A DNA stretch of 64,000 nucleotides from Synechococcus sp. J7-Johnson (GTDB taxonomy: Bacteria; Cyanobacteriota; Cyanobacteriia; PCC-6307; Cyanobiaceae): the NCBI RefSeq assembly GCF_024345795.1, contig NZ_JAGQBU010000006.1, positions 1 to 64,000 on the forward strand, written 5' to 3'. Positions 1 to 64,000 of this stretch are shown piece by piece (within the stretch, counting starts at the first letter, position 1; the number at the start of each line of letters is the position of its first letter). A model generated the notes under the pieces. It was given only the letters and a program-made list of their open reading frames with translations. It did no database searches and was not told where the DNA came from. Both the position numbers and the translations under genes were made by a program.

Positions 1-310
1 TTTCGGTACATGTGCGGCTGTGATCAGTAGCAGCAATCCACGATTGCCGCATTCCTGGCCAGTCTACCGGCTATCAACCGCTGAGACCAGTTGCGGCACA
101 ATCGATCTGGCTTTTTCAGGAGTCCCTATGTAGACCAAGGAAGGTGCTGGTGAGATTCAGCTGATGGCTGCTGTCGCTGATACGGCTGGATCACGCTCAG
201 TGTGCACGGCGACGATTAGGTAGGCGGCGCGTTGACTCGCCAGATTCGTTACTGCCGAATTACTGTTGACTCAGCAGGAATGTTCCCTTGGCTCCGTTGC
301 CCCGGCCGGC
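1..310. other. Gene-poor left edge
   Basis: No convincing coding sequence, RNA gene or terminal inverted repeat is visible here. An 8-base string, GTTGACTC, occurs twice, near 231 and 274, but the flanks differ and I do not treat it as a repeat element. The stretch leads directly into a decayed transposase fragment, so it may be eroded mobile-element or island-boundary DNA. Confidence 0.4.
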
Positions 311-661
311 CGATCGCAGGCTGTAGCGGCAGCGACGCCGGCAGCTGCTTGAGGCGGCCCGCAGCCGTTACCAGGCACTTGGCTCCGGGAGAAGGGCGCC
401 CTGGTGGATGAGCTGGTGGAGCTGAGCGGCTATCACCGCAAATCAGTCCTGCGGTTGTTGCGCCAGCAGCCGGTGGACCCCCTTGGTCCGCCGGCTGCTG
501 GCGCTGATCACGATTCAGCTGTAGCTGTTGGCCATAGCCGGCTCTATGGCCCCGAGGTGGTGCAGTTGCTGGAGACGCTCTGGGAGGCGAGTGATCATCT
601 CTGCGGCAAGCGTCTGGCGGCGGTGTTGCCCACGCTGGTGCCGGCGCTGGAGCGCCATTGT
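311..661 (+). pseudogene. Transposase/integrase fragment (N-terminal part, decayed)
   Basis: The open part from about 404 encodes LVELSGYHRKSVLRLL and later YGPEVVQLLETLWEASD and CGKRLAAVLPTLVPALERH. This pattern matches the N-terminal helix-turn-helix region of a widespread family of DDE transposases that begin with a GYHRK motif and continue with a WxxxxxxCGKRL segment. Just upstream, in another frame, RRRQLLEAARSRYQALG looks like the preceding part of the same protein, so at least one frameshift near 385 separates the two. The reading frame runs out into unrelated sequence after about 661, and nothing resembling the catalytic DDE domain follows. I read it as a truncated, frameshifted remnant; the exact IS family cannot be fixed from this piece. 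It sits at the left border of the glycan island. Confidence 0.65.
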
Positions 662-724
662 CGGAGTAGTGAGGTTTACCCTCCGCGACCGAGAATCTAA
701 CTGCACCTGCCACACCAGGTGCAT

Positions 725-1669
725 TCAGGACAGCATCGATGTCGCGGCTGTGAGTGCCATCACCTGCTTCAAGTGCCGCTCAAAGAGCTCCGCAACCTCC
801 GAGGCGGGCAGATAGCGCCAAGCGGCGTGTGCACCGGCACTTCGCTCATAAGCGGTCTCGCAGGAAAACTTCTCAGCCACGCCAAGAGGCGCCGGCCGAG
901 AATCATAACGGGCTAAGTGCCGGGCAAAGAAAATGTCCTCCGGCTCCTCGGGTGGTGATCCGGCTGCCTCAGCCTCGCAGATCCGGCGCATCAATAATCG
1001 GTCCCGGATGGAGAGGCCGCCGTTTCCATTACTGAGGCCTTCGGGCACGGTGTCGCAGAAGCGGCGTGTTTCCCAACGGGGTGACAGTCGCTCGAACTGG
1101 GGTCCGTAGCAAGGAAACACTTCCGAACGGAAGCGCCCCTTGGCCCAGGGAGCTCCCACATAGCCGTAGGCAAATGCGGCCTGATCAGGAGGCTCGATTA
1201 GAAGGGTATCCGTCTGCACGATCAGCAGACGGGGAACGTCGAGCAGATCCCAGAAGGATGGGCTCTTGAGCAAGGTGTTGTAAGTGTGCCAGTCGAAACG
1301 CTCGCACCCCTGCACCCGCAGCCCCACCACTTGCACCCAGTCTTCTAGGCCGGCAAACAGCGCCCGGCTGGACTCGAGCACCGCCGGGGCCGTCACCAGG
1401 GTCAGGCGCCAGTGCAACCGGCCCATAAGCAAGGTGTTGAGCACGGTCATGCGCAGCAGAGGCGTTGGACGGTCATCCACGATCAGGGCTTGCATTCCCC
1501 GATCCAGCCGGACCCGCAGCTCCGGTCGGGCGGCCAGCTCGGGCAGTGCTTGCGACCACGGCTCCAGGTAAGTCCCCAACACCAACGCCGCATGGGCCTG
1601 GAACATGGCGATGCGGTAGGCCTCCAGCTGGAGGGTGGCGGTGTATGAATGCTGCCCCGTTCTGCTCAT
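725..1669 (-). CDS. DUF5672 family protein (glycosyltransferase-like)
   Basis: 314 aa. The central and C-terminal parts carry the pattern of DUF5672 proteins: YVGAPW near residue 170, GNGGLSIRDR near 215 and PEDIFFARHL near 240, with a preceding LLIVQTDTLL strand that could hold the metal-binding acidic residues of a GT-A-like fold. DUF5672 proteins are usually found in surface-polysaccharide clusters and are suspected glycosyltransferases; the substrate is unknown. The ATG start overlaps the stop of the upstream methyltransferase gene as ATGA, which suggests translational coupling. It is the last gene of a leftward three-gene run: sulfotransferase, methyltransferase, DUF5672. The family call is made from motifs, and the enzymatic role is inference. 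Confidence 0.7.
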   Translation of the reverse strand: MSRTGQHSYTATLQLEAYRIAMFQAHAALVLGTYLEPWSQALPELAARPELRVRLDRGMQALIVDDRPTPLLRMTVLNTLLMGRLHWRLTLVTAPAVLESSRALFAGLEDWVQVVGLRVQGCERFDWHTYNTLLKSPSFWDLLDVPRLLIVQTDTLLIEPPDQAAFAYGYVGAPWAKGRFRSEVFPCYGPQFERLSPRWETRRFCDTVPEGLSNGNGGLSIRDRLLMRRICEAEAAGSPPEEPEDIFFARHLARYDSRPAPLGVAEKFSCETAYERSAGAHAAWRYLPASEVAELFERHLKQVMALTAATSMLS

Positions 1670-2355
1670 CGGGCCGGACGGTAGGCCATCATCACCTGGT
1701 CACGCGGATGATTCCAGCCGCCGATGTACTCGGGCCGATAAGCATGCTGATGGCCAAAGGCCTCCATCTGGGCGCGTGTGTAAGCAAAAAAGCCGTGGTC
1801 GTGGGGGCTGCTGGGATTGGCCCGCTCCTGTTGCGCCTCAAAGAAGGTGGCGTAGAGAACCCCATCAGGTCGCAGACAGGGGCGCAGCCGTTCCAGGCAG
1901 CGCTCGATCAGAGCCGGTGGCAGATGGGTGAACAAAGACTGGGCGATGGCCACGTCCACGGACTGTCTCAAGCGGCCGAAGCGGAACTGACTATCACAAA
2001 GTATCCGGGGTGCCTTGCTCCGCCGCAGTTGTTCGCCCAACTCCTGCTCCAGGCCAGCGCGAATCAGGCTGCGCTCCTTCTCAATCCCCAGGTAGTGGCC
2101 CGGTTCCAGGTAAGGAATGGCTTTCACCCCCAGCCGCAACGCACCGCAGGCGATATCCAGCAGATAGTGGTCTGGCCGAAGCCCGCGTGCCCGCAGGAAA
2201 TCGAACTGCAGCTGTCCGATCGGCTCCCACAGACCACCCACGTACTCCCTGTGACCGCGAACCTCCAGGCCCCGCTCACCCTCCGGGTCAAGGGAGTCGC
2301 TCATGGGGACAGAGCGACTCAGCGAGCCCCGCAACATGGTCAGGATCCTGCGCAT
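1666..2355 (-). CDS. Class I SAM-dependent methyltransferase
   Basis: 229 aa. Residues about 65-90 read LLDIACGALRLGVKAIPYL, the glycine-containing SAM-binding motif I in the variant DIACGALRLG, followed by YLGIEKE, where the acidic residue after the second strand would bind the SAM ribose. VDVAIAQSLFTHLPP near residue 130 is motif II/III. The rest resembles small-molecule or glycan methyltransferases found in polysaccharide loci. It lies between a sulfotransferase and a DUF5672 gene on the same strand, 49 bp after the former and with a 4-bp ATGA overlap with the latter, so O-methylation of a sugar is the likeliest task. The acceptor is not determinable from sequence. Confidence 0.75.
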   Translation of the reverse strand: MRRILTMLRGSLSRSVPMSDSLDPEGERGLEVRGHREYVGGLWEPIGQLQFDFLRARGLRPDHYLLDIACGALRLGVKAIPYLEPGHYLGIEKERSLIRAGLEQELGEQLRRSKAPRILCDSQFRFGRLRQSVDVAIAQSLFTHLPPALIERCLERLRPCLRPDGVLYATFFEAQQERANPSSPHDHGFFAYTRAQMEAFGHQHAYRPEYIGGWNHPRDQVMMAYRPAR

Positions 2356-2404
2356 CCGTACTTCCCCTTCAGGGCGAGTTTAGGCAGTGAGCCAGCCGAA
2401 GCAG

Positions 2405-3163
2405 TCAAGGCCAGCGCAGGCCATAACGCTGTTCCATGGCGTCATAGGTTGAAGCGAGGCTGTGCCGCAAACACTCCCGAAGGGCTGGATCTATGTTCCT
2501 TGCTTCTCCATGGCCACTATTCTCCCGGGGTAAGTGTAATGGTGGCGGCACCTGAGGAAGCTCAAGGAAGGTCAGCAACCGGGGCCAGAGACGTTCCGGG
2601 GCCGTAAAGAGATCCTCGCTGCGGGCCACCAGGAGCTGGTGGGGTGGGAACAGGCCTTCGTAGCGCTCCAGCTGATGCTCGTAGCGACTTCGGCTTAGAT
2701 AGCTGTGAACCTGGTGGGAGTGGTGCTCCGCCTTCCCGGCAAGCAACAGCGCCTCTGCCACCGCAAGACGCTGCTCCTCAGCGGCCAGAGCCTGCTCCAA
2801 CGGCAGCGGTTCAAGACCCAGTCGAAGGGAGTGAAACAGACCGGAGAGGGTCCGCTCCACCGGGTCTCGCAGGAGCACGATCAGACGGATCTCGGGGAGG
2901 AGATCCTTGATCCGGCCAGGGGCAGCTGGATGAAACAAGTAGTAGGGAGTGATGTCTCCACAACGCTGGCCTGGCCCTGCCGCTGAGAACTGCTTGGCAT
3001 ACCAGTCCGGCCCACGGCTGTAGAACAGCGTGAAGTAATGCAGCTCCTTGCCAACCGGTAGATGGACCCGAGGATGGGACGACAACCAAACATGAAGCGT
3101 GGTAGTGCCGGCCTTCTGAGCCCCAAGGCCAAGAAAGTGTGGAAGCAACGCCCATGGGCTCAA
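2405..3163 (-). CDS. PAPS-dependent sulfotransferase
   Basis: 252 aa. FLGLGAQKAGTTTLHVWL at the N-terminus is the 5'-phosphosulfate-binding loop of the sulfotransferase superfamily, and IRLIVLLRDPVERTLSGL near residue 90-110 is the 3'-phosphate-binding motif with its Arg-Asp-Pro and Ser. Between them, GKELHYF and DITPYYLFHP fit the heparan-sulfate-type/bacterial sulfotransferase pattern. Such enzymes move sulfate from PAPS to a hydroxyl or amine on a carbohydrate. The first in-frame start is TTG at 3163, with a stop codon just upstream, so either TTG is used or a second TTG five codons in. It is divergent from another sulfotransferase-like gene 73 bp away, so the intergene probably holds two promoters. 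Confidence 0.85.
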   Translation of the reverse strand: MSPWALLPHFLGLGAQKAGTTTLHVWLSSHPRVHLPVGKELHYFTLFYSRGPDWYAKQFSAAGPGQRCGDITPYYLFHPAAPGRIKDLLPEIRLIVLLRDPVERTLSGLFHSLRLGLEPLPLEQALAAEEQRLAVAEALLLAGKAEHHSHQVHSYLSRSRYEHQLERYEGLFPPHQLLVARSEDLFTAPERLWPRLLTFLELPQVPPPLHLPRENSGHGEARNIDPALRECLRHSLASTYDAMEQRYGLRWP

Positions 3164-3236
3164 CAGAGTGAATCACCGTACCGACCCTGCCTGCCTGGTC
3201 TGCGCCAGTTCCGGCACGCGCACATCACAAGAATCC

Positions 3237-3842
3237 ATGATCATTGCTGACTCCTTTCTGTGGCTGCATCTTCCCAAGAGCGGCGGCACATCCATGACTC
3301 GGCTGTTCCGTGACTGGAATCTGCCCGGGATTCAGATCGACCCCGACGACACCCCGACCAAGCACGATTCGGTGCCCTTGCGAGAAAGCCGCGGAAAGTG
3401 GCGGGCCGGTTCGCGGCAGCGCTTCATCACCGCTCGCAGGCTCACCGCCTGGCTGGTGAGCGACTGGGAGCACAAACGGCGACACATGCACCTGCCCGAT
3501 CTTCCATTCGAACCGGTACGCAGCGGCCTGACCTATTCACTTCGACTGGGCGGGACCTGGGTGGCAGCCGACTGGTGGCTGCAGTATTTCGCCGCCGACA
3601 CCGACACAACCGCCCTGCGGCTCGAGCACCTGGCCGACGACCTGAACCGTGAGCTGCTGCCCCTGCTGCCAGCCGGCACCCAAGCCGTCAGGGCCCCCAA
3701 GCTGCCCCGCGAGAACGCCAAACCCGCCAACAACCTCTCGCAGCCGATGTTCAGCTCCGCGGATCTCGCACGGATCAGGGCGGTAAACCCCCGCTGGAGC
3801 GCCTGGGAGGAGCAGGTCTACGTCCCCCAAGCCCGCCCGTAG
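3237..3842 (+). CDS. Short sulfotransferase-like protein
   Basis: 201 aa from ATG at 3237; an upstream in-frame start at 3168 exists, but the conserved part begins FLWLHLPKSGGTSMTRLF, which is the phosphosulfate-binding loop and normally lies within 10-15 residues of the start. A classical LRDP 3'-phosphate motif is not visible; RFITARRLTAWLVSDW around residue 60-80 may be its counterpart. The C-terminal half ends with RAVNPRWSAWEEQVY, typical of the last helix in small bacterial sulfotransferases. Its target is presumably the glycan made by the neighbouring transferases. It is 26 bp upstream of the 985-aa sulfotransferase/GT2 gene and probably co-transcribed with it. Activity is less certain than for its divergent neighbour. 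Confidence 0.65.
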   Translation: MIIADSFLWLHLPKSGGTSMTRLFRDWNLPGIQIDPDDTPTKHDSVPLRESRGKWRAGSRQRFITARRLTAWLVSDWEHKRRHMHLPDLPFEPVRSGLTYSLRLGGTWVAADWWLQYFAADTDTTALRLEHLADDLNRELLPLLPAGTQAVRAPKLPRENAKPANNLSQPMFSSADLARIRAVNPRWSAWEEQVYVPQARP

Positions 3843-3868
3843 GCTGAATCTCGCTCTGGCCCATCGTC

Positions 3869-6826
3869 GTGACCCTGATCCTGCTGATGGGCATGCACCG
3901 CAGCGGGACCTCCCTGCTCGGCTCGCTGCTGGCCGGGCTGGGGGTTCCACTGCCCGGCAGGTTGATCGCTGGAGATCAACACAATCCCGGTGGCTATTAC
4001 GAGCGGGAAGACACCACGGCGATCCAGGAGCAGCTGCTGCGCGAACTCGGACGCTGGTGGCCCACCGAAGCCGGGCTGCTGCCACTCCCGGACGGCTGGC
4101 TGGAACTGCCCAGCACCGTGCGGGCTCGAAACAAGCTGAAGCTCTTGCTGCAGGGGGAACAGGACCGGCAAAAAGGCCCCTGGGCGATCAAGGATCCACG
4201 CATCTCCCTGCTGCTGCCCCTCTGGAGGCAGTTGTCTGGGCAACTCTCTCTGCCGCTTCGCCTGGTGATCAGCGTGCGGGATCCAGCTGAGGTGATTGTC
4301 TCACTCATGGAGCGCGACAGCCAGACGGCAGGCATGACCCCATGGCGAGCCCAGCGGCTCTGGTGGCACCACAACCGCCAGGCGCTCCTGGAGGCAGGCG
4401 GCCTGCCCCTGCTGGCCCTGGACTACGGAGCCTGGTTCGAGCCCCTCTCAGCCGAACGTCAGTTGCGTGCACTGGCGGCGTTCTGCGGAAGCAAGGATCC
4501 GATCCCCACGACCCTGGAACAGTTGCGGCTCCGGATCCGGCCCGGCTATCGCCGCAGCCACCGCGATGCGGCGGCCCTGCCGCTACCTGTTCATCCCCGC
4601 CTGCGTCAGTTTCAACGGAACCTGGGCGAGCTGGCCGGCCATGACGGCGATGCCCTGGAGCTGCAGGCGCTGCGACGCTGGCTGGAGCAGCAGGACTGCC
4701 AGCCCCTCCCCGAGCTTCCGCCCCACGGAGGCAGCCTGCGCTCCCGCCTGATCGCCGCACGGGCCCGTCGGGCACCCCAGTGCCCGACGGGTGGCTGGTT
4801 TGACGAGCCCCACTACCGCGCCCAGGTGCCTGCCCTACCAGCCGACCATCCCCCCCTGCTGCACTACTGGTGGCGCGGCTGGCGGGAGCATCGCTCGCCC
4901 CACCCTCTGTTTGATCCCGGCTTCTACGAGGCCGTCTGCCGCGACGAGGGCCTCACCCCCATGGGAGCTCCACTCCATCACTTTGTGACGTTGGGCCTGG
5001 CTCGAGGTCTCTCCCCCTGCCCCCTGGCCGATCCGGCGTGGGCACGGGCAGCACCCCAGCGTTGGGCGCTGTGGCGGGCGGCCCAGCTGGAGGGGATGCA
5101 CCCCTGGGGCGCCGCCGCACTGGCCCTAAGCGGCGGCCAGCTGGGCCCTGCGATCAAGCGGCTTCAGGGCTGGCTACAACATGGCTTGGACCCGGACACC
5201 CTGACAGCCATCCGCCTGGCAGAGCCCGCCGATTTCGCGCTGGTAGAAGAACTCCTGCCGGATTTTTCCCCGCTCCCCTCCCGCTGCCGCCTGGTGGGGA
5301 TCGGCACCTCCCCCAGCGATTGGCGCCTGCATGCCTGGCTGCAACGCTGCCCCCTGCCAGAGGGGTTCAGCCTGCTCGAGGAGAGCGAAGAGAACCCTGG
5401 CGCTGGCCGACTGGCACTCGTCCTGGAGCCCGTGCCGGCCGGCACGGCCAGCCTGGAGCTCCTTGGCCTGGCTCACCTGGCGCAGGTATGGGCCCCGGAC
5501 GCGGACACGGTGGAGCTTCTGCGGCGGCTTGGGGTGAACGCCCGGCAACTCGATGCCGACGTTCCAGCCAATGGCTGGCTGCAACAAGCCGGTGATGGAG
5601 CCGCCGCCAGCCTTCGGCTGGGGCTGCCGGACCCTGCCGCCCTGGGCTTATCCAGCACCTGTCCAGCGGGCAACCCTTCGGGCGTGCTTTGTCTGGGTAG
5701 TGCGGGCGAATCCTGGGAACGTCAATTACGGCCGCCCATATGGGCCTGGCCAGCGTTTGATCAGGTCGTGATTTCGGCACCCGAAGACGCGCGACTGCTG
5801 GCCAGCTGGCTCAATACCTGCAGCGCCAAGGGACTTCAGCTGGTGCGTCTGCAACCCAGCGAAGCGGAGCGCCACAGCCGCGCCTGGCGCGCTCTCGCCA
5901 GTCCTCGCGATCCCTCCCCCGGCTGGCTGCCCGCCCAGGCCTTCATGGCGCCACTCAGCCCTGCCGAGCTAATGGCGGAGCTGAACTGGCGAGCCTGCGG
6001 GCGCCAGCCTCCGGTTCTTGCCCCCACGCCACGGCCCGTGGTGCGGCAGCTGTGGAGCAGGAACTCCACTCAGCCGGTCACAGCGGCCGTCTGCATCAGC
6101 CTGTTCAACTACGGCGATCGGATCACGACGGCACTGGAGAGCGTGTATAGCCAGACCCATCCAGACCTGGAGCTGGTCGTGGTCGATGACGCCTCTGGCG
6201 ACGGGGGAGCGCAGACGGTGATCCGCTGGCTGGAAGAGCGGGGATCCCGCTTCCCGCGAGCTCTTGTGCTGCAGCACGAGCGGAATGGAGGGTTGGCCGC
6301 CAGCCGCAACACCGCCTTCGCCGCTGCAGCCGCTCCCTGGTGCTTCGTTCTCGATGCAGACAACCAACTCGAACCGGAGGCGGTGGCCCTCACCCTGAGC
6401 ATCGCCACAGTGGCTCCTGCCGCTATCGCGGTGGTGCATCCCCTGCTGGAAGTGGTGGCCAGCTCCGAACGGCCCGATGAGCAGCGCACTCTGATGACGG
6501 GCCGGAGCTGGCAGCGGACCCACTTCGAGCAGGGCAACTACGTAGACGCCATGACCCTGGTGCGGCGCTCTGCCTGGGAGCAGGTCGGTGGCTACCGCCA
6601 TATCCCCGGCGGTTGGGAGGACTACGACTTCTGGTGCAGCCTGATCGAGGCGGGATTCGAGGGCGTGCTTTGTCCCCAGCGGCTCGCCACCTACTTCAGC
6701 CATGGCTCCTCGATGTTGGCCACCGAAACCAACCTGCAAAGGCGAGCCGTGGCCCGTCAGCTACAACAACTGCATCCCTGGCTCACCCTGCCCCTCGCGC
6801 AGGCGTCGGAGGAAGCCACCCTCTGA
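3869..6826 (+). CDS. Sulfotransferase / FD-repeat / GT2 glycosyltransferase fusion
   Basis: 985 aa from GTG at 3869; an ATG six codons later is possible. Residues 1-200 form a sulfotransferase domain: LLMGMHRSGTSLLGSLL is the phosphosulfate loop, WAIKDPRISLLLPLW and LVISVRDPAEVIVSLM supply the 3'-phosphate motif. About 305-385 holds two copies of a pattern of the type WFDEPHYRA...PLLHYWWRGWREHRSPHPLFD, seen in many large bacterial glycosyltransferases. Residues 735-960 are a family 2 glycosyltransferase: VCISLFNYGDRITTALESVY, VVDDASGDGG (near 771), VLDADNQLEPEA for the DXD region and GGWEDYDFWCSLIEAGF for the acceptor/catalytic region. One protein could therefore add a sugar and sulfate it. 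The region 400-730 is not recognised. It is the longest gene of the island. Confidence 0.8.
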   Translation: MTLILLMGMHRSGTSLLGSLLAGLGVPLPGRLIAGDQHNPGGYYEREDTTAIQEQLLRELGRWWPTEAGLLPLPDGWLELPSTVRARNKLKLLLQGEQDRQKGPWAIKDPRISLLLPLWRQLSGQLSLPLRLVISVRDPAEVIVSLMERDSQTAGMTPWRAQRLWWHHNRQALLEAGGLPLLALDYGAWFEPLSAERQLRALAAFCGSKDPIPTTLEQLRLRIRPGYRRSHRDAAALPLPVHPRLRQFQRNLGELAGHDGDALELQALRRWLEQQDCQPLPELPPHGGSLRSRLIAARARRAPQCPTGGWFDEPHYRAQVPALPADHPPLLHYWWRGWREHRSPHPLFDPGFYEAVCRDEGLTPMGAPLHHFVTLGLARGLSPCPLADPAWARAAPQRWALWRAAQLEGMHPWGAAALALSGGQLGPAIKRLQGWLQHGLDPDTLTAIRLAEPADFALVEELLPDFSPLPSRCRLVGIGTSPSDWRLHAWLQRCPLPEGFSLLEESEENPGAGRLALVLEPVPAGTASLELLGLAHLAQVWAPDADTVELLRRLGVNARQLDADVPANGWLQQAGDGAAASLRLGLPDPAALGLSSTCPAGNPSGVLCLGSAGESWERQLRPPIWAWPAFDQVVISAPEDARLLASWLNTCSAKGLQLVRLQPSEAERHSRAWRALASPRDPSPGWLPAQAFMAPLSPAELMAELNWRACGRQPPVLAPTPRPVVRQLWSRNSTQPVTAAVCISLFNYGDRITTALESVYSQTHPDLELVVVDDASGDGGAQTVIRWLEERGSRFPRALVLQHERNGGLAASRNTAFAAAAAPWCFVLDADNQLEPEAVALTLSIATVAPAAIAVVHPLLEVVASSERPDEQRTLMTGRSWQRTHFEQGNYVDAMTLVRRSAWEQVGGYRHIPGGWEDYDFWCSLIEAGFEGVLCPQRLATYFSHGSSMLATETNLQRRAVARQLQQLHPWLTLPLAQASEEATL

Positions 6827-6864
6827 GGCCGGCCTCAGACCAATCTTTCCCGCTCCCCATCACC

Positions 6865-7953
6865 GTGGACGCAGTCACCCCAAGCATCCCCACAATCTCC
6901 TGCCTGGTGATTTCGCGCCAGCCGCAGCTCCTGAACCGGATGCTGGCGAGCCTGGAGCAGGCGCGGAGGTTCTGGCAGCCAGGCGACGAAGTCCTCTGTT
7001 CCTGGAATGGCTCCGGCACCGATGAAGAAAGGATCGAAGCCCCAGGACCACCACCCTTCCGGATCGCCAGCCGAACCGCGTATCACTTCGCCGCCAACAT
7101 GAATCGGTTGGCCGACCAGGCGAACGGAGAACTGCTGGTTCTTGTCAACGACGACGTGATCCTCGATCCCGGCTGCCTCGATCGGGCCGTCCAGATCCTT
7201 GAGACGCTCCCCGAGATCGGGTTGGTGGGTGGAAGGCTACGTAGCTCCGCAGGCCTGCTCTCCCACGCCGGCCTGCTGTTTGCCAACGATGGCTGCCCAT
7301 ACAACCGCTTCCGGCCCGATCAGCTCGGTCCCCTGATTGACCCAGATGGCCTTGAGGTGCAGGAGTCGGGGCCCATGCCGGCCGTCACCGGAGCGCTGAT
7401 GGTGATCCGCCGCAGCGACTTTCTCAGTCTCCGCTTCCGGGAGACCTTCCGGGTCTGCGGCGAGGACGTGGCCCTCTGCCTCGACTGCTGGAGCCGCTTG
7501 GGCAAGTCACCTTACTACGCCAGCGATGTGACGGCCATCCATGACGAAAAGAGCACTCGCGGTGACAGCCTCGATCACTACGACATCCAGGCGGTGGGTC
7601 GACTCGTGCGGGACCTCGCCGATGAGCATCCTGAGCTGCGTGCCCGGTTCAGCCACTGGGCCGTTCAGGAGGCGGCGTTGATGTGGCGTCTCTGCCAACA
7701 ACTTCGAGGCGAACGGGACGGGGCCCGGCAGCAACGTGACGACCACGTGAAGCAGTTACAGGAGTTGCTGCAAGCGGAGCAGAAGCAGTGGAGTGATGAT
7801 CGAACCCAACTGATCCAGGAACGCGATCAGGCACGCGCCGACGCGATCAGGGCCCAGCAGAAGATCAAGGACCTTCTGCAGAGCACGTCCTGGAAGCTCA
7901 CCGCGCCGCTGCGCTCGATCAGCGAGCGGCTCGGCGCCCGGCCCACCGCTTAG
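6865..7953 (+). CDS. GT2 glycosyltransferase with C-terminal coiled coil
   Basis: 362 aa from the GTG at 6865, which gives VDAVTPSIPTISCLVISRQ; the frame is open further upstream, but that would overlap the preceding gene by more than 200 bp. The GT2 core is visible as LLVLVNDDVILDPGCLDRAV (the DDD strand), VGGRLRSSAGLLSHAGLLF and FRVCGEDVALCLDCW, the usual ED-type acceptor site of rhamnosyl- and related transferases. Residues about 270-340 are charged and heptad-like (RGERDGARQQRDDHVKQLQ), followed by STSWKLTAPLRSI, an end motif common in cyanobacterial glycan transferases. It is 38 bp after the fusion gene and 20 bp before a GT4 gene, in one rightward run. Donor and acceptor are unknown. 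Confidence 0.82.
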   Translation: MDAVTPSIPTISCLVISRQPQLLNRMLASLEQARRFWQPGDEVLCSWNGSGTDEERIEAPGPPPFRIASRTAYHFAANMNRLADQANGELLVLVNDDVILDPGCLDRAVQILETLPEIGLVGGRLRSSAGLLSHAGLLFANDGCPYNRFRPDQLGPLIDPDGLEVQESGPMPAVTGALMVIRRSDFLSLRFRETFRVCGEDVALCLDCWSRLGKSPYYASDVTAIHDEKSTRGDSLDHYDIQAVGRLVRDLADEHPELRARFSHWAVQEAALMWRLCQQLRGERDGARQQRDDHVKQLQELLQAEQKQWSDDRTQLIQERDQARADAIRAQQKIKDLLQSTSWKLTAPLRSISERLGARPTA

Positions 7954-7973
7954 CTTGCGCCAGATCACGCCCC

Positions 7974-9281
7974 ATGAACACCCGCTTGAACCCATCCCCT
8001 ACCCAGAACCCCCGTGCCGATGCCGTGATTGATCTGCTCTTCGACGCGTTGATCCTCGGCCAGGCTTATCGGGCAGACGTGTCCCGGGGGGGGATCTACC
8101 GCTATGCCAGCCAGCTGTTGATCAGCCTCGAAAGCCTTCAGAGGAATCGCCTGCTCCCTTACTGCCCCGATCCTCTGCTGGCGGAATCCGTGGCTGCTGA
8201 ACTGACCCAACTACGGCACAGGGGAACGACCCCAGCAGCCCAGACCCAGCGACGACGAAGTTGGCTCCTGCGGCCGCCAGCCCCGGTCAAGTCTCTCCTG
8301 AAGCCTTTCTACAGGAAGTTCCTTGCTTCCAAGCCCCTTCGCCAGAGTGCCGAGAGGAACCTCAGCAAAGCGCTTGAGCGCTGCAATCGAGCTTCCACAG
8401 TGTTCCACACACCGTTTCAGTGCGTACCCGCTGAAGTGCGCAGCGCCGGGCTGCCTTCGGTGATCACCGTGCACGACATGTTGCCGCGCATCCACCCCGA
8501 GTTCTTCACAGAAGAAACCATCCGCCATTTCACCGAACTCTTCGACACGCTCGAGCCCAGAGACCATGTCATTTGCGTTTCGGAATCGACCCGCAGGGAC
8601 TTCCTCCGCTTCAACCAGCGCATCCCAGAATCTCAGATCCACGTGACACCTCTGGCCGCTTCCCCTGAACTCGGTCCGATACAAGATGCCGCCGTGCTGG
8701 CGGAAGCCCGGCAACAGTACGGGTTGGGAGAAACGGACTCAGTCATTCTCAGCCTATGCACCCTTGAGCCTCGCAAGAACCTGCGCCTCCTGATTGAGGT
8801 ATTCGAATCTCTCCACACCAAAGGTAATCATGATTCCCTCAAGCTGGTGTTGGCAGGCTCACTCGGCTGGAAGACGACGGCCCTGATGCAGCAGATCCAG
8901 GACAGTCCGGCATCCGAATCTATCGTCATCACCGGGCATGTCCCCGACCAGCAACTGGCGGCGCTTTTCTCCACAGCAATTGTATTTGTTTACCCCTCGT
9001 TGTACGAAGGCTTTGGCCTGCCTCCATTGGAGGCGATGCAGTGTGGAGCACCCGTGATCGTGGGTGCCACCTCCTCCCTGCCGGAAGTCACGGGTGAGGC
9101 CGCCCTGCAGGTGGATCCCCGCAGTGCCGCAGAACTCCGTGACGCCATCGAGCAAGTGCTCACCTCACCATCACTGCGTCGCACCCTTTCGGCCCGATCG
9201 CTCGTGCAGGCCAGCCACTTCAGCTGGCAACGGACCGCAGAACGCACAGCAGACATCTATGAAATAGCCCTCGGACGCTGA
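7974..9281 (+). CDS. GT4 family glycosyltransferase
   Basis: 435 aa. The N-terminal domain begins FDALILGQAYRADVSRGGIY, with the glycine loop (RGGIYRYA) that contacts the acceptor side. ITVHDMLPRIHPEFF and VICVSESTRRDFLRF are typical of GT4 enzymes. The C-terminal Rossmann domain has ILSLCTLEPRKNLRLLIEVF (donor pyrophosphate contact Arg-Lys) and YPSLYEGFGLPPLEAMQCG, containing the E-x7-E motif near residue 345-355 that defines the retaining GT-B group. It uses a nucleotide sugar to extend a glycan on the cytoplasmic side. It lies between a GT2 gene and another GT4-like gene separated from it by one base, so it belongs to the same transcription unit. Confidence 0.88.
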   Translation: MNTRLNPSPTQNPRADAVIDLLFDALILGQAYRADVSRGGIYRYASQLLISLESLQRNRLLPYCPDPLLAESVAAELTQLRHRGTTPAAQTQRRRSWLLRPPAPVKSLLKPFYRKFLASKPLRQSAERNLSKALERCNRASTVFHTPFQCVPAEVRSAGLPSVITVHDMLPRIHPEFFTEETIRHFTELFDTLEPRDHVICVSESTRRDFLRFNQRIPESQIHVTPLAASPELGPIQDAAVLAEARQQYGLGETDSVILSLCTLEPRKNLRLLIEVFESLHTKGNHDSLKLVLAGSLGWKTTALMQQIQDSPASESIVITGHVPDQQLAALFSTAIVFVYPSLYEGFGLPPLEAMQCGAPVIVGATSSLPEVTGEAALQVDPRSAAELRDAIEQVLTSPSLRRTLSARSLVQASHFSWQRTAERTADIYEIALGR

Positions 9282-9282
9282 G

Positions 9283-10308
9283 GTGCCAACTCTCCCGTCC
9301 CCTAGTGTTGCGCTCGTTTACCGACCAGAAGGCTTCCGGCAGATCGGCGGAATTCGGCGGCTCGCCCTCGAGGTGGTCGGAGTCCTGAACAGTCGCGCTG
9401 AAGCCGGGGGGCAAGCACGCCTGGCGACGCTAGTGGTGGTGGCAGCGCACGGTGATGGGTACAGCCATGGGTCTCTGCAGGGTGGCGTTCTGCCGGGAAC
9501 GGTGTCGATCCAAAAGATCCAGCCGCGCGATCACCTGCTGATCTTCGGCTGTGACAGTGTCTGGGCTTATCTTCTGGTCCTTTGGCTGAGGTTGGCACGT
9601 CGATCAATCAGCGTGTGGTGGCTGCCGAGTTTCCACGATCCCGCCCATGTCCGCCATCGCTGGCGAGCATGCTTAGCCCAGCGGATGCTGCAAGTTGTGC
9701 AGTGGCTCGGGGTCGTGGTCTACGTCCAGACCAGCCACGAGCAGCGCCTGCTGGCGGGTCCCCGTTGCCGGCTGTCCAGTCATGCACTGGCACCGCAGAT
9801 CCGGACGAGACTGCAGCTGCAGCCCCCGACTTCGCCCCGAAGCATCGATCTCCTGTTCCTCGGAAGGCCGACAGACCAGAAAGGTTGGTCCCGGTTCCTG
9901 GAACTGGTAAAAGCCACAGGCCTTTGCGCTGTGGCGATCGTGCCGGTCCGTCCCTGTCCCGAGCCCTCCATACCTGGACTGCGGCTGGAGGTGGCCCCCA
10001 GCGACGCGGAGATTTCCCGGCTGCTGGAAGATGCGAAACTTGTGACAATCCCGGCAGACTACGAATCTTTCGGGCTTGCGCAGCTGGAAGCAGTCGCATC
10101 CGGTTGCGTCGTACCGATTCTGGGCTGTTGGCCACTTTGGGAAGGATTCCCATGGCTGAATTGGCAGCGCTGCAGCGTCACCCAGCTGAAGCGACATTGT
10201 TATCGGCTGTCCAGCTCGGAGTCACTGAGGAGGCGGCTGGCTCAACGCCAACGTCACTATCTCCAGGGCCATTCGCTTATGCAGACTCCCTGGCTCCCCG
10301 GCCTCTGA
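9283..10308 (+). CDS. GT4-like glycosyltransferase (divergent)
   Basis: 341 aa from GTG at 9283, one base after the stop of the previous gene. VALVYRPEGFRQIGGIRRLA is a GT4-style N-terminal glycine loop. The second domain has IDLLFLGRPTDQKGWSRFL and the stretch TIPADYESFGLAQLEAVASG, which keeps the E-x7-E arrangement of retaining GT-B enzymes. The protein is short for the class and the N-terminal domain is less conserved, so substrate use may differ from its neighbours. The termination codon is 5 bp before the ATG of the GT2-GT4 fusion gene. The family call is firm at the fold level; the donor sugar is unknown. Confidence 0.72.
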   Translation: MPTLPSPSVALVYRPEGFRQIGGIRRLALEVVGVLNSRAEAGGQARLATLVVVAAHGDGYSHGSLQGGVLPGTVSIQKIQPRDHLLIFGCDSVWAYLLVLWLRLARRSISVWWLPSFHDPAHVRHRWRACLAQRMLQVVQWLGVVVYVQTSHEQRLLAGPRCRLSSHALAPQIRTRLQLQPPTSPRSIDLLFLGRPTDQKGWSRFLELVKATGLCAVAIVPVRPCPEPSIPGLRLEVAPSDAEISRLLEDAKLVTIPADYESFGLAQLEAVASGCVVPILGCWPLWEGFPWLNWQRCSVTQLKRHCYRLSSSESLRRRLAQRQRHYLQGHSLMQTPWLPGL

Positions 10309-10312
10309 TCTG

Positions 10313-12364
10313 ATGCCTCTGAGAGTCTCGATCGTTGTCCCATTCCGAAACCAGGGAGTGCTTCTCTGCCAGGCTTGCCGGTCGCTACAAGCGCAGACAA
10401 TGGCGGAGTGGGAGTGTCTGCTGATCGACGATGGCTCAGAGGAGGAGAGCGTGCGCATCGCAACCACTCTGGTGGCAAGCGACCCGCGCTTCTGCCTTTT
10501 GCATGTCGCTGATCCCGACCACTTCCCGGGCCCTTGGCTGGCACGCAACCTTGGCATCTCAGCCGCCAGAGCAGAGTTAGTGGCATTTCTGGATGCTGAC
10601 GATCTCTGGCACCCGAAGAAACTAGAAACGCAGCTGGACGTTCACACCCGGCTGAACGTGCATCTCTCTGTCACGGGGTACTACAGGTTCGAGGAGCGAG
10701 ACCTCAAAGTTCGGGAATACAGAATCCCTCCAAGAAGCATTCGTTATGGACAACTCTTTTTAGGGAATGTCATTCCACTTTCCTCCGTACTGGCGCATAA
10801 ATCATTGCTGCGCCATGGGTTTCAGCCCGAGCGACACGAAGACTATGGTCTTTGGCTGAGACTTTTTGCCAACAATTCACCACTGGCCTACGGGTGCGTC
10901 TCAGATGCCTTGATGGCCTATCGGCTGCACGGCGCCTCTCTTTCATCTAAACGTGAATGGAGTATTTTAGCAGTTGAGAAGCTGTTTCGCAAGCAAATCA
11001 GCAATCGCTTGCTCAGCCGCTTCGCAGCAACGACTTGGCTACTGATACGCTGCTGCAGCCTTCTGATTTCACTGACTACTGCACGGCTAAGAGCGCCTCA
11101 GAAACTACCTAGAGCCTTTGCCCAGTTCATTGTAGGCAGCTATCAGCATAACGGCAGCCTGAAAGACGTCACAACAAGCTCCGATGATGCTTCACGTATC
11201 ATTCAGGAAATGTCACCAGCCGGCTGGATTCAACTACTCAGAGAGTGGCCTCCTGGCTATGGGGGCATCGAAAGAGTGGCCCATGAGATGTCGGACTCCT
11301 GGCAGAAAAGAGGAATGTCATCTATCACCCTAAGCCTCAAGTCGGCGACACAGATGGAAGCAGATCCCCTACCGGCCTCCTATGCACGCTCCTCGCTGCC
11401 TCACCTGAGCTTTGGCCAGCTGCTCGTTCCCCTCCCACATCGACGAATCCTGGCTGTCCTGTTGAGCCCCGCACCTCTGTATGTCCACCTCCCCTGTCCG
11501 TCCCTCCTGGTAATCAGCATTCTTGCCAGGCTGCTGCAACCACAACGCCGCATCAGCCTGCACTGGCATGTATTTCTTGAGCGGGTACCTGGACCACGTG
11601 GATGGCTGATCACCGTCTATCAGTGGCTGGCTCTGCGATGGGCCGCTTGGGGGGTTCAACAGGTGATAACGACTTCACCGGTATTGGCGGCAGCCTTGCG
11701 TGCCGAAGGGGTACCGTGCAAGCGGCTCGCTGTACTGCCCTGCTGCCTGAGCGAATCAACTGAAATGGCGGCAGCGGCCATCTGGAAGCGGCGGCTGTCT
11801 GTGGAAAAACACCATTCCACCGAAGGCTTCAGGGTCCTCTTCATCGGCCGGCTGAACAGGTACAAACGGGTGGATTGGCTGATCAAAGCCTTTACGATCA
11901 GCCAGGCCACTTCGCTTGAGATCGTGGGAGATGGGGTCATGCGGGCGGATCTCGAAATTCTTGCCCGTTGCAGTCCCAAGGCAGATTCAATCCGCTTTCA
12001 TGGCCGGGTTACGGAACAGTTCAAAGCCAGCCTGTTGGAGTTCAGCGATCTTTTGGTTCTACCAGCCGACCAGAGCAACGAAGCATTCGGGATCGTACAA
12101 CTTGAATCGATGGCATGTGGTGTGCCGGCTCTGGCCCTTGAGCGAGCGCGCTCCGGCATGACATGGGTGAGCGCCCTCGGAGAGTCACTGGGCAATCCAC
12201 AACCATGGCCATTACAGGGTCCAGAGGATCTGGCCACAGCAATGACTCTCCTGGCCATGCGGCCAGACTGGTATCGAAAAGCAATGATGGCAGCACGACT
12301 GCGATATGAAAAATTGTTCGCAAGACGAATCTGGCAACAACAGCTGGAAACAATTATAGAATGA
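10313..12364 (+). CDS. Bifunctional GT2-GT4 glycosyltransferase
   Basis: 683 aa with two catalytic modules. Residues 1-210 are GT2: VSIVVPFRNQGVLLCQACRS, LLIDDGSEEES and ELVAFLDADDLWHPKKLE give the nucleotide-binding and DXD motifs, and ERHEDYGLWLRLF the acceptor region. From about 310 a GT4 module begins with WPPGYGGIERVAHEMSDSW; LFIGRLNRYKRVDWLIKAF (near 508) and NEAFGIVQLESMACGVP (near 590, E-x7-E) are its donor-binding motifs. The linker at about 215-300 is more basic and helical. A protein with an inverting and a retaining transferase would add two successive sugars. The last bases overlap the next GT4 gene as ATGA. Base composition begins to shift towards AT in this gene. Confidence 0.85.
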   Translation: MPLRVSIVVPFRNQGVLLCQACRSLQAQTMAEWECLLIDDGSEEESVRIATTLVASDPRFCLLHVADPDHFPGPWLARNLGISAARAELVAFLDADDLWHPKKLETQLDVHTRLNVHLSVTGYYRFEERDLKVREYRIPPRSIRYGQLFLGNVIPLSSVLAHKSLLRHGFQPERHEDYGLWLRLFANNSPLAYGCVSDALMAYRLHGASLSSKREWSILAVEKLFRKQISNRLLSRFAATTWLLIRCCSLLISLTTARLRAPQKLPRAFAQFIVGSYQHNGSLKDVTTSSDDASRIIQEMSPAGWIQLLREWPPGYGGIERVAHEMSDSWQKRGMSSITLSLKSATQMEADPLPASYARSSLPHLSFGQLLVPLPHRRILAVLLSPAPLYVHLPCPSLLVISILARLLQPQRRISLHWHVFLERVPGPRGWLITVYQWLALRWAAWGVQQVITTSPVLAAALRAEGVPCKRLAVLPCCLSESTEMAAAAIWKRRLSVEKHHSTEGFRVLFIGRLNRYKRVDWLIKAFTISQATSLEIVGDGVMRADLEILARCSPKADSIRFHGRVTEQFKASLLEFSDLLVLPADQSNEAFGIVQLESMACGVPALALERARSGMTWVSALGESLGNPQPWPLQGPEDLATAMTLLAMRPDWYRKAMMAARLRYEKLFARRIWQQQLETIIE

Positions 12365-13452
12365 CACTAGTCAGCAACCTTCTATTATACCAGCCAGGCC
12401 ATTCGGGTTTTTCCAGCTATGTCCACAGGGTAATGCCAGGGCTGCCTGGATTCAGGCTTCAATTACAGAGTAACGTCGGTGCAGATTGTATAGCAGGGGA
12501 CAGTTTACCTACCAAGCTGCCTAGCACAAAGCTGCTTCGATGGCTGCATCGACTCTCACTGACTCAGCACGGTGTCAATGTGCAAAGTGCGCTCTCTTCG
12601 GCCGGGATCGCGATCGACGACATCGAAGCGGTTTATAGTCCTTTCTGCGATTATCTGTTTTCCCTGCCGCGAACTAATCAGGTCATCACCTGCCACGATC
12701 TCACCCCTCTTTCCTTCCCGAATAGCCGTAAGGCCTGGACAAGGTACAAGCTCTGGACTCCGGTGCATCTGCAGCGTGCCAAGAAGATTGTGGCAATAAG
12801 CGGTTTCGTCGCCGATCAACTTGTTGCCCTTGGCGTGCCCGCCAGCAAGGTAGAGGTGGTTTTCAATGGCATTGCCCTGGAGCGACCACGCCTCATCAGT
12901 TCTTTAAGCCACGACCTGATCATGCTGGCTCGTCACGATGCGAACAAGAACGTTCCTTTTGTTGTGCGCGCCTTCGGGCAGTTCCTGGAACAACAGCCTG
13001 ACTGGCCTGGACGTCTGGTGGTCGTAGGACGTTCAGGGCGGCAGACACCAATCCTGCGGGCGCTTCAGCGTTCCCTGTCGCAACCGGAGAGGGTCGAATT
13101 CGTGGAAGCCCTGAGTAGGAGCACTCTGGTGGAGCGGCTGCGAAAGGCTTTCGCCCTGGTATCAGCGAGCGTCATGGAAGGCTTCGACTACCCTGTTCTG
13201 GAGGCCAAAGCTGAAGGCCTTCCCACCCTGATCAGTCGTATCCCTGTCCATCGCGAGCTTCACAGCGATTCCTCGCTGTTCTTTGGCCTTGATGACGAGG
13301 GCGCCCAGTTCAGGGATGCACTGATTCTTCTCGCCCAGAACAACGACTTATGGTCAGAGCTGTCAAACCGGGGGTACCGACTGGCAAGCCGATTGGACCT
13401 CAGCCTTCAACAGCAGGGCATTCAGGCGGTACTGGGAGCAGTGAGCCAGTAA
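12361..13452 (+). CDS. GT4 family glycosyltransferase
   Basis: 363 aa, ATG overlapping the previous stop by 4 bp. Motifs in order: HSGFSSYVHRVMPGLPGF at the N-terminus in place of the glycine loop, QVITCHDLTPLSFPNSRKAW near residue 103, VAISGFVADQLVALGVPASK, MLARHDANKNVPFVVRAF as the donor-binding start of domain two and SASVMEGFDYPVLEAKAEGLP with the E-x7-E signature near residue 275. The overall plan is that of mannosyl- or glucosyl-type GT4 enzymes of exopolysaccharide loci. Its 3' end overlaps the ABC ATPase gene if that gene starts at 13350. The substrate cannot be assigned. Confidence 0.85.
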   Translation: MTLVSNLLLYQPGHSGFSSYVHRVMPGLPGFRLQLQSNVGADCIAGDSLPTKLPSTKLLRWLHRLSLTQHGVNVQSALSSAGIAIDDIEAVYSPFCDYLFSLPRTNQVITCHDLTPLSFPNSRKAWTRYKLWTPVHLQRAKKIVAISGFVADQLVALGVPASKVEVVFNGIALERPRLISSLSHDLIMLARHDANKNVPFVVRAFGQFLEQQPDWPGRLVVVGRSGRQTPILRALQRSLSQPERVEFVEALSRSTLVERLRKAFALVSASVMEGFDYPVLEAKAEGLPTLISRIPVHRELHSDSSLFFGLDDEGAQFRDALILLAQNNDLWSELSNRGYRLASRLDLSLQQQGIQAVLGAVSQ

Positions 13453-14189
13453 TCTCTGCCCGTGACGTATGGCTACGCATACCAATTTACTCCAGTGAGA
13501 CTCGTAGTCTTAAATCCGTACTTCTCCGCTCAGTGACCGGTGGCAACCTGCGCAGGGTTGGCTCGGGTGCAGAGATAGAAGCTGTACGTGGAGTCACCTG
13601 CACAATAAATCATGGCGAGCGCGTGGCCTTGATCGGTCACAATGGCGCAGGGAAATCCACTTTTCTGAAACTGCTGAGTGGCATCTATCAGCCGACTCAA
13701 GGCCACCTGAGCACCAGTGTAGCAGTCCATCCGATGATTCAGAAGAGCTTTATCACTAGTAATGAGCTCAGTGGATTGCAGGCAGCCAAAGCTCACTATC
13801 TTCTCGTCAATGGTACCCTTCATGGTTTTCAGCAATTTCTTGATGATGTCATCAACTTCTCCGGACTTGGAGACTTCATTCACCTTCCTGTTAGAAGCTA
13901 TAGCGAAGGAATGGGAGCTAGATTGCTTTTTTCACTGCTCACAGGCAGCAAGCACGAATGCTTGGCCTTAGATGAAGGATTTGGAGCTGGCGATAGCAGC
14001 TTCTATGAGAAAGCAGAACAGCGCATGAGGGTTTTCGTTGAGTCAGCAGGAACGCTCATTCTTGCCTCTCACTCCGATGATTTGCTGCGAAAGTTCTGCA
14101 AACGCGGCCTTGTCTTTGACCAGGGACGCCTTGTTTGTGATTCGAAGCTGGACGAAGCACTTTCTTATTATCATGGCACCCATTACTGA
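13350..14189 (+). CDS. ABC exporter ATPase, Wzt/KpsT type
   Basis: 279 aa. Walker A GHNGAGKST lies near residue 95, the ABC signature SEGMGARLLFSLL near 183, Walker B CLALDEGFGAGD near 206 and the H-loop LILASHSDD near 237. The conserved domain starts at about PVISARDVWLRIPIY (nt 13450), where no ATG, GTG or TTG is in frame; the only usable start is ATG at 13350, giving a 34-residue low-complexity extension and a 103-bp overlap with the glycosyltransferase gene. The protein stops after the nucleotide-binding domain and lacks the C-terminal carbohydrate-binding domain found in long Wzt proteins. With the following permease it should export a lipid-linked polysaccharide across the inner membrane. 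Confidence 0.85.
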   Translation: MVRAVKPGVPTGKPIGPQPSTAGHSGGTGSSEPVISARDVWLRIPIYSSETRSLKSVLLRSVTGGNLRRVGSGAEIEAVRGVTCTINHGERVALIGHNGAGKSTFLKLLSGIYQPTQGHLSTSVAVHPMIQKSFITSNELSGLQAAKAHYLLVNGTLHGFQQFLDDVINFSGLGDFIHLPVRSYSEGMGARLLFSLLTGSKHECLALDEGFGAGDSSFYEKAEQRMRVFVESAGTLILASHSDDLLRKFCKRGLVFDQGRLVCDSKLDEALSYYHGTHY

Positions 14190-14958
14190 CACCCTCTGCT
14201 ATGCCTGGCAGTCACGCAGAGCTTGGTGGTTCACTGCAACTGCAAGAACACGTGCGCGTTTTGCTAGAACACTCTTTGGCAGCTTCTGGCTTGGGCTGTC
14301 CAACCTTTTGTCAATTGCAGCCCTTGCTGTTGTTTACGGCATAGTTTTCAAAGTTGAAAGCTTTTCGACATATGTAGTCTTTCTAGGCCTGGGCCTGACT
14401 GTTTGGAATGGGATATCACTATCTCTCAGCTCTTCTCCGACTCTCTTTGAACATAACTCTAATCACCTCCACAATACTAATATAAATCCAATCTTCTATG
14501 CCCTTGAAGAATGGTCCTTTCTTGTCCAGACATTCCTTCAGTCGTTTATACTTATTATATTGGCACTCAGTCTTATCCAGCATTCTTTAATTCGCAATTT
14601 TCTCTTGCTGTCATGGCTCCCGCTGATCAATCTTTTTGCTTTCTTTTTTTGGGCCCCGTTGATCGTATGCTTGTTAGGAGCACGGTATCGCGATCTCTAT
14701 CAGCTAGTTCCAATTGTACTACAATTGGTCTTCCTGCTTTCTCCAATACTCTATGAGAAAGAACGACTTGGTCCCTTGATGTGGACAGCAACCTTTAATC
14801 CACTCTACCAAATTCTTAGCTCTCTACGTGATGGCCTGATCTCCGGGCAAATCCAATGGGTTCCAGTGCTTGTCGGGCTTCTAATTAATATAGTTGGATT
14901 TATACTATCACTTTGGCTACTTGAAAAAGAACGCAGGCATCTTCCCTTTCTAGTATAG
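14173..14958 (+). CDS. ABC exporter permease, Wzm/KpsM type
   Basis: 261 aa from ATG at 14173, overlapping the ATPase gene by 17 bp; a longer frame from 14038 would bury 45 residues in that gene. The protein begins with an amphipathic stretch, then ARFARTLFGSFWLGLSNL, the hallmark N-terminal region of ABC-2 polysaccharide permeases, followed by about six hydrophobic segments (for example LAVVYGIVFKV, FILIILALSLIQH, LLINIVGFILSLWLL). It would form the transmembrane dimer partnered with the preceding ATPase. The DNA is strikingly AT-rich compared with the flanking housekeeping genes, with many AGA/ATA/TTA-type codons, so the exporter module looks recently acquired. Confidence 0.87.
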   Translation: MAPITDTLCYAWQSRRAWWFTATARTRARFARTLFGSFWLGLSNLLSIAALAVVYGIVFKVESFSTYVVFLGLGLTVWNGISLSLSSSPTLFEHNSNHLHNTNINPIFYALEEWSFLVQTFLQSFILIILALSLIQHSLIRNFLLLSWLPLINLFAFFFWAPLIVCLLGARYRDLYQLVPIVLQLVFLLSPILYEKERLGPLMWTATFNPLYQILSSLRDGLISGQIQWVPVLVGLLINIVGFILSLWLLEKERRHLPFLV

Positions 14959-15041
14959 CGTGTTCTTTGAGCCATCCCTGCCAAGCCTTGGCCAATCCCT
15001 CTACTCGGCCATGATCGATGAATCCTGAACTGGCACCTCAA

Positions 15042-16397
15042 ATGCGCATAGCGATTAACTCTGCTGAAGCATTTCTGCACAATGGAAGCGGAATTAAATA
15101 TTTCAGCCGATCATTGATCGACTCCCTAAGACAGAAGGACTTGGCTGTTGATATTCTACTAGAAGGCAATTTATCGAATAACAACGGGAGCGAACTCTCC
15201 AGCTCAAGTCTGTTCAAGCTTTACGACAAGATCAGCCCAGTCGAAAAGCTTAAACTACGACTAAAAACCGACCTATATAGTCTGCCTCTCTTTCGATTAT
15301 GTCGTAGTCGTCTGCACAGAGTTTCGCCGAACGACCCACTACTATCCTTAGCTCAGGCGCGAATTCCTGGAAAAGAAATTCTAAACCCAGTTCAATTTCT
15401 TATTGCTAAACAAGTTTTCCGCTTGGCCAAGGACCGCTTCAGCAGGAAAGCCAGCTGCACCAGAATTGCAATTCCTTCTGCAGGAGATAAATCTATTGCG
15501 ATCACCACCTCGGGCAGTTCCATCTTCCATAATCCCTTTCCCTTCCCACTGATTGCAAGTAATTGCTCAAATGTTACAACAATCCATGACCTAATACCAC
15601 TCACCCATCCAGAACTATGCCTCGACCACCCAGATGTATTTTACCGCTTACTTAATCAACTGATCTCAGCTTCATCTGCAGTCCACGCGATCAGCAGATA
15701 TACTGCAGATCAGCTCCTTAATATCTATGGCAGTGCTGTCTCGGAGAAACTTAGAGTTATCCCCCAGCCTGTCCCAATCGCGGCCTCTACATCCACGAAC
15801 GATGATGAATACATCCTTGAACGCGAGCATCTCTACAATCGCCTTCGGGGAGGAGAAGATGTTTTCGTCATTCAAGTGGGCAGCATTGAGCCCAAAAAGA
15901 ATCATTCTGTATCAATCGCAGCATTCAATGAAGTTCGTTCTAAGTATCCCAATCTAAAGCTTGTTGTTATCGGCAAAAATGGCTGGCTGTCCAACAGTCT
16001 TTGCGACTACATGCTTGCCTCTAAGCCTGATGGCATCGAATGGATTGGTTCTGCCTCAAGAGGAGTCCTTGAGTCGTATATGAAACGATCATTGGCGCTC
16101 CTTTTTCCCTCCTTAGTGGAGGGTTGGGGCCTCCCGCCCCTTGAAGCGATGGCCATGGGGTGTCCAGTGATCACCAGTTCGATTCCACCTTGTCGAGAAT
16201 CCTGCGGAAACGCTGCGCTCTTTATCGAAGACCCCACCAGTGTGAACGAGTTAAGAGATCATCTCTTGGATCTCCTTGGTAGTGTCGAACTCGGCTTGGA
16301 CCTATGCCGCCGAGGTCGATCCAGAGCAAGAGAGTTCAGCGTGAGCCGCTTCAGTGAAAGCATGCTCAACCTTTACCAGAGCATCGATCGGTCTTGA
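15042..16397 (+). CDS. GT4 family glycosyltransferase (AT-rich)
   Basis: 451 aa from ATG at 15042 (MRIAINSAEAF), chosen because GT4 proteins normally open with this strand; ATG at 15018 would add eight residues. NGSGIKYFSRSLIDSL is the N-terminal glycine loop, VTTIHDLIPLTHPELC and AVHAISRYTADQLL are standard, VIQVGSIEPKKNHSVSIAAF is the donor-site segment and FPSLVEGWGLPPLEAMAMGCP holds E-x7-E near residue 360. It is the last island gene, 83 bp after the permease. Composition is AT-rich in its first two thirds and returns towards the host norm near the 3' end. It converges on ribH with only 24 bp between stops. Confidence 0.85.
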   Translation: MRIAINSAEAFLHNGSGIKYFSRSLIDSLRQKDLAVDILLEGNLSNNNGSELSSSSLFKLYDKISPVEKLKLRLKTDLYSLPLFRLCRSRLHRVSPNDPLLSLAQARIPGKEILNPVQFLIAKQVFRLAKDRFSRKASCTRIAIPSAGDKSIAITTSGSSIFHNPFPFPLIASNCSNVTTIHDLIPLTHPELCLDHPDVFYRLLNQLISASSAVHAISRYTADQLLNIYGSAVSEKLRVIPQPVPIAASTSTNDDEYILEREHLYNRLRGGEDVFVIQVGSIEPKKNHSVSIAAFNEVRSKYPNLKLVVIGKNGWLSNSLCDYMLASKPDGIEWIGSASRGVLESYMKRSLALLFPSLVEGWGLPPLEAMAMGCPVITSSIPPCRESCGNAALFIEDPTSVNELRDHLLDLLGSVELGLDLCRRGRSRAREFSVSRFSESMLNLYQSIDRS

Positions 16398-16421
16398 CTT
16401 GCGAGGCTTCAGCCACGACTG

Positions 16422-16901
16422 TCAACCGGGCAGCTTCGACATCAAACTCCCCATCTCAAGCGCCTGCAGCGCATAGCTCCAGCCCAGGTTGCTCTTGATG
16501 CCCGCCCGCTCTAGGGCCTGCTGCATGGTGTCGGTGGTAAGCACACCGAAGATCACCGGCACGCCTGTGCTGCGCGACACCGCCGCCACCCCCTTGCTGA
16601 CCTCGGCGCAGACGTAGTCGAAATGGGGGGTGTCCCCCTTGATCACGGCGCCCAGGGTGATGAGTACCTGGTAGCGGCCCGTGGCGGCCAGGCGTTGGGC
16701 GACCAGCGGAATCTCGAAACTGCCTGGCACCCAGGCCAGATCCAACTGTTCGCTGCTGGGGCTGGTATCGATGCCGTGGCGGGAGAGGGCATCCAGACAG
16801 GCGCTGAGCAGCTTGCCTGTGACCAGATCGTTGAAACGACCGACAACGATGGCGATGCGCAAGCCGCTGAGGTCGGTGAAGCGTCCTTCGAAAACGGCCA
16901 A
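16422..16901 (-). CDS. ribH: 6,7-dimethyl-8-ribityllumazine synthase
   Basis: 159 aa, usual length. The enzyme joins 5-amino-6-ribitylaminouracil and 3,4-dihydroxy-2-butanone 4-phosphate in the penultimate step of riboflavin synthesis and forms cytosolic icosahedral shells. Visible family motifs are [49 protein letters not shown] (substrate site, with the His of the catalytic region) and [20 protein letters not shown]. The only plausible start is TTG at 16901, giving the expected (M)[14 protein letters not shown] beginning. It lies 22 bp downstream of psbZ on the same strand. It marks the end of the conserved chromosome to the right of the glycan island. Confidence 0.96.
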
Positions 16902-16923
16902 GGGCCTGGTGCGGCGGGCCTGC

Positions 16924-17112
16924 TCAGACTACGAAATAGCTCATGCCCCAGTTGAGCAGCACCAGGGCCACCCAGGCGGCACCGCCCAGCAGGATCAGCC
17001 GGTTGGAGCGACCGCTGTCGTCGGTGCTGGCGTAGAGCACGGGAACCGCGACCACGAGGGCAAACGACATCACCACCAGGGCCAGAACGGTGAGGGTGTT
17101 GAGGATCTGCAT
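16924..17112 (-). CDS. psbZ: Photosystem II protein PsbZ
   Basis: 62 aa, the normal size for PsbZ. Two hydrophobic helices (about residues 5-27 and 40-60) are joined by a polar loop with [11 protein letters not shown], a highly conserved segment of this subunit, and the protein ends WGMSYFVV. PsbZ sits at the periphery of photosystem II next to CP43 in the thylakoid membrane, where it stabilises supercomplexes and influences PsbK/Ycf12 binding. The ATG at 17112 faces mutS, and psbZ leads into ribH on the same strand with a short gap. Its presence is strong evidence that the host is an oxygenic phototroph. Confidence 0.96.
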
Positions 17113-17293
17113 GGGTCCGGCGGGGGCCTGTGCGTGCTGGAAAACGATTGTTTCACGCCGTTACGGCCGATCAGGAAGGCGGCTCGCGATCCTTCACAAC
17201 TTGTCGGGCGGAGCCGTCACCGCAAGGCCCTGCGCGACTTGCTCAAGGGTCCATGCCGAGCCACCTACGATCGCGCTCTGGTGCGGGCGAAGC

Positions 17294-20161
17294 GTGGCGG
17301 AGGAGGCCCAGACACAGTTGTCCCTGATCGCCTCTGCGGCGGTGCAGGGGAGCCTGTTCGGCCCCAGCGAGCCTTCAGCGGCTCCCGGCTCTGAAGCATC
17401 CACGCTCAACTCAGTGAGCGCTGGCTCGGCCGGAACCGAGCTGGACGACGAGGCCCTGATCGCCGAGGCCACCGCCCGCCCGCGGCGGCGCCAGGCCAGG
17501 GAAGCCGATCCCAAAGCCGAAAGCACAGAGCCGGTCGCCGAGTCCGAGGAGTCGGCTGAGGCCGGGGAGTCGGCTGAGGCCGGGGAGTCGGCTGAGGCCG
17601 GGGATTCTGGGGACCCCGCCGACGCGCTGCCCCCCTGGCACCACCACAGCCTGGTGGATCCCGAGGCGCTGCCGCCGGTGCTGCGCCACTACGTGGAGCT
17701 GAAGGCCGCCCATCCCGAGCGAGTGCTGCTATATCGCCTCGGCGACTTCTTCGAGTGCTTCTTCGAGGACGCCATCCGGGTGTCGCGGCTGCTGGAGCTC
17801 ACTCTCACCGGCAAGGAGGGGGGCAAACGGATCGGACGGGTACCGATGGCCGGCATCCCTCATCACGCCGCCGAGCGCTACTGCGGCGAACTGGTGCGCC
17901 GCGGCCTCTCCGTGGCCCTCTGCGACCAGCTGGAGAGCACGCCGGCACCGGGCGCCCTGCTCAGGCGGGGGATCACCCGCGTTCTCACCCCCGGCACCGT
18001 GCTGGAGGAGGGGATGCTGGCGGCACGCCGCAACAACTGGCTGGCGGCCGTGGTGCTGGAGCAGGGCCAGTGGGGGCTGGCTGTGGCCGATGTGAGCACC
18101 GGTGAATTCCAGCTGATGCAGCGCCAGGGCAGTGATCAGCTGCACCAACACCTGCTGCAACTGCAGCCGGCCGAGCTGCTCTGGCCCACCGCCGAGCCCA
18201 GCGACGAGCCCATCGCGCCGGCCTGGGCCCCGGAGTCGATCCACCGCACACCGCTGCCGCTCACCCCCTTCACCCTGCCGGAGGCACGCCGCACCCTCCT
18301 GGAGCGCTTCGAGCTGGCCAGCCTCGAGGGCCTCGACCTGGGCGAAGCCCCCCTGGCCCTGAGGGCCGCCGGCGGCCTGGTGCGCTACCTCGATGACACC
18401 CAGCCAGCCACCGACGAGCCAGCTGCAGCCACCGCCATTGCCAGCCGCAACACCCTGGGGCAAATCCCCCTGGATCGGCCCACCCTTCTGCAGCGCAGCG
18501 ATCAGCTGGTGCTCGACGCCCAGACCCGCCGCAACCTGGAGATCACCCAGACCCAGCGGGACGGACAGTTTCAGGGGTCCCTGCTCTGGGCCCTGGATCG
18601 CACCATGACCGCCATGGGCGCCCGGGCCCTGCGCCGCTGGCTGGAGGCCCCCCTGATGGACCTCAAGGCAATCGAGGCTCGTCAGGAGGGCATCGGTGTG
18701 CTGGTACAGCAAAGGCCCCTGCGGCTGGCCCTGCGCCGGTTGCTGCGGCCCATGGGCGATCTGGAGCGTCTGGCGGGCCGGGCCGGGGCCGGCAGCGCCT
18801 CGGCCCGGGATCTGGTGGCCCTTGCCGATGGACTGGAGCGCCTGCCCCGTCTCGCCGCTCTGCTGGAGTCGGTGGACGCGACCGTGTTCGGCCTCCTGCA
18901 ACAGAGCGATCCGCAGTTGGCGCAGCTGGCGGCCCTGGTGCGCCACACGTTGGTGGTGGCACCACCGCTCAGCCTCAGCGAGGGGGGGCTGATCCACGAC
19001 GGAGTCGACAGCCGCCTTGATGGGCTGCGCAACCGGCTCGACGATCAGGACCAGTGGCTGGCGGCCCAGGAGCAGGGGGAGCGCCAGCGCAGCGGCATCC
19101 CTGCCCTGCGGCTGCAGTTTCACCGCAGCTTCGGCTACTTCCTTTCAGTGAGCCGGGCCCGGGCCGAGCGGGTGCCGGAGCACTGGATCCGGCGCCAGAC
19201 CCTGGCCAACGAGGAGCGTTTCGTCACCCCTGAGCTCAAGGCCCGTGAAGGGCGCATCCTGCAGCTGCGGGCCCGGGCCGCCCAGCGGGAATATGAGCTG
19301 TTCAGCCAGCTGCGCCAGCAGGTGGGGGAGCTGGCCGGACCGATCCGCCAGGCCGCCAGGCGAGTGGCCGGCCTCGATGCCCTGGCCTCGCTGGCGGAGG
19401 TGGCAGCCACCCACGCTTACTGCCGACCGCAGCTCGAGCACAGCCGCTGCCTGCAGGTGGAGGCGGGACGGCACCCGGTGGTGGAGCAACTGCTGGTGGA
19501 AGAGGCGTTCAGCGCCAACGATCTGCATCTGGGGGAGGAGGGGCACCCCGACCTGGTGGTGCTCACCGGACCCAATGCCAGCGGCAAGAGCTGTTATCTG
19601 CGCCAGAACGGGCTGCTGCAGCTGATGGCTCAGATCGGCAGCTGGATCCCGGCCCGATCGGCCCGCATGGGCCTGGCCGATCGCATCTTCACCCGGGTGG
19701 GGGCCGTCGATGACCTGGCCACGGGCCAATCCACCTTCATGGTGGAGATGGCCGAGACCGCCAACATCCTTCACCACGCCACCGACCGCTCCCTGGTGCT
19801 GCTCGATGAGATCGGCCGCGGCACCGCCACCTTCGATGGTCTCTCGATCGCCTGGGCGGTGGCGGAGCACCTGGCGGCGGGGCTGCGGGCCCGGGCGGTG
19901 TTCGCCACCCACTACCACGAGCTCAACGAACTGGCCTCACTGCTGCCGGGCGTCGCCAACTACCAGGTGCTGGTGGAGGAAACGGGCGATCACCTCCTGT
20001 TTCTGCATCAGGTGCGTCCGGGCGGCGCCAGCCGCAGCTACGGCATCGAGGCGGCCCGGCTGGCGGGTGTGCCGCCCCAGGTGGTGCAGCGGGCCCGCCA
20101 GGTGCTCGGGCGGATCGAGGCCAACAGCCATGTGGCGGTGGGACTTCAGGCCGCGGCCTAG
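17294..20161 (+). CDS. mutS: DNA mismatch repair protein MutS
   Basis: 955 aa if started at GTG 17294 ([19 protein letters not shown]); the frame is open further 5' but runs into the psbZ promoter side, so the start is uncertain. An acidic, Glu/Ala-rich linker with an 18-bp tandem repeat precedes the conserved part. The mismatch-binding domain has [12 protein letters not shown], retaining the Phe-x-Glu motif of MutS1. Later come the lever/clamp regions and the ATPase: Walker [14 protein letters not shown] near residue 758, [13 protein letters not shown], Walker [17 protein letters not shown] near 833 and [11 protein letters not shown]. It recognises mispairs as a dimer and signals to MutL. 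The length exceeds the usual 850-880 because of the N-terminal extension. Confidence 0.95.
17549..17602 (+). repeat. Three tandem 18-bp repeats inside mutS
   Basis: The unit GAGTCGGCTGAGGCCGGG occurs three times head to tail with no mismatch (17549-17566, 17567-17584, 17585-17602), preceded by a partial degenerate copy. It encodes Glu-Ser-Ala-Glu-Ala-Gly repeated in the acidic N-terminal extension of MutS, upstream of the conserved domains. The repeat length is a multiple of three, so copy-number change would not break the frame. Confidence 0.95.
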
Positions 20162-20220
20162 GGAGTAGATCATCAGAAGCGATCCAGCCAGGCCCGGCGT
20201 AACGTCCGTCACCAGACCCC

Positions 20221-21252
20221 TCAGTCCCCCCCGTAAGACTTCTCCTCCACCAGGGCAGAACCGCTGCTTTGGTTGATGCGGCGCTTTAGGGCGGCCCGCA
20301 CATCGTTGAGGCGATAGACCGATCGCGCCAGGGCGACAAATTCGGCGTCGAAGCGGCCGAACCGCTCCTGGGCACGGAGCGCCTCCTCAACATCCCAGAG
20401 CTCCCGGTTCACCCCCTCGAGCTGTCGGCCCAGCTCCGCCACGACGCCCTCGATGTCCCCCAGCCCCAGCTGCTGGGCCACGGCCTGGAGCTGATCAAAC
20501 TCGGCGAGCACATGACGGGCGCGCTCGGGCTCGACGATTCGTTCGCGCTTGATCGCCAGGATGGTGAGCTTATCGATCAGCTCCCCCACTGCCACAGGCA
20601 CCAGAGGCCGCGGGGCCCCACGGGGCCGATCCAGCCAGGCCCGGCGGAGCAGGGCGTTGCAGGTGGCTCCCACCAGGCCGGCGCCGCCCTTGCTGCCCTC
20701 GAGCCGGATCTGGGGCAGATCACTGGCGGCCAGGCGCCGCTTGCTCTCCGCCACCCCCACGAAGCCCACCGGCATGCCGATCACCAGGGCCGGCTGACTG
20801 GCGCCGCCGGGCTGATCGAGCAGGCGCTCCAGGGCGGTGGGGGCACTGCCAATCAGCACCACCGCCCCGGGACAGGCCGCCAGGGCCGCCGCCATGCCCT
20901 CGGCCGTGCGCGTGCCGCCCGGCGGCGCAACGGCCGGCGCCCACTCGAGGATGCTGCGCACCGGGTTGGCAAAGGTTCGCCGGCTCATCGATGTGACGGC
21001 CGCAGCGGCCATGGCCGTGTCGGTGAGGATCACCGATCCGGCGGCCAGGGACTGCAGTCCCCGGGCACAGGCCTCGGCGCTGAAGCGCAGGTCGGACGCG
21101 ATGGCCAGATCACCGCTGCTGTGCACTAGGCGCTCAAGCACCTCCTGCTGCACCGGATCCAGATCGGTGGGGCCCAGCCACTGGCGGATACGCCTCACAC
21201 TTTCACTGAAGATCGGATGATCCAGATCCAAGCCAGGCCGCCCCATGCCCAT
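20221..21252 (-). CDS. cobH: Precorrin-8X methylmutase fused to a DUF6165 domain
   Basis: 343 aa. Residues about 10-215 are CobH/Cbi[33 protein letters not shown] with His44 at the position of the catalytic His, [13 protein letters not shown], and [18 protein letters not shown]. This enzyme moves the C11 methyl to C12, making hydrogenobyrinate or cobyrinate in corrin synthesis. After residue about 217 comes [20 protein letters not shown] and ending [15 protein letters not shown], the pattern of DUF6165, a domain of unknown role that I know mostly as a separate small protein. No stop or frameshift separates the two. Starts at ATG 21252 or 21246, overlapping the divergent holA start. A CobH alone is about 210-220 aa. 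Confidence 0.85.
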
Positions 21253-22213
21253 CCATCTCTACTGGGGTGACGACGAGGCCGCCAGGACCCGGGCGATCGA
21301 AGACCTGATCAACAGGGAAGTGGATCCGGCCTGGCACAGCATCAACCTCACTCGCCTCGACGGCTCCGACGCCGCCCAGGCGTCGCAGGCCCTGAGTGAA
21401 GCCCGCACGCCGCCCTTCGGCGGCGGTGCCCGGCTGGTGCTGCTGCAGCGCAGTCCCTTCACCAGCGCTTGCTCGGCCGAGCTGGCCAGCAAGCTCGACG
21501 CCTGCCTGGACCTGATTCCCGAAACCTGCCACCTGGTGCTGATGAGCAGCGGCAAACCCGATGCCCGCCTGCGCACCACCAAGGCCCTGAGACAGCGGGC
21601 CCTGGAAAAGAGTTTTCAGCTGCCATCGGCCTGGGATGGGGCCGGCCTTGTGGAGCTGGTGGCACGCACGGCGCAGGAGCTGGGGGTGACCCTGGCGGCG
21701 GGTGCCGCCGAAGCCCTGGCGGAGGCGATCGGCAGCGACAGTGCCCGGCTGAGCAGCGAGCTGGAGAAGCTGGCGCTCTACAGCGGCGAGGCACCGGTTC
21801 AGGTGGCGGCGGTGACTGCCCTGGTAGGCGGCCACAGCACCACCGCCCTGGCGGTGGGGGATTCCCTGCTGGAGGGGAATGCCGGTGAGGCCATCGCCCT
21901 GGTCGACGACCTGCTGCAGGCGGGGGAGCCGGCTCTGCGGCTGGTGGCCTCGCTCACCAGCCAGGTCAGGGGCTGGCTGTGGGTCTGCCTGCTGGAGAGT
22001 CGGGGCGAGCAGGACGTGGCCGTGATCGCCAAGGCGGCCGGCATCGGTAACCCCAAGCGGATTTACGTGATGCGCCGGCAGATCCGCGGGCGGACCCCGG
22101 CCCGACTGCTCACCCTGCTGGCCCAGGTGCTGGAGGTGGAGGCCGCTCTCAAACGGGGCGCCGAGGCCGGTGAAGCCTTCCGCGATGGGCTGCTGCTGGC
22201 CACCGCCCGATAA
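21245..22213 (+). CDS. holA: DNA polymerase III subunit delta
   Basis: 322 aa. [20 protein letters not shown] corresponds to the degenerate P-loop region of the delta subunit, which opens the beta sliding clamp as part of the clamp loader but does not hydrolyse ATP. SEARTPPFGGGARLVLLQRSP and LVLMSSGKPDARLRTTKAL are typical, as is GSDSARLSSELEKLALYSG in the lid domain and LRLVASLTSQVRGWLWVCLL in the collar domain. The start overlaps the divergent cobH start by 8 bp. It works with the dnaX product, also in this window. lysC follows after 31 bp on the same strand. Confidence 0.92.
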   Translation: MPIHLYWGDDEAARTRAIEDLINREVDPAWHSINLTRLDGSDAAQASQALSEARTPPFGGGARLVLLQRSPFTSACSAELASKLDACLDLIPETCHLVLMSSGKPDARLRTTKALRQRALEKSFQLPSAWDGAGLVELVARTAQELGVTLAAGAAEALAEAIGSDSARLSSELEKLALYSGEAPVQVAAVTALVGGHSTTALAVGDSLLEGNAGEAIALVDDLLQAGEPALRLVASLTSQVRGWLWVCLLESRGEQDVAVIAKAAGIGNPKRIYVMRRQIRGRTPARLLTLLAQVLEVEAALKRGAEAGEAFRDGLLLATAR

Positions 22214-22244
22214 TCGCCGCATCACATCACGTCTGCCGAGCGGA

Positions 22245-24050
22245 ATGGCCCTGCTGGTTCAGAAATTCGGGGGAACCTCCGTCGGCAGCGTGGAGCGGAT
22301 CCAGGCGGTGGCGCGGAGGATCGCCGCCAGCCGGGAGCAGGGCCACGACCTGGTGATCGTGGTCTCGGCGATGGGCCACACCACCGATGAGCTCACCTCG
22401 CTGGCGAGGGCGCTCTGCCCTGAGCCTCCCCAGCGGGAGATGGACATGCTGCTGGCCACGGGCGAGCAGGTCTCGATCGCCCTGCTGGCCATGGCCCTGC
22501 ACAGCCTCGGCGTGCCGGCCGTTTCGATGACGGGGGCCCAGGTGGGCATCGTGACCGAGTCAGCCCACGGCCGCGCCCGCATCCTCGAAGTGCGCACCGA
22601 GCGGCTGCGCAAACGGCTCGAGGATGGCCAGGTGGTGGTGGTGGCCGGCTTCCAGGGCACCAGCAGCGGCAGTGCCGGCACGCCCGAGATCACCACCCTG
22701 GGCCGAGGCGGCTCCGACACCTCCGCCGTGGCCCTCGCCGCCGCCCTGGGTGCCGACGCCTGCGAGATCTTCACCGATGTGCCCGGGGTGCTCACCACCG
22801 ACCCGCGCCAGGTGAGCGATGCCCAGCTGATGGAGGAGGTGAGCTGCAACGAGATGCTGGAGCTGGCCAGCCTCGGTGCGGCGGTACTGCATCCCCGGGC
22901 CGTCGAGATCGCCCGAAACTACGGCGTGCCCCTGGTGGTGCGCTCCAGTTGGAGCGATGCGCCCGGCACCCGGCTCACCAGCGGCATGCCCCGGCCGATC
23001 GGCAACGAGGGACTGGAACTGGGCCGCCCGGTGGACGGGGCGGATCTGGAGAGCCAGCAGGCGGTGCTTGCCCTCACCCGGGTGCCCGATCACCCCGGGG
23101 TGGCCGCTCTGCTGTTCGAGGCCCTCTCCGCAGCCCAGCTGAATGTGGATCTGATTGTGCAGGCCACCCACGTCGGCGCCAGCAACGACATCGCCTTCAC
23201 CCTCTCGGAGAGCCAGCTGGACGCCGCCCAGGAGGTCTGCCGGGGCCTGCTGCAGGCGCTGGGGGTGGAGGACAGCGCCCTGAGCACCCAGGCGGGGCTG
23301 GCCAAACTCAGCATTTCCGGGGCCGGGATCATGGGGCGGCCCGGAATCGCCGCGCGCCTGTTCGACACCCTGGCCCGCTACGGCATCAACCTGCGCATGA
23401 TCGCCACCAGCGAAGTCAAGGTGAGCTGCCTGGTGGAGGGAAGCCAGGGAGCTCGGGCCCTGCGCGCCGCCGCCGAGGTGTTCGAATTGCAGGAGCACCA
23501 ACTGCACCAGAACCCGCTCCCCTGCAACGTGAATGATCCGGCGGTGCGCGGGGTGGCCCTCGACCGCGACCAGGCCCAGGTTGTGGTCCGCCAGGTGCCC
23601 GATCGTCCCGGCACCGCCGCCGCCGTCTGCCGTGCCCTGGCCGATGCCGGCATCAGCCTCGACACCATCGTCCAGTCAGAGCGCACCCATGGCTCAGCCC
23701 CCCAGCTCAGACGTGACATGAGCTTCACCCTGCGCCGCGACGACCTCAACCGAGCCCGCCAGGCCCTGCAACCGGTGCTTGCCCCCTGGCCGGAGTCACG
23801 CTTCGAGGAAGGCCTGGCCATCGCCCGGGTCAGCGCCGTGGGCGCCGGCATGCCCTGCACTCCCGGCACCGCCGCCCGCATGTTCCGGGCCTTGTCGGAG
23901 GCCGGGGTGAACATCGAGATGATCGCCACCAGCGAAATCCGCACCAGCTGTGTGGTGGCGGAAGCCGATGGGGTAAGGGCCCTGCAGGCGGTTCATGCCT
24001 GCTTCCAGCTGGGCGGCAGCACCGCCGCTGCAGTGGAGGCCATCGCCTAG
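22245..24050 (+). CDS. lysC: Aspartate kinase with four ACT domains
   Basis: 601 aa from ATG 22245; an open frame from 22170 overlaps holA and was not chosen. The kinase domain (about 1-245) starts LLVQKFGGTSVGSVERI and has TLGRGGSDTSAVALAAALGA and CEIFTDVPGVLTTDPR. It is followed by two tandem pairs of ACT domains, recognisable by repeats of the type VPDHPGVAALLFEALSAA, ISGAGIMGRPGIAARLFDTL, VPDRPGTAAAVCRALADAG and VGAGMPCTPGTAARMFRAL, each pair followed by MIATSEI/V. This double regulatory region is a known cyanobacterial form and mediates lysine/threonine feedback. It starts the aspartate route to Lys, Thr and Met; asd and dapA lie about 10 kb away. Its stop overlaps the next GTG. Confidence 0.96.
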   Translation: MALLVQKFGGTSVGSVERIQAVARRIAASREQGHDLVIVVSAMGHTTDELTSLARALCPEPPQREMDMLLATGEQVSIALLAMALHSLGVPAVSMTGAQVGIVTESAHGRARILEVRTERLRKRLEDGQVVVVAGFQGTSSGSAGTPEITTLGRGGSDTSAVALAAALGADACEIFTDVPGVLTTDPRQVSDAQLMEEVSCNEMLELASLGAAVLHPRAVEIARNYGVPLVVRSSWSDAPGTRLTSGMPRPIGNEGLELGRPVDGADLESQQAVLALTRVPDHPGVAALLFEALSAAQLNVDLIVQATHVGASNDIAFTLSESQLDAAQEVCRGLLQALGVEDSALSTQAGLAKLSISGAGIMGRPGIAARLFDTLARYGINLRMIATSEVKVSCLVEGSQGARALRAAAEVFELQEHQLHQNPLPCNVNDPAVRGVALDRDQAQVVVRQVPDRPGTAAAVCRALADAGISLDTIVQSERTHGSAPQLRRDMSFTLRRDDLNRARQALQPVLAPWPESRFEEGLAIARVSAVGAGMPCTPGTAARMFRALSEAGVNIEMIATSEIRTSCVVAEADGVRALQAVHACFQLGGSTAAAVEAIA

Positions 24051-25384
24051 TGCACTGGCTGCGTCACCGCCGCTGGTTGGCCCTGGCCGCGGGACTCGAT
24101 GCCCTCGGCGTCGCCCTGCTGGCGGCCTGGATCGACCGGGAACGGGATGGCTTCCTCGAGAATCAATTGCCCCTGCTGGTGATGCTGGTGGCGATCTATC
24201 TCAGCCTCGGCTGGCTGCTCGGATCGTTCACCCTGGTCAAGCTGCGGCGTCTGCGCTGGAGCCAGCTGGTGGTGCGCCTGACGATCACCAGTGCGGCCTC
24301 CACGGCCAGCGGTGCCGTGCTGGGCTGGCTGTTGCGAACGGCCCCCGAGGTGACCCTGCTGCACCGCGGCAGCCTGCTGCCCCTGTTCGGCCTGGCGGCG
24401 CTCTGGAGTGGTGGGGTGCGGTTGCTGTTGCGCCAGCTGGCCCACGCCACCCGCCAGGACCAGTGGGAGATCGTCAGCCTCCCCGAGGAGGAGGCGGCGA
24501 TCCGCAACGAATGGGAGCGGATCGGTGCGATCAAGGCTCCCCCTATCCATGCGTTCAGCCAGGACATGACCCAGGTGGTGGCTGGGCCTCCTGGCAACGA
24601 GAGCAGTGGCCTGGCTCTCAGCCAGGGGGTGCTCAACCAGCCTGACGGGCTCGACACCTGCGTCTGGGCCCTGGGGGAGGACCGACCCGTCACCTCCCTG
24701 GCCCTGGCGGCCGAGCAGGAGCTGCAGCGGATCCCGCCCCGCTGGGTGGTGGATCGATGGCTGCTGTTCTCCGATCGCGGCGATCAGGGCAGTGGCGGCT
24801 TCGAGCGCCAGCTCAAGCGCTATGCCGATGTAGTGGTGAGCCTGCTGCTGCTGCTGTTCTGCGCCCCGTTGCTGGCCTGTGCGGCGGTACTGATTCGCCT
24901 GAACGACGGGGGACCGGTGCTCTACCGCCAGCGGCGCACGGGCCTGCAGGGAAAGCGCTTTGAGGTGATCAAACTGCGCACGATGGTCCCCAATGCGGAG
25001 GACAAGGGCGAGGCGATCTGGTCGGAGCCGAACGACGGGCGCATCACCCCGGTGGGCCAGTGGCTGCGGCGCACCCGCCTCGATGAACTGCCCCAATTGA
25101 TCAATGTGCTGCGGGGAGAGATGAGCCTGATCGGCCCGCGGCCCGAGCGCCCCGAGCTGGAGAGGAACCTGGAGCGGCGCATTCCCAACTACCGGCTGCG
25201 GCACTGGATCCGGCCGGGCCTGAGCGGTTGGGCCCAGGTGAATATGCCTTACAGCTCCAGCGTGGAGGACGCTGAACTGAAGCTGAGTTACGACCTCTAC
25301 TACCTGCGCAACAGCAGTGTCTGGCTGGATCTGCTGATCCTGTTCAAGACGATCAAAACAGTGCTCAAGGCAGCCGGGCGCTGA
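24050..25384 (+). CDS. Phosphoglycosyl transferase (WbaP/WcaJ-type sugar transferase)
   Basis: 444 aa from GTG 24050, which overlaps the lysC stop (TAGTG). The N-terminal half has about four hydrophobic segments (LALAAGLDALGVALLAAWI, LLVMLVAIYLSLGWLLG and others) and a cytoplasmic region. From about residue 255 the bacterial sugar transferase domain appears: RYADVVVSLLLLLFCAPLLA (membrane-reentrant helix), GGPVLYRQRRTGLQGK, FEVIKLRTMVPNAEDKGEA and LDELPQLINVLRGEMSLIGPRPERPE, the catalytic Asp-Glu segment and the polyprenyl-phosphate contact. These enzymes load the first sugar-1-phosphate onto undecaprenyl phosphate. It could start the polymer exported by the glycan island, but is about 8 kb from it. 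It converges on uvrB. Confidence 0.92.
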   Translation: MHWLRHRRWLALAAGLDALGVALLAAWIDRERDGFLENQLPLLVMLVAIYLSLGWLLGSFTLVKLRRLRWSQLVVRLTITSAASTASGAVLGWLLRTAPEVTLLHRGSLLPLFGLAALWSGGVRLLLRQLAHATRQDQWEIVSLPEEEAAIRNEWERIGAIKAPPIHAFSQDMTQVVAGPPGNESSGLALSQGVLNQPDGLDTCVWALGEDRPVTSLALAAEQELQRIPPRWVVDRWLLFSDRGDQGSGGFERQLKRYADVVVSLLLLLFCAPLLACAAVLIRLNDGGPVLYRQRRTGLQGKRFEVIKLRTMVPNAEDKGEAIWSEPNDGRITPVGQWLRRTRLDELPQLINVLRGEMSLIGPRPERPELERNLERRIPNYRLRHWIRPGLSGWAQVNMPYSSSVEDAELKLSYDLYYLRNSSVWLDLLILFKTIKTVLKAAGR

Positions 25385-25427
25385 GCTTTAAGAATGCCCA
25401 AAGAGCTGGCAGCCGGACACCCTCATT

Positions 25428-27434
25428 TCATGCCCTCCCCACCAGCTTCTGACGCAGCTTCTTGATGCGATCGCGCAGGTTGGCGGCCTCTTCGAACTCC
25501 AGGTTCTTGGCGGCTGCTTTCATCTTGTCCTCCAGCTCCAGGATCAGCTCCGGCAGGGCATCAAGGGGCACCATCGCGAACGAGGCCTGCTCAGCCTCAG
25601 GTTGCGGCCCATCATCCTGAGCTCGTCTGGACACTTCCAGGAAGCTGAGGATGGCATTGCCGGCCCGCTTGCCGGCTGGACTGGGGGTGATGCCGTGGGT
25701 CTCGTTGTAGGTCTGCTGGATCGCCCGTCGCCGTTCGGTTTCGGAGATGGCACGGGCCATCGAGTCGGTGAGGTTGTCGGCATAGAGCAGGGCCATCCCG
25801 TCCACATGACGGGCCGCCCGGCCGATGGTCTGGATCAAGGAGCGCTCCGCCCGCAGGAATCCCTCCTTGTCGGCATCAAGAATCGCCACCAGGGACACCT
25901 CCGGCAGATCCAGACCTTCCCTCAGCAGATTCACCCCCACCAGCGCATCAAAATCGCCGTTGCGCAGATCCTGGATGATTTCGATCCGCTCGATCGAATG
26001 GATCTCCGAGTGCAGATAGCGCACCCGGACGCCATTTTCAGCCAGGTAATCGGTTAGGTCTTCGGCCATCCGTTTGGTGAGGGTGGTGATCAGCGTGCGC
26101 TCATCCCGCTCCGCCCGCAGCCGGATTTCACCGAGCAGGTCATCCACCTGGCCCTCGGTGGGGCGCACCTCCACCACCGGGTCGAGCACACCTGTGGGGC
26201 GGATCACCTGCTGGGCCACATGGCCGTGGCTTTGCTCCATTTCCCACGTCCCGGGCGTGGCTGAGACGAAGATGGTCTGGCGTGCCTTCGACCAGAACTC
26301 CTCGGCCTTGAGCGGACGATTGTCTGCGGCGCTGGGCAGCCTGAAGCCATGTTCCACCAGCACCTGCTTGCGGGCCTGGTCGCCGTTGTACATGGCATGG
26401 AGCTGGGAGCAGGTGACGTGGCTCTCATCCACCACCAGCAACCAGTCGTCAGGGAAATAGTCGATCAGGCACTCGGGCGGCGTACCGGCCTGGCGGCCCG
26501 CCAGGTGGCGGGCGTAGTTCTCGACGCCATTGCAGTAGCCCACCTGCTGCAACATTTCGAGGTCGTAGGTGGTGCGCTGCTCCAGCCGCTGGGCCTCCAG
26601 CAGACGGCCCTGGCCCTGGAGGTGCTCCAGGCGCTGGTTCAGTTCCTCGCGGATGGCCGCAATCGCTGAATCGAGCCTGTCCTTGGGGGTGACGAAGTGT
26701 TTGGCAGGATAGATATTTATATTTTCTAAACTCTGCAGGATTTCACCGGTGGTGGGATCGACATAGCGAATCGCCTCCACTTCATCACCGAAGAGTTCAA
26801 TACGCACCAGCCGGTCTTCGTAGGCGGGGCCGATCTCGAGCACATCTCCCTTCACCCGGAAGCGACCCCGCCCGACTTCGATATCGTTGCGCGAATACTG
26901 GTTATTCACCAGCTCGCGCAGGGAACCGCGCAGGTTGAGAGGCTCACCCACCTGAAAGCGCACCGCAGCCTTGAGGTATTCCGAGGGAATACCGAGGCCA
27001 TAGATGCAACTGATCGAAGCCACCACGATCACATCCTGGCGCTCGAACAACGAACGGGTGGCGGAGTGCCGCAGCATGTCGATCTCTTCGTTGATCGAAG
27101 CCGTCTTGGCGATGTATGTATCGGAGACCGGAACATAGGCCTCCGGCTGGTAGTAGTCGTAGTAGGAGATGAAATATTCGACAGCATTGTTAGGGAAGAA
27201 CTCCCGCAACTCATTGCAGAGCTGGGCCGCGAGAGTCTTGTTATGGGCAAGCACCAGAGCCGGACGACCGGTGCGGGCAATCACGTTGGCAATGGTGAAA
27301 GTCTTGCCGGTGCCCGTGGCCCCCAGCAGGGTCTGGTATCGCTCACCCCCATCAACACCGTCCACCAGGGCTTCGATGGCCGTTGGTTGGTCGCCCTTGG
27401 GCTCGTAGGGAGCCTGGAGCTCGAAGCGCGCCAT
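25428..27434 (-). CDS. uvrB: Excinuclease ABC subunit B
   Basis: 668 aa, normal length. Helicase motif [18 protein letters not shown], the damage-verifying beta-hairpin [20 protein letters not shown], the DEAH-like VVDESHVT, and motif [11 protein letters not shown] are all present; the C-terminus carries the UVR motif [20 protein letters not shown] that contacts UvrC. UvrB verifies bulky DNA lesions handed over by UvrA2 and positions UvrC for dual incision. The ATG at 27434 is the expected start ([20 protein letters not shown]). It converges with the sugar transferase gene, with 43 bp between the stops. Internal stretches near 26700-26720 are locally AT-rich but the frame is intact. Confidence 0.97.
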
Positions 27435-27573
27435 GGCCGCTGGTTCCAGGTGGCCCCTGGATAAAGACAGAATTGATTCTAGGAATCAGCCCCTACTTGT
27501 GCCCGCCTGCAACACGGTCGGCAAACCGCATCACCTGCGGCAAATAGCCAGCTTCGGCAGGCCCTCAGATCAT

Positions 27574-28005
27574 TCAGCCCACGCCGACTGCCGCGGAGAG
27601 AGCGGCCGACGCCCGGGTGAAGCTCACATCAAGGCCAAGCCAGCCCAGGATCAAGGTGCTGAGCACGCTGTAAACGATTGCACCGAGGGCCGCGCTGATC
27701 AGACCGTTCTTGAGCCGGAAGCCCTGGATCAACCAGGCCGCCAGGGCAAACAGCACGATCGTGATAACCCAGTTGTAGACAGCGGTGATCGGTGTCACCA
27801 TGCCGCCCAGGCTGGTGAGGGCCCAAGGCAATGCCAGCACCAGCCTCAACGGCCAGATCAGCAGCGTTCCCAGCAGGCCGATCACCGCTGCTGAGAGCAG
27901 GGCGGTGCCGAAACTGTTGAATTCGACTCCGAGGGGCAAGACCCCCACGAACAACAGCACAAGAGCCCGGATAGGCCATTGCAGAATCCAGAGGAACGGG
28001 CCCAT
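27574..28005 (-). CDS. Phage-holin-like membrane protein (4-TM family)
   Basis: 143 aa, almost entirely hydrophobic, with about four transmembrane segments (around 5-25, 35-60, 75-100, 105-130). The pattern AVYNWVITIVLFALAAWLIQGF followed by LISAALGAIVYSVLSTLI is that of the phage_holin_4_2 family, small membrane proteins common in cyanobacterial chromosomes and not necessarily of phage origin. No phage genes are nearby, so the holin name says little about its work here. The ATG at 28005 is clear. A palindrome lies 38 bp upstream. It is followed on the same strand by uvrB after 139 bp in which I see nothing else. Confidence 0.7.
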   Translation of the reverse strand: MGPFLWILQWPIRALVLLFVGVLPLGVEFNSFGTALLSAAVIGLLGTLLIWPLRLVLALPWALTSLGGMVTPITAVYNWVITIVLFALAAWLIQGFRLKNGLISAALGAIVYSVLSTLILGWLGLDVSFTRASAALSAAVGVG

Positions 28006-28042
28006 ATCAAAATTCCGGAGTCGGGATCAGGCTAATCAAAGC

Positions 28043-28066
28043 CCCCTGACTTGGCCAAGTCAGGGG
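28043..28066 (-). terminator. Perfect 24-bp palindrome, probable terminator of the DUF561 gene
   Basis: A 12+12 palindrome whose half is CCCCTGACTTGG can fold into a GC-rich stem 10 bp long with a tight loop. On the minus strand it starts 36 bases after the DUF561 stop and is followed by GGCTTTGATT, a short U-rich tail. This fits a factor-independent terminator separating the DUF561 gene from the holin-like gene. Being a perfect DNA palindrome it could also bind a dimeric protein. Confidence 0.6.
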
Positions 28067-28102
28067 TGCTGAACCGTCACAAGCAGGAGGGTCCTCGGGG
28101 CC

Positions 28103-28858
28103 TCAGCCGACCGACACCCGCGCCGGGGTCAGGGACTCACGCAGGCCGCGCACCACCGCCACCATGGCGAGTTCATCATCAAGCCTGTTCACGGCCGAGC
28201 CCACACCCACCCCATGGGCACCGGCAGCGATGGCCAGGGGCAGGGTGACGGCGGACAGTCCGGAAGCGCAGAGCACCGGCAACTCAACCGCCCGGCTGAT
28301 GGCGTGGGCCGCCGCCAGGGTGGGCGCTGCTTTCTCAATCAGGCCAAGGGCACCGGGACTGAAGGGACGGGCGCTGGTGCCGCCTTCGGTCTGGATCAGG
28401 TCGGCGCCGGCAGCAGCCAGATCAATGGCCAGCTGCTGCTGTTGATCAAGGGGGAGCCCATGGGGCACCGTGACCGAGAGCACCACCTCCGGCAGCAGCT
28501 CCCTGGTGCGCCGGGTCAGAGCGAGCACCTCCTCGGCGCCGAAGATCCGACCTTCGGGGTAGAACGAATCGAAATTGCCGATCTCCACCATCGCGGCGCC
28601 AGCGGCCACGGCGGCGGGGAACAGCTGCGGATCGACGGCCGAGACGCAGACCGGCAGGCCGGAGGCCACGGCAGCCAGGCGCACGAGATCGGGATCGCAA
28701 GCCACATCGAGCAGGTCGGCGCCACCGGCTCCGGCTGCCCGGCTGATCCGCTCCACGCTGGCCGCCTCGAAGTTGCGCAAGCCAGCGATCACCTTCAACA
28801 GCCGCCGGGAGTGCAGCGCCGCTTGCAGGGGAGCGGGCAGGCTGGTGAGGCGCGACAT
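28103..28858 (-). CDS. DUF561 family TIM-barrel-like protein
   Basis: 251 aa from the ATG at 28858; an open frame from 28918 was not chosen because the family begins near LQAALHSRRLLKVIAGLRNF. The sequence has alternating hydrophobic strands typical of a TIM barrel (LLDVACDPDLVRLAA, VSAVDPQLFPAAVAAG, MVEIGNFDSFYPEGR, DLIQTEGG, LCASGLSAVTLPLAIAAGA), resembling FMN- or phosphate-binding barrels. DUF561 proteins are conserved across cyanobacteria and plastids (known as Ycf23); the function is not established, with proposals in chlorophyll or stress physiology. It is divergent from tilS, with 15 bp between the two starts, so their promoters overlap the opposite reading frames. Confidence 0.85.
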   Translation of the reverse strand: MSRLTSLPAPLQAALHSRRLLKVIAGLRNFEAASVERISRAAGAGGADLLDVACDPDLVRLAAVASGLPVCVSAVDPQLFPAAVAAGAAMVEIGNFDSFYPEGRIFGAEEVLALTRRTRELLPEVVLSVTVPHGLPLDQQQQLAIDLAAAGADLIQTEGGTSARPFSPGALGLIEKAAPTLAAAHAISRAVELPVLCASGLSAVTLPLAIAAGAHGVGVGSAVNRLDDELAMVAVVRGLRESLTPARVSVG

Positions 28859-28873
28859 CGGCGAGCGAGGCAG

Positions 28874-29968
28874 ATGGCAGCGATTCTCCCATGGGGTCCC
28901 CTGCAGCACCGGCTGCACCGGCGACTACTGGCGGACCCCCAGCTTCTGCCCCGGGGGAGCCGCCTGCTGCTGGCCATCTCCGGTGGCCAGGACTCGATGG
29001 CCCTGACGGCCCTGCTGCTGGAGCTGCGACGCCTGCACGACTGGGAGATGCACCTCTGGCACGGCAACCACGGCTGGCGAGAGGAAGCCGCCGAGCTGGC
29101 CGCCGAGCTGGCGGCCTGGGCCGGCGGCCTGGGCCTGCCGATGCTGGTGGAGAACGCCCCCGCTGGGCCAGCCGCCCCCGCCGCCGGCCAGGAGGAGGCT
29201 GGGCGCCGCTGGCGCTACGAGCGGTTGAACCAGCAGGCCCTGAGCCTGAACTGCCCACGCGTCGTGACTGGCCATACCGGCAGTGACCGGGCGGAGACCC
29301 TGTTGTTCAACCTGGCAAGGGGTTGTGGGCTGCGGGGGCTGAGCAGCCTGCGCGCACGCCGTCCCCTCAGCGGCAGCATCGATTTGGTACGTCCCCTGCT
29401 CGGCTTCTCCCGAGCCGAGACCGCAGCCTTCTGTCAGCAGCAGCACCTGCCCCTGTGGCTGGATCCCAGCAACACCGATCTCCGCTTCAGCCGCAACCGG
29501 CTGCGCCTGGAGGTGCTGCCGGTGCTCGAGCAGCTCCATCCCGGGGCCTGGCGTCGTCTGAGCGCCACGGCCGAACGCCTGGAAGCCAGCGAGGGCCTCA
29601 CTGAGGAGCTGGCCCTGCTGGCCCTCACGGCCCTGCAGGCGCCGGCTGCCCCCCCGGCTGCAGGGCAGCCAGAGCTGGGACCAGGACTGCACCGCCAACG
29701 GCTGAGCGAGCTCTCCGCCAGCTGTCAGGAGCGACTGCTCGATTTCTGGCTGGAGCGCAGCGCCGGGGTGCGGCTGGGGGCCCGGAACCTTGAATCCCTG
29801 CGGCGCCGGTTGCAGCTGAGCCAGGGGCCTGGCAGCCTGGAATTGCCCGGAGGCAGGAGCCTCCTCTGGGACCGGCAGAGCCTGCGGCTAAAACCGGTTC
29901 AGAGCGAGCACGCGGATCCATCCGGCCCTGCCGAACCCGGTGCGGCCTCAGCCCCCTCCAACCGATGA
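28874..29968 (+). CDS. tilS: tRNA(Ile)-lysidine synthase
   Basis: 364 aa from ATG 28874 (MAAILPWGPLQHRLHRRLLA). The PP-loop ATP-pyrophosphatase motif LLLAISGGQDSMALTALLLE lies at about residue 32-50. HLWHGNHGWREEAAELAAEL, VVTGHTGSDRAETLLFNLARGCGLRGL and LWLDPSNTDLRFSRNRLR are classic TilS segments. The enzyme joins lysine to C34 of the CAU-anticodon tRNA-Ile2 so that it reads AUA. The C-terminal region ends soon after the TilS substrate-binding domain and is shorter than in E. coli (about 430 aa), which is usual in cyanobacteria. ATGA overlap with the following small gene indicates coupling. It is divergent from the DUF561 gene. Confidence 0.94.
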   Translation: MAAILPWGPLQHRLHRRLLADPQLLPRGSRLLLAISGGQDSMALTALLLELRRLHDWEMHLWHGNHGWREEAAELAAELAAWAGGLGLPMLVENAPAGPAAPAAGQEEAGRRWRYERLNQQALSLNCPRVVTGHTGSDRAETLLFNLARGCGLRGLSSLRARRPLSGSIDLVRPLLGFSRAETAAFCQQQHLPLWLDPSNTDLRFSRNRLRLEVLPVLEQLHPGAWRRLSATAERLEASEGLTEELALLALTALQAPAAPPAAGQPELGPGLHRQRLSELSASCQERLLDFWLERSAGVRLGARNLESLRRRLQLSQGPGSLELPGGRSLLWDRQSLRLKPVQSEHADPSGPAEPGAASAPSNR

Positions 29969-30528
29969 CCTCCAGCGGCTTCGATCAGGCTTACAAGAGT
30001 GTGGAGCTGGCCTACAGCCAGGGGCGCTTCGCAGAGGCCCTGCAGGAGGGGCAGGACCTGCTGGAGAACACACCACTTGAGGCCAGTGATCCCCACAGCC
30101 TGCGGCTGAAGCTGCTGCTGGGACACATTCACTTCTACGGGCTGCGCCAGATGGAAGGCGCCGGCGAGCTGTACCTGGCGGTACAGCTCGCCGGCGCCAA
30201 GGGGAGCACATACAACGATCTGGCCGCCGAGGGACTGGCGCTCTGCGAGCAGAGCCGACCCGTGCCCAGCGAGGCGGCAGCCATGCCCTGGGCCACGGAT
30301 CTGGCATCGATGGGGTCAGCCCCCCTGAGCCTGGCCCCGGCTCCTCCGGACAGCGGCCTCGAAGACGAGAGCAGCGTCGACGGGACTCCCCAGGCCGTGG
30401 AAGCTGTGCGGGTGGAAGTGCTGGCCGAACCGGCCAGCTCCAGCCGCGATGTCCCAGGCCAAAGACACTTCAGCCCAGAGGAGGAGGCTGAGCTGGCCAA
30501 GGGTCTGCTGCGGGTGGTGCTGGGCTGA
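29965..30528 (+). CDS. Uncharacterised TPR-like protein
   Basis: 187 aa, start overlapping the tilS stop by 4 bp. The first half, FDQAYKSVELAYSQGRFAEALQEGQDLLE and LRLKLLLGHIHFYGLRQMEGAGELYLAVQ, has the spacing of two or three tetratricopeptide-like helix pairs. After residue about 95 the sequence becomes Pro/Ala/Ser-rich and probably disordered, with a final acidic helix, FSPEEEAELAKGLLRVVLG. No signal peptide or membrane segment is evident. I recognise no named family; coupling to tilS may only reflect compact genome organisation. It converges on rnj with 31 bp between stops. Confidence 0.7.
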   Translation: MTSSGFDQAYKSVELAYSQGRFAEALQEGQDLLENTPLEASDPHSLRLKLLLGHIHFYGLRQMEGAGELYLAVQLAGAKGSTYNDLAAEGLALCEQSRPVPSEAAAMPWATDLASMGSAPLSLAPAPPDSGLEDESSVDGTPQAVEAVRVEVLAEPASSSRDVPGQRHFSPEEEAELAKGLLRVVLG

Positions 30529-30559
30529 GCGGCAGCGGGGCCGCCCAGCCCGCTGCCGC

Positions 30560-32572
30560 TCAGCTGGCGGCGGTGGAGCGACGACGACGCACCCGGTTGG
30601 CGGGCATCTCCGGTTCCTCTCGCGTGGCCTCTGCGGCCTGCACGGCGGGTGCGCTTACGGGGGTCATGACGGCGACAGGCGTGGTGGCCGTGGCCGCGAC
30701 AGCACCGGAAGCCTGTACCCGCTGGGGAGCAGGCGCCTGGTTGCGGATCACAGGTTCGCGTCCTGAGCTGTCGCGGCGACCGCCGCGGGGGGCTGGACGG
30801 CTGTCGGGCTCGGCATCAGCACGGCCTTTGTAGGCCGGGGTGCCTGCCGGAGCTGGCTGCACCAGACAGATGATCAAAGGCTCCACCTGCAGTTCGCGCC
30901 GCAAGCGGCGCTGAAGGCCCACCTCGATCTCCCTCTGAACGCCCACCCAATCGACCTCGGGAGCCGTACCGCCGGTGTTGCGGGCCAGCTGATTCCAGCG
31001 GTTTTCCAGAACCCAGCCGATCTCCCGCTCGGCCCAGACCGAGAGCCGGCGGGCATCAGCGGTGGTGACAACGCCGCGCAGGTTGACCCGTGGCGGGGCA
31101 CCCATCACACCATCGGTGCTGATCACGGTCAGCAGGGTGATCACGCCGTCTTCGGCCAACTGCTGACGTTCCTTGAGAACGCGGTTGTCGACGATGCCGT
31201 TGCGGGAGGCATCCAGCAGTTCGATGCCGGCCTTGACCGGATCCCCCTTATGAATGCTCGTGGGGGTGAGCTCCACCACATCGCCGTTGTCGATGATCAG
31301 CATGTTGTCGGCGGGAATCCCCATCGACTGGGCCGTGCGCGAGTGGCACACCAGCATGCGGTGCTCCCCGTGGACAGGCACGAAGAACTTGGGCCGGGTG
31401 AGCGCCAGCATCAACTTGTGGTCTTCCTGGCAGCCATGGCCAGACACGTGAATGCCTTCACCTTTGCCATAGACCACCTTGGCCCCCATCATCATCAACC
31501 GGTCGATGGTGTTCACCACCGAAATGGTGTTGCCTGGGATCGGGCTGGCGGAGAAGATGATCGTGTCGGTGGATTTCACCTGCACCTGAGGGTGCTCTCC
31601 GCGGGAAATGCGGCTGAGGGCGGCGAGAGGTTCACCCTGGCTGCCGGTCATCAGCAGAAGCGTTTCGCGATCGGGAAGATCGCGAATCTGCTTGATAGGC
31701 ACAAACAGTTCGTCAGGGCAGCGGATGTAACCAAGCTCACGCGCCTTGGCGATCACGTTGAGCATGGAGCGGCCCAGCAGACCCACCTTGCGGCCATGCT
31801 TCATCGCCAGCTCCAGGATCATCGAAACCCGGTGGACGGAACTGGCAAACGTGGTGACGATCACCCGGCCTTCGGAATTGGCGAAGTGACGATCGAGATT
31901 TGGGAACACCGACCGCTCGGGCGGGGTGAATCCGGGCACCTCTGCATTGGTGGAATCACTGAACAGGCAGAGCACGCCCTGCTCGCCGTAATGAGCCATC
32001 CGCTGGATGTCGAAGTATTCACCATCGACAGGGGTGTGATCAAACTTGAAATCGCCGGTGAAGATCACCACGCCCACGGGTGTGGTGATCGCCAGGCTGA
32101 AGCTGTCGGCGATCGAGTGGGTGTTACGTATGAACTCCACCTGGAAGTGCTGGCCCACCTTGACCACATCCCGGGGGCTCACCGTCTGGATCACGGTGCG
32201 ATCGGTGACGGCAGCCTCTTCCATCTTCCCCTGAAGCATCGACATGGCCAGCCGCGGGCCGTAGATCACGGGGATGCTGAAGTTCTTGAGGTGGTGGGGA
32301 ATGCCGCCGATGTGATCTTCGTGACCATGAGTCACGATCATGCCGCGGATGCGCTTCTGGTTTTCACGCAGATAGCTGGTATCGGGCAGCACCACATTGA
32401 CGCCGTGCATGCCATCGCTGGGGAAGGCCAGGCCGGCATCCACCAGCATCAGCTCATCGCCGTATTCAAAAACACAGGTGTTCTTGCCGATCTCATGAAG
32501 CCCGCCGAGGGGAATCACCCTCAGGGCCGGCTGTTTGTTGGCGGGGGAGGTCTTGTTGTTGCTTGAGCTCAT
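30560..32572 (-). CDS. rnj: Ribonuclease J
   Basis: 670 aa, longer than the typical 550-600. The metallo-beta-lactamase/beta-CASP core is complete: GGLHEIGKNTCVFEY, MIVTHGHEDHIGGIPHHL near residue 75-90 (the zinc-binding HxHxDH), VIFTGDFKFDHTPVDG, LFSDSTNAEVPGFTPPE and the beta-CASP section MTGSQGEPLAALSRISRGEH, plus VSGHGCQEDH and FVPVHGEHRML. The C-terminal 110 residues are Pro/Arg/Ala-rich (ADAEPDSRPAPRGGRRDS, then NRVRRRRSTAAS) and likely disordered, as in several cyanobacterial homologues. RNase J has both 5'-exo- and endoribonuclease activity and drives mRNA turnover. ATG at 32572. dapA lies 98 bp upstream on the same strand. Confidence 0.95.
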   Translation of the reverse strand: MSSSNNKTSPANKQPALRVIPLGGLHEIGKNTCVFEYGDELMLVDAGLAFPSDGMHGVNVVLPDTSYLRENQKRIRGMIVTHGHEDHIGGIPHHLKNFSIPVIYGPRLAMSMLQGKMEEAAVTDRTVIQTVSPRDVVKVGQHFQVEFIRNTHSIADSFSLAITTPVGVVIFTGDFKFDHTPVDGEYFDIQRMAHYGEQGVLCLFSDSTNAEVPGFTPPERSVFPNLDRHFANSEGRVIVTTFASSVHRVSMILELAMKHGRKVGLLGRSMLNVIAKARELGYIRCPDELFVPIKQIRDLPDRETLLLMTGSQGEPLAALSRISRGEHPQVQVKSTDTIIFSASPIPGNTISVVNTIDRLMMMGAKVVYGKGEGIHVSGHGCQEDHKLMLALTRPKFFVPVHGEHRMLVCHSRTAQSMGIPADNMLIIDNGDVVELTPTSIHKGDPVKAGIELLDASRNGIVDNRVLKERQQLAEDGVITLLTVISTDGVMGAPPRVNLRGVVTTADARRLSVWAEREIGWVLENRWNQLARNTGGTAPEVDWVGVQREIEVGLQRRLRRELQVEPLIICLVQPAPAGTPAYKGRADAEPDSRPAPRGGRRDSSGREPVIRNQAPAPQRVQASGAVAATATTPVAVMTPVSAPAVQAAEATREEPEMPANRVRRRRSTAAS

Positions 32573-32670
32573 GGGGTGGGAAACGAAGGGGTGCAGAACA
32601 GATGAACGCGATCAGGGTGTTGCTGTTGCGAGAACTCCAGGCCGCACTGCGCTGGAGCTAAGCCATGGCG

Positions 32671-33594
32671 TCAGGTAGGACGCAGGGCAGCCAGGGCGGA
32701 AGTCAATCGGGCACGGACGTCGCTGTCGGCGGAGACCAGCGGAAGACGGGGGGACCCCACGGGCCAGCCCTCCAGTTCAAGGGCGGCTTTGACGGGAATG
32801 GGATTGGTGGTGGCGAACAGGGCCCGGCAGAGGGGCAGCAGGCGTTCGTGCAGGGCCAGAGCCGCAGCCAGCTCGCCAGCGAAGAAGAACTCAATCATGC
32901 GCTGGATCTCACGCCCCACCAGATGGCTGGCCACGCTCACCACGCCGACAGCACCAACCGCCAGCATCGGCAGGGTCAGGGCATCGTCGCCGCTGTAGAT
33001 CGCCAGTCGGTCGCCGCAGAGCAGCCGCAGCTGGCTGACTTCATCAGTGCTGCCACTGGCGGCCTTATAGCTCACCACGTTGGGCAGGTCGAGCAGCCGG
33101 GCCGTGGTGCGGGGCTCAAGGCTGCAGCCAGTGCGGCCAGGGATGTTGTAGAGCATCACCGGCAGTCCTGGGGCCGCCTGGGCAATCGCACGAAAATGGG
33201 CTTCCAGCCCATCCTGGGGCGGCTTGTTGTAGTAGGGGACCACCACCAGGGCTCCGTCGGCGCCTTCCTCGGCCGCCCGTCCGATCGCTTCGATCGCCTC
33301 AGCCGTGCAGTTGCTGCCGGTGCCGGCGAGCACCAGTGCCCGTCCCTCCACGGCCCGCTTCACCGCCTCGAACAGCTCGTGCTGTTCCTTCCAGCTCAGG
33401 GTGGGAGATTCACCGGTGGTGCCGCAGAGCACAAGTCCTTCGGAGCCGTGGTCCACCAGATGTGCAGCCAGGCGAGCGGCCAGATCGAGGTCAACCGACC
33501 CATCAGGGCTGAACGGAGTGACCATCGCGGTGAGCAACCTGCCGAAGGGCGGTTGCGGTGGACTCGCGACACTCAGTTGAGCCGTGGTACTCAA
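32671..33594 (-). CDS. dapA: 4-hydroxy-tetrahydrodipicolinate synthase
   Basis: 307 aa. [60 protein letters not shown] (the catalytic Tyr in PYYNKP), [14 protein letters not shown] and [16 protein letters not shown], where the Lys forms the Schiff base with pyruvate, identify DapA. It condenses pyruvate and aspartate semialdehyde, the first committed step to lysine and diaminopimelate. The only start giving the usual N-terminus is TTG at 33594, which overlaps the asd stop as TTGA. With asd immediately upstream, two successive reactions are encoded in one coupled unit. Confidence 0.97.
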
Positions 33595-34694
33595 ACGGCA
33601 CCTCCGACACTGGATGCGGATGGGGCACCCGCCGGCTGGGTGGCGGCCTCGCGCCAGGCCGGATCCAGCAGCAACTCGGCGATCTGCACGGCGTTGAGGG
33701 CTGCCCCCTTGCGGATCTGATCACCACAGAGCCAGAGCTCGAGGGCGTTGGGGTCGCTGAGGTCCTGGCGAATGCGTCCCACCGCCACCGGATCACGGCC
33801 GGTGACATCGGTGGGCATCGGAAAGCGATTGGCGGCGAAATCCTCCAGCAGCTCCACCCCTGGTGCCTCCGCCAGCAGGGCCCTGGCCTCCTCGACGGGG
33901 AAGGGTTGCTCAAACTCGATGTTCACCGCCTCGGAGTGGGCCCGCAGCACCGGCACCCGCACACAGGTGGCCGAGAGGCGCAGCTCCGGCAGAGCCATGA
34001 TCTTGCGGGTTTCGTACAGCATCTTGAGCTCCTCCTCGCAGTAGCCGCTGGGCTGAAGAGGAGAGTTGTGCAGGAAGAGATTGAAGGCCAGGGAGTGGGG
34101 CAGCACCTCGCTCACCGGCTCGCCCCCATCCAGCACGGTGCGGCTGAGCTTCCGTAATTCCTCCATCGCCCGGGCCCCGGCACCGCTGGCCGACTGATAA
34201 GTGCTCACCACCACGCGGCGGATCGGACGGCGAGCCTGGAGGGGAGCCAGGGCCAGGGTGAGCAGGATCGTGGTGCAGTTGGGGTTGGCGATGATCCCCC
34301 GGTGGCACAGGACCGCCTCCGGGTTCACCTCCGGCACCACCAATGGCACCTCGGGATCGAGGCGGAAGGCGCTGGAATTGTCGATTACAACTGCGCCAGC
34401 TGCCACCGCCACCGGCGCCCAGAGCCGTGAGATCGCGCCGCCGGCAGAGGCCAGAACCACATCCACGCCCTCGAAGGCGGCGGCGTCGACAGTCTCGATG
34501 GGGAGCTCACGCCCTTGCCATGCCAGCCGGCGTCCAGCTGAGCGGGGTGAGGCCAGCAGCCGCAGTTCACCGACCGGAAAGCGGCGCTCCGCCAGCAGTG
34601 CGAGCAGCTCCTGTCCAACGGCGCCAGTGGCACCGAGCACAGCCACCGTCAGGGGACGGCTGGGGAGTGGGTGAAAGGAGGAGGTGCTTGACAA
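33591..34694 (-). CDS. asd: Aspartate-semialdehyde dehydrogenase
   Basis: 367 aa, about 20 more than usual because of the C-terminal tail [17 protein letters not shown]. Motifs: [20 protein letters not shown] for the NADP-binding loop, [20 protein letters not shown], the catalytic Cys in [34 protein letters not shown] and the active-site His in [15 protein letters not shown]. It reduces aspartyl phosphate, made by the lysC product, to the semialdehyde. The likely start is TTG at 34694; GTG codons within VAVLG are too late. It is 4 bp overlapped with dapA downstream, and its promoter must lie in the 402-bp gap shared with divergent tig. Confidence 0.96.
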
Positions 34695-35096
34695 CGGCAG
34701 TAAGGGGTGAATGCACTGGTCGTGAAGGCTGGACCCGGAGCTCGCAAAGGGGTACTACCCGGGCTCGGCTTGCGGCGGACGCTACGGCCTGAAAAAAGGT
34801 GAACCTGATGGGCAGAGCTGAGCCTTCAGGCAAGAACTGGAGGGGAGTCGAAAGGGTTGCAGAGGAACAGAAAAACTTCGAGAGCCTTAGCCAGCGTCTC
34901 GCTCCGTGGGGCGGAGGGAGCTGAGCACGGAGGACCTGAGGCTCGGAATGGAACCAGTTGGTCCTGGTGGATATCAACGACCACATGTCGTTGAGCACAC
35001 AATACGCGGCCCGGGCCTCAGGCGGGTCCGCTGGAGGGGCTGGAGCACGAGTTCATAGGATCAGGGGCTGCATCGCCGCGGCCCGGCCGTTTCGCC
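34695..35096. other. Long asd/tig intergenic region with foldable sequence
   Basis: This is the longest gap between confident genes in the window. It contains no open frame I believe. It must carry the promoters of divergent asd and tig. Three inverted repeats are visible: a long-distance pair 34818-34830 with 34935-34946 (12 pairs with one bulged base), nested inside it a hairpin 34898-34920 (stem CTC, mismatch, CTCCG; loop TGGGG), and a perfect 8-bp hairpin at 34974-34994. A TAGGAT hexamer at 35056-35061 could be a tig -10 element, but no good -35 box accompanies it. The folds could belong to a small RNA, a long leader of tig, or neither. Confidence 0.5.
34974..34994 (+). promoter_or_regulatory. 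Perfect 8-bp hairpin upstream of tig
   Basis: TCAACGAC and GTCGTTGA are exact reverse complements separated by CACAT. No T-run follows on either strand, so a factor-independent terminator is unlikely. It lies about 100 bp before the tig start, a fitting place for an operator or a leader hairpin. The sequence shows the symmetry; the role is inferred. Confidence 0.4.
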
Positions 35097-36449
35097 ATGA
35101 GCTCCGCCCTGAAGGTCAAGACCAGCCCCCGCCCCGGCAGCCGGCTGGCGCTGGAGGTGGACGTCCCAGGCGGCCGCTCCCAGGCCAGCTACGAGGCCGC
35201 CGTGGTGAAGCTGAGCCGCAGTGTGCGCCTGCCTGGATTCCGCCAGGGCAAGGTGCCCCGGCCGGTGCTGCTCCAGCAGATCGGCCCGCTGCGAATTCGC
35301 GCCACCGCCCTCGAAGACCTGGTGGACAGCGTCTGGCGTGATGCCCTGGAGCAGGAGAAGATCGAGGCTCTCAGCAGCCCCGAGCTGAGCGGTGGCTTCG
35401 AGGCCCTGCTGGAGCGCTTCAGCCCCGGTGAAGACCTCACCCTCACCCTTGAGCTGGATGTGCAACCCACCCCCAGTCTCAAGGCCACCAAAGGACTCAC
35501 GGCCGAAGCTGAGCTGATCAGCTATGACCCCTCACGGGTCGATGAGATGCTCGAGCAATCGCGCCGCCAGCTGGCCACCCTGGTGCCGGTGGAGGATCGA
35601 CCCGCCGCCACTGGCGACGTGGCGGTGGTGGCCTTCAGCGGCAGCTTTGTCGACACCGGAGCGGCGATCGAGGGCGGCAGCTCCGATGCCATGGAGGTGG
35701 AGCTCGAAGAGAAGCGAATGATTCCCGGCTTCGTGGCGGGCATCCTCGGCATGGTCGTGGGCGAGGAGCGCGAGGTGAACTGCCGCTTCCCCGACGACTA
35801 CCCCCAGGAGGAGGCTCAGGGCCGCGAGGCCAGCTTCAGCATCACCCTCAAGGAACTCAAGGCGCGCGAACTCCCCGCCCTCGATGACGCCTTCGCCAAG
35901 GAGGCCAGTGACAAGGACACCCTCGAGGAGCTCAGAACCGATCTTGAAACCCGCCTGCGTGAGGACGCTGAACGGCGGGCCCGCAGCAGCCGCCACGACG
36001 CCCTGCTCTCGGCACTGGTGGAGCAGCTGGAGGTCGATCTGCCCGAGACCCTGATCCAGCAGGAGATCCGCTCACTGATTGAGCAAACCGCCTCCCAGAT
36101 CGCCCAGCAGGGGATGGATGTGAAGAAGCTGTTCAGCCCCGATCTGGTGCGCAGCCTGATGGACAGCTCCCGCCCGGAGGCCGAGCAACGTCTGCGGCGC
36201 AGCTTCGCCCTCAAGGCCCTGGCGGAAGCCGAAGGCATCCGCCCGGAGGCCGCGGCGATCGAAGCCAAGGTCAAGGAGGTCAGTCAGGGTCTGAGCGACA
36301 CCAGTTCGATCGATCCGCAGCGCCTGCGCGAAGCCGTGGCCGAGGATCTGCTGCGCGAGAGCTTGCTGGAGTGGCTCGAGGCCAACAGCACCCTCACCGA
36401 AAAAGCCCCTGAGGTCGAGACGGCTGACGGCGCCGACGACCAGGCCTGA
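35097..36449 (+). CDS. tig: Trigger factor chaperone
   Basis: 450 aa. The ribosome-binding N-terminal domain (1-120) has [19 protein letters not shown], containing the GFRxGKxP ribosome-docking signature. The FKBP-type prolyl isomerase domain (about 160-245) includes [13 protein letters not shown] and [17 protein letters not shown]. The C-terminal domain is helical and acidic, ending in a disordered tail with TADGADDQA. Trigger factor meets nascent chains at the ribosome exit. It starts a rightward block with clpP (47 bp later) and clpX, an order I know from many cyanobacteria and proteobacteria, linking folding and proteolysis. Confidence 0.96.
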
Positions 36450-36496
36450 GGCCGCCATAGATTGATGTTCTGTCCCGTTTCCCCTGCCCCAGCCGC

Positions 36497-37138
36497 GTGA
36501 TCGAAGCCATTCGCTCCCATCCGATCCACAACAGCTGGCAGGCCTCGCCAGGCGTGCTGCCCACGGTGGTGGAGCAGTCGGGGCGCGGCGAGCGGGCGTT
36601 CGATATCTATTCGCGCCTGTTGCGGGATCGGATCATCTTCCTGGGCACCGGTATCGACGATCAGGTGGCCGACTCCCTGGTGGCCCAGCTCCTGTTCCTG
36701 GAAGCGGAAGATCCCGAGAAGGACATCCAGATCTACGTCAACTCGCCGGGCGGCTCGGTCACGGCTGGGCTGGCCATCTACGACACCATGCAGCAGGTGG
36801 CTCCTGACGTGGTGACCATCTGTTATGGCCTGGCGGCCAGCATGGGGGCGTTCCTGCTCTCGGGTGGCGCCAAGGGAAAGCGCATGGCACTGCCCAGCGC
36901 GCGGATCATGATCCACCAGCCCCTCGGAGGCGCCCAGGGGCAGGCTGTCGACATAGAGATTCAGGCGAAGGAGATCCTCTTCCTCAAGGACACCCTCAAC
37001 GGTCTGATGGCGGAGCACACCGGTCAGCCCCTCGAGAAGATTGCGGAAGACACCGACCGGGACTACTTTTTGTCTCCGCCCGAAGCCGTGAGTTACGGAT
37101 TGATCGATCGTGTCGTGGATGACACGACTCCGGTTTGA
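36497..37138 (+). CDS. clpP: ATP-dependent Clp protease proteolytic subunit
   Basis: 213 aa from GTG at 36497, giving [15 protein letters not shown]. The catalytic triad can be placed exactly: Ser115 in [12 protein letters not shown], His140 in [14 protein letters not shown] and Asp189 in [13 protein letters not shown], each offset by 18 from the mature E. coli numbering Ser97/His122/Asp171. The oxyanion-region Gly-rich [19 protein letters not shown] is also present. ClpP forms the barrel-shaped peptidase; since clpX follows after 89 bp, it is probably the partner of ClpX. Cyanobacteria carry several ClpP paralogues; this is an active-site-complete one, unlike ClpR. Confidence 0.97.
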
Positions 37139-37168
37139 TCCTTAAGGTCTGCTGACGAACCCCGGGTT

Positions 37169-37190
37169 CCGGCCGATCCTGGAAGGCCGG
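37169..37190 (+). other. Inverted repeat between clpP and clpX
   Basis: CCGGCC at 37169-37174 and GGCCGG at 37185-37190 can pair around a 10-base loop. It sits midway between the clpP stop and the clpX start. There is no T-run after it, so it is more likely an mRNA-stabilising or translation-spacing hairpin than a terminator. A 6-bp GC stem can occur by chance in GC-rich DNA. Confidence 0.35.
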
Positions 37191-37227
37191 CCCATGCCCT
37201 ACCCCCTGACCAGGACGCCCCAGCCCG

Positions 37228-38568
<1,341 letters not shown>

Positions 38569-38651
38569 ACGGCAATCCACCCCTGACCGTCCTTGATCCA
38601 CCCGCCAACCCGGCGGCAGGGTGAAGCGATTCTGCCCCGCGATCAAGGCCC

Positions 38652-39332
38652 ATGGCAGCCGCCGACCATCTCCAGGTACCCCGGCAGCACGGGCTGTTCA
38701 ACCACCACGGCATCGACCTGGGGGATGGCAGCGTGGCCCATTACCTGGAGGGCAGGGCGATCCTGCGCTCACCCCTCGAGGACTTCAGCCGTGGTGAAGC
38801 AGTGGCGGTGGTCGGCTACGACCCCACCGAGATCTCTCCGGCGGGCACGACCCTGCGCCGGGCCATGGGCCGGCTGGGGGAGCAGCGCTACAACCTGATC
38901 TTCAACAACTGCGAGCACTTCGCGATCTGGTGCAAGACCGGTCGTCACCGCAGTGCCCAGGTGGACAGCTGGCTGCACACCAGCAGCCTCGGAGCCCTGA
39001 TGCTGGGCCAGCTGGTGCCGGCGGCCCTGATCACCGGCGTGCGCCTGCTGCTCCGGCAGGGGCTCAATCTGGATGGGGAGCAGCTGGAGAAGGGCCGGAC
39101 ACTGGCACTTCAGAGCCTGGAGCAGCTCGATGGACTGCGCCTGAAGCTGCAGCAGAAGCTGGAGGCGGAGCTGGCCCGGGCAGAGGCCCGCTGGGGGGAA
39201 GGCCGAGACGGCGCAACGGATTCCTTCGCCAAACTGCGCCTGGCGGCCCAGAATCTGGCCGATCAGCTTGAGGAGGTGGAGGAGATGGAGGACAGTCTGG
39301 AGCGCCTGCTGGCCCCGAAACCCGCTGAGTAG
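38652..39332 (+). CDS. LRAT-domain (NlpC/P60-superfamily) protein with C-terminal coiled coil
   Basis: 226 aa. Residues 10-105 contain FNHHGIDLGDGSVAHYL and later YNLIFNNCEHFAIWCKTGRHRSAQ. His at HHG and the Cys in NNCEHFxxWC are the His/Cys positions of the LRAT family, whose members use a thiol to move acyl groups or cleave amides. Around 110-140 a hydrophobic stretch, SLGALMLGQLVPAALITGVRLLL, could be a membrane anchor. From about 145 to 220 there is a long charged helix with heptad character (LQKLEAELARAEARW; LADQLEEVEEMEDSLERLL). Substrate is unknown. It lies between clpX (83 bp away) and dnaX (about 35 bp), same strand. The LRAT call rests on the His and NCEHF motifs. Confidence 0.75.
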   Translation: MAAADHLQVPRQHGLFNHHGIDLGDGSVAHYLEGRAILRSPLEDFSRGEAVAVVGYDPTEISPAGTTLRRAMGRLGEQRYNLIFNNCEHFAIWCKTGRHRSAQVDSWLHTSSLGALMLGQLVPAALITGVRLLLRQGLNLDGEQLEKGRTLALQSLEQLDGLRLKLQQKLEAELARAEARWGEGRDGATDSFAKLRLAAQNLADQLEEVEEMEDSLERLLAPKPAE

Positions 39333-39366
39333 CCTCATGGCCCAGGCCGTCCGGGGAGCAGCCTCC

Positions 39367-41148
39367 ATGACCCAGGCCCGTGCCTATCTGCCCCTGCCTC
39401 AGAAGTACAGGCCCCAACGCTTCGACCAGTTGGTGGGACAGGAGGCGATCGCCTCCACCCTCACCAGTGCCCTGCTCCAGAACCGGATCGCTCCGGCCTA
39501 TCTGTTCAGCGGGCCCCGGGGCACAGGCAAGACCTCCAGCGCCCGGATCCTGGCGCGATCGCTCAACTGCCTGACAGCAGCCGGACCCACCCCCGAACCA
39601 TGCGGCACCTGTGAGCTCTGCCGCTCGATCACCGCCGGCAATGCCCTCGATGTGATCGAAATCGATGCCGCCTCCAACACGGGCGTCGACAACATCCGGG
39701 AACTGATCGAGCGCTCCCGCTTCGCTCCGGTGCAGGCCCGCTGGAAGGTCTACGTGATCGATGAGTGCCACATGCTCTCGACCGCCGCCTTCAACGCGCT
39801 GCTCAAGACCCTGGAGGAACCACCGCCGCGGGTGGTGTTCGTGCTCGCCACCACTGATCCCCAGCGGGTGCTGCCGACGATCCTCTCCCGCTGCCAGCGC
39901 TTCGACTTCCGCCGCATTCCATTGCAGGCCCTGGAGGATCACCTGCGCTTCATCGCCAGCGAGGAGGAGATCGGCATCACCCCCGAGGCCCTGCACGTGG
40001 TGGCACTTCGCGCCCAGGGGGGCCTGCGCGATGCCGAAAGCTTGCTTGACCAGCTCAGCCTGCTGAGGGCGCCGATCGAGGCGACGGCGGTGTGGGACCT
40101 GCTCGGTGCAGTGCCTGAGCAGGAGCTGCTGGAGCTGGTGACCGCCATGGGAGAGGCCGATCCCCTGGGCATTCTCGAGACCTGCCGGCGCCTGCTCGAG
40201 CGGGGGCGGGAGCCCGGAGCCCTGCTGCAGGGTCTGGCCAGCCTGCTGCGGGATCTGGTGCTGGCCGGGGTGGCCCCGGACCGGCTGGAGCTCACAGCGG
40301 TCAGCGCCCAGCTGCAGCCGCTGTTGCCCGAGCAGGCCCACCGCATCGGCAAGGCGCGGCTGCTCAGCTGGCAGGCCCAGCTCAAGGGCAGCGAACAGCA
40401 GCTGCGCCAGAGCGCCCAACCCAGGCTCTGGCTGGAGGTGCTGCTGCTGGGGCTGCTGGCGGAGCCGGCGTCGACAGGGGGCGGTGGCCAGGGGCAGCCT
40501 GTTTCCGCGTCAGCGGCAACCAGCGCGGCAACATCGACGGCGTTGCCTCAGGCGCCGAAGGCAACACCAACACCAACGTCAACGCCAAAGCCAACAACTG
40601 CCGAACCACCGCCAGCAGAGCCCCGGTCGGCCCGAGCGCCAGGCCCGGAACACCAGGATCTAGCGGAGCTCTGGCAGCAGATCCTCTCCAGCCTGGAGCT
40701 GCCCTCCACCCGCATGCTGCTCTCCCAGCAGGCCTCCCTGCTGCGCCTCGATCAGCAGCGGGCCGTGGTGCGGGTCAGCGGCAAGTGGATCGCCATGGTG
40801 CAGAGTCGCCTGCCCCTGCTGGAGTCGGCGCTGCACCAGGCCCTGGGCGCCCCACGCCAGGTGCTGCTGGAAGCCTCCGACCAGCCCGCCAGCCCGACTG
40901 CCGTCCCACCAGTGGTGGCCAGGCCCGCTGTGGAAGCTCCGGTAGCACCAGCTTTACTGCCAGGTCCTTCAGTGTCCGCGCCAGCGGCGACTTCCCAGGC
41001 GATTGCCACAGCCCAGACACCATCGCCTGGGCCCATCAAGGCAGGGCCAGGCCTATCGGCTGATCGACCTGAACCCCAACCGCTCGATGACCAGGCGCGC
41101 CGCCTGGCCGATTTCTTCAACGGCGAGGTGGTGAATCTGGAGGACTGA
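39367..41148 (+). CDS. dnaX: DNA polymerase III subunits gamma/tau
   Basis: 593 aa from ATG 39367; ATG at 39337 would add ten residues. YLPLPQKYRPQRFDQLVGQE, Walker A FSGPRGTGKTSSARILA, the zinc-module cysteines in CGTCELCRSI, VYVIDECHMLSTAAFNALL (Walker B with DECH) and TDPQRVLPTILSRCQRFDF (arginine finger region) identify the clamp-loader motor. Residues about 380-450 are a low-complexity Ala/Thr/Pro linker with the repeated pattern PTPTSTPKPT, followed by tau-type domains IV/V. No poly-A slippery run suited to programmed frameshifting is visible, so only the long form may be made. It partners with the holA product elsewhere in this window. Confidence 0.94.
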   Translation: MTQARAYLPLPQKYRPQRFDQLVGQEAIASTLTSALLQNRIAPAYLFSGPRGTGKTSSARILARSLNCLTAAGPTPEPCGTCELCRSITAGNALDVIEIDAASNTGVDNIRELIERSRFAPVQARWKVYVIDECHMLSTAAFNALLKTLEEPPPRVVFVLATTDPQRVLPTILSRCQRFDFRRIPLQALEDHLRFIASEEEIGITPEALHVVALRAQGGLRDAESLLDQLSLLRAPIEATAVWDLLGAVPEQELLELVTAMGEADPLGILETCRRLLERGREPGALLQGLASLLRDLVLAGVAPDRLELTAVSAQLQPLLPEQAHRIGKARLLSWQAQLKGSEQQLRQSAQPRLWLEVLLLGLLAEPASTGGGGQGQPVSASAATSAATSTALPQAPKATPTPTSTPKPTTAEPPPAEPRSARAPGPEHQDLAELWQQILSSLELPSTRMLLSQQASLLRLDQQRAVVRVSGKWIAMVQSRLPLLESALHQALGAPRQVLLEASDQPASPTAVPPVVARPAVEAPVAPALLPGPSVSAPAATSQAIATAQTPSPGPIKAGPGLSADRPEPQPLDDQARRLADFFNGEVVNLED

Positions 41149-41159
41149 GGCGGGACTCC

Positions 41160-42587
41160 TCAGGAGACCTGAGTGGAGGGATCAGGCAGCTGATCAGCCA
41201 GGGGGTCAATGGCGAGCGAGAGATCGTCGGCGCTGCTTTCGGTGCCAGCTTCGCTGCCGAGGTGCTGGGTCTTGGCCCAGACCAGGCGCTTGGGCAGCAG
41301 GGCCATGCGCAGGGTGACCCAGGGGATGACCACGAACCAGTGCATGAGATAGGCAATCCCGAGCGCGGCCGCCAGGGGATTCATCGCCGGCAGGGCAGGG
41401 CCTTCGCTGGGGCGGCGGCAGCCAGCCACGATGGCCGCTCCAGACAGGCCCAGGGCCACGATCGACAAGGGCCAGACCGTGGGGGCGGTGCGGGTGACCA
41501 AGGCGGTGAGCAGGTCGACGACCGAGACCATCGGCAGTACGTACTGCAGCAGGAAGAAGTTGGTGAGGTCGAACTTCTGGGCAGGGTTGAGGCGCTCCGA
41601 GAGCAGCCCTGGCCAGTAGTCAAAGAAGCGCTGCAGCCCGCCTTCCGCCCAGCGCTGACGTTGGCGCCAGAGGGCTTGAACGGTGAGTACCGCCTCTTCC
41701 TCCACAGGGGGATCCCAGAGCACGCCCACGGGCTCACCGGCCAGCAACAGCCGAAAACTGAGGTCGAGGTCATCAGTGACGGTGTCCTCGTTGAACCCGC
41801 CGGCCCGGGTGATCGCCTCCCGGCGCAGCAACTGGCCGTTGCCCCGCAATTCCGCCACCCCGCCGCCGGCCAGCCGGCCCTCCTGCACCACCGCATCGAG
41901 GGCCATTTCCATCGCCTGGGCGCGGGTGAGCAGGTTGCAGCCAGCATTCACCACAGCTTTGCGGAGCTGCATCGCCGACCAACCGCCCTGCTCCGCCAAG
42001 GGGATCAGCCGCTCGAGCAGGTCCTCCTGCAGGCCGGCGTCGGCGTCGAGCACCAACATCCAGCTTCCTTCGAGCTGCTCAAGCACCGCATTGAGGGCCC
42101 CCGACTTGCCGCCACCGGCATGGCGTGGCCGCCGCAGCACCCGCAGCATCGGCGTGCTGGCCTCAAGCGCCTTCAGCAGCTCGGGAGTGCGGTCCTCACT
42201 GCCGTCGTCGACCACCCAGAGGCGCAGAACCCCATGGCGGTATCTAAGACGGCTGACCCGCTCCACCAGACGGCCGACCACAGCCTGCTCATCGCGGGCC
42301 GCCACCACCACATCCACCGCTGGCCAGGGCCCCGGCCAGGAACCGTCGCCGCTGGCGGCCTCGAGGCCGGGCCCGTCGGCTGAGCTCTGCGCCCGGTTGC
42401 GGTGCCAGAGCTGTCCGAGCACGTTGCGCACCAAATACGCGCCCAGCAGAAGGGTGAGACTGGCGGCAGGCAGAAGGTTGCGGGGCGGCTCCAGCCAGTG
42501 GGGCGCCACCCCGGCCCAACCGCAGAGCACGACAAACAGGGCGGCTTTGCCGCGACGGCCCCTGGGGCTGGAACCGGTGGGTGTCAT
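41160..42587 (-). CDS. Membrane GT2 glycosyltransferase
   Basis: 475 aa from ATG 42587; the frame is open to 42656 but that part overlaps the neighbouring gene. Two N-terminal hydrophobic segments (ALFVVLCGWAGVAPHWL; LLPAASLTLLLGAYLV) precede the catalytic GT2 domain: VDVVVAARDEQAVVGRLVER, LWVVDDGSEDRTPELLK, GKSGALNAVLEQLEGSWMLVLDADAGLQ with the DXD, ITRAGGFNEDTVTDDLDLSF with the TED-like aspartates, and LWRQRQRWAEGGLQRFFDYW with the QxxRW motif of processive enzymes. Three or more C-terminal hydrophobic helices follow. The design is that of cellulose/hyaluronan synthase-like or poly-N-acetylglucosamine-type enzymes, which polymerise and may translocate a chain. The product is unknown. It converges on dnaX with 11 bp between. 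Confidence 0.85.
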   Translation of the reverse strand: MTPTGSSPRGRRGKAALFVVLCGWAGVAPHWLEPPRNLLPAASLTLLLGAYLVRNVLGQLWHRNRAQSSADGPGLEAASGDGSWPGPWPAVDVVVAARDEQAVVGRLVERVSRLRYRHGVLRLWVVDDGSEDRTPELLKALEASTPMLRVLRRPRHAGGGKSGALNAVLEQLEGSWMLVLDADAGLQEDLLERLIPLAEQGGWSAMQLRKAVVNAGCNLLTRAQAMEMALDAVVQEGRLAGGGVAELRGNGQLLRREAITRAGGFNEDTVTDDLDLSFRLLLAGEPVGVLWDPPVEEEAVLTVQALWRQRQRWAEGGLQRFFDYWPGLLSERLNPAQKFDLTNFFLLQYVLPMVSVVDLLTALVTRTAPTVWPLSIVALGLSGAAIVAGCRRPSEGPALPAMNPLAAALGIAYLMHWFVVIPWVTLRMALLPKRLVWAKTQHLGSEAGTESSADDLSLAIDPLADQLPDPSTQVS

Positions 42588-42642
42588 GGCAACTCCGTCA
42601 TGGCAACCGCGCCGGCGTGGCTGGTCCGCGTCGAATCGAACT

Positions 42643-44202
42643 CTAAAGGCCACCACTTAGGGCTTCGAGGGTCACCAGCTCGGTGCCCGGATAGTAGTGC
42701 GCCAGGATCCTGTTCTGGCTCCAGCCTCGACCGCCCAGATCGATGGCCCCCTGCTGGGATAGGCCGGCGCCATGGCCGAAGCCACCACCCGTGAAGCTCC
42801 AGCGGCCGGGCCCGTCGGACTTGACCACAAACAGGGTGCTCGGCAGTTGACGGAAAGTTCGGCGGATCGCGTCACGGCGCAGCACCCGCTGGCCGCTGCT
42901 GCCCACCAGCGAGAGGGCCAGCACCCGGCCGCTGGGACCTCGCTCGAGCACCTTGATCTCCCGGGGCTCTCCGACGCCGCCGGGGCCCTTCTCCAACGAC
43001 TGGCGGATGCGGGTGTTGTCCAGCTGCCGGGTCCAGCGAAACAGCGGATGGTCGGCTCCATAAGCGGCGCCCCCCTGACGCAGCAGCTGCGGCAAGGAGG
43101 CGTCGGGCAGCGGCACCCCGAAGCGCTGGGCAAAGGCGGGCGGCCCATCGGGGCGGGCCTGGAGGTAAGGCAGGGGCGGGCCGCTCCAGACCTCCTCGAA
43201 TCCGGCCGAGATACCGCCGTTGCTGGCGTGGTACACGGCGTGGATGGGCTGCCCCTGCCAGCTCAGCACCTGCCCGCGGGTGGCCTCCACGGCACGGCGC
43301 ACGGCGGCACCGGCCTGGCGTGGATCGGCATACACCTGGCACTGGGTGTCGGAGCAGAGGTGATACCCGTCAACGTCGTAGCGATGGCTGTTGCGCAGGG
43401 CCCAGGTGCGGGCGAGGACGGCCTGGACCGCAAGGGCCGCCGCTGGGGAGCCGGCACCGATCTCGTGGGGAACCACCCCCAGCAGGTAGCGCTCCAGGGG
43501 CACCTGCTCGATCAGGCTCCAGCCGCCATAGGCGTTGGCCTGCAATCGGAACGGTCCCTGGAACACACCCTTGCCCCAGCTCAGGCCCTGGGGAGCCTTC
43601 AGGCGCAGGGGGCCCTCCAGCGCCATCACACTGCCGTCGGCCGTCGTGGCCTCCAGCTCCAGACGGGTTGTCTCCTCCCGCGTCCAGGCCCTGGCCTGGA
43701 ATCCCTCGGGGGCAGCCGTGCGGGCAGGCGCCCAAACCTCCCACTCCGCCGGATGGGCGATCACTGGCTCCACTCCAAGCTGGCGCCAGGCCACGGCCGC
43801 CTGATCCGCCGTTTCGAAACTGGGGAAGGGGCCCAGCACGGTGCGCTCCAGCAGCAGGGGCTCCTGCAGGGGCCGCTGCCGCCAACGCAGACTCAGGCTG
43901 GAGCCCTGGAGTTTGCGACCACTGGCGTCCTCCAGCTCGAGGCTGCCGGCGGCGGCCTTCAGCAGCAGCGGAGGCGCCTTGGCGGCAGCCACCCCGGGAG
44001 CCGGCCCCAGCCGGGCACCCACGGCAACCCAGAGCACCGGCGCGGTGCGCTCAATGGCAGGGCGAGGGGAGGTGGGCCAGTGCAGGGCAGCCGCAGGCAT
44101 GGCACGGCAGCCCGGGGCCAGCAGCAGGGAGCCTCCGATGCCCATGGCGAAGGGCACCAGACGAGGCAGGGTGCAAGCTGAGAGCGGGGCGGGGAATCGC
44201 AT
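42643..44202 (-). CDS. SpoIID/LytB domain protein, probably exported
   Basis: 519 aa from ATG 44202 (MRFPAPLSACTLPRLVPFAM). A hydrophobic N-terminal stretch, LVPFAMGIGGSLLLAPGC, looks like a signal peptide; the APGC site is not a good lipobox. The conserved SpoIID part spans about residues 210-440: YGGWSLIEQVPLERYLLGVVPHEI, LAVQAVLARTWALRNSHRY, YDVDGYHLCSDTQCQVY, VEATRGQVLSWQGQPIHAVYHASNGG and the C-terminal GGGFGHGAGLSQQGAIDL. In sporulating bacteria SpoIID is a lytic transglycosylase; in non-sporulating lineages these proteins are probably cell-wall modifiers. The N-terminal 200 residues are lineage-specific. It shares only 55 bp with the downstream GT2 gene. Confidence 0.88.
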   Translation of the reverse strand: MRFPAPLSACTLPRLVPFAMGIGGSLLLAPGCRAMPAAALHWPTSPRPAIERTAPVLWVAVGARLGPAPGVAAAKAPPLLLKAAAGSLELEDASGRKLQGSSLSLRWRQRPLQEPLLLERTVLGPFPSFETADQAAVAWRQLGVEPVIAHPAEWEVWAPARTAAPEGFQARAWTREETTRLELEATTADGSVMALEGPLRLKAPQGLSWGKGVFQGPFRLQANAYGGWSLIEQVPLERYLLGVVPHEIGAGSPAAALAVQAVLARTWALRNSHRYDVDGYHLCSDTQCQVYADPRQAGAAVRRAVEATRGQVLSWQGQPIHAVYHASNGGISAGFEEVWSGPPLPYLQARPDGPPAFAQRFGVPLPDASLPQLLRQGGAAYGADHPLFRWTRQLDNTRIRQSLEKGPGGVGEPREIKVLERGPSGRVLALSLVGSSGQRVLRRDAIRRTFRQLPSTLFVVKSDGPGRWSFTGGGFGHGAGLSQQGAIDLGGRGWSQNRILAHYYPGTELVTLEALSGGL

Positions 44203-44240
44203 CGAAAAACCGTACGACCGAGTGGATGATCCTGGAGGAG

Positions 44241-44270
44241 TTGGCGGAAGGGACACCTACGTCGTACTTT
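44241..44270 (+). promoter_or_regulatory. Candidate sigma-70-type promoter for rpmI-rplT
   Basis: TTGGCG at 44241-44246 and TACTTT at 44265-44270 are separated by 18 bp, 25 bp before the rpmI start. They match a primary-sigma consensus at four positions each. No other promoter-like element is seen in the 93 bp between the divergent SpoIID gene and rpmI, so this is my best candidate, but with modest scores. Confidence 0.35.
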
Positions 44271-44295
44271 GGTTGTTTGTGAATGGGCGCCAGAC

Positions 44296-44496
44296 ATGCC
44301 GAAGCTCAAGACCCGCCGAGCAGCTGCCAAGCGGTTCAAGGTGACCGGCAGTGGCAAGTTCATGCGTCGGCGCGCCTTCCACAACCACCTGCTCGATCAC
44401 AAGAGCCCCAAGCGCAAGCGCTATCTCGGCACCATGGCGGTCGTCGATGAGCGCGATGCCGACAACGTGAGCCGCATGCTCCCCTACGCAGGCTGA
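44296..44496 (+). CDS. rpmI: 50S ribosomal protein L35
   Basis: 66 aa from ATG 44296. [20 protein letters not shown] and [22 protein letters not shown] are classic L35 sequence; the protein is small and very basic. It sits in the large ribosomal subunit near the exit region. The longer open frame from 44269 adds nine residues not found in L35, so I excluded it. rplT follows after 54 bp, the standard rpmI-rplT pair; infC is not adjacent. Confidence 0.97.
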
Positions 44497-44497
44497 G

Positions 44498-44514
44498 GCC
44501 GGCCGAAAGCCGGC
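44498..44514 (+). other. Intercistronic hairpin between rpmI and rplT
   Basis: Two GCCGGC hexamers flank the pentaloop CGAAA, making a compact 6-bp GC hairpin directly after the rpmI stop. There is no U-run, so read-through to rplT is expected. Ribosomal L35-L20 operons in other bacteria are controlled by L20 binding to mRNA; whether this hairpin takes part cannot be judged from sequence. Confidence 0.45.
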
Positions 44515-44550
44515 ACCATCTGAATTCAACTGTTCAACTGAGAGATTTTC

Positions 44551-44898
44551 ATGGCCCGCGTCAAGAGGGGCAATGTCGCCCGTAAACGCCGCAACAAGGT
44601 TCTCCGTTTAGCCCGCGGTTTCCAGGGCAGCAACGGCAGCCTCTTCCGCACCGCGAATCAACGGGTGATGAAGGCCCTGTGCAATGCCTACCGCGACCGT
44701 CGTCGCCGCAAGCGCGATTTCCGTCGTCTCTGGATTGCCCGGATCAACGCCGCCGCCCGCCTCAACGGCCTGAGCTACAGCCGCCTGATCGGAGGTCTCA
44801 AGCGCTCCGATGTGCAGCTGAACCGCAAGATGCTTGCCCAGCTCGCCCTGGCTGATCCAGCCAGCTTCAGTGACGTGGTGGGCGCCGCCCGCGCCTGA
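44551..44898 (+). CDS. rplT: 50S ribosomal protein L20
   Basis: 115 aa, standard length. [60 protein letters not shown] and [20 protein letters not shown] are diagnostic. L20 binds 23S rRNA domain II early in assembly and its N-terminal arm reaches into the subunit. A weak purine-rich ribosome-binding sequence (GAGAG) precedes the ATG. It follows rpmI and precedes the Ycf37-like gene by 48 bp. Confidence 0.98.
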
Positions 44899-44946
44899 TC
44901 CCAGCCCCCGCACCAACTCCGCCCATAGCCCACACCCGCAGGCCCG

Positions 44947-45549
44947 ATGGACCTTCTCCTTCCACAGGCCTATCTGATCGGCCTGATCGTTCTGCTTGGT
45001 GGGGCCGCCGTGGTGATCGGTCTGCAGGTCTGGCGTGTGCGGGCTGATGAAGTTCGTCTGGCCAAGCTGGAGATCCAGGTCAAGGAAGACTCAAAGGATT
45101 CCGCCACGCTTTACGAGCTGGCCTCGGTGCAGCTGCGCAAACGGCTCTACGACCAGGCGGTAGACACGCTCAAACTGGCTTTGAAGCGCTCGGATGGCGA
45201 ACCGGGCGAAGCGAAAGCTCTCATCCAGAACGCTCTTGGCTTTGCCCTTGCCGCCCAGGGCAACCATGCCGCGGCCATTCGTCACTACAAATCGGCCCTG
45301 CAGGCCAAAGCCGATTACCCCGTGGCCCTGAACAACCTGGGCTATGCCCTTGAGCGTCAGTCATTACCCGTCGAGGCCCGCCAGGCCTACAGCCAGGCCC
45401 TCGCCCTCGATCCCAGTAACAAGACCACCAGCAAGCGCCTGAAGCTGCTCGACCGTCGTTTCCCTGCCGATCCGGCTGAACATGTTGGCCCTGCCAAGGG
45501 GATGGGTCCAAAGGCCGGGTCCACGAACTCTGGAAACAAACCCGGCTGA
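44947..45549 (+). CDS. TPR protein, Ycf37-like
   Basis: 200 aa. One N-terminal transmembrane helix (YLIGLIVLLGGAAVVIGLQVW, about residues 8-28) is followed by a charged linker and about three tetratricopeptide units: DSATLYELASVQLRKRLYDQAVDTLKLAL, ALIQNALGFALAAQGNHAAAIRHYKSAL and PVALNNLGYALERQSLPVEARQAYSQAL. The last 35 residues are polar and Gly/Pro-rich. This layout, one membrane anchor plus TPRs, matches Ycf37, a thylakoid protein involved in photosystem I assembly or stability; sequence identity to it cannot be measured here, so the name is given as a likeness. It is directly downstream of rplT. Confidence 0.65.
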   Translation: MDLLLPQAYLIGLIVLLGGAAVVIGLQVWRVRADEVRLAKLEIQVKEDSKDSATLYELASVQLRKRLYDQAVDTLKLALKRSDGEPGEAKALIQNALGFALAAQGNHAAAIRHYKSALQAKADYPVALNNLGYALERQSLPVEARQAYSQALALDPSNKTTSKRLKLLDRRFPADPAEHVGPAKGMGPKAGSTNSGNKPG

Positions 45550-45597
45550 GGCTCTTAAGGCTCTCCTTAGAACGCTTCTGAGGCGATCAGCCTCTGG

Positions 45598-46170
45598 TCA
45601 CCACAATCCTCGAACAGGAGCTCCCCCGGAAGGATTGGGTGCAGATGGGGCTGCCGTCTGAGCCACCGGGCGCAGATCAAAGCGACCGCCTGGATTGGTC
45701 AGCCGCGGCGCGACCCAGCCCGCCAGCTCAAGCCCCTGCACACCGCTGATCTCCCCACCCGATTCCATGCCGCCGACCTCGCAGTCGCAGAGCATGAGCA
45801 GATCGAGCTGATCCGATTTGGCGTTGAGGTTGCCCTGCACCGCCACGGTGGTCTCTCCCAACTGCATTTCACCGCGCAGGTCGACCATCTGGCCCATGGG
45901 AGTGGCCTCCGCCAGGCGCAGCTGCACCGGCAGGGGCTCGCCGCCAGCGAAGGAGCGGTAGACGCCCGACCACACCCTGGGCAGGTCGCGGGCCAGATCG
46001 ATGGCCCTTCCCTTGGGATCGAAGGTTTCCACGGGCCCGAGCTCGGCCTCGAACACCTGCACCGCTGCAGAGGGCGGGGCGCCGAACGGCACGACACTTC
46101 CCACAGGCAGGGGATTCATGGCCAGCTGGGGGTCGGCGGCAGCCAGCAACAGCGGCAGAAGCAGCGACAT
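45598..46170 (-). CDS. Exported cyanobacterial protein of unknown function
   Basis: 190 aa. A short hydrophobic N-terminus, [15 protein letters not shown], looks like a compact signal peptide. The mature part has short beta-type strands: [62 protein letters not shown] and [16 protein letters not shown], then [19 protein letters not shown]. The two closely spaced cysteines (CDC) could form a disulfide or bind a metal. I recognise no named family; homologues probably occur in related picocyanobacteria. It is divergent from thiG and converges with the Ycf37-like gene. Confidence 0.7.
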
Positions 46171-46295
46171 CGAAATGGTTCAGGGCACGTGAGCGCAGGC
46201 TAAGGGCGGAGACGCCATCAGGCGGTGCAAAACAGCCGCCGGGGCCACCGTTCGCGGTAGTTTCGCGGCATGGCCTGGGCTTCGAGGACATCCCG

Positions 46296-47126
46296 ATGGA
46301 CAGCGACAGCCTGGTGATAGCGGGACGGCCTTTCCGCAGCCGCCTGATGACCGGTACCGGCAAGTATCCGAGCCTGGCGGCGATGAAAGCCAGCCTTGCG
46401 GCCAGCTCCTGTGAGATCGTCACCGTGGCGGTGCGCCGGGTGCAGTCGCTGGCCGCTGGGCATGAGGGCCTGATCGAGGCGATCGACTGGAGCCGCCACT
46501 GGATGCTCCCCAACACCGCCGGATGCGCCACCGCCGAGGAAGCGGTGCGGGTGGCGCGGCTCGGACGGGAGCTGGCGCGCCTGGCCGGCCAGGAGGACAA
46601 CAACTTTGTGAAGCTGGAGGTGATTCCAGACAGCCGGCACCTGCTGCCGGATCCGATCGGCACCCTCCAGGCCGCTGAAGCCTTGGTGCGGGAGGGCTTC
46701 GTGGTGCTCCCCTATATCAACGCCGATCCGATGCTGGCGCGGCGGTTGGAGGAGGCCGGTTGCGCCACGGTGATGCCGCTGGGCTCCCCGATCGGCTCTG
46801 GCCAGGGGATCCGCAACGCCGCCAACATCGCCCTGATCATCGAGAGCGCCAGGGTTCCTGTGGTGGTGGACGCCGGCATCGGTGTTCCCAGCGAGGCGGC
46901 CCAGGCGATGGAGATGGGGGCGGACGCCCTGCTGATCAACAGCGCCATCGCGATGGCAGGCGATCCGGCGGCCATGGCCCGAGCCATGGCAATGGCCACT
47001 GAGGCGGGACGCAGCGCTTTCCTGGCCGGACGGCTGCCGATGCGCTCCGAGGCCAGCGCCAGCTCACCGCAGCAGGGAATGGTCGGCTCCCTGGTCGGCA
47101 CATCCGCTCAGGCCCAGGTCCCGTAA
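46296..47126 (+). CDS. thiG: Thiazole synthase
   Basis: 276 aa. [73 protein letters not shown] with the Schiff-base Lys, [18 protein letters not shown] and [31 protein letters not shown] are all ThiG hallmarks. It condenses deoxyxylulose 5-phosphate, dehydroglycine and the ThiS thiocarboxylate sulfur into the thiazole of thiamin. The ATG at 46296 fits. No TPP riboswitch was found in the 125-bp upstream region. The C-terminal 25 residues are lineage-specific. psb34 follows after 69 bp. Confidence 0.97.
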
Positions 47127-47195
47127 CAGTCCTTCTCAGGGCTGGGCCAAGCCGAACTGCGCTGGGTAACTTGCGGCTTCCCCTGCACCCCAGCC

Positions 47196-47363
47196 ATGTC
47201 GGTCACCGAGGAAGACGGCGGCAAACTCAATGCCTTCGCCAGGGAGCCCCGCATGGAGGTGATCGAGGCAGGGACAGGGCGCAGCCGCTCGACCATCCTG
47301 CTGCTGCTGGGGGGCGTGATGCTGGTGCTGCTGATGCTGGCGGTGGCGGCGGCGATCAGCTGA
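47196..47363 (+). CDS. psb34: Psb34-like (ssl1498-family) photosystem II assembly protein
   Basis: 55 aa. The protein begins SVTEEDGGKLNAFAREPRMEV, then a short Gly/Arg linker and one transmembrane helix, STILLLLGGVMLVLLMLAVA, ending AAAIS. A polar N-terminus with TEExGGxLNxFAxEP followed by a single C-terminal helix is the signature of the ssl1498 family, named Psb34, a HliA/C-like small protein that binds CP47 during photosystem II assembly. It is short enough to be missed by length-filtered gene prediction. It lies between thiG and sqdB on the same strand. The family call comes from memory of the motif. Confidence 0.85.
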   Translation: MSVTEEDGGKLNAFAREPRMEVIEAGTGRSRSTILLLLGGVMLVLLMLAVAAAIS

Positions 47364-47454
47364 GCGCCTGGATCCTGGCTGTCTGCCGGGGGGGTCGGAA
47401 CGCCTGTAGTAGCTTGCCCCCAGGAGCATCGGCTCGTTCAGCAGGAGTTCAGAC

Positions 47455-48651
47455 GTGAAGGTTCTCGTTCTCGGCGGCGACGGCTTCTGCGGCTGGCCTT
47501 GCTGCGTGAACATGGCCCAGGCCGGCCACGACGTAGTCATGGTCGACAACCTCAGCCGGCGCAAGATCGACGTGGATCTGGGGGTGGAATCGCTTACCCC
47601 GATCGCCACGGTGCACGACCGCCTGCGGGCATGGGAAGACATGGGCGGCCGTGCCATCCGCTTCGTGCACCTCGACATCGCCCAGGATTACCACCTGCTG
47701 CTGGAGCTGCTGCGCAGCGAGCGCCCGGAGGCCGTGGTGCATTTCGCCGAGCAGAGGGCAGCGCCCTACTCGATGAAGTCGAGCACCACCAAGCGCTACA
47801 CGGTCGACAACAACGTCAACGGCACCCATAACCTGCTCTGCGCCATCGTTGAAAGTGGCCTCGACATCCACATCGTGCACCTGGGCACCATGGGTGTGTA
47901 TGGCTATGGCTCCCATCGGGGCGCCACGATTCCCGAGGGCTACCTCACGGTGGAAGTGCCACAGGCCGACGGCAGCCGCTTCCGAGAGAAGATCCTGCAC
48001 CCTACGGATCCTGGCAGCGTCTACCACATGACCAAGACGCTGGATCAGCTGCTCTTTTACTACTACAACAAGAACGACGGCATCCGTGTCACCGACCTGC
48101 ACCAGGGCATTGTCTGGGGCACCAACACCGATCTCACCGACCGGGACCCCCGCCTGGTGAACCGCTTCGACTACGACGGCGATTACGGCACGGTGCTCAA
48201 CCGCTTCCTGATGCAGGCCGCGATCGGCTATCCCCTCACCGTGCACGGCACGGGCGGCCAGACCCGCGCCTTCATCCACATCCGTGATTCGGTCAAGTGC
48301 GTGGAGCTGGCGATCGACCACCCCCCCATCTCCGGGGAAAAGGTGCGCATCTACAACCAGATGACCGAAAGCCACAAGGTCAAGGATCTGGCCGAGAAGG
48401 TGGCGGCCGTCACCGGTGCCCAGGTGAGCCACCTGCCCAACCCGCGCAAGGAGGCGATCGAGAATGATCTGATCGTCGACAACCGCTGCCTGATTGAGCT
48501 TGGCCTCAAGCCAACCACCCTCGAAGACGGCCTGCTCAGCGAAGTGGTCGACGTGGCCAGGCGCTGGGCCGACCGCTGCGACCGCTCCCGCATCCCCTGC
48601 GTGTCCTCCTGGACCACCACCCAGGCGGCGGCCCTCAAGGCCGTCGTCTGA
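47455..48651 (+). CDS. sqdB: UDP-sulfoquinovose synthase
   Basis: 398 aa from GTG 47455. KVLVLGGDGFCGWPCCVNMA is the NAD-binding loop with the GDGFCGW variant specific to SqdB/SQD1. VVHFAEQRAAPYSMKSS, THNLLCAIVESGLDIHIVHLGTMG and SVYHMTKTLDQLLFYYY, with the catalytic Tyr-x-x-x-Lys, follow. The enzyme makes UDP-sulfoquinovose from UDP-glucose and sulfite for the thylakoid sulfolipid SQDG. sqdX follows after 36 bp, so both steps specific to the sulfolipid pathway are adjacent. Length is as expected for the family. Confidence 0.97.
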   Translation: MKVLVLGGDGFCGWPCCVNMAQAGHDVVMVDNLSRRKIDVDLGVESLTPIATVHDRLRAWEDMGGRAIRFVHLDIAQDYHLLLELLRSERPEAVVHFAEQRAAPYSMKSSTTKRYTVDNNVNGTHNLLCAIVESGLDIHIVHLGTMGVYGYGSHRGATIPEGYLTVEVPQADGSRFREKILHPTDPGSVYHMTKTLDQLLFYYYNKNDGIRVTDLHQGIVWGTNTDLTDRDPRLVNRFDYDGDYGTVLNRFLMQAAIGYPLTVHGTGGQTRAFIHIRDSVKCVELAIDHPPISGEKVRIYNQMTESHKVKDLAEKVAAVTGAQVSHLPNPRKEAIENDLIVDNRCLIELGLKPTTLEDGLLSEVVDVARRWADRCDRSRIPCVSSWTTTQAAALKAVV

Positions 48652-48687
48652 GCTGATGGCCAGGACCATGCCCCTACGGCAGCGCCC

Positions 48688-49821
48688 GTGAAGATCGCAC
48701 TGTTCACCGAAACCTTCCTCCCCAAGGTCGACGGCATCGTCACGCGTCTCACCAAGACCGTGGAACACCTGGTGCGCGCCGGGGATGAGGTGCTGCTGTT
48801 CTGCCCGGAGGGTGCCCCCTCTCTGTTTATGGGAGCCCGGGTGATCGGCGTACCGGCCCTGCCCCTGCCGCTCTACCCGGAGCTGAAACTCGCCCTGCCC
48901 CGTCCGGCCGTGGCCGAGGCCCTGGAGGCCTTCCAGCCGGATGTGGTGCACGTGGTCAACCCGGCGGTGCTGGGCCTGGGAGGCATCTGGATGGCGCGAA
49001 CCCGCCAGATCCCCCTGGTCGCCAGCTATCACACCCACCTGCCCAAGTACCTCGAGCACTACGGCATGGGCGTGTTCGAGCCCTTGCTCTGGGAGCTGCT
49101 CAAGGCCGCCCACAACCAGGCGGTGCTCAATCTCTGTACCTCCTCGGTGATGGTGGAGGAGCTGAGCCAGCGGGGCATCCAGCACACCGCCCTCTGGCAG
49201 CGGGGCGTCGACACCGAGATGTTCCGGCCTGAGCTGCGCTCGGTCGCCATGCGGCGGCGCCTGATGGGCCGCCACCCCGAGAGCGACAGCCTGCTGCTCT
49301 ACGTGGGTCGGCTTTCGGCCGAGAAGCAGATCGAGCGGATCCGGCCCGTGCTCGACGCCCTGCCCCAGGCCAGGCTGGCTCTGGTGGGAGACGGCCCGCA
49401 CCGCGCCCAGCTGGAGAAGGTGTTCGAGGGGACCGCCACCACTTTCGTGGGCTATCTGGGCGGCGAGGAGCTGGCCGGCGCCTATGCCAGTGCCGATGCG
49501 TTCCTGTTCCCCTCCAGCACCGAAACCCTGGGGCTGGTGCTGCTGGAGGCGATGGCGGCGGGCTGCCCCGTGGTGGGCGCCAATCGGGGCGGCATCCCCG
49601 ACATTGTCACCGATGGGGTCAACGGCTGCCTGTACGACCCCGACGACGACGCCTCGCTCACTGCCGCCACCATGCGGCTGCTGGCCAGTCCCGAGCGGCG
49701 TGAGCAGCTGCGGCAGGCGGCCCGCCATGAAGCCGAGCGTTGGGGCTGGGCCGGAGCCACCGCCCAGCTGCGCAGCTTCTATCGCGATGTGGCCGGTGCC
49801 AACCTTCAGCTGGCGGCCTGA
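48688..49821 (+). CDS. sqdX: Sulfoquinovosyltransferase (SQDG synthase)
   Basis: 377 aa from GTG 48688. IALFTETFLPKVDGIVTRLT is the characteristic SqdX/SQD2 N-terminal loop of GT4 enzymes. VASYHTHLPKYLEHYGMGVF, LYVGRLSAEKQIERIRPVL and FLFPSSTETLGLVLLEAMAAGCP, with E-x7-E, are also present. It transfers sulfoquinovose from UDP-sulfoquinovose to diacylglycerol on the membrane. Position straight after sqdB supports the call over a generic GT4. Its 3' end overlaps the convergent mrdA by 16 bp. Confidence 0.95.
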   Translation: MKIALFTETFLPKVDGIVTRLTKTVEHLVRAGDEVLLFCPEGAPSLFMGARVIGVPALPLPLYPELKLALPRPAVAEALEAFQPDVVHVVNPAVLGLGGIWMARTRQIPLVASYHTHLPKYLEHYGMGVFEPLLWELLKAAHNQAVLNLCTSSVMVEELSQRGIQHTALWQRGVDTEMFRPELRSVAMRRRLMGRHPESDSLLLYVGRLSAEKQIERIRPVLDALPQARLALVGDGPHRAQLEKVFEGTATTFVGYLGGEELAGAYASADAFLFPSSTETLGLVLLEAMAAGCPVVGANRGGIPDIVTDGVNGCLYDPDDDASLTAATMRLLASPERREQLRQAARHEAERWGWAGATAQLRSFYRDVAGANLQLAA

Positions 49822-51557
49822 GCAGGCTTGAACCAGGTGGCCAGCAGGGCCTTCACCATCGGCACGGCGATGGTGCCGCCGTAGCCGCCACTGTTCTCGC
49901 CGAAGGCAATGATCACCAGATCGGGCTTGCCAGCCGGGGCATAGCCGCCGAACCAGGCGTGATCCGGCCGCGGCGGGTCTTCGGCGGTGCCGGTCTTGCC
50001 GGCCACCGCTGGCAGCCTGGGATCGTTGAGCATGGTGGCCGTGCCGTTGGTGACCACCTCGCGCAGACCCTGGCGCAGCACCTGGAGGGTGGTGGGCTTG
50101 AGGCCGATCCAGGTCCGGGGGGTGTCCCGCTCCACCAGGTGGGGAGTGACCAGCCAGCCGCCATTGGCCACGGCCGCGTAAAGGCGGGCCATCTGCAGCG
50201 GCGTCACCGAAACCGCCCCCTGACCGATCGACGAGGTGATCGTGTCGACCGAGGTCCAGGGCTCCCCCAGCACCTCCTTCTTCCAGGCCTTGTCCCCCAG
50301 CAGCCCAGGACTCTCCTCAGCCCGCAGCTCAATACCGGTGTAGCTGCCGTAGCCAAGGCGGCGCGCCGCCTTGAACAGCTCCTCCGATCCCACCTTCAGG
50401 CCCAACCTGTAGAAGAAGCTGTTGCTGCTCACCGCCAGGGCGAAGGGAAAACCGATGCTGCCGAAGCTGCCGTGGTCGGCATAGCACTGGCCGTCGTAGC
50501 AGAAGGACCCGGAGGTGGGAATGGTGGAGGTGGGGCCATAACGGCCTGATTCGAGACCCGCGATCGCGCTGATCAGCTTGAAGGTGCTGGCGGGGGGAAA
50601 GGCCCGCATCGCCCGGTTGAGCATGGGCGCCTGCGGGCGGTTCAGTTCATTCCACTGGGCAGTGGTGGGGCCTGTGGAGAAGATGTTGGGATCGAAGTTG
50701 GGGCGGCTCGCCATGGCGCGGATGGCGCCGGTGCGGGGATCCATGGCCACGATCGCCCCTTTGGCCACACCATCGAGGGCCTTCTCGGCGGTGCGCTGCA
50801 ACTCCAGATCCAGGGTCAGACGCAGGTCCTTGCCAGCGCGGGCCTGCTTGTCGCCCAGCACCCGCTGAACCTGCCCTGCGGCATTCACCTCCAGTTGCTG
50901 GCCGCCCCACTCGCCCCGCAGGTGGGATTCATAGACCTGCTCAAGCCCGGTGCGCCCGATGCGGTCCTGAACCCGATACCCCTTGTCGGCCAGGCGGGCG
51001 AATTCCTCCTCGGTGATGCCACTGGTGTAGCCGAGCACGTGGGCGGCCAGGGGGCCACCGGGGTACGAGCGCAGGTAGTCGACATCCACCTCGGCGCCAT
51101 CGAGATTGGCCGCCTGCTCCCGAAAGCGCAACACCTGAACGCTGCTCAGGGAACTGGCCAGCTCGATCCGATAGCCATCACCCTGGAGCCCCTCCTTGTA
51201 GTTCTGCTCAAGCTGATTCACCGGCAGCGCCAGCAGCGTCGCCAGCTTCTCGCGCAGGGCCGGCCAGCGTTCCTTCGGCACCAGCCGAGGCTGCAGATAG
51301 AGGTTGTAGGTGAGGCGGCTGGTGGCCAGCACCTCCCCATGGCGATCGAGCAGGCGGCCGCGTACGGGGTGACGGGGCACGAGGCGGATGCGGTTCTGGT
51401 CAGCCCGCAGGCGGTTTTCAGCACCCTGGGCCAACTGCAGCCAGGCCAGGCGGGCCCCCATCGCCGAGGCCGCCAGCAGCACAACCGCCAGCAACCAGGC
51501 CGGCTGATGGCTCATCCCCGACTGCCGATGTGAACCGGGCTGGAATCCAGTGGCCAT
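49806..51557 (-). CDS. mrdA: Penicillin-binding protein 2 (class B transpeptidase)
   Basis: 583 aa from ATG 51557; ATG 14 codons later is an alternative. One membrane anchor (PAWLLAVVLLAASAMGARLAW) leads into VRGRLLDRHGEVLATSR of the dimerisation domain. Transpeptidase motifs: FPPASTFKLISAIAG near residue 325 (SxxK), AVSSNSFFYRLG near 375 (SxN) and AGKTGTAEDPP near 520 (KTG). It cross-links peptidoglycan during lateral growth with RodA, which is not in the window. It converges on sqdX and is followed upstream on the same strand by small unknown genes. Confidence 0.95.
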   Translation of the reverse strand: MATGFQPGSHRQSGMSHQPAWLLAVVLLAASAMGARLAWLQLAQGAENRLRADQNRIRLVPRHPVRGRLLDRHGEVLATSRLTYNLYLQPRLVPKERWPALREKLATLLALPVNQLEQNYKEGLQGDGYRIELASSLSSVQVLRFREQAANLDGAEVDVDYLRSYPGGPLAAHVLGYTSGITEEEFARLADKGYRVQDRIGRTGLEQVYESHLRGEWGGQQLEVNAAGQVQRVLGDKQARAGKDLRLTLDLELQRTAEKALDGVAKGAIVAMDPRTGAIRAMASRPNFDPNIFSTGPTTAQWNELNRPQAPMLNRAMRAFPPASTFKLISAIAGLESGRYGPTSTIPTSGSFCYDGQCYADHGSFGSIGFPFALAVSSNSFFYRLGLKVGSEELFKAARRLGYGSYTGIELRAEESPGLLGDKAWKKEVLGEPWTSVDTITSSIGQGAVSVTPLQMARLYAAVANGGWLVTPHLVERDTPRTWIGLKPTTLQVLRQGLREVVTNGTATMLNDPRLPAVAGKTGTAEDPPRPDHAWFGGYAPAGKPDLVIIAFGENSGGYGGTIAVPMVKALLATWFKPAQAAS

Positions 51558-51561
51558 CGCC

Positions 51562-51951
51562 TCAGGCCCCGAGGCGACGCTCGAGTTCCTCCAGGCAACC
51601 GGAGATGCGCGCCAGGGTCTCCTGCAAAGCCCGCCGCTCCTCAGGCCCGCCTGGTGATGGGGGTGGCGGGACGCTCAGATCAGTGGGGGAGTCGGCCGGC
51701 ACGTCGCGCACCTCCACCTTCACCACGGGGTTGCCCAGCCCTGGTTGCACCTGGTCGAGACTCGCGCGCACGGCCTTGGCGGCCGCATCCCCCTCCTGAC
51801 GCAGCTGTGCCAGAGGATCATCCGTGGCGGTGAAAGCCTCAACCACCTGGCGAGGTCCACCCCGGCGAGCCCGGTCGACCACAGCGATGCCCACCGGAAG
51901 CAGGTCTTCCATCAGGGTGAGCCGCAGGGCATCAAAGGGATCGGCAGCCAT
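51562..51951 (-). CDS. Uncharacterised protein, Pro-rich with C-terminal helix
   Basis: 129 aa from ATG 51951 (MAADPFDALRLTLMEDLLPVG); the frame opens earlier, but the conserved-looking part starts here. A helical N-terminal segment ending RARRGGPRQVVEAFTATDDP is followed by a helix, AAAKAVRASLDQVQPGLG, a strand VVKVEVRDVPAD, then the linker LSVPPPPSPGG and an amphipathic end, QETLARISGCLEELERRLG. No domain is recognised. It is four bases upstream of mrdA on the same strand, so it is likely in its operon. It may be cyanobacteria-specific. Confidence 0.65.
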   Translation of the reverse strand: MAADPFDALRLTLMEDLLPVGIAVVDRARRGGPRQVVEAFTATDDPLAQLRQEGDAAAKAVRASLDQVQPGLGNPVVKVEVRDVPADSPTDLSVPPPPSPGGPEERRALQETLARISGCLEELERRLGA

Positions 51952-52035
51952 GACCAGGACTCCTGAAGCAAACGCCGCTGGCAAGCACCATCGGACCGTT
52001 GTCACAGTCTGACTCCCAGGAGAGCGTCAGCGGGT

Positions 52036-52644
52036 TCAGGGGGTGCGCTGGATCCCGGGCTCGAGAATCACCGCCCGGCAGAACTCGCGCGATCCCAACC
52101 ACCATCCAACGACAACGGCCAGAGCGACGGCGGCGGTGAACGGCAGCAGGGCCTGGCGCGTCATATCAAGACTGAACCACTCGCCCCAGCCGCGCAGGGC
52201 ACGCTCACGATCAAACCGACGCCGTTCCCTCTGCTCCAGCTTCTTGCGACGCTGCAGCGATTTCTCAACCCAGCGCTCAAAGGCCCGCTTCTTGGTGACC
52301 GCCATCTTGCGCTCCACCTCCAGCAGATGTCCGGCGCTGAGATCGGGGTGGAAGGTGCTGATCAGCTCCAGGCTCTTGATGAACATCTCCACGGCGCCAT
52401 CCTTGATCTGGCATTCACCGTCACTGAGTTCCTCCCAGTGCAATTCCGGATAGAAACGGCCACGGTTGGCCAGAATCTGCTCCTCCGGCAGCTGACCGGG
52501 TTCCCGCAGCCAACGGTCGGTGTTGGCATCGAAGCGACGCCAGTAGAGAAAGGGATTGAGGTAGATGGTTTTTCCACCCAGCAGGATGCTGTCCTGCTGC
52601 AGGCGGCGCTGCACCTGGGGATCCTGCTGGGTGACGGCGATCAA
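52036..52644 (-). CDS. Membrane-anchored cyanobacterial protein, unknown function
   Basis: 202 aa from TTG 52644, the only start giving the whole conserved N-terminus. Polar N-terminal part with TIYLNPFLYWRRFDANTDRWL and PEEQILANRGRFYPELHWEEL; then a charged helix rich in Arg and Glu (KKRAFERWVEKSLQRRKKLEQR) and one C-terminal membrane helix, ALLPFTAAVALAVVVGWWLG, near residues 165-185. The arrangement suggests a tail-anchored cytoplasmic protein. I do not recognise a family. It lies between the gene at 51951 (84 bp) and guaA (89 bp), all minus strand. Confidence 0.7.
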   Translation of the reverse strand: MIAVTQQDPQVQRRLQQDSILLGGKTIYLNPFLYWRRFDANTDRWLREPGQLPEEQILANRGRFYPELHWEELSDGECQIKDGAVEMFIKSLELISTFHPDLSAGHLLEVERKMAVTKKRAFERWVEKSLQRRKKLEQRERRRFDRERALRGWGEWFSLDMTRQALLPFTAAVALAVVVGWWLGSREFCRAVILEPGIQRTP

Positions 52645-52732
52645 GGGAAACAGGCTGGGAGCCGATGGTATCGAACGCCGACCGCAGAGGCCAGCGCCCG
52701 GCCAACACTCAAACTGCTGCCCAAGGTCAGGC

Positions 52733-54331
52733 CTATTCCCACTCGATCGTGCCGGGGGGCTTACTGGTGATGTCGAGCACGACGCGGTTCACCCCCTTCA
52801 CTTCATTGACGATCCGGTTGGAGATCCGCTCCAGCAGGTCGTAGGGCAGGCGGGACCAGTCGGCGGTCATGCCGTCTTCGCTGGAGACGCACCGCAGCAC
52901 GATCGGATAGGCATAGGTGCGCTTGTCGCCCATCACGCCGACGCTGCGCACCGGCAGCAGCACCGCAAAGGCCTGCCAGATCTCGTGATAGAGCCCAGCC
53001 GCCTGCACTTCCTCCCGCACCACCAGATCGGCATCGCGCAGGATGTTGAGCTTCTCGGCACTGACCTCCCCGAGAATGCGGATCGCCAGGCCTGGCCCGG
53101 GGAAAGGATGGCGGCGCACAATCTCTTCGGGCAGGCCGAGGCTGCGGCCCACCTTGCGCACCTCGTCCTTGAACAGGCGCCGCAGGGGCTCCACCAGCTT
53201 GAACTGCAGATCCTTGGGCAGCCCGCCCACGTTGTGGTGGCTCTTGATCTTCACGGCCACCCGCTCGCCGGTCCTGGGGTCGACATTGGTGCCGGCTGAT
53301 TCGATCACATCGGGGTAGAGAGTGCCCTGGGCGAGATAATCGAAGGGTCCAAGTCGCTTGCTTTCCTCCTCGAACACACGAATGAATTCAGCGCCGATAA
53401 TCTTGCGCTTCTGCTCCGGATCGGTGATGCCGTCGAGTTTGGCAAGGAAGCGATCACGGGCGTTTATGTATTCAACGCGAATGTGAAACTGGGTGTCGAA
53501 GAACTCTGTGAGGAACTCCGGCTCCCCCTTGCGCATGAATCCCTGGTCGATGAACATGCAGGTGAGCTGATCTCCAATGGCCCGGTGCAAAAGGAAGGCC
53601 AGCGTGGAGGAATCGACCCCGCCGGAAAGCGCCAGCAGCACCCGCCTGTCCCCCACCCGCTCCCGCACATCTGCAAGTGCTTCATCGATAAAGGCTGCCG
53701 TGGTCCAATCAGGCTCACAGCCGCAGATGTGATAAACGAAATTGCGAATCATGGCCATTCCGCCGCGGGAATGCACCACTTCAGGGTGGAACTGCACCCC
53801 GTACAGACGCCGCTGGTGATCAGCCACCGCAGCTTCCGGCGTGTTGTCGGTATGAGCCAGGCGACTGAAGCCAGGCGGCAGGGCCTGCACCGAATCCCCG
53901 TGGCTCATCCACATCGTCGAGCCCTGCTCCACGTTGGTGAGCAGATCGATCGGGTCATCCACGTAGAGGGGCGCCTTGCCGTACTCGCCCCGGCCGGCAG
54001 CCTCCACCTGGCCGCCGAGCTGCTGCACCATCAGCTGCATGCCATAGCAAACCCCCAGCACAGGGATCCCCAGGCTCCAGATGGCGGGATCGCACAGGGG
54101 CGCCCCCTCGTCGTACACCGAGCTGGGTCCGCCGCTGAGGATGATTCCCTTCGGGTCAAGGCGCCTGATCTCTTCCACGCTGGTTGCATAACCCAGCACC
54201 AGGGAATACACCTCGGTTTCCCGCACCCGACGGGCAATCAACTCGGAATACTGGGAGCCGAAATCGAGTATGACGATCGCCGGCAGGCGTGAGCTCTCAG
54301 GCTGCTCGGTCGAGGGGGACGGGTGGGACAT
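52733..54331 (-). CDS. guaA: GMP synthase (glutamine-hydrolysing)
   Basis: 532 aa from ATG 54331. The class I amidotransferase domain has [19 protein letters not shown], the nucleophilic Cys in [17 protein letters not shown] and the His/Glu pair in [11 protein letters not shown]. The PP-loop domain has [19 protein letters not shown]. The dimerisation end has [16 protein letters not shown]-like [19 protein letters not shown] and finishes [10 protein letters not shown]. It aminates XMP to GMP. It lies 35 bp downstream of cbiD on the same strand. The longer open frame to 54370 overlaps cbiD by four bases, so a coupled start there cannot be fully excluded. Confidence 0.98.
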
Positions 54332-54366
54332 AACGACCGAATAACGGCCTGCCAGGCCTTTTGGGC

Positions 54367-55539
54367 TCACCCTAGGTCGTGCCGGAAAGCCTCCAGCAGC
54401 TCCGCTCCGCAGGGGCCCGCCACCCGCAGCTGCCGTTGCCGATCGAAGAGCGCCGCTCCGATCCTGGTGGGGAAACGGCCGTAGCGGGCAAGGTAGGCCT
54501 GGCTGCGGGTCTCGATCGCCAGGGCCAGCCGCGCCTCGATCCGGGCCGCCAGCGGCCCATCGAGCTCCTGCAATCGCGCCAGAGCGGCCTCCACCGTGGG
54601 CGCCGCGAACAGCCGCTCCAGCTCAGGGCCGCCCATCCCCTCAAGGGCCGCCAGGGCCGTGAGCACTTCGGCACGACCATCGGCCAGGTGGTGGTGGGTG
54701 TGGAAGATCCCGCCCGCCAGCTTGATCAGCTTGCCGTGATAGCCGAAGAGCAGCAGCCGCTCGACACCGGCTTCAGCCGCCGCCACGATCAATGGCCCCA
54801 GCCAGTTGCCGGCCTTGAGCAACAGGCCAGCAGGCAGGCCGAGTCGCGGCGCCAGATCAAGCCCATTTTCGCCGATCACCAGCACGAGATCGCCGGGGTG
54901 GGGCGAGTGCGGCCACTGGCGCAAGGTCTCCAGGCACTCATCGAGCCGATCAGGGGCGGCGCTTCGCTGAACCACGGCCTGGGTGCCGATCAGGGCAAGA
55001 CCGTCCACCACCCCGAAGGCTTCGTTGCTGGTGCGACCTGCCAGCTCCCGGCCCCGGGGGAAGACCAGCTGGAGCCGCAGGCCGCGGCAGGCTGGCACCA
55101 GGGGCAGAAGGTTGACCTCCAGCAGCCGACGGGCATAGGCGGAGAGGCACAGGTCCCGGCTGCCGGCCCGCACCCCCAGCCCCTCCCCCGCATCCAGGAG
55201 CAATCGCTGGGATGGCTCTGCATCCTGCGCCGGATCCCACCAGCTCGCCTGCACCCACACCAACAAGCCCCGGGTGAGATCCAGGCCATCGCCCGGATCG
55301 CAACGGGCCATGCCCAGGGCCTGGCCATGGCCGAGGGCAGCGGCAGCCTCCACCTGCACCAGCTCGACGCCGGGCGGCTCCAGCAACTCCAGCGGCTGGG
55401 CCTCTACGGAGCCCTTGAGCGCAGCATCAGGGAGGGCAAGGCCCTCAGCCTCGAGCAGCGTCTCCAGAGCCGCGCGGGCGGCGGCCGCCACCCAGACCGG
55501 CAGGGTGAAGGGCGTCACGTTGGTAATCGGCAGGGGCAT
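54367..55539 (-). CDS. cbiD: Cobalt-precorrin-5B C1-methyltransferase
   Basis: 390 aa, usual length. [20 protein letters not shown] opens the protein; [40 protein letters not shown] and [32 protein letters not shown] are the characteristic central region, with [29 protein letters not shown] as the CbiD hallmark. It methylates C1 of the ring in the cobalt-early (anaerobic-type) corrin pathway. The methyl-donor-binding TG.A.A.A N-terminal repeat found in some members is weakly represented. Together with the CobH-type enzyme at 20221 it shows corrin synthesis. The divergent aminotransferase starts 98 bp away. Confidence 0.93.
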
Positions 55540-55637
55540 GGCTGCGGTGTTGGTCGGGGAGCTGAGCCGGGGTGGGGGGACCTTGGTTTTTTAAGGTGAT
55601 GGATTGGGCCGCCGCGCCCGTCCCCCCAGCGCCCCCC

Positions 55638-56789
55638 ATGCAGGACAAGCTCACCCTGATGATCCCCGGTCCCACGCCGGTGCCGGAGACCGTCCTGCTG
55701 GCCATGAGCCGCCACCCGATCGGCCATCGCAGCGGCGAATTCCAGGCGATCGTTAAGCACACCACGGCGCAGCTCAAGTGGCTGCACCAGACGAGCGGTG
55801 ATGTGCTGGCCCTCACCGGCAGTGGCACCGCCGCGATGGAGGCCGGCATCATCAACGTGTTGAGCCGGGGCGACAAGGTTCTCTGCGGGGACAACGGCAA
55901 GTTCGGCGAGCGCTGGGTGAAGGTGGCCAGGGCCTACGGCCTGGAGGTGGAGGTGATCAGCGCCGACTGGGGCCAGCCCCTTGATCCGGAGGCCTTCCGC
56001 CTGGCCCTCGAAGCCGACAGCGATAAGAAGATTCGCGCGGTGATCCTCACCCATTCGGAAACTTCCACCGGGGTGATCAACGACCTTGAGACGATCGCCC
56101 GTCATGTCCATGCCCATGGCCAGGCTCTGGTGGTGGCTGACTGCGTCACCAGCCTGGGGGCCTGCCCGGTGCCCGTGGAAGCCTGGGGCCTGGATGTGGT
56201 GGGCTCCGGCTCCCAGAAGGGATACATGATGCCGCCGGGCCTGGCCTTCGTGGCGATGAGCGAGCGCGCCTGGGAAGCGCACAAGCGTTCCGATCTGCCC
56301 AAGTTCTACCTGGATCTGGGCAAGTACCGGAAATCAGCCGCTGCCGACAGCAATCCATTCACGCCTCCGGTGACGCTGTATTACGCACTGGAAGCAGCCC
56401 TGGGAATGATGGAGCAGGAAGGACTTGATGCCATTTTCGCTCGCCATGCCCGGCTGCAGCGGGCCACCCAGGCGGCCATGCGCGCCATCGGCCTGCCTCT
56501 CTACGCCGCCGAAGGCCACGGCAGCCCGTCGATCACGGCTGTGGCCCCTGAGGGTCTGGACGCCGAGGTTTTGCGAAAGAAGATCAAGGAGCGCTACGAC
56601 ATTCTGCTGGCCGGCGGCCAGGATCACCTGAAGGGCAAGGTGTTCCGCATCGGCCACCTGGGTTTCGTCTGCGATCGCGACGTCCTCACCGTGGTGGCCG
56701 CCATCGAGGCGACCCTGCAGGAGCTGGGCGCCACCCGGCAGCCGGTGGGGGCGGGTCTGGCCGCGGCGGCCCGGGAACTGACGATCTGA
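55638..56789 (+). CDS. Class V PLP aminotransferase (serine/alanine-glyoxylate type)
   Basis: 383 aa from ATG 55638, which gives MQDKLTLMIPGPTPVPETVL; the frame is open upstream but lacks family resemblance. LALTGSGTAAMEAGIINVLS, LTHSETSTGVINDLE, VVADCVTSLGACPVPVEAWG and VVGSGSQKGYMMPPGLAF, with the PLP-binding Lys, place it among alanine/serine-glyoxylate aminotransferases; relatives were once called the small subunit of a soluble hydrogenase. In a phototroph it would convert photorespiratory glyoxylate to glycine. Substrate preference cannot be read from the sequence. It is followed by a hairpin terminator and tRNA-Gly. Confidence 0.9.
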   Translation: MQDKLTLMIPGPTPVPETVLLAMSRHPIGHRSGEFQAIVKHTTAQLKWLHQTSGDVLALTGSGTAAMEAGIINVLSRGDKVLCGDNGKFGERWVKVARAYGLEVEVISADWGQPLDPEAFRLALEADSDKKIRAVILTHSETSTGVINDLETIARHVHAHGQALVVADCVTSLGACPVPVEAWGLDVVGSGSQKGYMMPPGLAFVAMSERAWEAHKRSDLPKFYLDLGKYRKSAAADSNPFTPPVTLYYALEAALGMMEQEGLDAIFARHARLQRATQAAMRAIGLPLYAAEGHGSPSITAVAPEGLDAEVLRKKIKERYDILLAGGQDHLKGKVFRIGHLGFVCDRDVLTVVAAIEATLQELGATRQPVGAGLAAAARELTI

Positions 56790-56796
56790 GGGACAG

Positions 56797-56830
56797 ACGG
56801 ACTGCTGGGCAAAACCCCATCAGTCCGTTT
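56797..56830 (+). terminator. Hairpin terminator after the aminotransferase gene
   Basis: ACGGACTG at 56797-56804 pairs with CAGTCCGT at 56821-56828; after one mismatch, TGGG pairs with CCCA, closing a loop of about six bases. A short TTT follows on the plus strand. It begins seven bases after the aminotransferase stop and ends before the tRNA. TAAGAT at 56833-56838 may be the -10 box of the tRNA promoter, without a clear -35. Confidence 0.7.
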
Positions 56831-56846
56831 GCTAAGATCAAAAAAT

Positions 56847-56918
56847 GCGGGTGTAATTCAGTGGTAGAATGTCAGCTTCCCAAGCTGAACGTCGCCGGTT
56901 CGAGCCCGGTCACCCGCT
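56847..56918 (+). tRNA. tRNA-Gly (anticodon CCC)
   Basis: A full cloverleaf can be drawn. Acceptor strands GCGGGTG and CACCCGC pair perfectly, the D-arm is ATTC-AGTGGTA-GAAT, the anticodon arm is TCAGC-TTCCCAA-GCTGA with CCC at positions 34-36, the variable region is short, and the T-arm is GCCGG-TTCGAGC-CCGGT (with one wobble pair). The discriminator is T and CCA is not encoded. It reads GGG glycine codons, which are frequent in GC-rich genomes. Confidence 0.95.
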
Positions 56919-56951
56919 TTAGCAAAGAAAAACGTCGTCAGCTCCACTCTC

Positions 56952-57143
56952 TCAGGATCTGGGCTTGATCACCTGGAGAATCTGAGGTCCGATGCTGCCG
57001 GCACGTCGCTCGCAATCAAGAGACTTAAGTACAGCCTGGGCCGCTTCGACAAGATCACCACGCAGGGCAGCAGCTTCAGCATGGGATTCATGCTTTGCAG
57101 CTTCCTGGAGGAACTGGCTTCGTTGCTCTGATCCCTGTGACAT
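56952..57143 (-). CDS. Small conserved-looking helical protein (63 aa)
   Basis: 63 aa from ATG 57143 (MSQGSEQRSQFLQEAAKHES). The sequence is helix-rich: AAALRGDLVEAAQAVLKSL followed by DCERRAGSIGPQILQVIKPR. The helix-turn-helix arrangement around RGDLVEA resembles one TPR-like unit. I recall similar small proteins in marine and freshwater picocyanobacteria but no established function. No signal or membrane segment. It is on the minus strand, convergent with the tRNA. Confidence 0.55.
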   Translation of the reverse strand: MSQGSEQRSQFLQEAAKHESHAEAAALRGDLVEAAQAVLKSLDCERRAGSIGPQILQVIKPRS

Positions 57144-57269
57144 GGCGATCGAAGATCGCGTTTGAACCGCAAGCACAACAACAAATCAATCTTCAGCGAC
57201 TTTAACGGTTGATCGAGAAGTTGACTTGAAAGAGAGAGGAATGCAGACAGGTTGAGACGATCTCAGGTG

Positions 57270-57509
57270 TCAGGTGCCTGGCTCTTCACCCAGATCACCG
57301 AGGACATCGATCTGGGACCGCAGCTGGTCGGCCCGACTGGTGTCACCACGGCTGATGGCGATGGCCAGGGCAAATTCCAGCTTCTCGAGCTGGTGGCCAC
57401 CTTCGATGTAGCCAGGGCGGTGGATGAAAGGCTGGGGTGGCATCGACCCCCCGTTACGGGGCAGGGGGCAGGCCGGATAGGTGCTGACCACGGTTGTTTT
57501 TCTTTTCAT
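57270..57509 (-). CDS. Small unknown protein (79 aa)
   Basis: 79 aa from ATG 57509 (MKRKTTVVSTYPACPLPRNG). A Pro-rich, presumably unfolded N-terminal half (GGSMPPQPFIHRPGYIEGG) is followed by one helical hairpin, HQLEKLEFALAIAISRGDTSRADQLRSQI, ending GDLGEEPGT. The hairpin pattern, helix-RGDxxxA-helix, echoes the neighbouring 63-aa protein. I recognise no family. A much longer open frame around it (to 57869) overlaps the gene at 57571 and looks non-coding in its upper part. Confidence 0.5.
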   Translation of the reverse strand: MKRKTTVVSTYPACPLPRNGGSMPPQPFIHRPGYIEGGHQLEKLEFALAIAISRGDTSRADQLRSQIDVLGDLGEEPGT

Positions 57510-57570
57510 TCTGCCACTCAGGAGCAGGCCACTGCCAGCTTGAGTGATAGGGACACGCCAGGAATTTGGC

Positions 57571-57861
57571 TCAGGCGGCCATATCCAGCTCCTGCGGTGG
57601 GGCAGGCTCGAGCGCCGCTGGAGCGGACATAGGGGCTGACGTCTCGAGCAGTTGGCGGCAGTCCCGCAGCAGCACCTCCACATTGGAGAGCGCCTGAAGT
57701 TGGTCGGACTGCGGCTGCTGGTCGTCCTCCAGCGCCATCTCCAGCAGGCCAAGCCGTTGCTCCAGATGCACCAGCCGGTGCGACAAGGCCGCCACCGTCT
57801 GAGCGAGATCTTCGGCCGTGCGGGTGATGCGGAACGACACCGATTCAGGGGCCATGGCCAT
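57571..57861 (-). CDS. Small coiled-coil protein (96 aa)
   Basis: 96 aa from ATG 57861 (MAMAPESVSFRITRTAEDLA). Residues about 10-70 form one long amphipathic helix with leucine/valine heptads: LAQTVAALSHRLVHLEQRLGLLEMALED, then LQALSNVEVLLRDCRQLLETS. The C-terminal 25 residues are Ala/Pro-rich. It is likely an oligomerising helix of unknown function. It diverges from the AbrB-type gene at 57948. Confidence 0.6.
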   Translation of the reverse strand: MAMAPESVSFRITRTAEDLAQTVAALSHRLVHLEQRLGLLEMALEDDQQPQSDQLQALSNVEVLLRDCRQLLETSAPMSAPAALEPAPPQELDMAA

Positions 57862-57947
57862 CGAGCCAAGAAGGCCGATCACAACACAGAACCGCCCAAC
57901 GCTCAAGCCATCTCCCAGACTGAGGCGTCCTTGCGTCTCGTGCGGGC

Positions 57948-58469
57948 ATGTCCAGTCTGGCCACTCTGGCGATCTACATCCTGGCCGGTCTGGGTGGTGG
58001 CTTGCTCGCCCTGCGGACGGGAATTCCGGCGGCGCCCCTGGCGGGCGCCCTGCTCGGCGCGAGCCTGGTGAGCATGAGCGGGCGCTGGGATGCGGCCCAC
58101 TGGCCCCCTGGGACCAGCACGGGCCTGGAGATCGCGATCGGCACCGTGATCGGCACCGGCCTCACCAGCGCAGCGCTGACGGAACTGCGGCACCTGTGGC
58201 GGCCGGCGATCCTGATCACCGTCACCCTGGTGGCCACAGGCCTGGTGGTCGGCCTCTGGAGCAGCCGGCTGCTGGGTGTCGATCCGATCATCACCTTGCT
58301 GGGGGCCGCCCCTGGCGGCATCAGCGGCATGAGCCTGGTAGGCGCTGAATTCGGTGTCGGTGCCGCCGTAGCGGCCCTGCACGCGGTCCGGCTGATCACG
58401 GTGCTGCTGGTGCTGCCGATGGTGATCAGGTTGGTGCTGTCATTCACAGCTGGTCATTCCTCCAGTTGA
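57948..58469 (+). CDS. AbrB/YGL-type membrane protein, half length
   Basis: 173 aa. Five or so hydrophobic segments; motifs GGGLLALRTGIPAAPLAGALLGA, GLEIAIGTVIGTGLTSAALTEL and LLGAAPGGISGMSLVGAEFGVG. The Gly-rich PAAPLAGALLGA and APGGISGM repeats are typical of the AbrB (pfam05145) membrane family, whose full-length members are about 340-350 aa with two such halves. This protein is one half, so it would act as a dimer or as a shortened form. Despite the name, these proteins are not DNA-binding. ATG 57948. Confidence 0.75.
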   Translation: MSSLATLAIYILAGLGGGLLALRTGIPAAPLAGALLGASLVSMSGRWDAAHWPPGTSTGLEIAIGTVIGTGLTSAALTELRHLWRPAILITVTLVATGLVVGLWSSRLLGVDPIITLLGAAPGGISGMSLVGAEFGVGAAVAALHAVRLITVLLVLPMVIRLVLSFTAGHSSS

Positions 58470-58550
58470 CGAGCCCAAGGGCCGCCCCCTCGACAGTTCG
58501 GAGTCGACCGATACGTTGGTGCCCGATGCCTGGCTCCGCGCACCGATTCA

Positions 58551-59054
58551 ATGCTCTCCCGTCTCCTCTGCCCCTGCCCGACTGCAACGGAGCCCAAGAG
58601 GGGCCGCAGGCTGAAGTGGGCCCTGCGGCGGATCCTGGCGCCCTCCCTGGTGCTTCTGGCCAGCCCGCTGCCTTTGCTGAGCCAGCCTGCGCTGCTGGCC
58701 CAGGTCAGCCAGCCGGACCCCAGCAATCCAGCCAACAAGGGCGCCGAGGTGTATTGCTTCATGCGCAAGGCCGGCAATGACCACGAGGTGAGCTGGAGCG
58801 CCGCCTACGCCCTGATCAAACGCCAGAGCGCCAGTCTGTTCAAGACCTCTCCTGAACATGCCGCCGTCATGATCACCGAGGCAGTGGTCAAGTCCCCCGA
58901 TGCCTTCCCCGACTGCGGCCGCTTCCTCGGAGCCCTCTTCGGCAGTGAAAAGCCCGCGCCGCTCAGAACCGACATCCCCGCGAGCGGCAGCACCGGCCCT
59001 GTTGCCATCCCCAGCGGCGGCGGAACCACACGCCCTGACCGCTATTCCTACTGA
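58551..59054 (+). CDS. Exported DUF6554 family protein
   Basis: 167 aa. The N-terminus has a basic region (PKRGRRLKWALRRI) then LAPSLVLLASPLPLLSQPALLAQ, a probable signal peptide with AQ as the cleavage neighbourhood. The mature core reads NKGAEVYCFMRKAGNDHEVSWSAAYALIKRQ and MITEAVVKSPDAFPDCGRFLGALFG, with two cysteines that could form a disulfide; this is the pattern I associate with DUF6554, restricted to cyanobacteria. The tail is Gly/Ser/Pro-rich. The next gene probably starts within or just after its 3' end. Confidence 0.7.
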   Translation: MLSRLLCPCPTATEPKRGRRLKWALRRILAPSLVLLASPLPLLSQPALLAQVSQPDPSNPANKGAEVYCFMRKAGNDHEVSWSAAYALIKRQSASLFKTSPEHAAVMITEAVVKSPDAFPDCGRFLGALFGSEKPAPLRTDIPASGSTGPVAIPSGGGTTRPDRYSY

Positions 59055-59466
59055 TTTCCTTCGCGAGGAACCCCATCGGGCCCTCTGGTGCACCGCCCTG
59101 GCGCTGACCCTGGCCCTGGGCGGTTGTGCGGCGGCGGCACCCCCGACCTCGGACTCTCCACGGCTGCGCCAGGACGAGTGCCTCGATGAGGTCAAGGTGG
59201 ATCAGCTCGATGAGGCCCTGGAGCGCTGCGACAAGGTGGTGAACACCTTCCCGCTCGAGGCCCGTCCCCTCAGCGACCGCTTCGTGATCCACACCCTCAG
59301 GGGCGAGCAGACCAGGGCCTGCCAGGACATCGAGAGGGCGGCAGAGCTGCTGAAGGCCGCCAGCAACGGTAAACCGGCGAAGGATGCCGAAGATCCCCAA
59401 CTGGTCATAGACATTGGTGTGCGCCAGGAAAGCTGCCGTGACATACCGGCCGCCGCGGCCCCCTGA
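59002..59466 (+). CDS. Probable lipoprotein, unknown function
   Basis: About 154 aa if started at TTG 59002; an ATG at 58900 in the same frame is also possible, and both overlap the DUF6554 gene. The clear part is WCTALALTLALGGCAAAA, a hydrophobic helix ending in a canonical lipobox (L-G-G-C), so the protein is probably anchored in a membrane. The mature portion, LDEVKVDQLDEALERCDKVVNTFPLEARPL and FVIHTLRGEQTRACQDIERAAELL, looks like one or two TPR-like helical pairs. The start is uncertain because no ATG lies near the lipobox helix. It converges with the SNF2 helicase gene, with one base between. Confidence 0.6.
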   Translation: MPSPAAAEPHALTAIPTDFLREEPHRALWCTALALTLALGGCAAAAPPTSDSPRLRQDECLDEVKVDQLDEALERCDKVVNTFPLEARPLSDRFVIHTLRGEQTRACQDIERAAELLKAASNGKPAKDAEDPQLVIDIGVRQESCRDIPAAAAP

Positions 59467-59467
59467 C

Positions 59468-61084
59468 TCACCAGGCCTCCAGCAACTGGCGCACCATCGC
59501 CGGCAGGGCCTGGCGGCGCAGGATCGCCTGACGTCCCCCAAGGGCCAGGGCAATCCGCTCGGCCTTGCTGGCAATCAGCCCATCCACCAGCTGATCGGCC
59601 ACGCCCAGCTGCAGCCAGTGAGTGGTGAGGGGCCCGGTCATGCCGATGCGATGGGCACGGTCCTCCGCCTGCTCGGTGTCGCCCGGGGTCCAGGGCCTCT
59701 CCAGCAGGACCACGTGGCTGGCACGGTGCAGGGTGAAGCCGAGGCCCGCCACAGCAAAGGTGGCCACCAGCAGCGGCACCCGGCCCGCCTGGAAGGACTC
59801 CACCTGGCGCTGCCGCTGCGGCGGCCTGAGCCGGCCTGTGAGCACGGCACCTCCCAGGTTCGCGGCCAGCCGCTCGGCAGGGGCCACGAAAGCCGTGAAC
59901 ACCACCACCGCCGCGCCGCCTGCGAGCAGCTCCGTCACCAGAGCCTGGGCTGCCGGCAGCTTGTATGCAGCTCCGATCTGCCTGAGGGCCGTGAGCATCG
60001 CCAGGGATTCCGCATCGCGGCGCACCTCGCCGCGGGCGGCCCGCAGGCGGTAGTGCTCCACACGCTGCTGCAGTTCATGCTCGAACCCCTGGGCCTGGCT
60101 GGGATCGAGCGTCACGGGGCAGATCAGGCGGCGCTTTGGGGGGAGATCGAGGCAATCCTGCTTGCGCCGGTGCAGCACCAGAGGCTGAATCAGCCGGTGC
60201 AGGTCCTCCAGGCGTTCAGCGCCGTTGGCCTGCCAGTGGCGGCGCCCGCCGCTTTCGCGCCAATGGCCCTGGCAGTAAGTCTGCTCAAAGCTGAGCTGAT
60301 CCCGGCCGAGGGGGTGATCGATCGCCGCCAGCAGGGGGAACAGCTGCGATGGGCGGCCGTTCTTCATCGGGGTCCCGCTTAGAAGCCAGATCGCCCGCAG
60401 GCGCGGGTGACGGGCAAGGCGCAGCAGCGCCCGGGTGCGCAGCGCCCCCAGGTTCTGCGCGAAGTGGGCCTCATCCACGATCAGGACGGTGCCGGCAGGG
60501 GGCAGCTCCACTGGCAGCCGCGCCCAGCTGAACAGCTCCACGGCCAGTTCCAGGGCCAGGGACTCCTGCCGCCAGAGATCGTGAAGGCCCACCGGGGCCA
60601 CCACGGCAATGCGGCAGTCGGCGCAGCGTGAGAGGGCCCGTGCCGCCACCAGAGCGGAGAGGGTCTTGCCCAGACCCATCGCATGGGCCAGCACCGCCCC
60701 ACGGCGAGCAAGCAGCCAGCGGGCCGCCGTGCGTTGGTGGGCGAACAGCTGCCGCCCATCCGGCAAGGGATCCTCCAGCTGGGCCGCGGCCACCAGCTGA
60801 CGGTGCGGCGGCAAGGGGGGCAGGGGCTGGCGCAGCCAGGCCATCCACTGGGCCAGGTCGGGCTCGATCGCGAAGCGACCCGCCAGCAGAGCCTCCAGCT
60901 GACCTGCAGCCTCCAGCGGAAACTCCCAGCCAGGGCGCTGGGGCCGCCAGCGGCCCGCCGGCCTGATCCTGCGCAGCTGAGCCTGGGTGACCGGATCGAA
61001 CGGCGAAATCACCTCAATCAGGCCGCAGGATCCAAGCCGCAGCTGGCAGCGTGACGACGTCCCTCGCGTGGCTCCCAGGGACAC
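59468..61084 (-). CDS. SNF2-family DNA translocase with HARP-like N-terminal domain
   Basis: 538 aa from GTG 61084. The N-terminal 75 residues, with IRPAGRWRPQRPGWEFPLEA, resemble the HARP motif that precedes the motor in annealing helicases such as SMARCAL1. The motor shows ARRGAVLAHAMGLGKTLSAL (motif I), VLIVDEAHFAQNLGALRTRA (motif II, DEAH), IWLLSGTPMKNGRPSQLFPL (motif III), VVVFTAFVAPAERLAANLGG and RPWTPGDTEQAEDRAHRIG (motif VI). Such enzymes translocate on DNA and can re-anneal single strands at stalled forks. The protein is compact, without extra nuclease or zinc domains. It is divergent from the HNH gene, with 132 bp between the starts. Confidence 0.85.
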   Translation of the reverse strand: MSLGATRGTSSRCQLRLGSCGLIEVISPFDPVTQAQLRRIRPAGRWRPQRPGWEFPLEAAGQLEALLAGRFAIEPDLAQWMAWLRQPLPPLPPHRQLVAAAQLEDPLPDGRQLFAHQRTAARWLLARRGAVLAHAMGLGKTLSALVAARALSRCADCRIAVVAPVGLHDLWRQESLALELAVELFSWARLPVELPPAGTVLIVDEAHFAQNLGALRTRALLRLARHPRLRAIWLLSGTPMKNGRPSQLFPLLAAIDHPLGRDQLSFEQTYCQGHWRESGGRRHWQANGAERLEDLHRLIQPLVLHRRKQDCLDLPPKRRLICPVTLDPSQAQGFEHELQQRVEHYRLRAARGEVRRDAESLAMLTALRQIGAAYKLPAAQALVTELLAGGAAVVVFTAFVAPAERLAANLGGAVLTGRLRPPQRQRQVESFQAGRVPLLVATFAVAGLGFTLHRASHVVLLERPWTPGDTEQAEDRAHRIGMTGPLTTHWLQLGVADQLVDGLIASKAERIALALGGRQAILRRQALPAMVRQLLEAW

Positions 61085-61216
61085 CGCCGCGCTTCATGGA
61101 TATGAAGTCTAGTCAGCCTGGCGCTTTGAACCAGCCCTGGCGATCAGCTTGGGGAATTGAAGTCGTCGACACATTGACAGAACAGAAGCCATGGGCAAAC
61201 TGTCCGCAACCGAGGC

Positions 61217-61633
61217 ATGGGAATGCAGGTCAGGGATGCCGTCTTCCTTGAGGATCTCTGCCCCAAGTTGCGCGTAAGGCGCTGGAGACAATCCCTGCAC
61301 AAACAGACCCAACATCGCTGTATTTACTGCGGCAGTCGTTCCGAATCGATTGATCATCTGCTGCCACGCTGCCGCGGCGGTCTGAGCGTGACCGAAAACT
61401 GCGTTCCGGCCTGCCTGGCCTGCAACGGCCACAAAAGCGACGCCGATGCCTTCGACTGGTACCGGCGTCAACGCTTCTACGACCCACGCCGGGCAATGGC
61501 GATCCGGGCCTGGATGGAGGGTGACCTGCGCCTGGCCGTGCGCCTGCTGCAGTGGGCCACTCCCGAACCAGCGGCAGCAACCCAGGGCTCGGTCCTGCCC
61601 CAGAGCCCGACCATGACCCTGCAGGCGGCCTGA
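61217..61633 (+). CDS. HNH endonuclease domain protein
   Basis: 138 aa from ATG 61217. The HNH module is complete: HRCIYCGSRSESIDHLLPRCRGG and NCVPACLACNGHKSD, with two CxxC pairs for a structural zinc, DH as the catalytic Asp-His, N of the HNH triad and the third His in NGHKSD. The C-terminal part, WYRRQRFYDPRRAMAIRAWM, is basic-helical and may bind DNA. A TTGACA sequence at 61174-61179 could be its -35 box, but its -10 partner is weak. It is adjacent and divergent to the SNF2 gene. Confidence 0.85.
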   Translation: MGMQVRDAVFLEDLCPKLRVRRWRQSLHKQTQHRCIYCGSRSESIDHLLPRCRGGLSVTENCVPACLACNGHKSDADAFDWYRRQRFYDPRRAMAIRAWMEGDLRLAVRLLQWATPEPAAATQGSVLPQSPTMTLQAA

Positions 61634-61658
61634 AGCCAAAACGCCTTCCATAAACCCA

Positions 61659-61877
61659 TCACCAGACTCTGCAGGCCGCTGGTCCGTTGTGGCGCTCGCA
61701 GATGGCCCCGAGTTGATCGGGCTGCTCAGGCGCCACCAAGGCGGCCGTGAGCACCAGGCCCACCAACAACAGCGGAAGAGCAGCCACGGCATGGGGGGAG
61801 CTCCAGGGGCGTCCCCGGCCGGGACGAACCAGGCTCGTGGGGAGGAGACGGGGTGTAGAGAAGCAGGAGGCGGCCAT
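61659..61877 (-). CDS. Small membrane protein with Cys-containing tail (72 aa)
   Basis: 72 aa from ATG 61877; a TTG four codons upstream is possible. A basic N-terminus (LVRPGRGRPWSSPHAVA) precedes one transmembrane helix, ALPLLLVGLVLTAALVA, about residues 33-50, and the tail GAICERHNGPAACRVW with two cysteines. Similar one-helix proteins ending in this type of tail occur, as far as I recall, in other picocyanobacteria. The function is unknown. It is divergent from the SDR gene at 61910 and convergent with the HNH gene. Confidence 0.6.
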   Translation of the reverse strand: MAASCFSTPRLLPTSLVRPGRGRPWSSPHAVAALPLLLVGLVLTAALVAPEQPDQLGAICERHNGPAACRVW

Positions 61878-61909
61878 CCAGGGAATCAAGCAGTGATACA
61901 GGTGTACTC

Positions 61910-62830
61910 ATGGTGAGTGCTGTTGTCAACCGCAGCCCATGGAGCGGGGCCTCCGGCCGGATGCTGGTGCTGGGGGGCGGCTACAGCGGCAAGAACTTCG
62001 CCGTGGCCGTGGCCGCCACCGGCATGCCGGTGCTGATCAGCCACCGTCCCGGTGGCGCTCCCGTGGTCGGGGAAGGAATCAACCCGGTGGCCTTCACCAG
62101 CGAGCTCAGGCCGGGACTCGAGCCCACCGCCCTGGAGGACGTGACCCATGTGCTGGTCACCATTCCCCCCGGCCGTGACGGCAGGGATCCTGTGCTGGAG
62201 AGCCTGGGCGCCATCCTGGCCGACCTGCCGCTGCGATGGCTGGGCTACCTCTCCACCTCCGGGGTCTATGGCGATCGCGCCGGCGCCTGGGTCCAGGAAA
62301 GCGACACCCCCGCACCGGGATTGCTCCGCAGCCGGGCACGGCTGGCCTGCGAACAGGCGTGGCAAGCCACTGGCCTGCCCCTGCAGGTGTTCCGCCTGCC
62401 GGCGATCTATGGACCCGGCCGCTGCCCGTTCAACGGCCTGCGCAGCGGCAGCAGCCGCCTGATCCACAAACCCGCCCAGGTGTTCAGCCGCATCCACGTC
62501 GATGACATCACTGGAGCCCTGCTGCACAACCTCGCCCTGCCGTGTGCCCAGCGACCGGCAGTGCTCAATCTGGCGGACGACAGACCCTGCCCGTCCAGTG
62601 AAACCCTGGGCTACGCCGCCCACCTGCTGAACTGCAAATTGCCCGAGGTGGAGCCCTATGGGCGGATCCAGGAGAGCCTCAGTCCGATGGCCCGCAGCTT
62701 CTGGAGCGAGAACCGGCGCACCAGCAACCGGCGCCTCTGCGTCGAGCTCGGCTACCAGTTGCGCTACCCCAGCTACCGGGAAGGGTTCCGCGCCTGCCTG
62801 CTGGAGGAAGAACGCTGGGCTGGTGGCTGA
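61910..62830 (+). CDS. NAD(P)-dependent epimerase/dehydratase-like SDR protein
   Basis: 306 aa from ATG 61910; ATG 61961 (MLVLGGGYSGKNFAVAVA) is an equally good start that puts the Rossmann loop at the N-terminus, as is usual in this group. GRMLVLGGGYSGKNF binds the nucleotide, HVLVTIPPGRDG, YLSTSGVYGDRAGAWVQES (Ser/Thr-containing active-site strand) and VFRLPAIYGPGRCP follow. The usual Tyr-x-x-x-Lys catalytic motif is not evident at the expected place (LRSRARLACEQAW lies there), so redox activity is doubtful or the fold serves another role. It belongs to the extended SDR superfamily. Confidence 0.75.
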   Translation: MVSAVVNRSPWSGASGRMLVLGGGYSGKNFAVAVAATGMPVLISHRPGGAPVVGEGINPVAFTSELRPGLEPTALEDVTHVLVTIPPGRDGRDPVLESLGAILADLPLRWLGYLSTSGVYGDRAGAWVQESDTPAPGLLRSRARLACEQAWQATGLPLQVFRLPAIYGPGRCPFNGLRSGSSRLIHKPAQVFSRIHVDDITGALLHNLALPCAQRPAVLNLADDRPCPSSETLGYAAHLLNCKLPEVEPYGRIQESLSPMARSFWSENRRTSNRRLCVELGYQLRYPSYREGFRACLLEEERWAGG

Positions 62831-62863
62831 CACAAAGGGCCAGGGCAGCTGCCGCCAGCAGGC

Positions 62864-63043
62864 TCAGCGGGGGGCTGGCTCCCCCTGCTCCGGGCACACC
62901 GGAGTCGCCAGCGGTTGAAGATTGGTGAGGCTGGGAATGTTCAGATCAGCGTTCAAGCGGCACCAGTCGATCACCACCCATTTCTTCTGCAACCCGTGAG
63001 CCAGGCCCAGCACCAGTCCCCCCAGAAGCAACCAGCGGATCAT
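62864..63043 (-). CDS. Small membrane-anchored protein (59 aa)
   Basis: 59 aa from ATG 63043 (MIRWLLLGGLVLGLAHGLQK). One hydrophobic N-terminal helix is followed by KWVVIDWCRLNADLNIPSL and a short polar end with one further cysteine. Its start codon overlaps the divergent pdxA ATG by two bases (CATG). I recall similar proteins next to pdxA in related genomes, but cannot verify this. The function is unknown. Confidence 0.55.
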   Translation of the reverse strand: MIRWLLLGGLVLGLAHGLQKKWVVIDWCRLNADLNIPSLTNLQPLATPVCPEQGEPAPR

Positions 63044-64000
63044 GACTCTCCAAGCCACTGGCAAGAACGCTAAGCAAGGCGTGATCGCCGTGGCCCTGGG
63101 GGATCCCGCCGGCATCGGCGCTGAGGTGACCCTCAAGTCTCTGGCGGCCCTGCAGGCGAAGGGCGCAGCTGTGGATGTGGTGCTGGTGGGCTGCCGCCGC
63201 TGGCTGGAGCAGACCTACATGGACCTGCGCGACCGCAGCGGGACGCCGCTGGCTGATCCAGCTGGCTTTCCCATCCTTGATCGGCCCCTGCAGGAGACGA
63301 TCGACCCGGGCCAGGGGACCGCGGCCAGTGGTGCCGCCAGCTTCGCCTGGTTGAGTGCGGCTGCGGATCTTGTGCTCAGCGGCCAGGCCCTGGCTCTGAC
63401 CACGGCGCCTATCGCCAAACATGCCTGGCACGCCGCCGGTCATCTCTACCCGGGTCAGACCGAGCGGCTGGCGGAACTCTGCGGGCGGGAGCAGGCCTCG
63501 ATGCTGTTCACCGCCCGCTCACCAGGCGGCAGCTGGCGGCTGAACACGTTGCTGGCCACAACCCACATCCCCCTGGCCCGGGTTCCCCTGGCCCTCAACC
63601 CCGCCCTTGTGGAGCATCAACTGGATGTGCTGCTGGCGTTCTGCAAGCGCTTTATCGCCCATCCCAGCCTGACGGTGGCCGGTCTGAATCCCCATGCCGG
63701 CGAAGGCGGCCAGCTGGGGGAGGAGGAGCAGGACTGGCTGATTCCCCTGCTGGAGAGCTGGCGGCAGCGACACCCCACAGTGACTTTGAGGGGGCCGCTG
63801 CCGCCTGACAGCTGCTGGCTGGGTGCAGCGGCTGCCTGGCGAGGCGAAGGGCAGGGAGCCGACGGTTACCTGGCGCTGTATCACGATCAGGGCCTGATCC
63901 CGGTCAAGCTGCTGGCCTTCGATGCCGCCGTGAACACCACCCTGGGGCTGCCCTTCCTGCGCACTTCTCCTGATCACGGCACCGGCTTCGACATTGCCGG
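63042..64000 (+). CDS. pdxA: 4-hydroxythreonine-4-phosphate dehydrogenase (partial)
   Basis: At least 319 codons, open at the window end; the family length is about 330-350, so only a short tail is missing. VIAVALGDPAGIGAEVTLKS opens the conserved part. LALTTAPIAKHAWHAAGHLY with its metal-binding His, LNTLLATTHIPLARVPLAL, VAGLNPHAGEGGQLGEEE and LYHDQGLIPVKLLAFDAAVN, then RTSPDHGTGFDIAG, hold the remaining metal and substrate ligands. PdxA oxidises 4-phosphohydroxythreonine on the way to pyridoxal phosphate. The ATG at 63042 is the first available; a GTG about 13 codons later is an alternative. Confidence 0.95.
   Translation, partial: MTLQATGKNAKQGVIAVALGDPAGIGAEVTLKSLAALQAKGAAVDVVLVGCRRWLEQTYMDLRDRSGTPLADPAGFPILDRPLQETIDPGQGTAASGAASFAWLSAAADLVLSGQALALTTAPIAKHAWHAAGHLYPGQTERLAELCGREQASMLFTARSPGGSWRLNTLLATTHIPLARVPLALNPALVEHQLDVLLAFCKRFIAHPSLTVAGLNPHAGEGGQLGEEEQDWLIPLLESWRQRHPTVTLRGPLPPDSCWLGAAAAWRGEGQGADGYLALYHDQGLIPVKLLAFDAAVNTTLGLPFLRTSPDHGTGFDIA

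Follow-up and report, generated by a model that had tools for sequence, protein, structure and literature searches.

WsaE from Geobacillus stearothermophilus contains an N-terminal methyltransferase domain followed by two rhamnosyltransferase domains and works within a Wzm/Wzt system; its methyltransferase has been proposed to terminate the chain (PMC2943079). In the cyanobacterium Synechocystis PCC 6803, the xss cluster for the sulfated exopolysaccharide synechan contains two sulfotransferases and eight glycosyltransferases together with Wzx/Wzy (PMC8205485). A word-match search of the open-licence literature turned up no bacterial protein described as a fusion of sulfotransferase and glycosyltransferase.

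Such a fusion is encoded in Synechococcus sp. J7-Johnson, within a stretch of 64,000 nucleotides (the window) that starts at base 1 of contig NZ_JAGQBU010000006.1, in a genome of 2.99 Mb and 68 contigs with strains of Synechococcus and Cyanobium as its nearest named relatives. By sequence comparison, the protein is not a one-off: its plan, (tailoring enzyme)-FD-FD-GT-B-GT2, is widespread, and here a sulfotransferase is the tailoring enzyme. With a probability of roughly 0.6, it acts as a bifunctional glycosyltransferase that tailors a sulfated surface polysaccharide destined for ABC export, with a decayed GT-B domain as a bridge between the two ends.

The fused gene, its relatives and its surroundings

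The preliminary description of this DNA placed a sulfotransferase and a GT2 glycosyltransferase in one 985-residue protein, and named a frame error, or homologues with the two halves always in separate genes, as grounds for giving up that claim. Neither was found. The GC bias among codon positions keeps a single phase over the full ORF 3869-6826, so an internal frame shift is not indicated. The relative L021 is 91% identical to the window protein and aligns with it gap-free across all 985 residues. Judged by dN/dS against this relative, every domain is under purifying selection, with values of 0.241 for the sulfotransferase, 0.236 for the middle domain and 0.14 for GT2 (range 0.14-0.25 when the FD repeats are included) and 0.56 for the helical linker. 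Because of the gap-free alignment and the low dN/dS in every domain, the fusion is considered real and maintained. A frame error or assembly artefact that merged two genes was therefore rejected, on the continuous codon bias, on L021 with dN/dS well under 1 and on the 30 non-identical fused relatives, and can be dismissed for practical purposes.

A match to the fusion protein was found in 63 of 400 genomes of the window's family, and the middle domain in seven of 386 genomes sampled across the phylum, all seven from that same family. After three truncated duplicates were taken out, the non-identical proteins comprised 30 of the form sulfotransferase-middle-GT2, spread over picocyanobacteria, six without the sulfotransferase and three with GT2 as the next gene; the fused state is thus the commonest. 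In a tree with weak deep branches, the split-GT2 forms make up one clade, and the forms without the sulfotransferase can require as many as four changes, of which two or more are firm; two of these forms are nested in fused Prochlorococcus. Some relatives have no sulfotransferase at all, so this domain is dispensable for the GT2 step. Beside the Prochlorococcus genes without this domain, L033 and L038 encode on the minus strand a separate protein, 726-749 aa long, whose sulfotransferase domain is distantly related. In genome G001, a TAA stop near the 3' end interrupts the fused gene (L005), and sister strains carry intact copies. Another relative, of 1388 aa (L127:916-5082, minus strand, genome G279), contains, as read from its sequence, a sulfotransferase, one FD repeat and the first lobe of the middle, followed by an unrelated GT2 and a GT4; this different C-terminal glycosyltransferase pair indicates that modules are exchanged.

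The polysaccharide island around the fused gene also encodes several glycosyltransferases and a second sulfotransferase, with an ABC-2 exporter pair at a greater distance (Table 1). In many relatives, the stand-alone sulfotransferase, the small gene with the HLPKSGGTSM motif and the fusion are kept together, and in Prochlorococcus L034, L036 and L037 the exporter pair adjoins the fusion. The same island encodes a second fused glycosyltransferase, GT2 then GT4, of 683 aa (10313-12364, plus strand). A DUF5672 protein and a methyltransferase (725-2355, minus strand) accompany the stand-alone sulfotransferase in several relatives.

Table 1. Positions in the window of the fused gene, its domains and motifs, and neighbouring genes
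Feature	Position	Strand	Basis
Fused gene sulfotransferase-FD-FD-pseudo-GT-B-GT2 (putative)	3869..6826	+	Open ORF, GTG start, 985 aa
Sulfotransferase domain, residues 1-275	3869..4693	+	Motifs, conservation; relatives match PF13469/PF00685
5'-Phosphosulfate-binding loop GMHRSGTS, residues 8-15	3890..3913	+	Motif conservation in 16 sequences
3'-Phosphate-binding motif R137...S145...R149	4277..4315	+	Invariant in 16 sequences; aligned stretch in human TPST1
FD repeat 1, residues 309-345	4793..4903	+	Repeat profile
FD repeat 2, residues 346-384	4904..5020	+	Repeat profile
Helical linker, residues 401-469	5069..5275	+	AlphaFold2 model
Middle domain, residues 470-712, shrunken GT-B-like fold, probably non-catalytic	5276..6004	+	Model, fold and profile comparison, polar-residue loss
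GT2 glycosyltransferase domain (GT-A fold), residues 736-975	6074..6793	+	Pfam; fold match to K4CP
DXD metal/nucleotide motif DADN, residues 829-832	6353..6364	+	D829, D831 invariant in 51 sequences
Catalytic-base region WEDYDFW, residues 916-922	6614..6634	+	E917, D918, D920 invariant in 51 sequences
Stand-alone sulfotransferase	2405..3163	-	PF13469 E 1.1e-11; near fusion in many relatives
Small gene, PAPS-loop-like motif HLPKSGGTSM	3168..3842	+	No Pfam match; conserved beside fusion
ABC exporter ATPase (Wzt-like), 279 aa	13350..14189	+	PF00005
ABC-2 exporter membrane protein (Wzm-like)	14038..14958	+	PF01061

The two ends and the FD repeats

Both PAPS-binding motifs that the preliminary description had reported near the N-terminus were confirmed, and with them the window protein carries the 5'-PSB loop and the 3'-PB motif R-x7-S that mark a PAPS-dependent sulfotransferase. 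Six of the eight positions of the GMHRSGTS loop are invariant in 16 sequences and the remaining two are conserved to at least 90%; H10, R11, S12, G13, S15, R137, S145 and R149 are all invariant. The window protein's own Pfam score for a sulfotransferase lies under the cut-off (E 0.14-0.2). Among 20 relatives, ten match Sulfotransfer_3 (best E 2.8e-6) and four match Sulfotransfer_1 (best E 1.9e-6). A profile of the domain matches protein-tyrosine sulfotransferase 1 (E 0.003), aligned across the 3'-phosphate motif, and an NCBIfam search with the domain returned no named family. An APS kinase is encoded in the host genome, which gives the cell a means of making PAPS.

At the other end, the GT2 motifs that had been noticed at residues 735-960 are borne out by a PF00535 match to residues 741-905 (E 8.7e-22), and D829-x-D831 and E917-D918 are invariant across 51 sequences from several phyla. 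The GT2 part of the model has the GT-A fold, the best-scoring solved structure being the chondroitin polymerase K4CP (PDB 2z86/2z87; Z 24.2, 238 residues, 3.0 A). A structural search with the full-length model returned GT2 matches only, among the matches listed, and is therefore silent on the other domains. Judged from these conserved motifs, the two ends are two apparently intact active sites.

The two FD-type repeats placed earlier at about residues 305-385 were located there precisely (Table 1). The consensus of the 38-residue repeat is PLFDPAWYLRRYPDVAAAGLDPLEHYLRVGAAEGRSPH. The profile of this consensus was seeded partly with the window's own two copies; a profile from non-cyanobacterial loci alone recovered both repeats at 9.3 and 6.1 bits, and the best score among 1000 shuffled control proteins was 4.8 bits. 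No Pfam model covers the repeats in a search of the window protein, and their AlphaFold2 model has low confidence. Repeats of this kind, noted earlier as occurring in other large bacterial transferases, are present in (tailoring enzyme)-FD-FD-GT-B-GT2 proteins. The accompanying suggestion was that they may hold the chain; they are missing in most fused relatives, where the linker is shorter, and so cannot be essential for that role. The FD repeats look like optional spacers. A widespread methyltransferase-(FD-FD)-GT-B-GT2 architecture, in L062, L071, L086, L087, L049 and others, includes this 38-residue repeat without a Pfam model.

The middle domain

The preliminary description had left the middle of the protein unassigned and proposed structure prediction to look for a hidden GT-B or carbohydrate-binding fold. 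Assignment from sequence alone indeed failed, since residues 470-735 have no sequence match in Pfam or the PDB. A model of the middle by itself, built with 22 sequences (mean pLDDT 85.5, pTM 0.84), predicts two small Rossmann-like lobes of alternating beta-alpha structure. Foldseek with this model found nothing under E 0.001. Among the best 50 fold matches, every one with at least 143 aligned residues, and hence with both lobes covered, is a GT-B-fold enzyme, and the non-GT-B matches cover one lobe only. HepE has the best Z (5.0, 190 residues, 5.1 A), and the other both-lobe matches include UDP-GlcNAc 2-epimerase (GT-B fold), MshA, GumK, WaaG, TagF, trehalose-phosphate synthases and Gtf3. A Z below 8 can be due to chance and all both-lobe GT-B matches have Z of at most 5.0, so the fold alone is no proof of descent. 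A carbohydrate-binding module had no Pfam support and was absent among the fold matches listed, which counts against it without excluding it.

In other phyla, the slot between the FD repeats and GT2 is occupied by a Pfam-recognisable GT-B domain (PF13524, PF13692, PF00534); it precedes the same GT2 family, encoded either within one polypeptide or by the gene next upstream. A profile of the cyanobacterial middle weakly found six ORFs directly adjoining such GT2 genes (E 0.002 to 0.65). In profile-profile comparison (hhalign), the middle aligned with GT-B ORFs beside GT2 in other phyla at P 5.5e-4 (103 columns, probability 30%), and with larger sets at P 0.005 (166 columns, probability 7%). P was 0.07-0.8 for most of the control pairs and reversed profiles, and one control pair, GT2 versus the fused set, reached P 0.003 via a 24-residue end overlap. 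Against a second set, of fused GT-B domains, the middle had no match (P 0.16).

Positions with a polar residue conserved to at least 80% number one in the middle (39 sequences), at which the window protein has alanine, versus 26 in the GT-B relatives; this difference is most naturally read as a loss of catalysis. The middle thus lacks the conserved catalytic and donor-binding polar residues of GT-B enzymes, no conserved acid, base or basic residue being left across the 39 sequences, and it is about 265 residues long as against roughly 400 in the GT-B relatives. What is conserved in it are glycines, tryptophans and prolines. The purifying selection on the domain indicates that it still matters. 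GT-B ancestry and loss of catalysis are moderately supported by these comparisons, with two lobes and exclusively GT-B enzymes among the matches over both lobes on one side and low Z and the empty Foldseek search on the other, and the middle is best read as a shrunken pseudo-GT-B scaffold.

A middle that still works, either as a very divergent GT-B enzyme with a donor or acceptor of its own or as a sugar-binding module, would make the protein trifunctional like WsaE. Such a middle would agree with a selection as strong as that on the sulfotransferase, with the conserved glycines, tryptophans and prolines, and with the apparently intact GT-B that fills the slot in relatives. It is hard to reconcile with the reduced size, with the loss of every conserved charged residue and with the departure of the window protein from the single conserved polar position, and we regard a working middle as improbable.

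Proposed function and comparison with known systems

The preliminary suggestion that a single polypeptide adds a sugar and then sulfates it is plausible. For the bifunctional protein favoured here, we infer the following order. The C-terminal GT2 domain would add one sugar from a nucleotide donor onto the growing cytoplasmic glycan, and the N-terminal domain, with PAPS as the donor, would then sulfate this sugar, or one near it, before the chain is let go. The middle, as a probable shrunken descendant of a GT-B domain that has lost its active site, may now serve as a structural bridge or as a cradle for the acceptor chain linking the two active domains, with the FD repeats as dispensable spacers. 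The finished chain would leave via the neighbouring Wzm/Wzt pair.

The two domains might instead act uncoupled on different sugars or glycans, the fusion merely ensuring co-expression and co-localisation. The persistence of forms without the sulfotransferase and with GT2 split off, and the swapped C-terminal modules of L127, point in that direction; the predominance of the fused state and the sulfotransferase motifs kept in the fused forms examined do not, and independent action of the two domains appears possible but rather unlikely. By analogy with the proposal for the WsaE methyltransferase, the sulfotransferase could also cap the chain, a terminal sulfate halting elongation and setting the length. 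The domain order, a modifier followed by glycosyltransferases, is the same in both proteins, and ABC exporter genes lie next to the fusion in several Prochlorococcus. Cap-recognising Wzt proteins carry a C-terminal domain that reads the chain end. The Wzt-like ATPase of the window is too short for such a domain, which makes capping by a terminal sulfate less likely, and relatives without the sulfotransferase also speak against it; in our estimate the odds are clearly unfavourable. Slightly less probable again is the broader idea that in picocyanobacteria a sulfate cap terminates an ABC-exported polysaccharide and determines its size, the dead GT-B domain lying between the sites of extension and capping as a ruler or as a scaffold that holds the chain.

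If both ends cooperate, as in the sequential reading preferred here, one gene would couple chain extension and sulfation, and single-residue mutations could then directly test how a surface polymer of picocyanobacteria is patterned with sulfate. Polymers of this kind may play a part in metal binding, salt tolerance, grazing and phage attachment. The decayed GT-B domain is the most interesting part of the fusion, since it looks like a glycosyltransferase shrinking to a structural part while its neighbours are still active.

How does the fusion compare with other proteins? The (tailoring enzyme)-FD-FD-GT-B-GT2 plan is found in many bacteria, often with a methyltransferase first. The methyltransferase-FD-FD-GT-B-GT2 proteins of L062, L071, L086 and L087 share the FD repeats, the GT2 family and the domain order with the window protein, but have a methyltransferase in place of the sulfotransferase and a full-sized, Pfam-recognised GT-B. 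Full-sized GT-B domains are also found together with a sulfotransferase: L083 from Kiritimatiellae has sulfotransferase-(coil)-GT-B-GT2 in one protein, and L045 and L084 from Proteobacteria have sulfotransferase-FD-GT-B beside GT2 as a separate adjacent gene. K4CP, similar in the fold of its GT2, differs in having two GT2 domains and no sulfotransferase. The synechan cluster likewise combines cyanobacterial sulfotransferases and glycosyltransferases, but as separate genes with Wzx/Wzy, unlike the fused gene of the window in an island with an ABC exporter (PMC8205485). WsaE, likened here by domain plan alone, also has a tailoring enzyme first, then glycosyltransferase domains, and a Wzm/Wzt pathway; it methylates and has two active rhamnosyltransferases, whereas the window protein has a sulfotransferase and a shrunken, apparently inactive first glycosyltransferase slot (PMC2943079). 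The N-terminus of the window protein is sulfotransferase-like, no methyltransferase family being matched, and catalytic residues are kept in GT2 only. As the plan recurs with methyltransferases in other phyla, the reading given here would extend past one genome.
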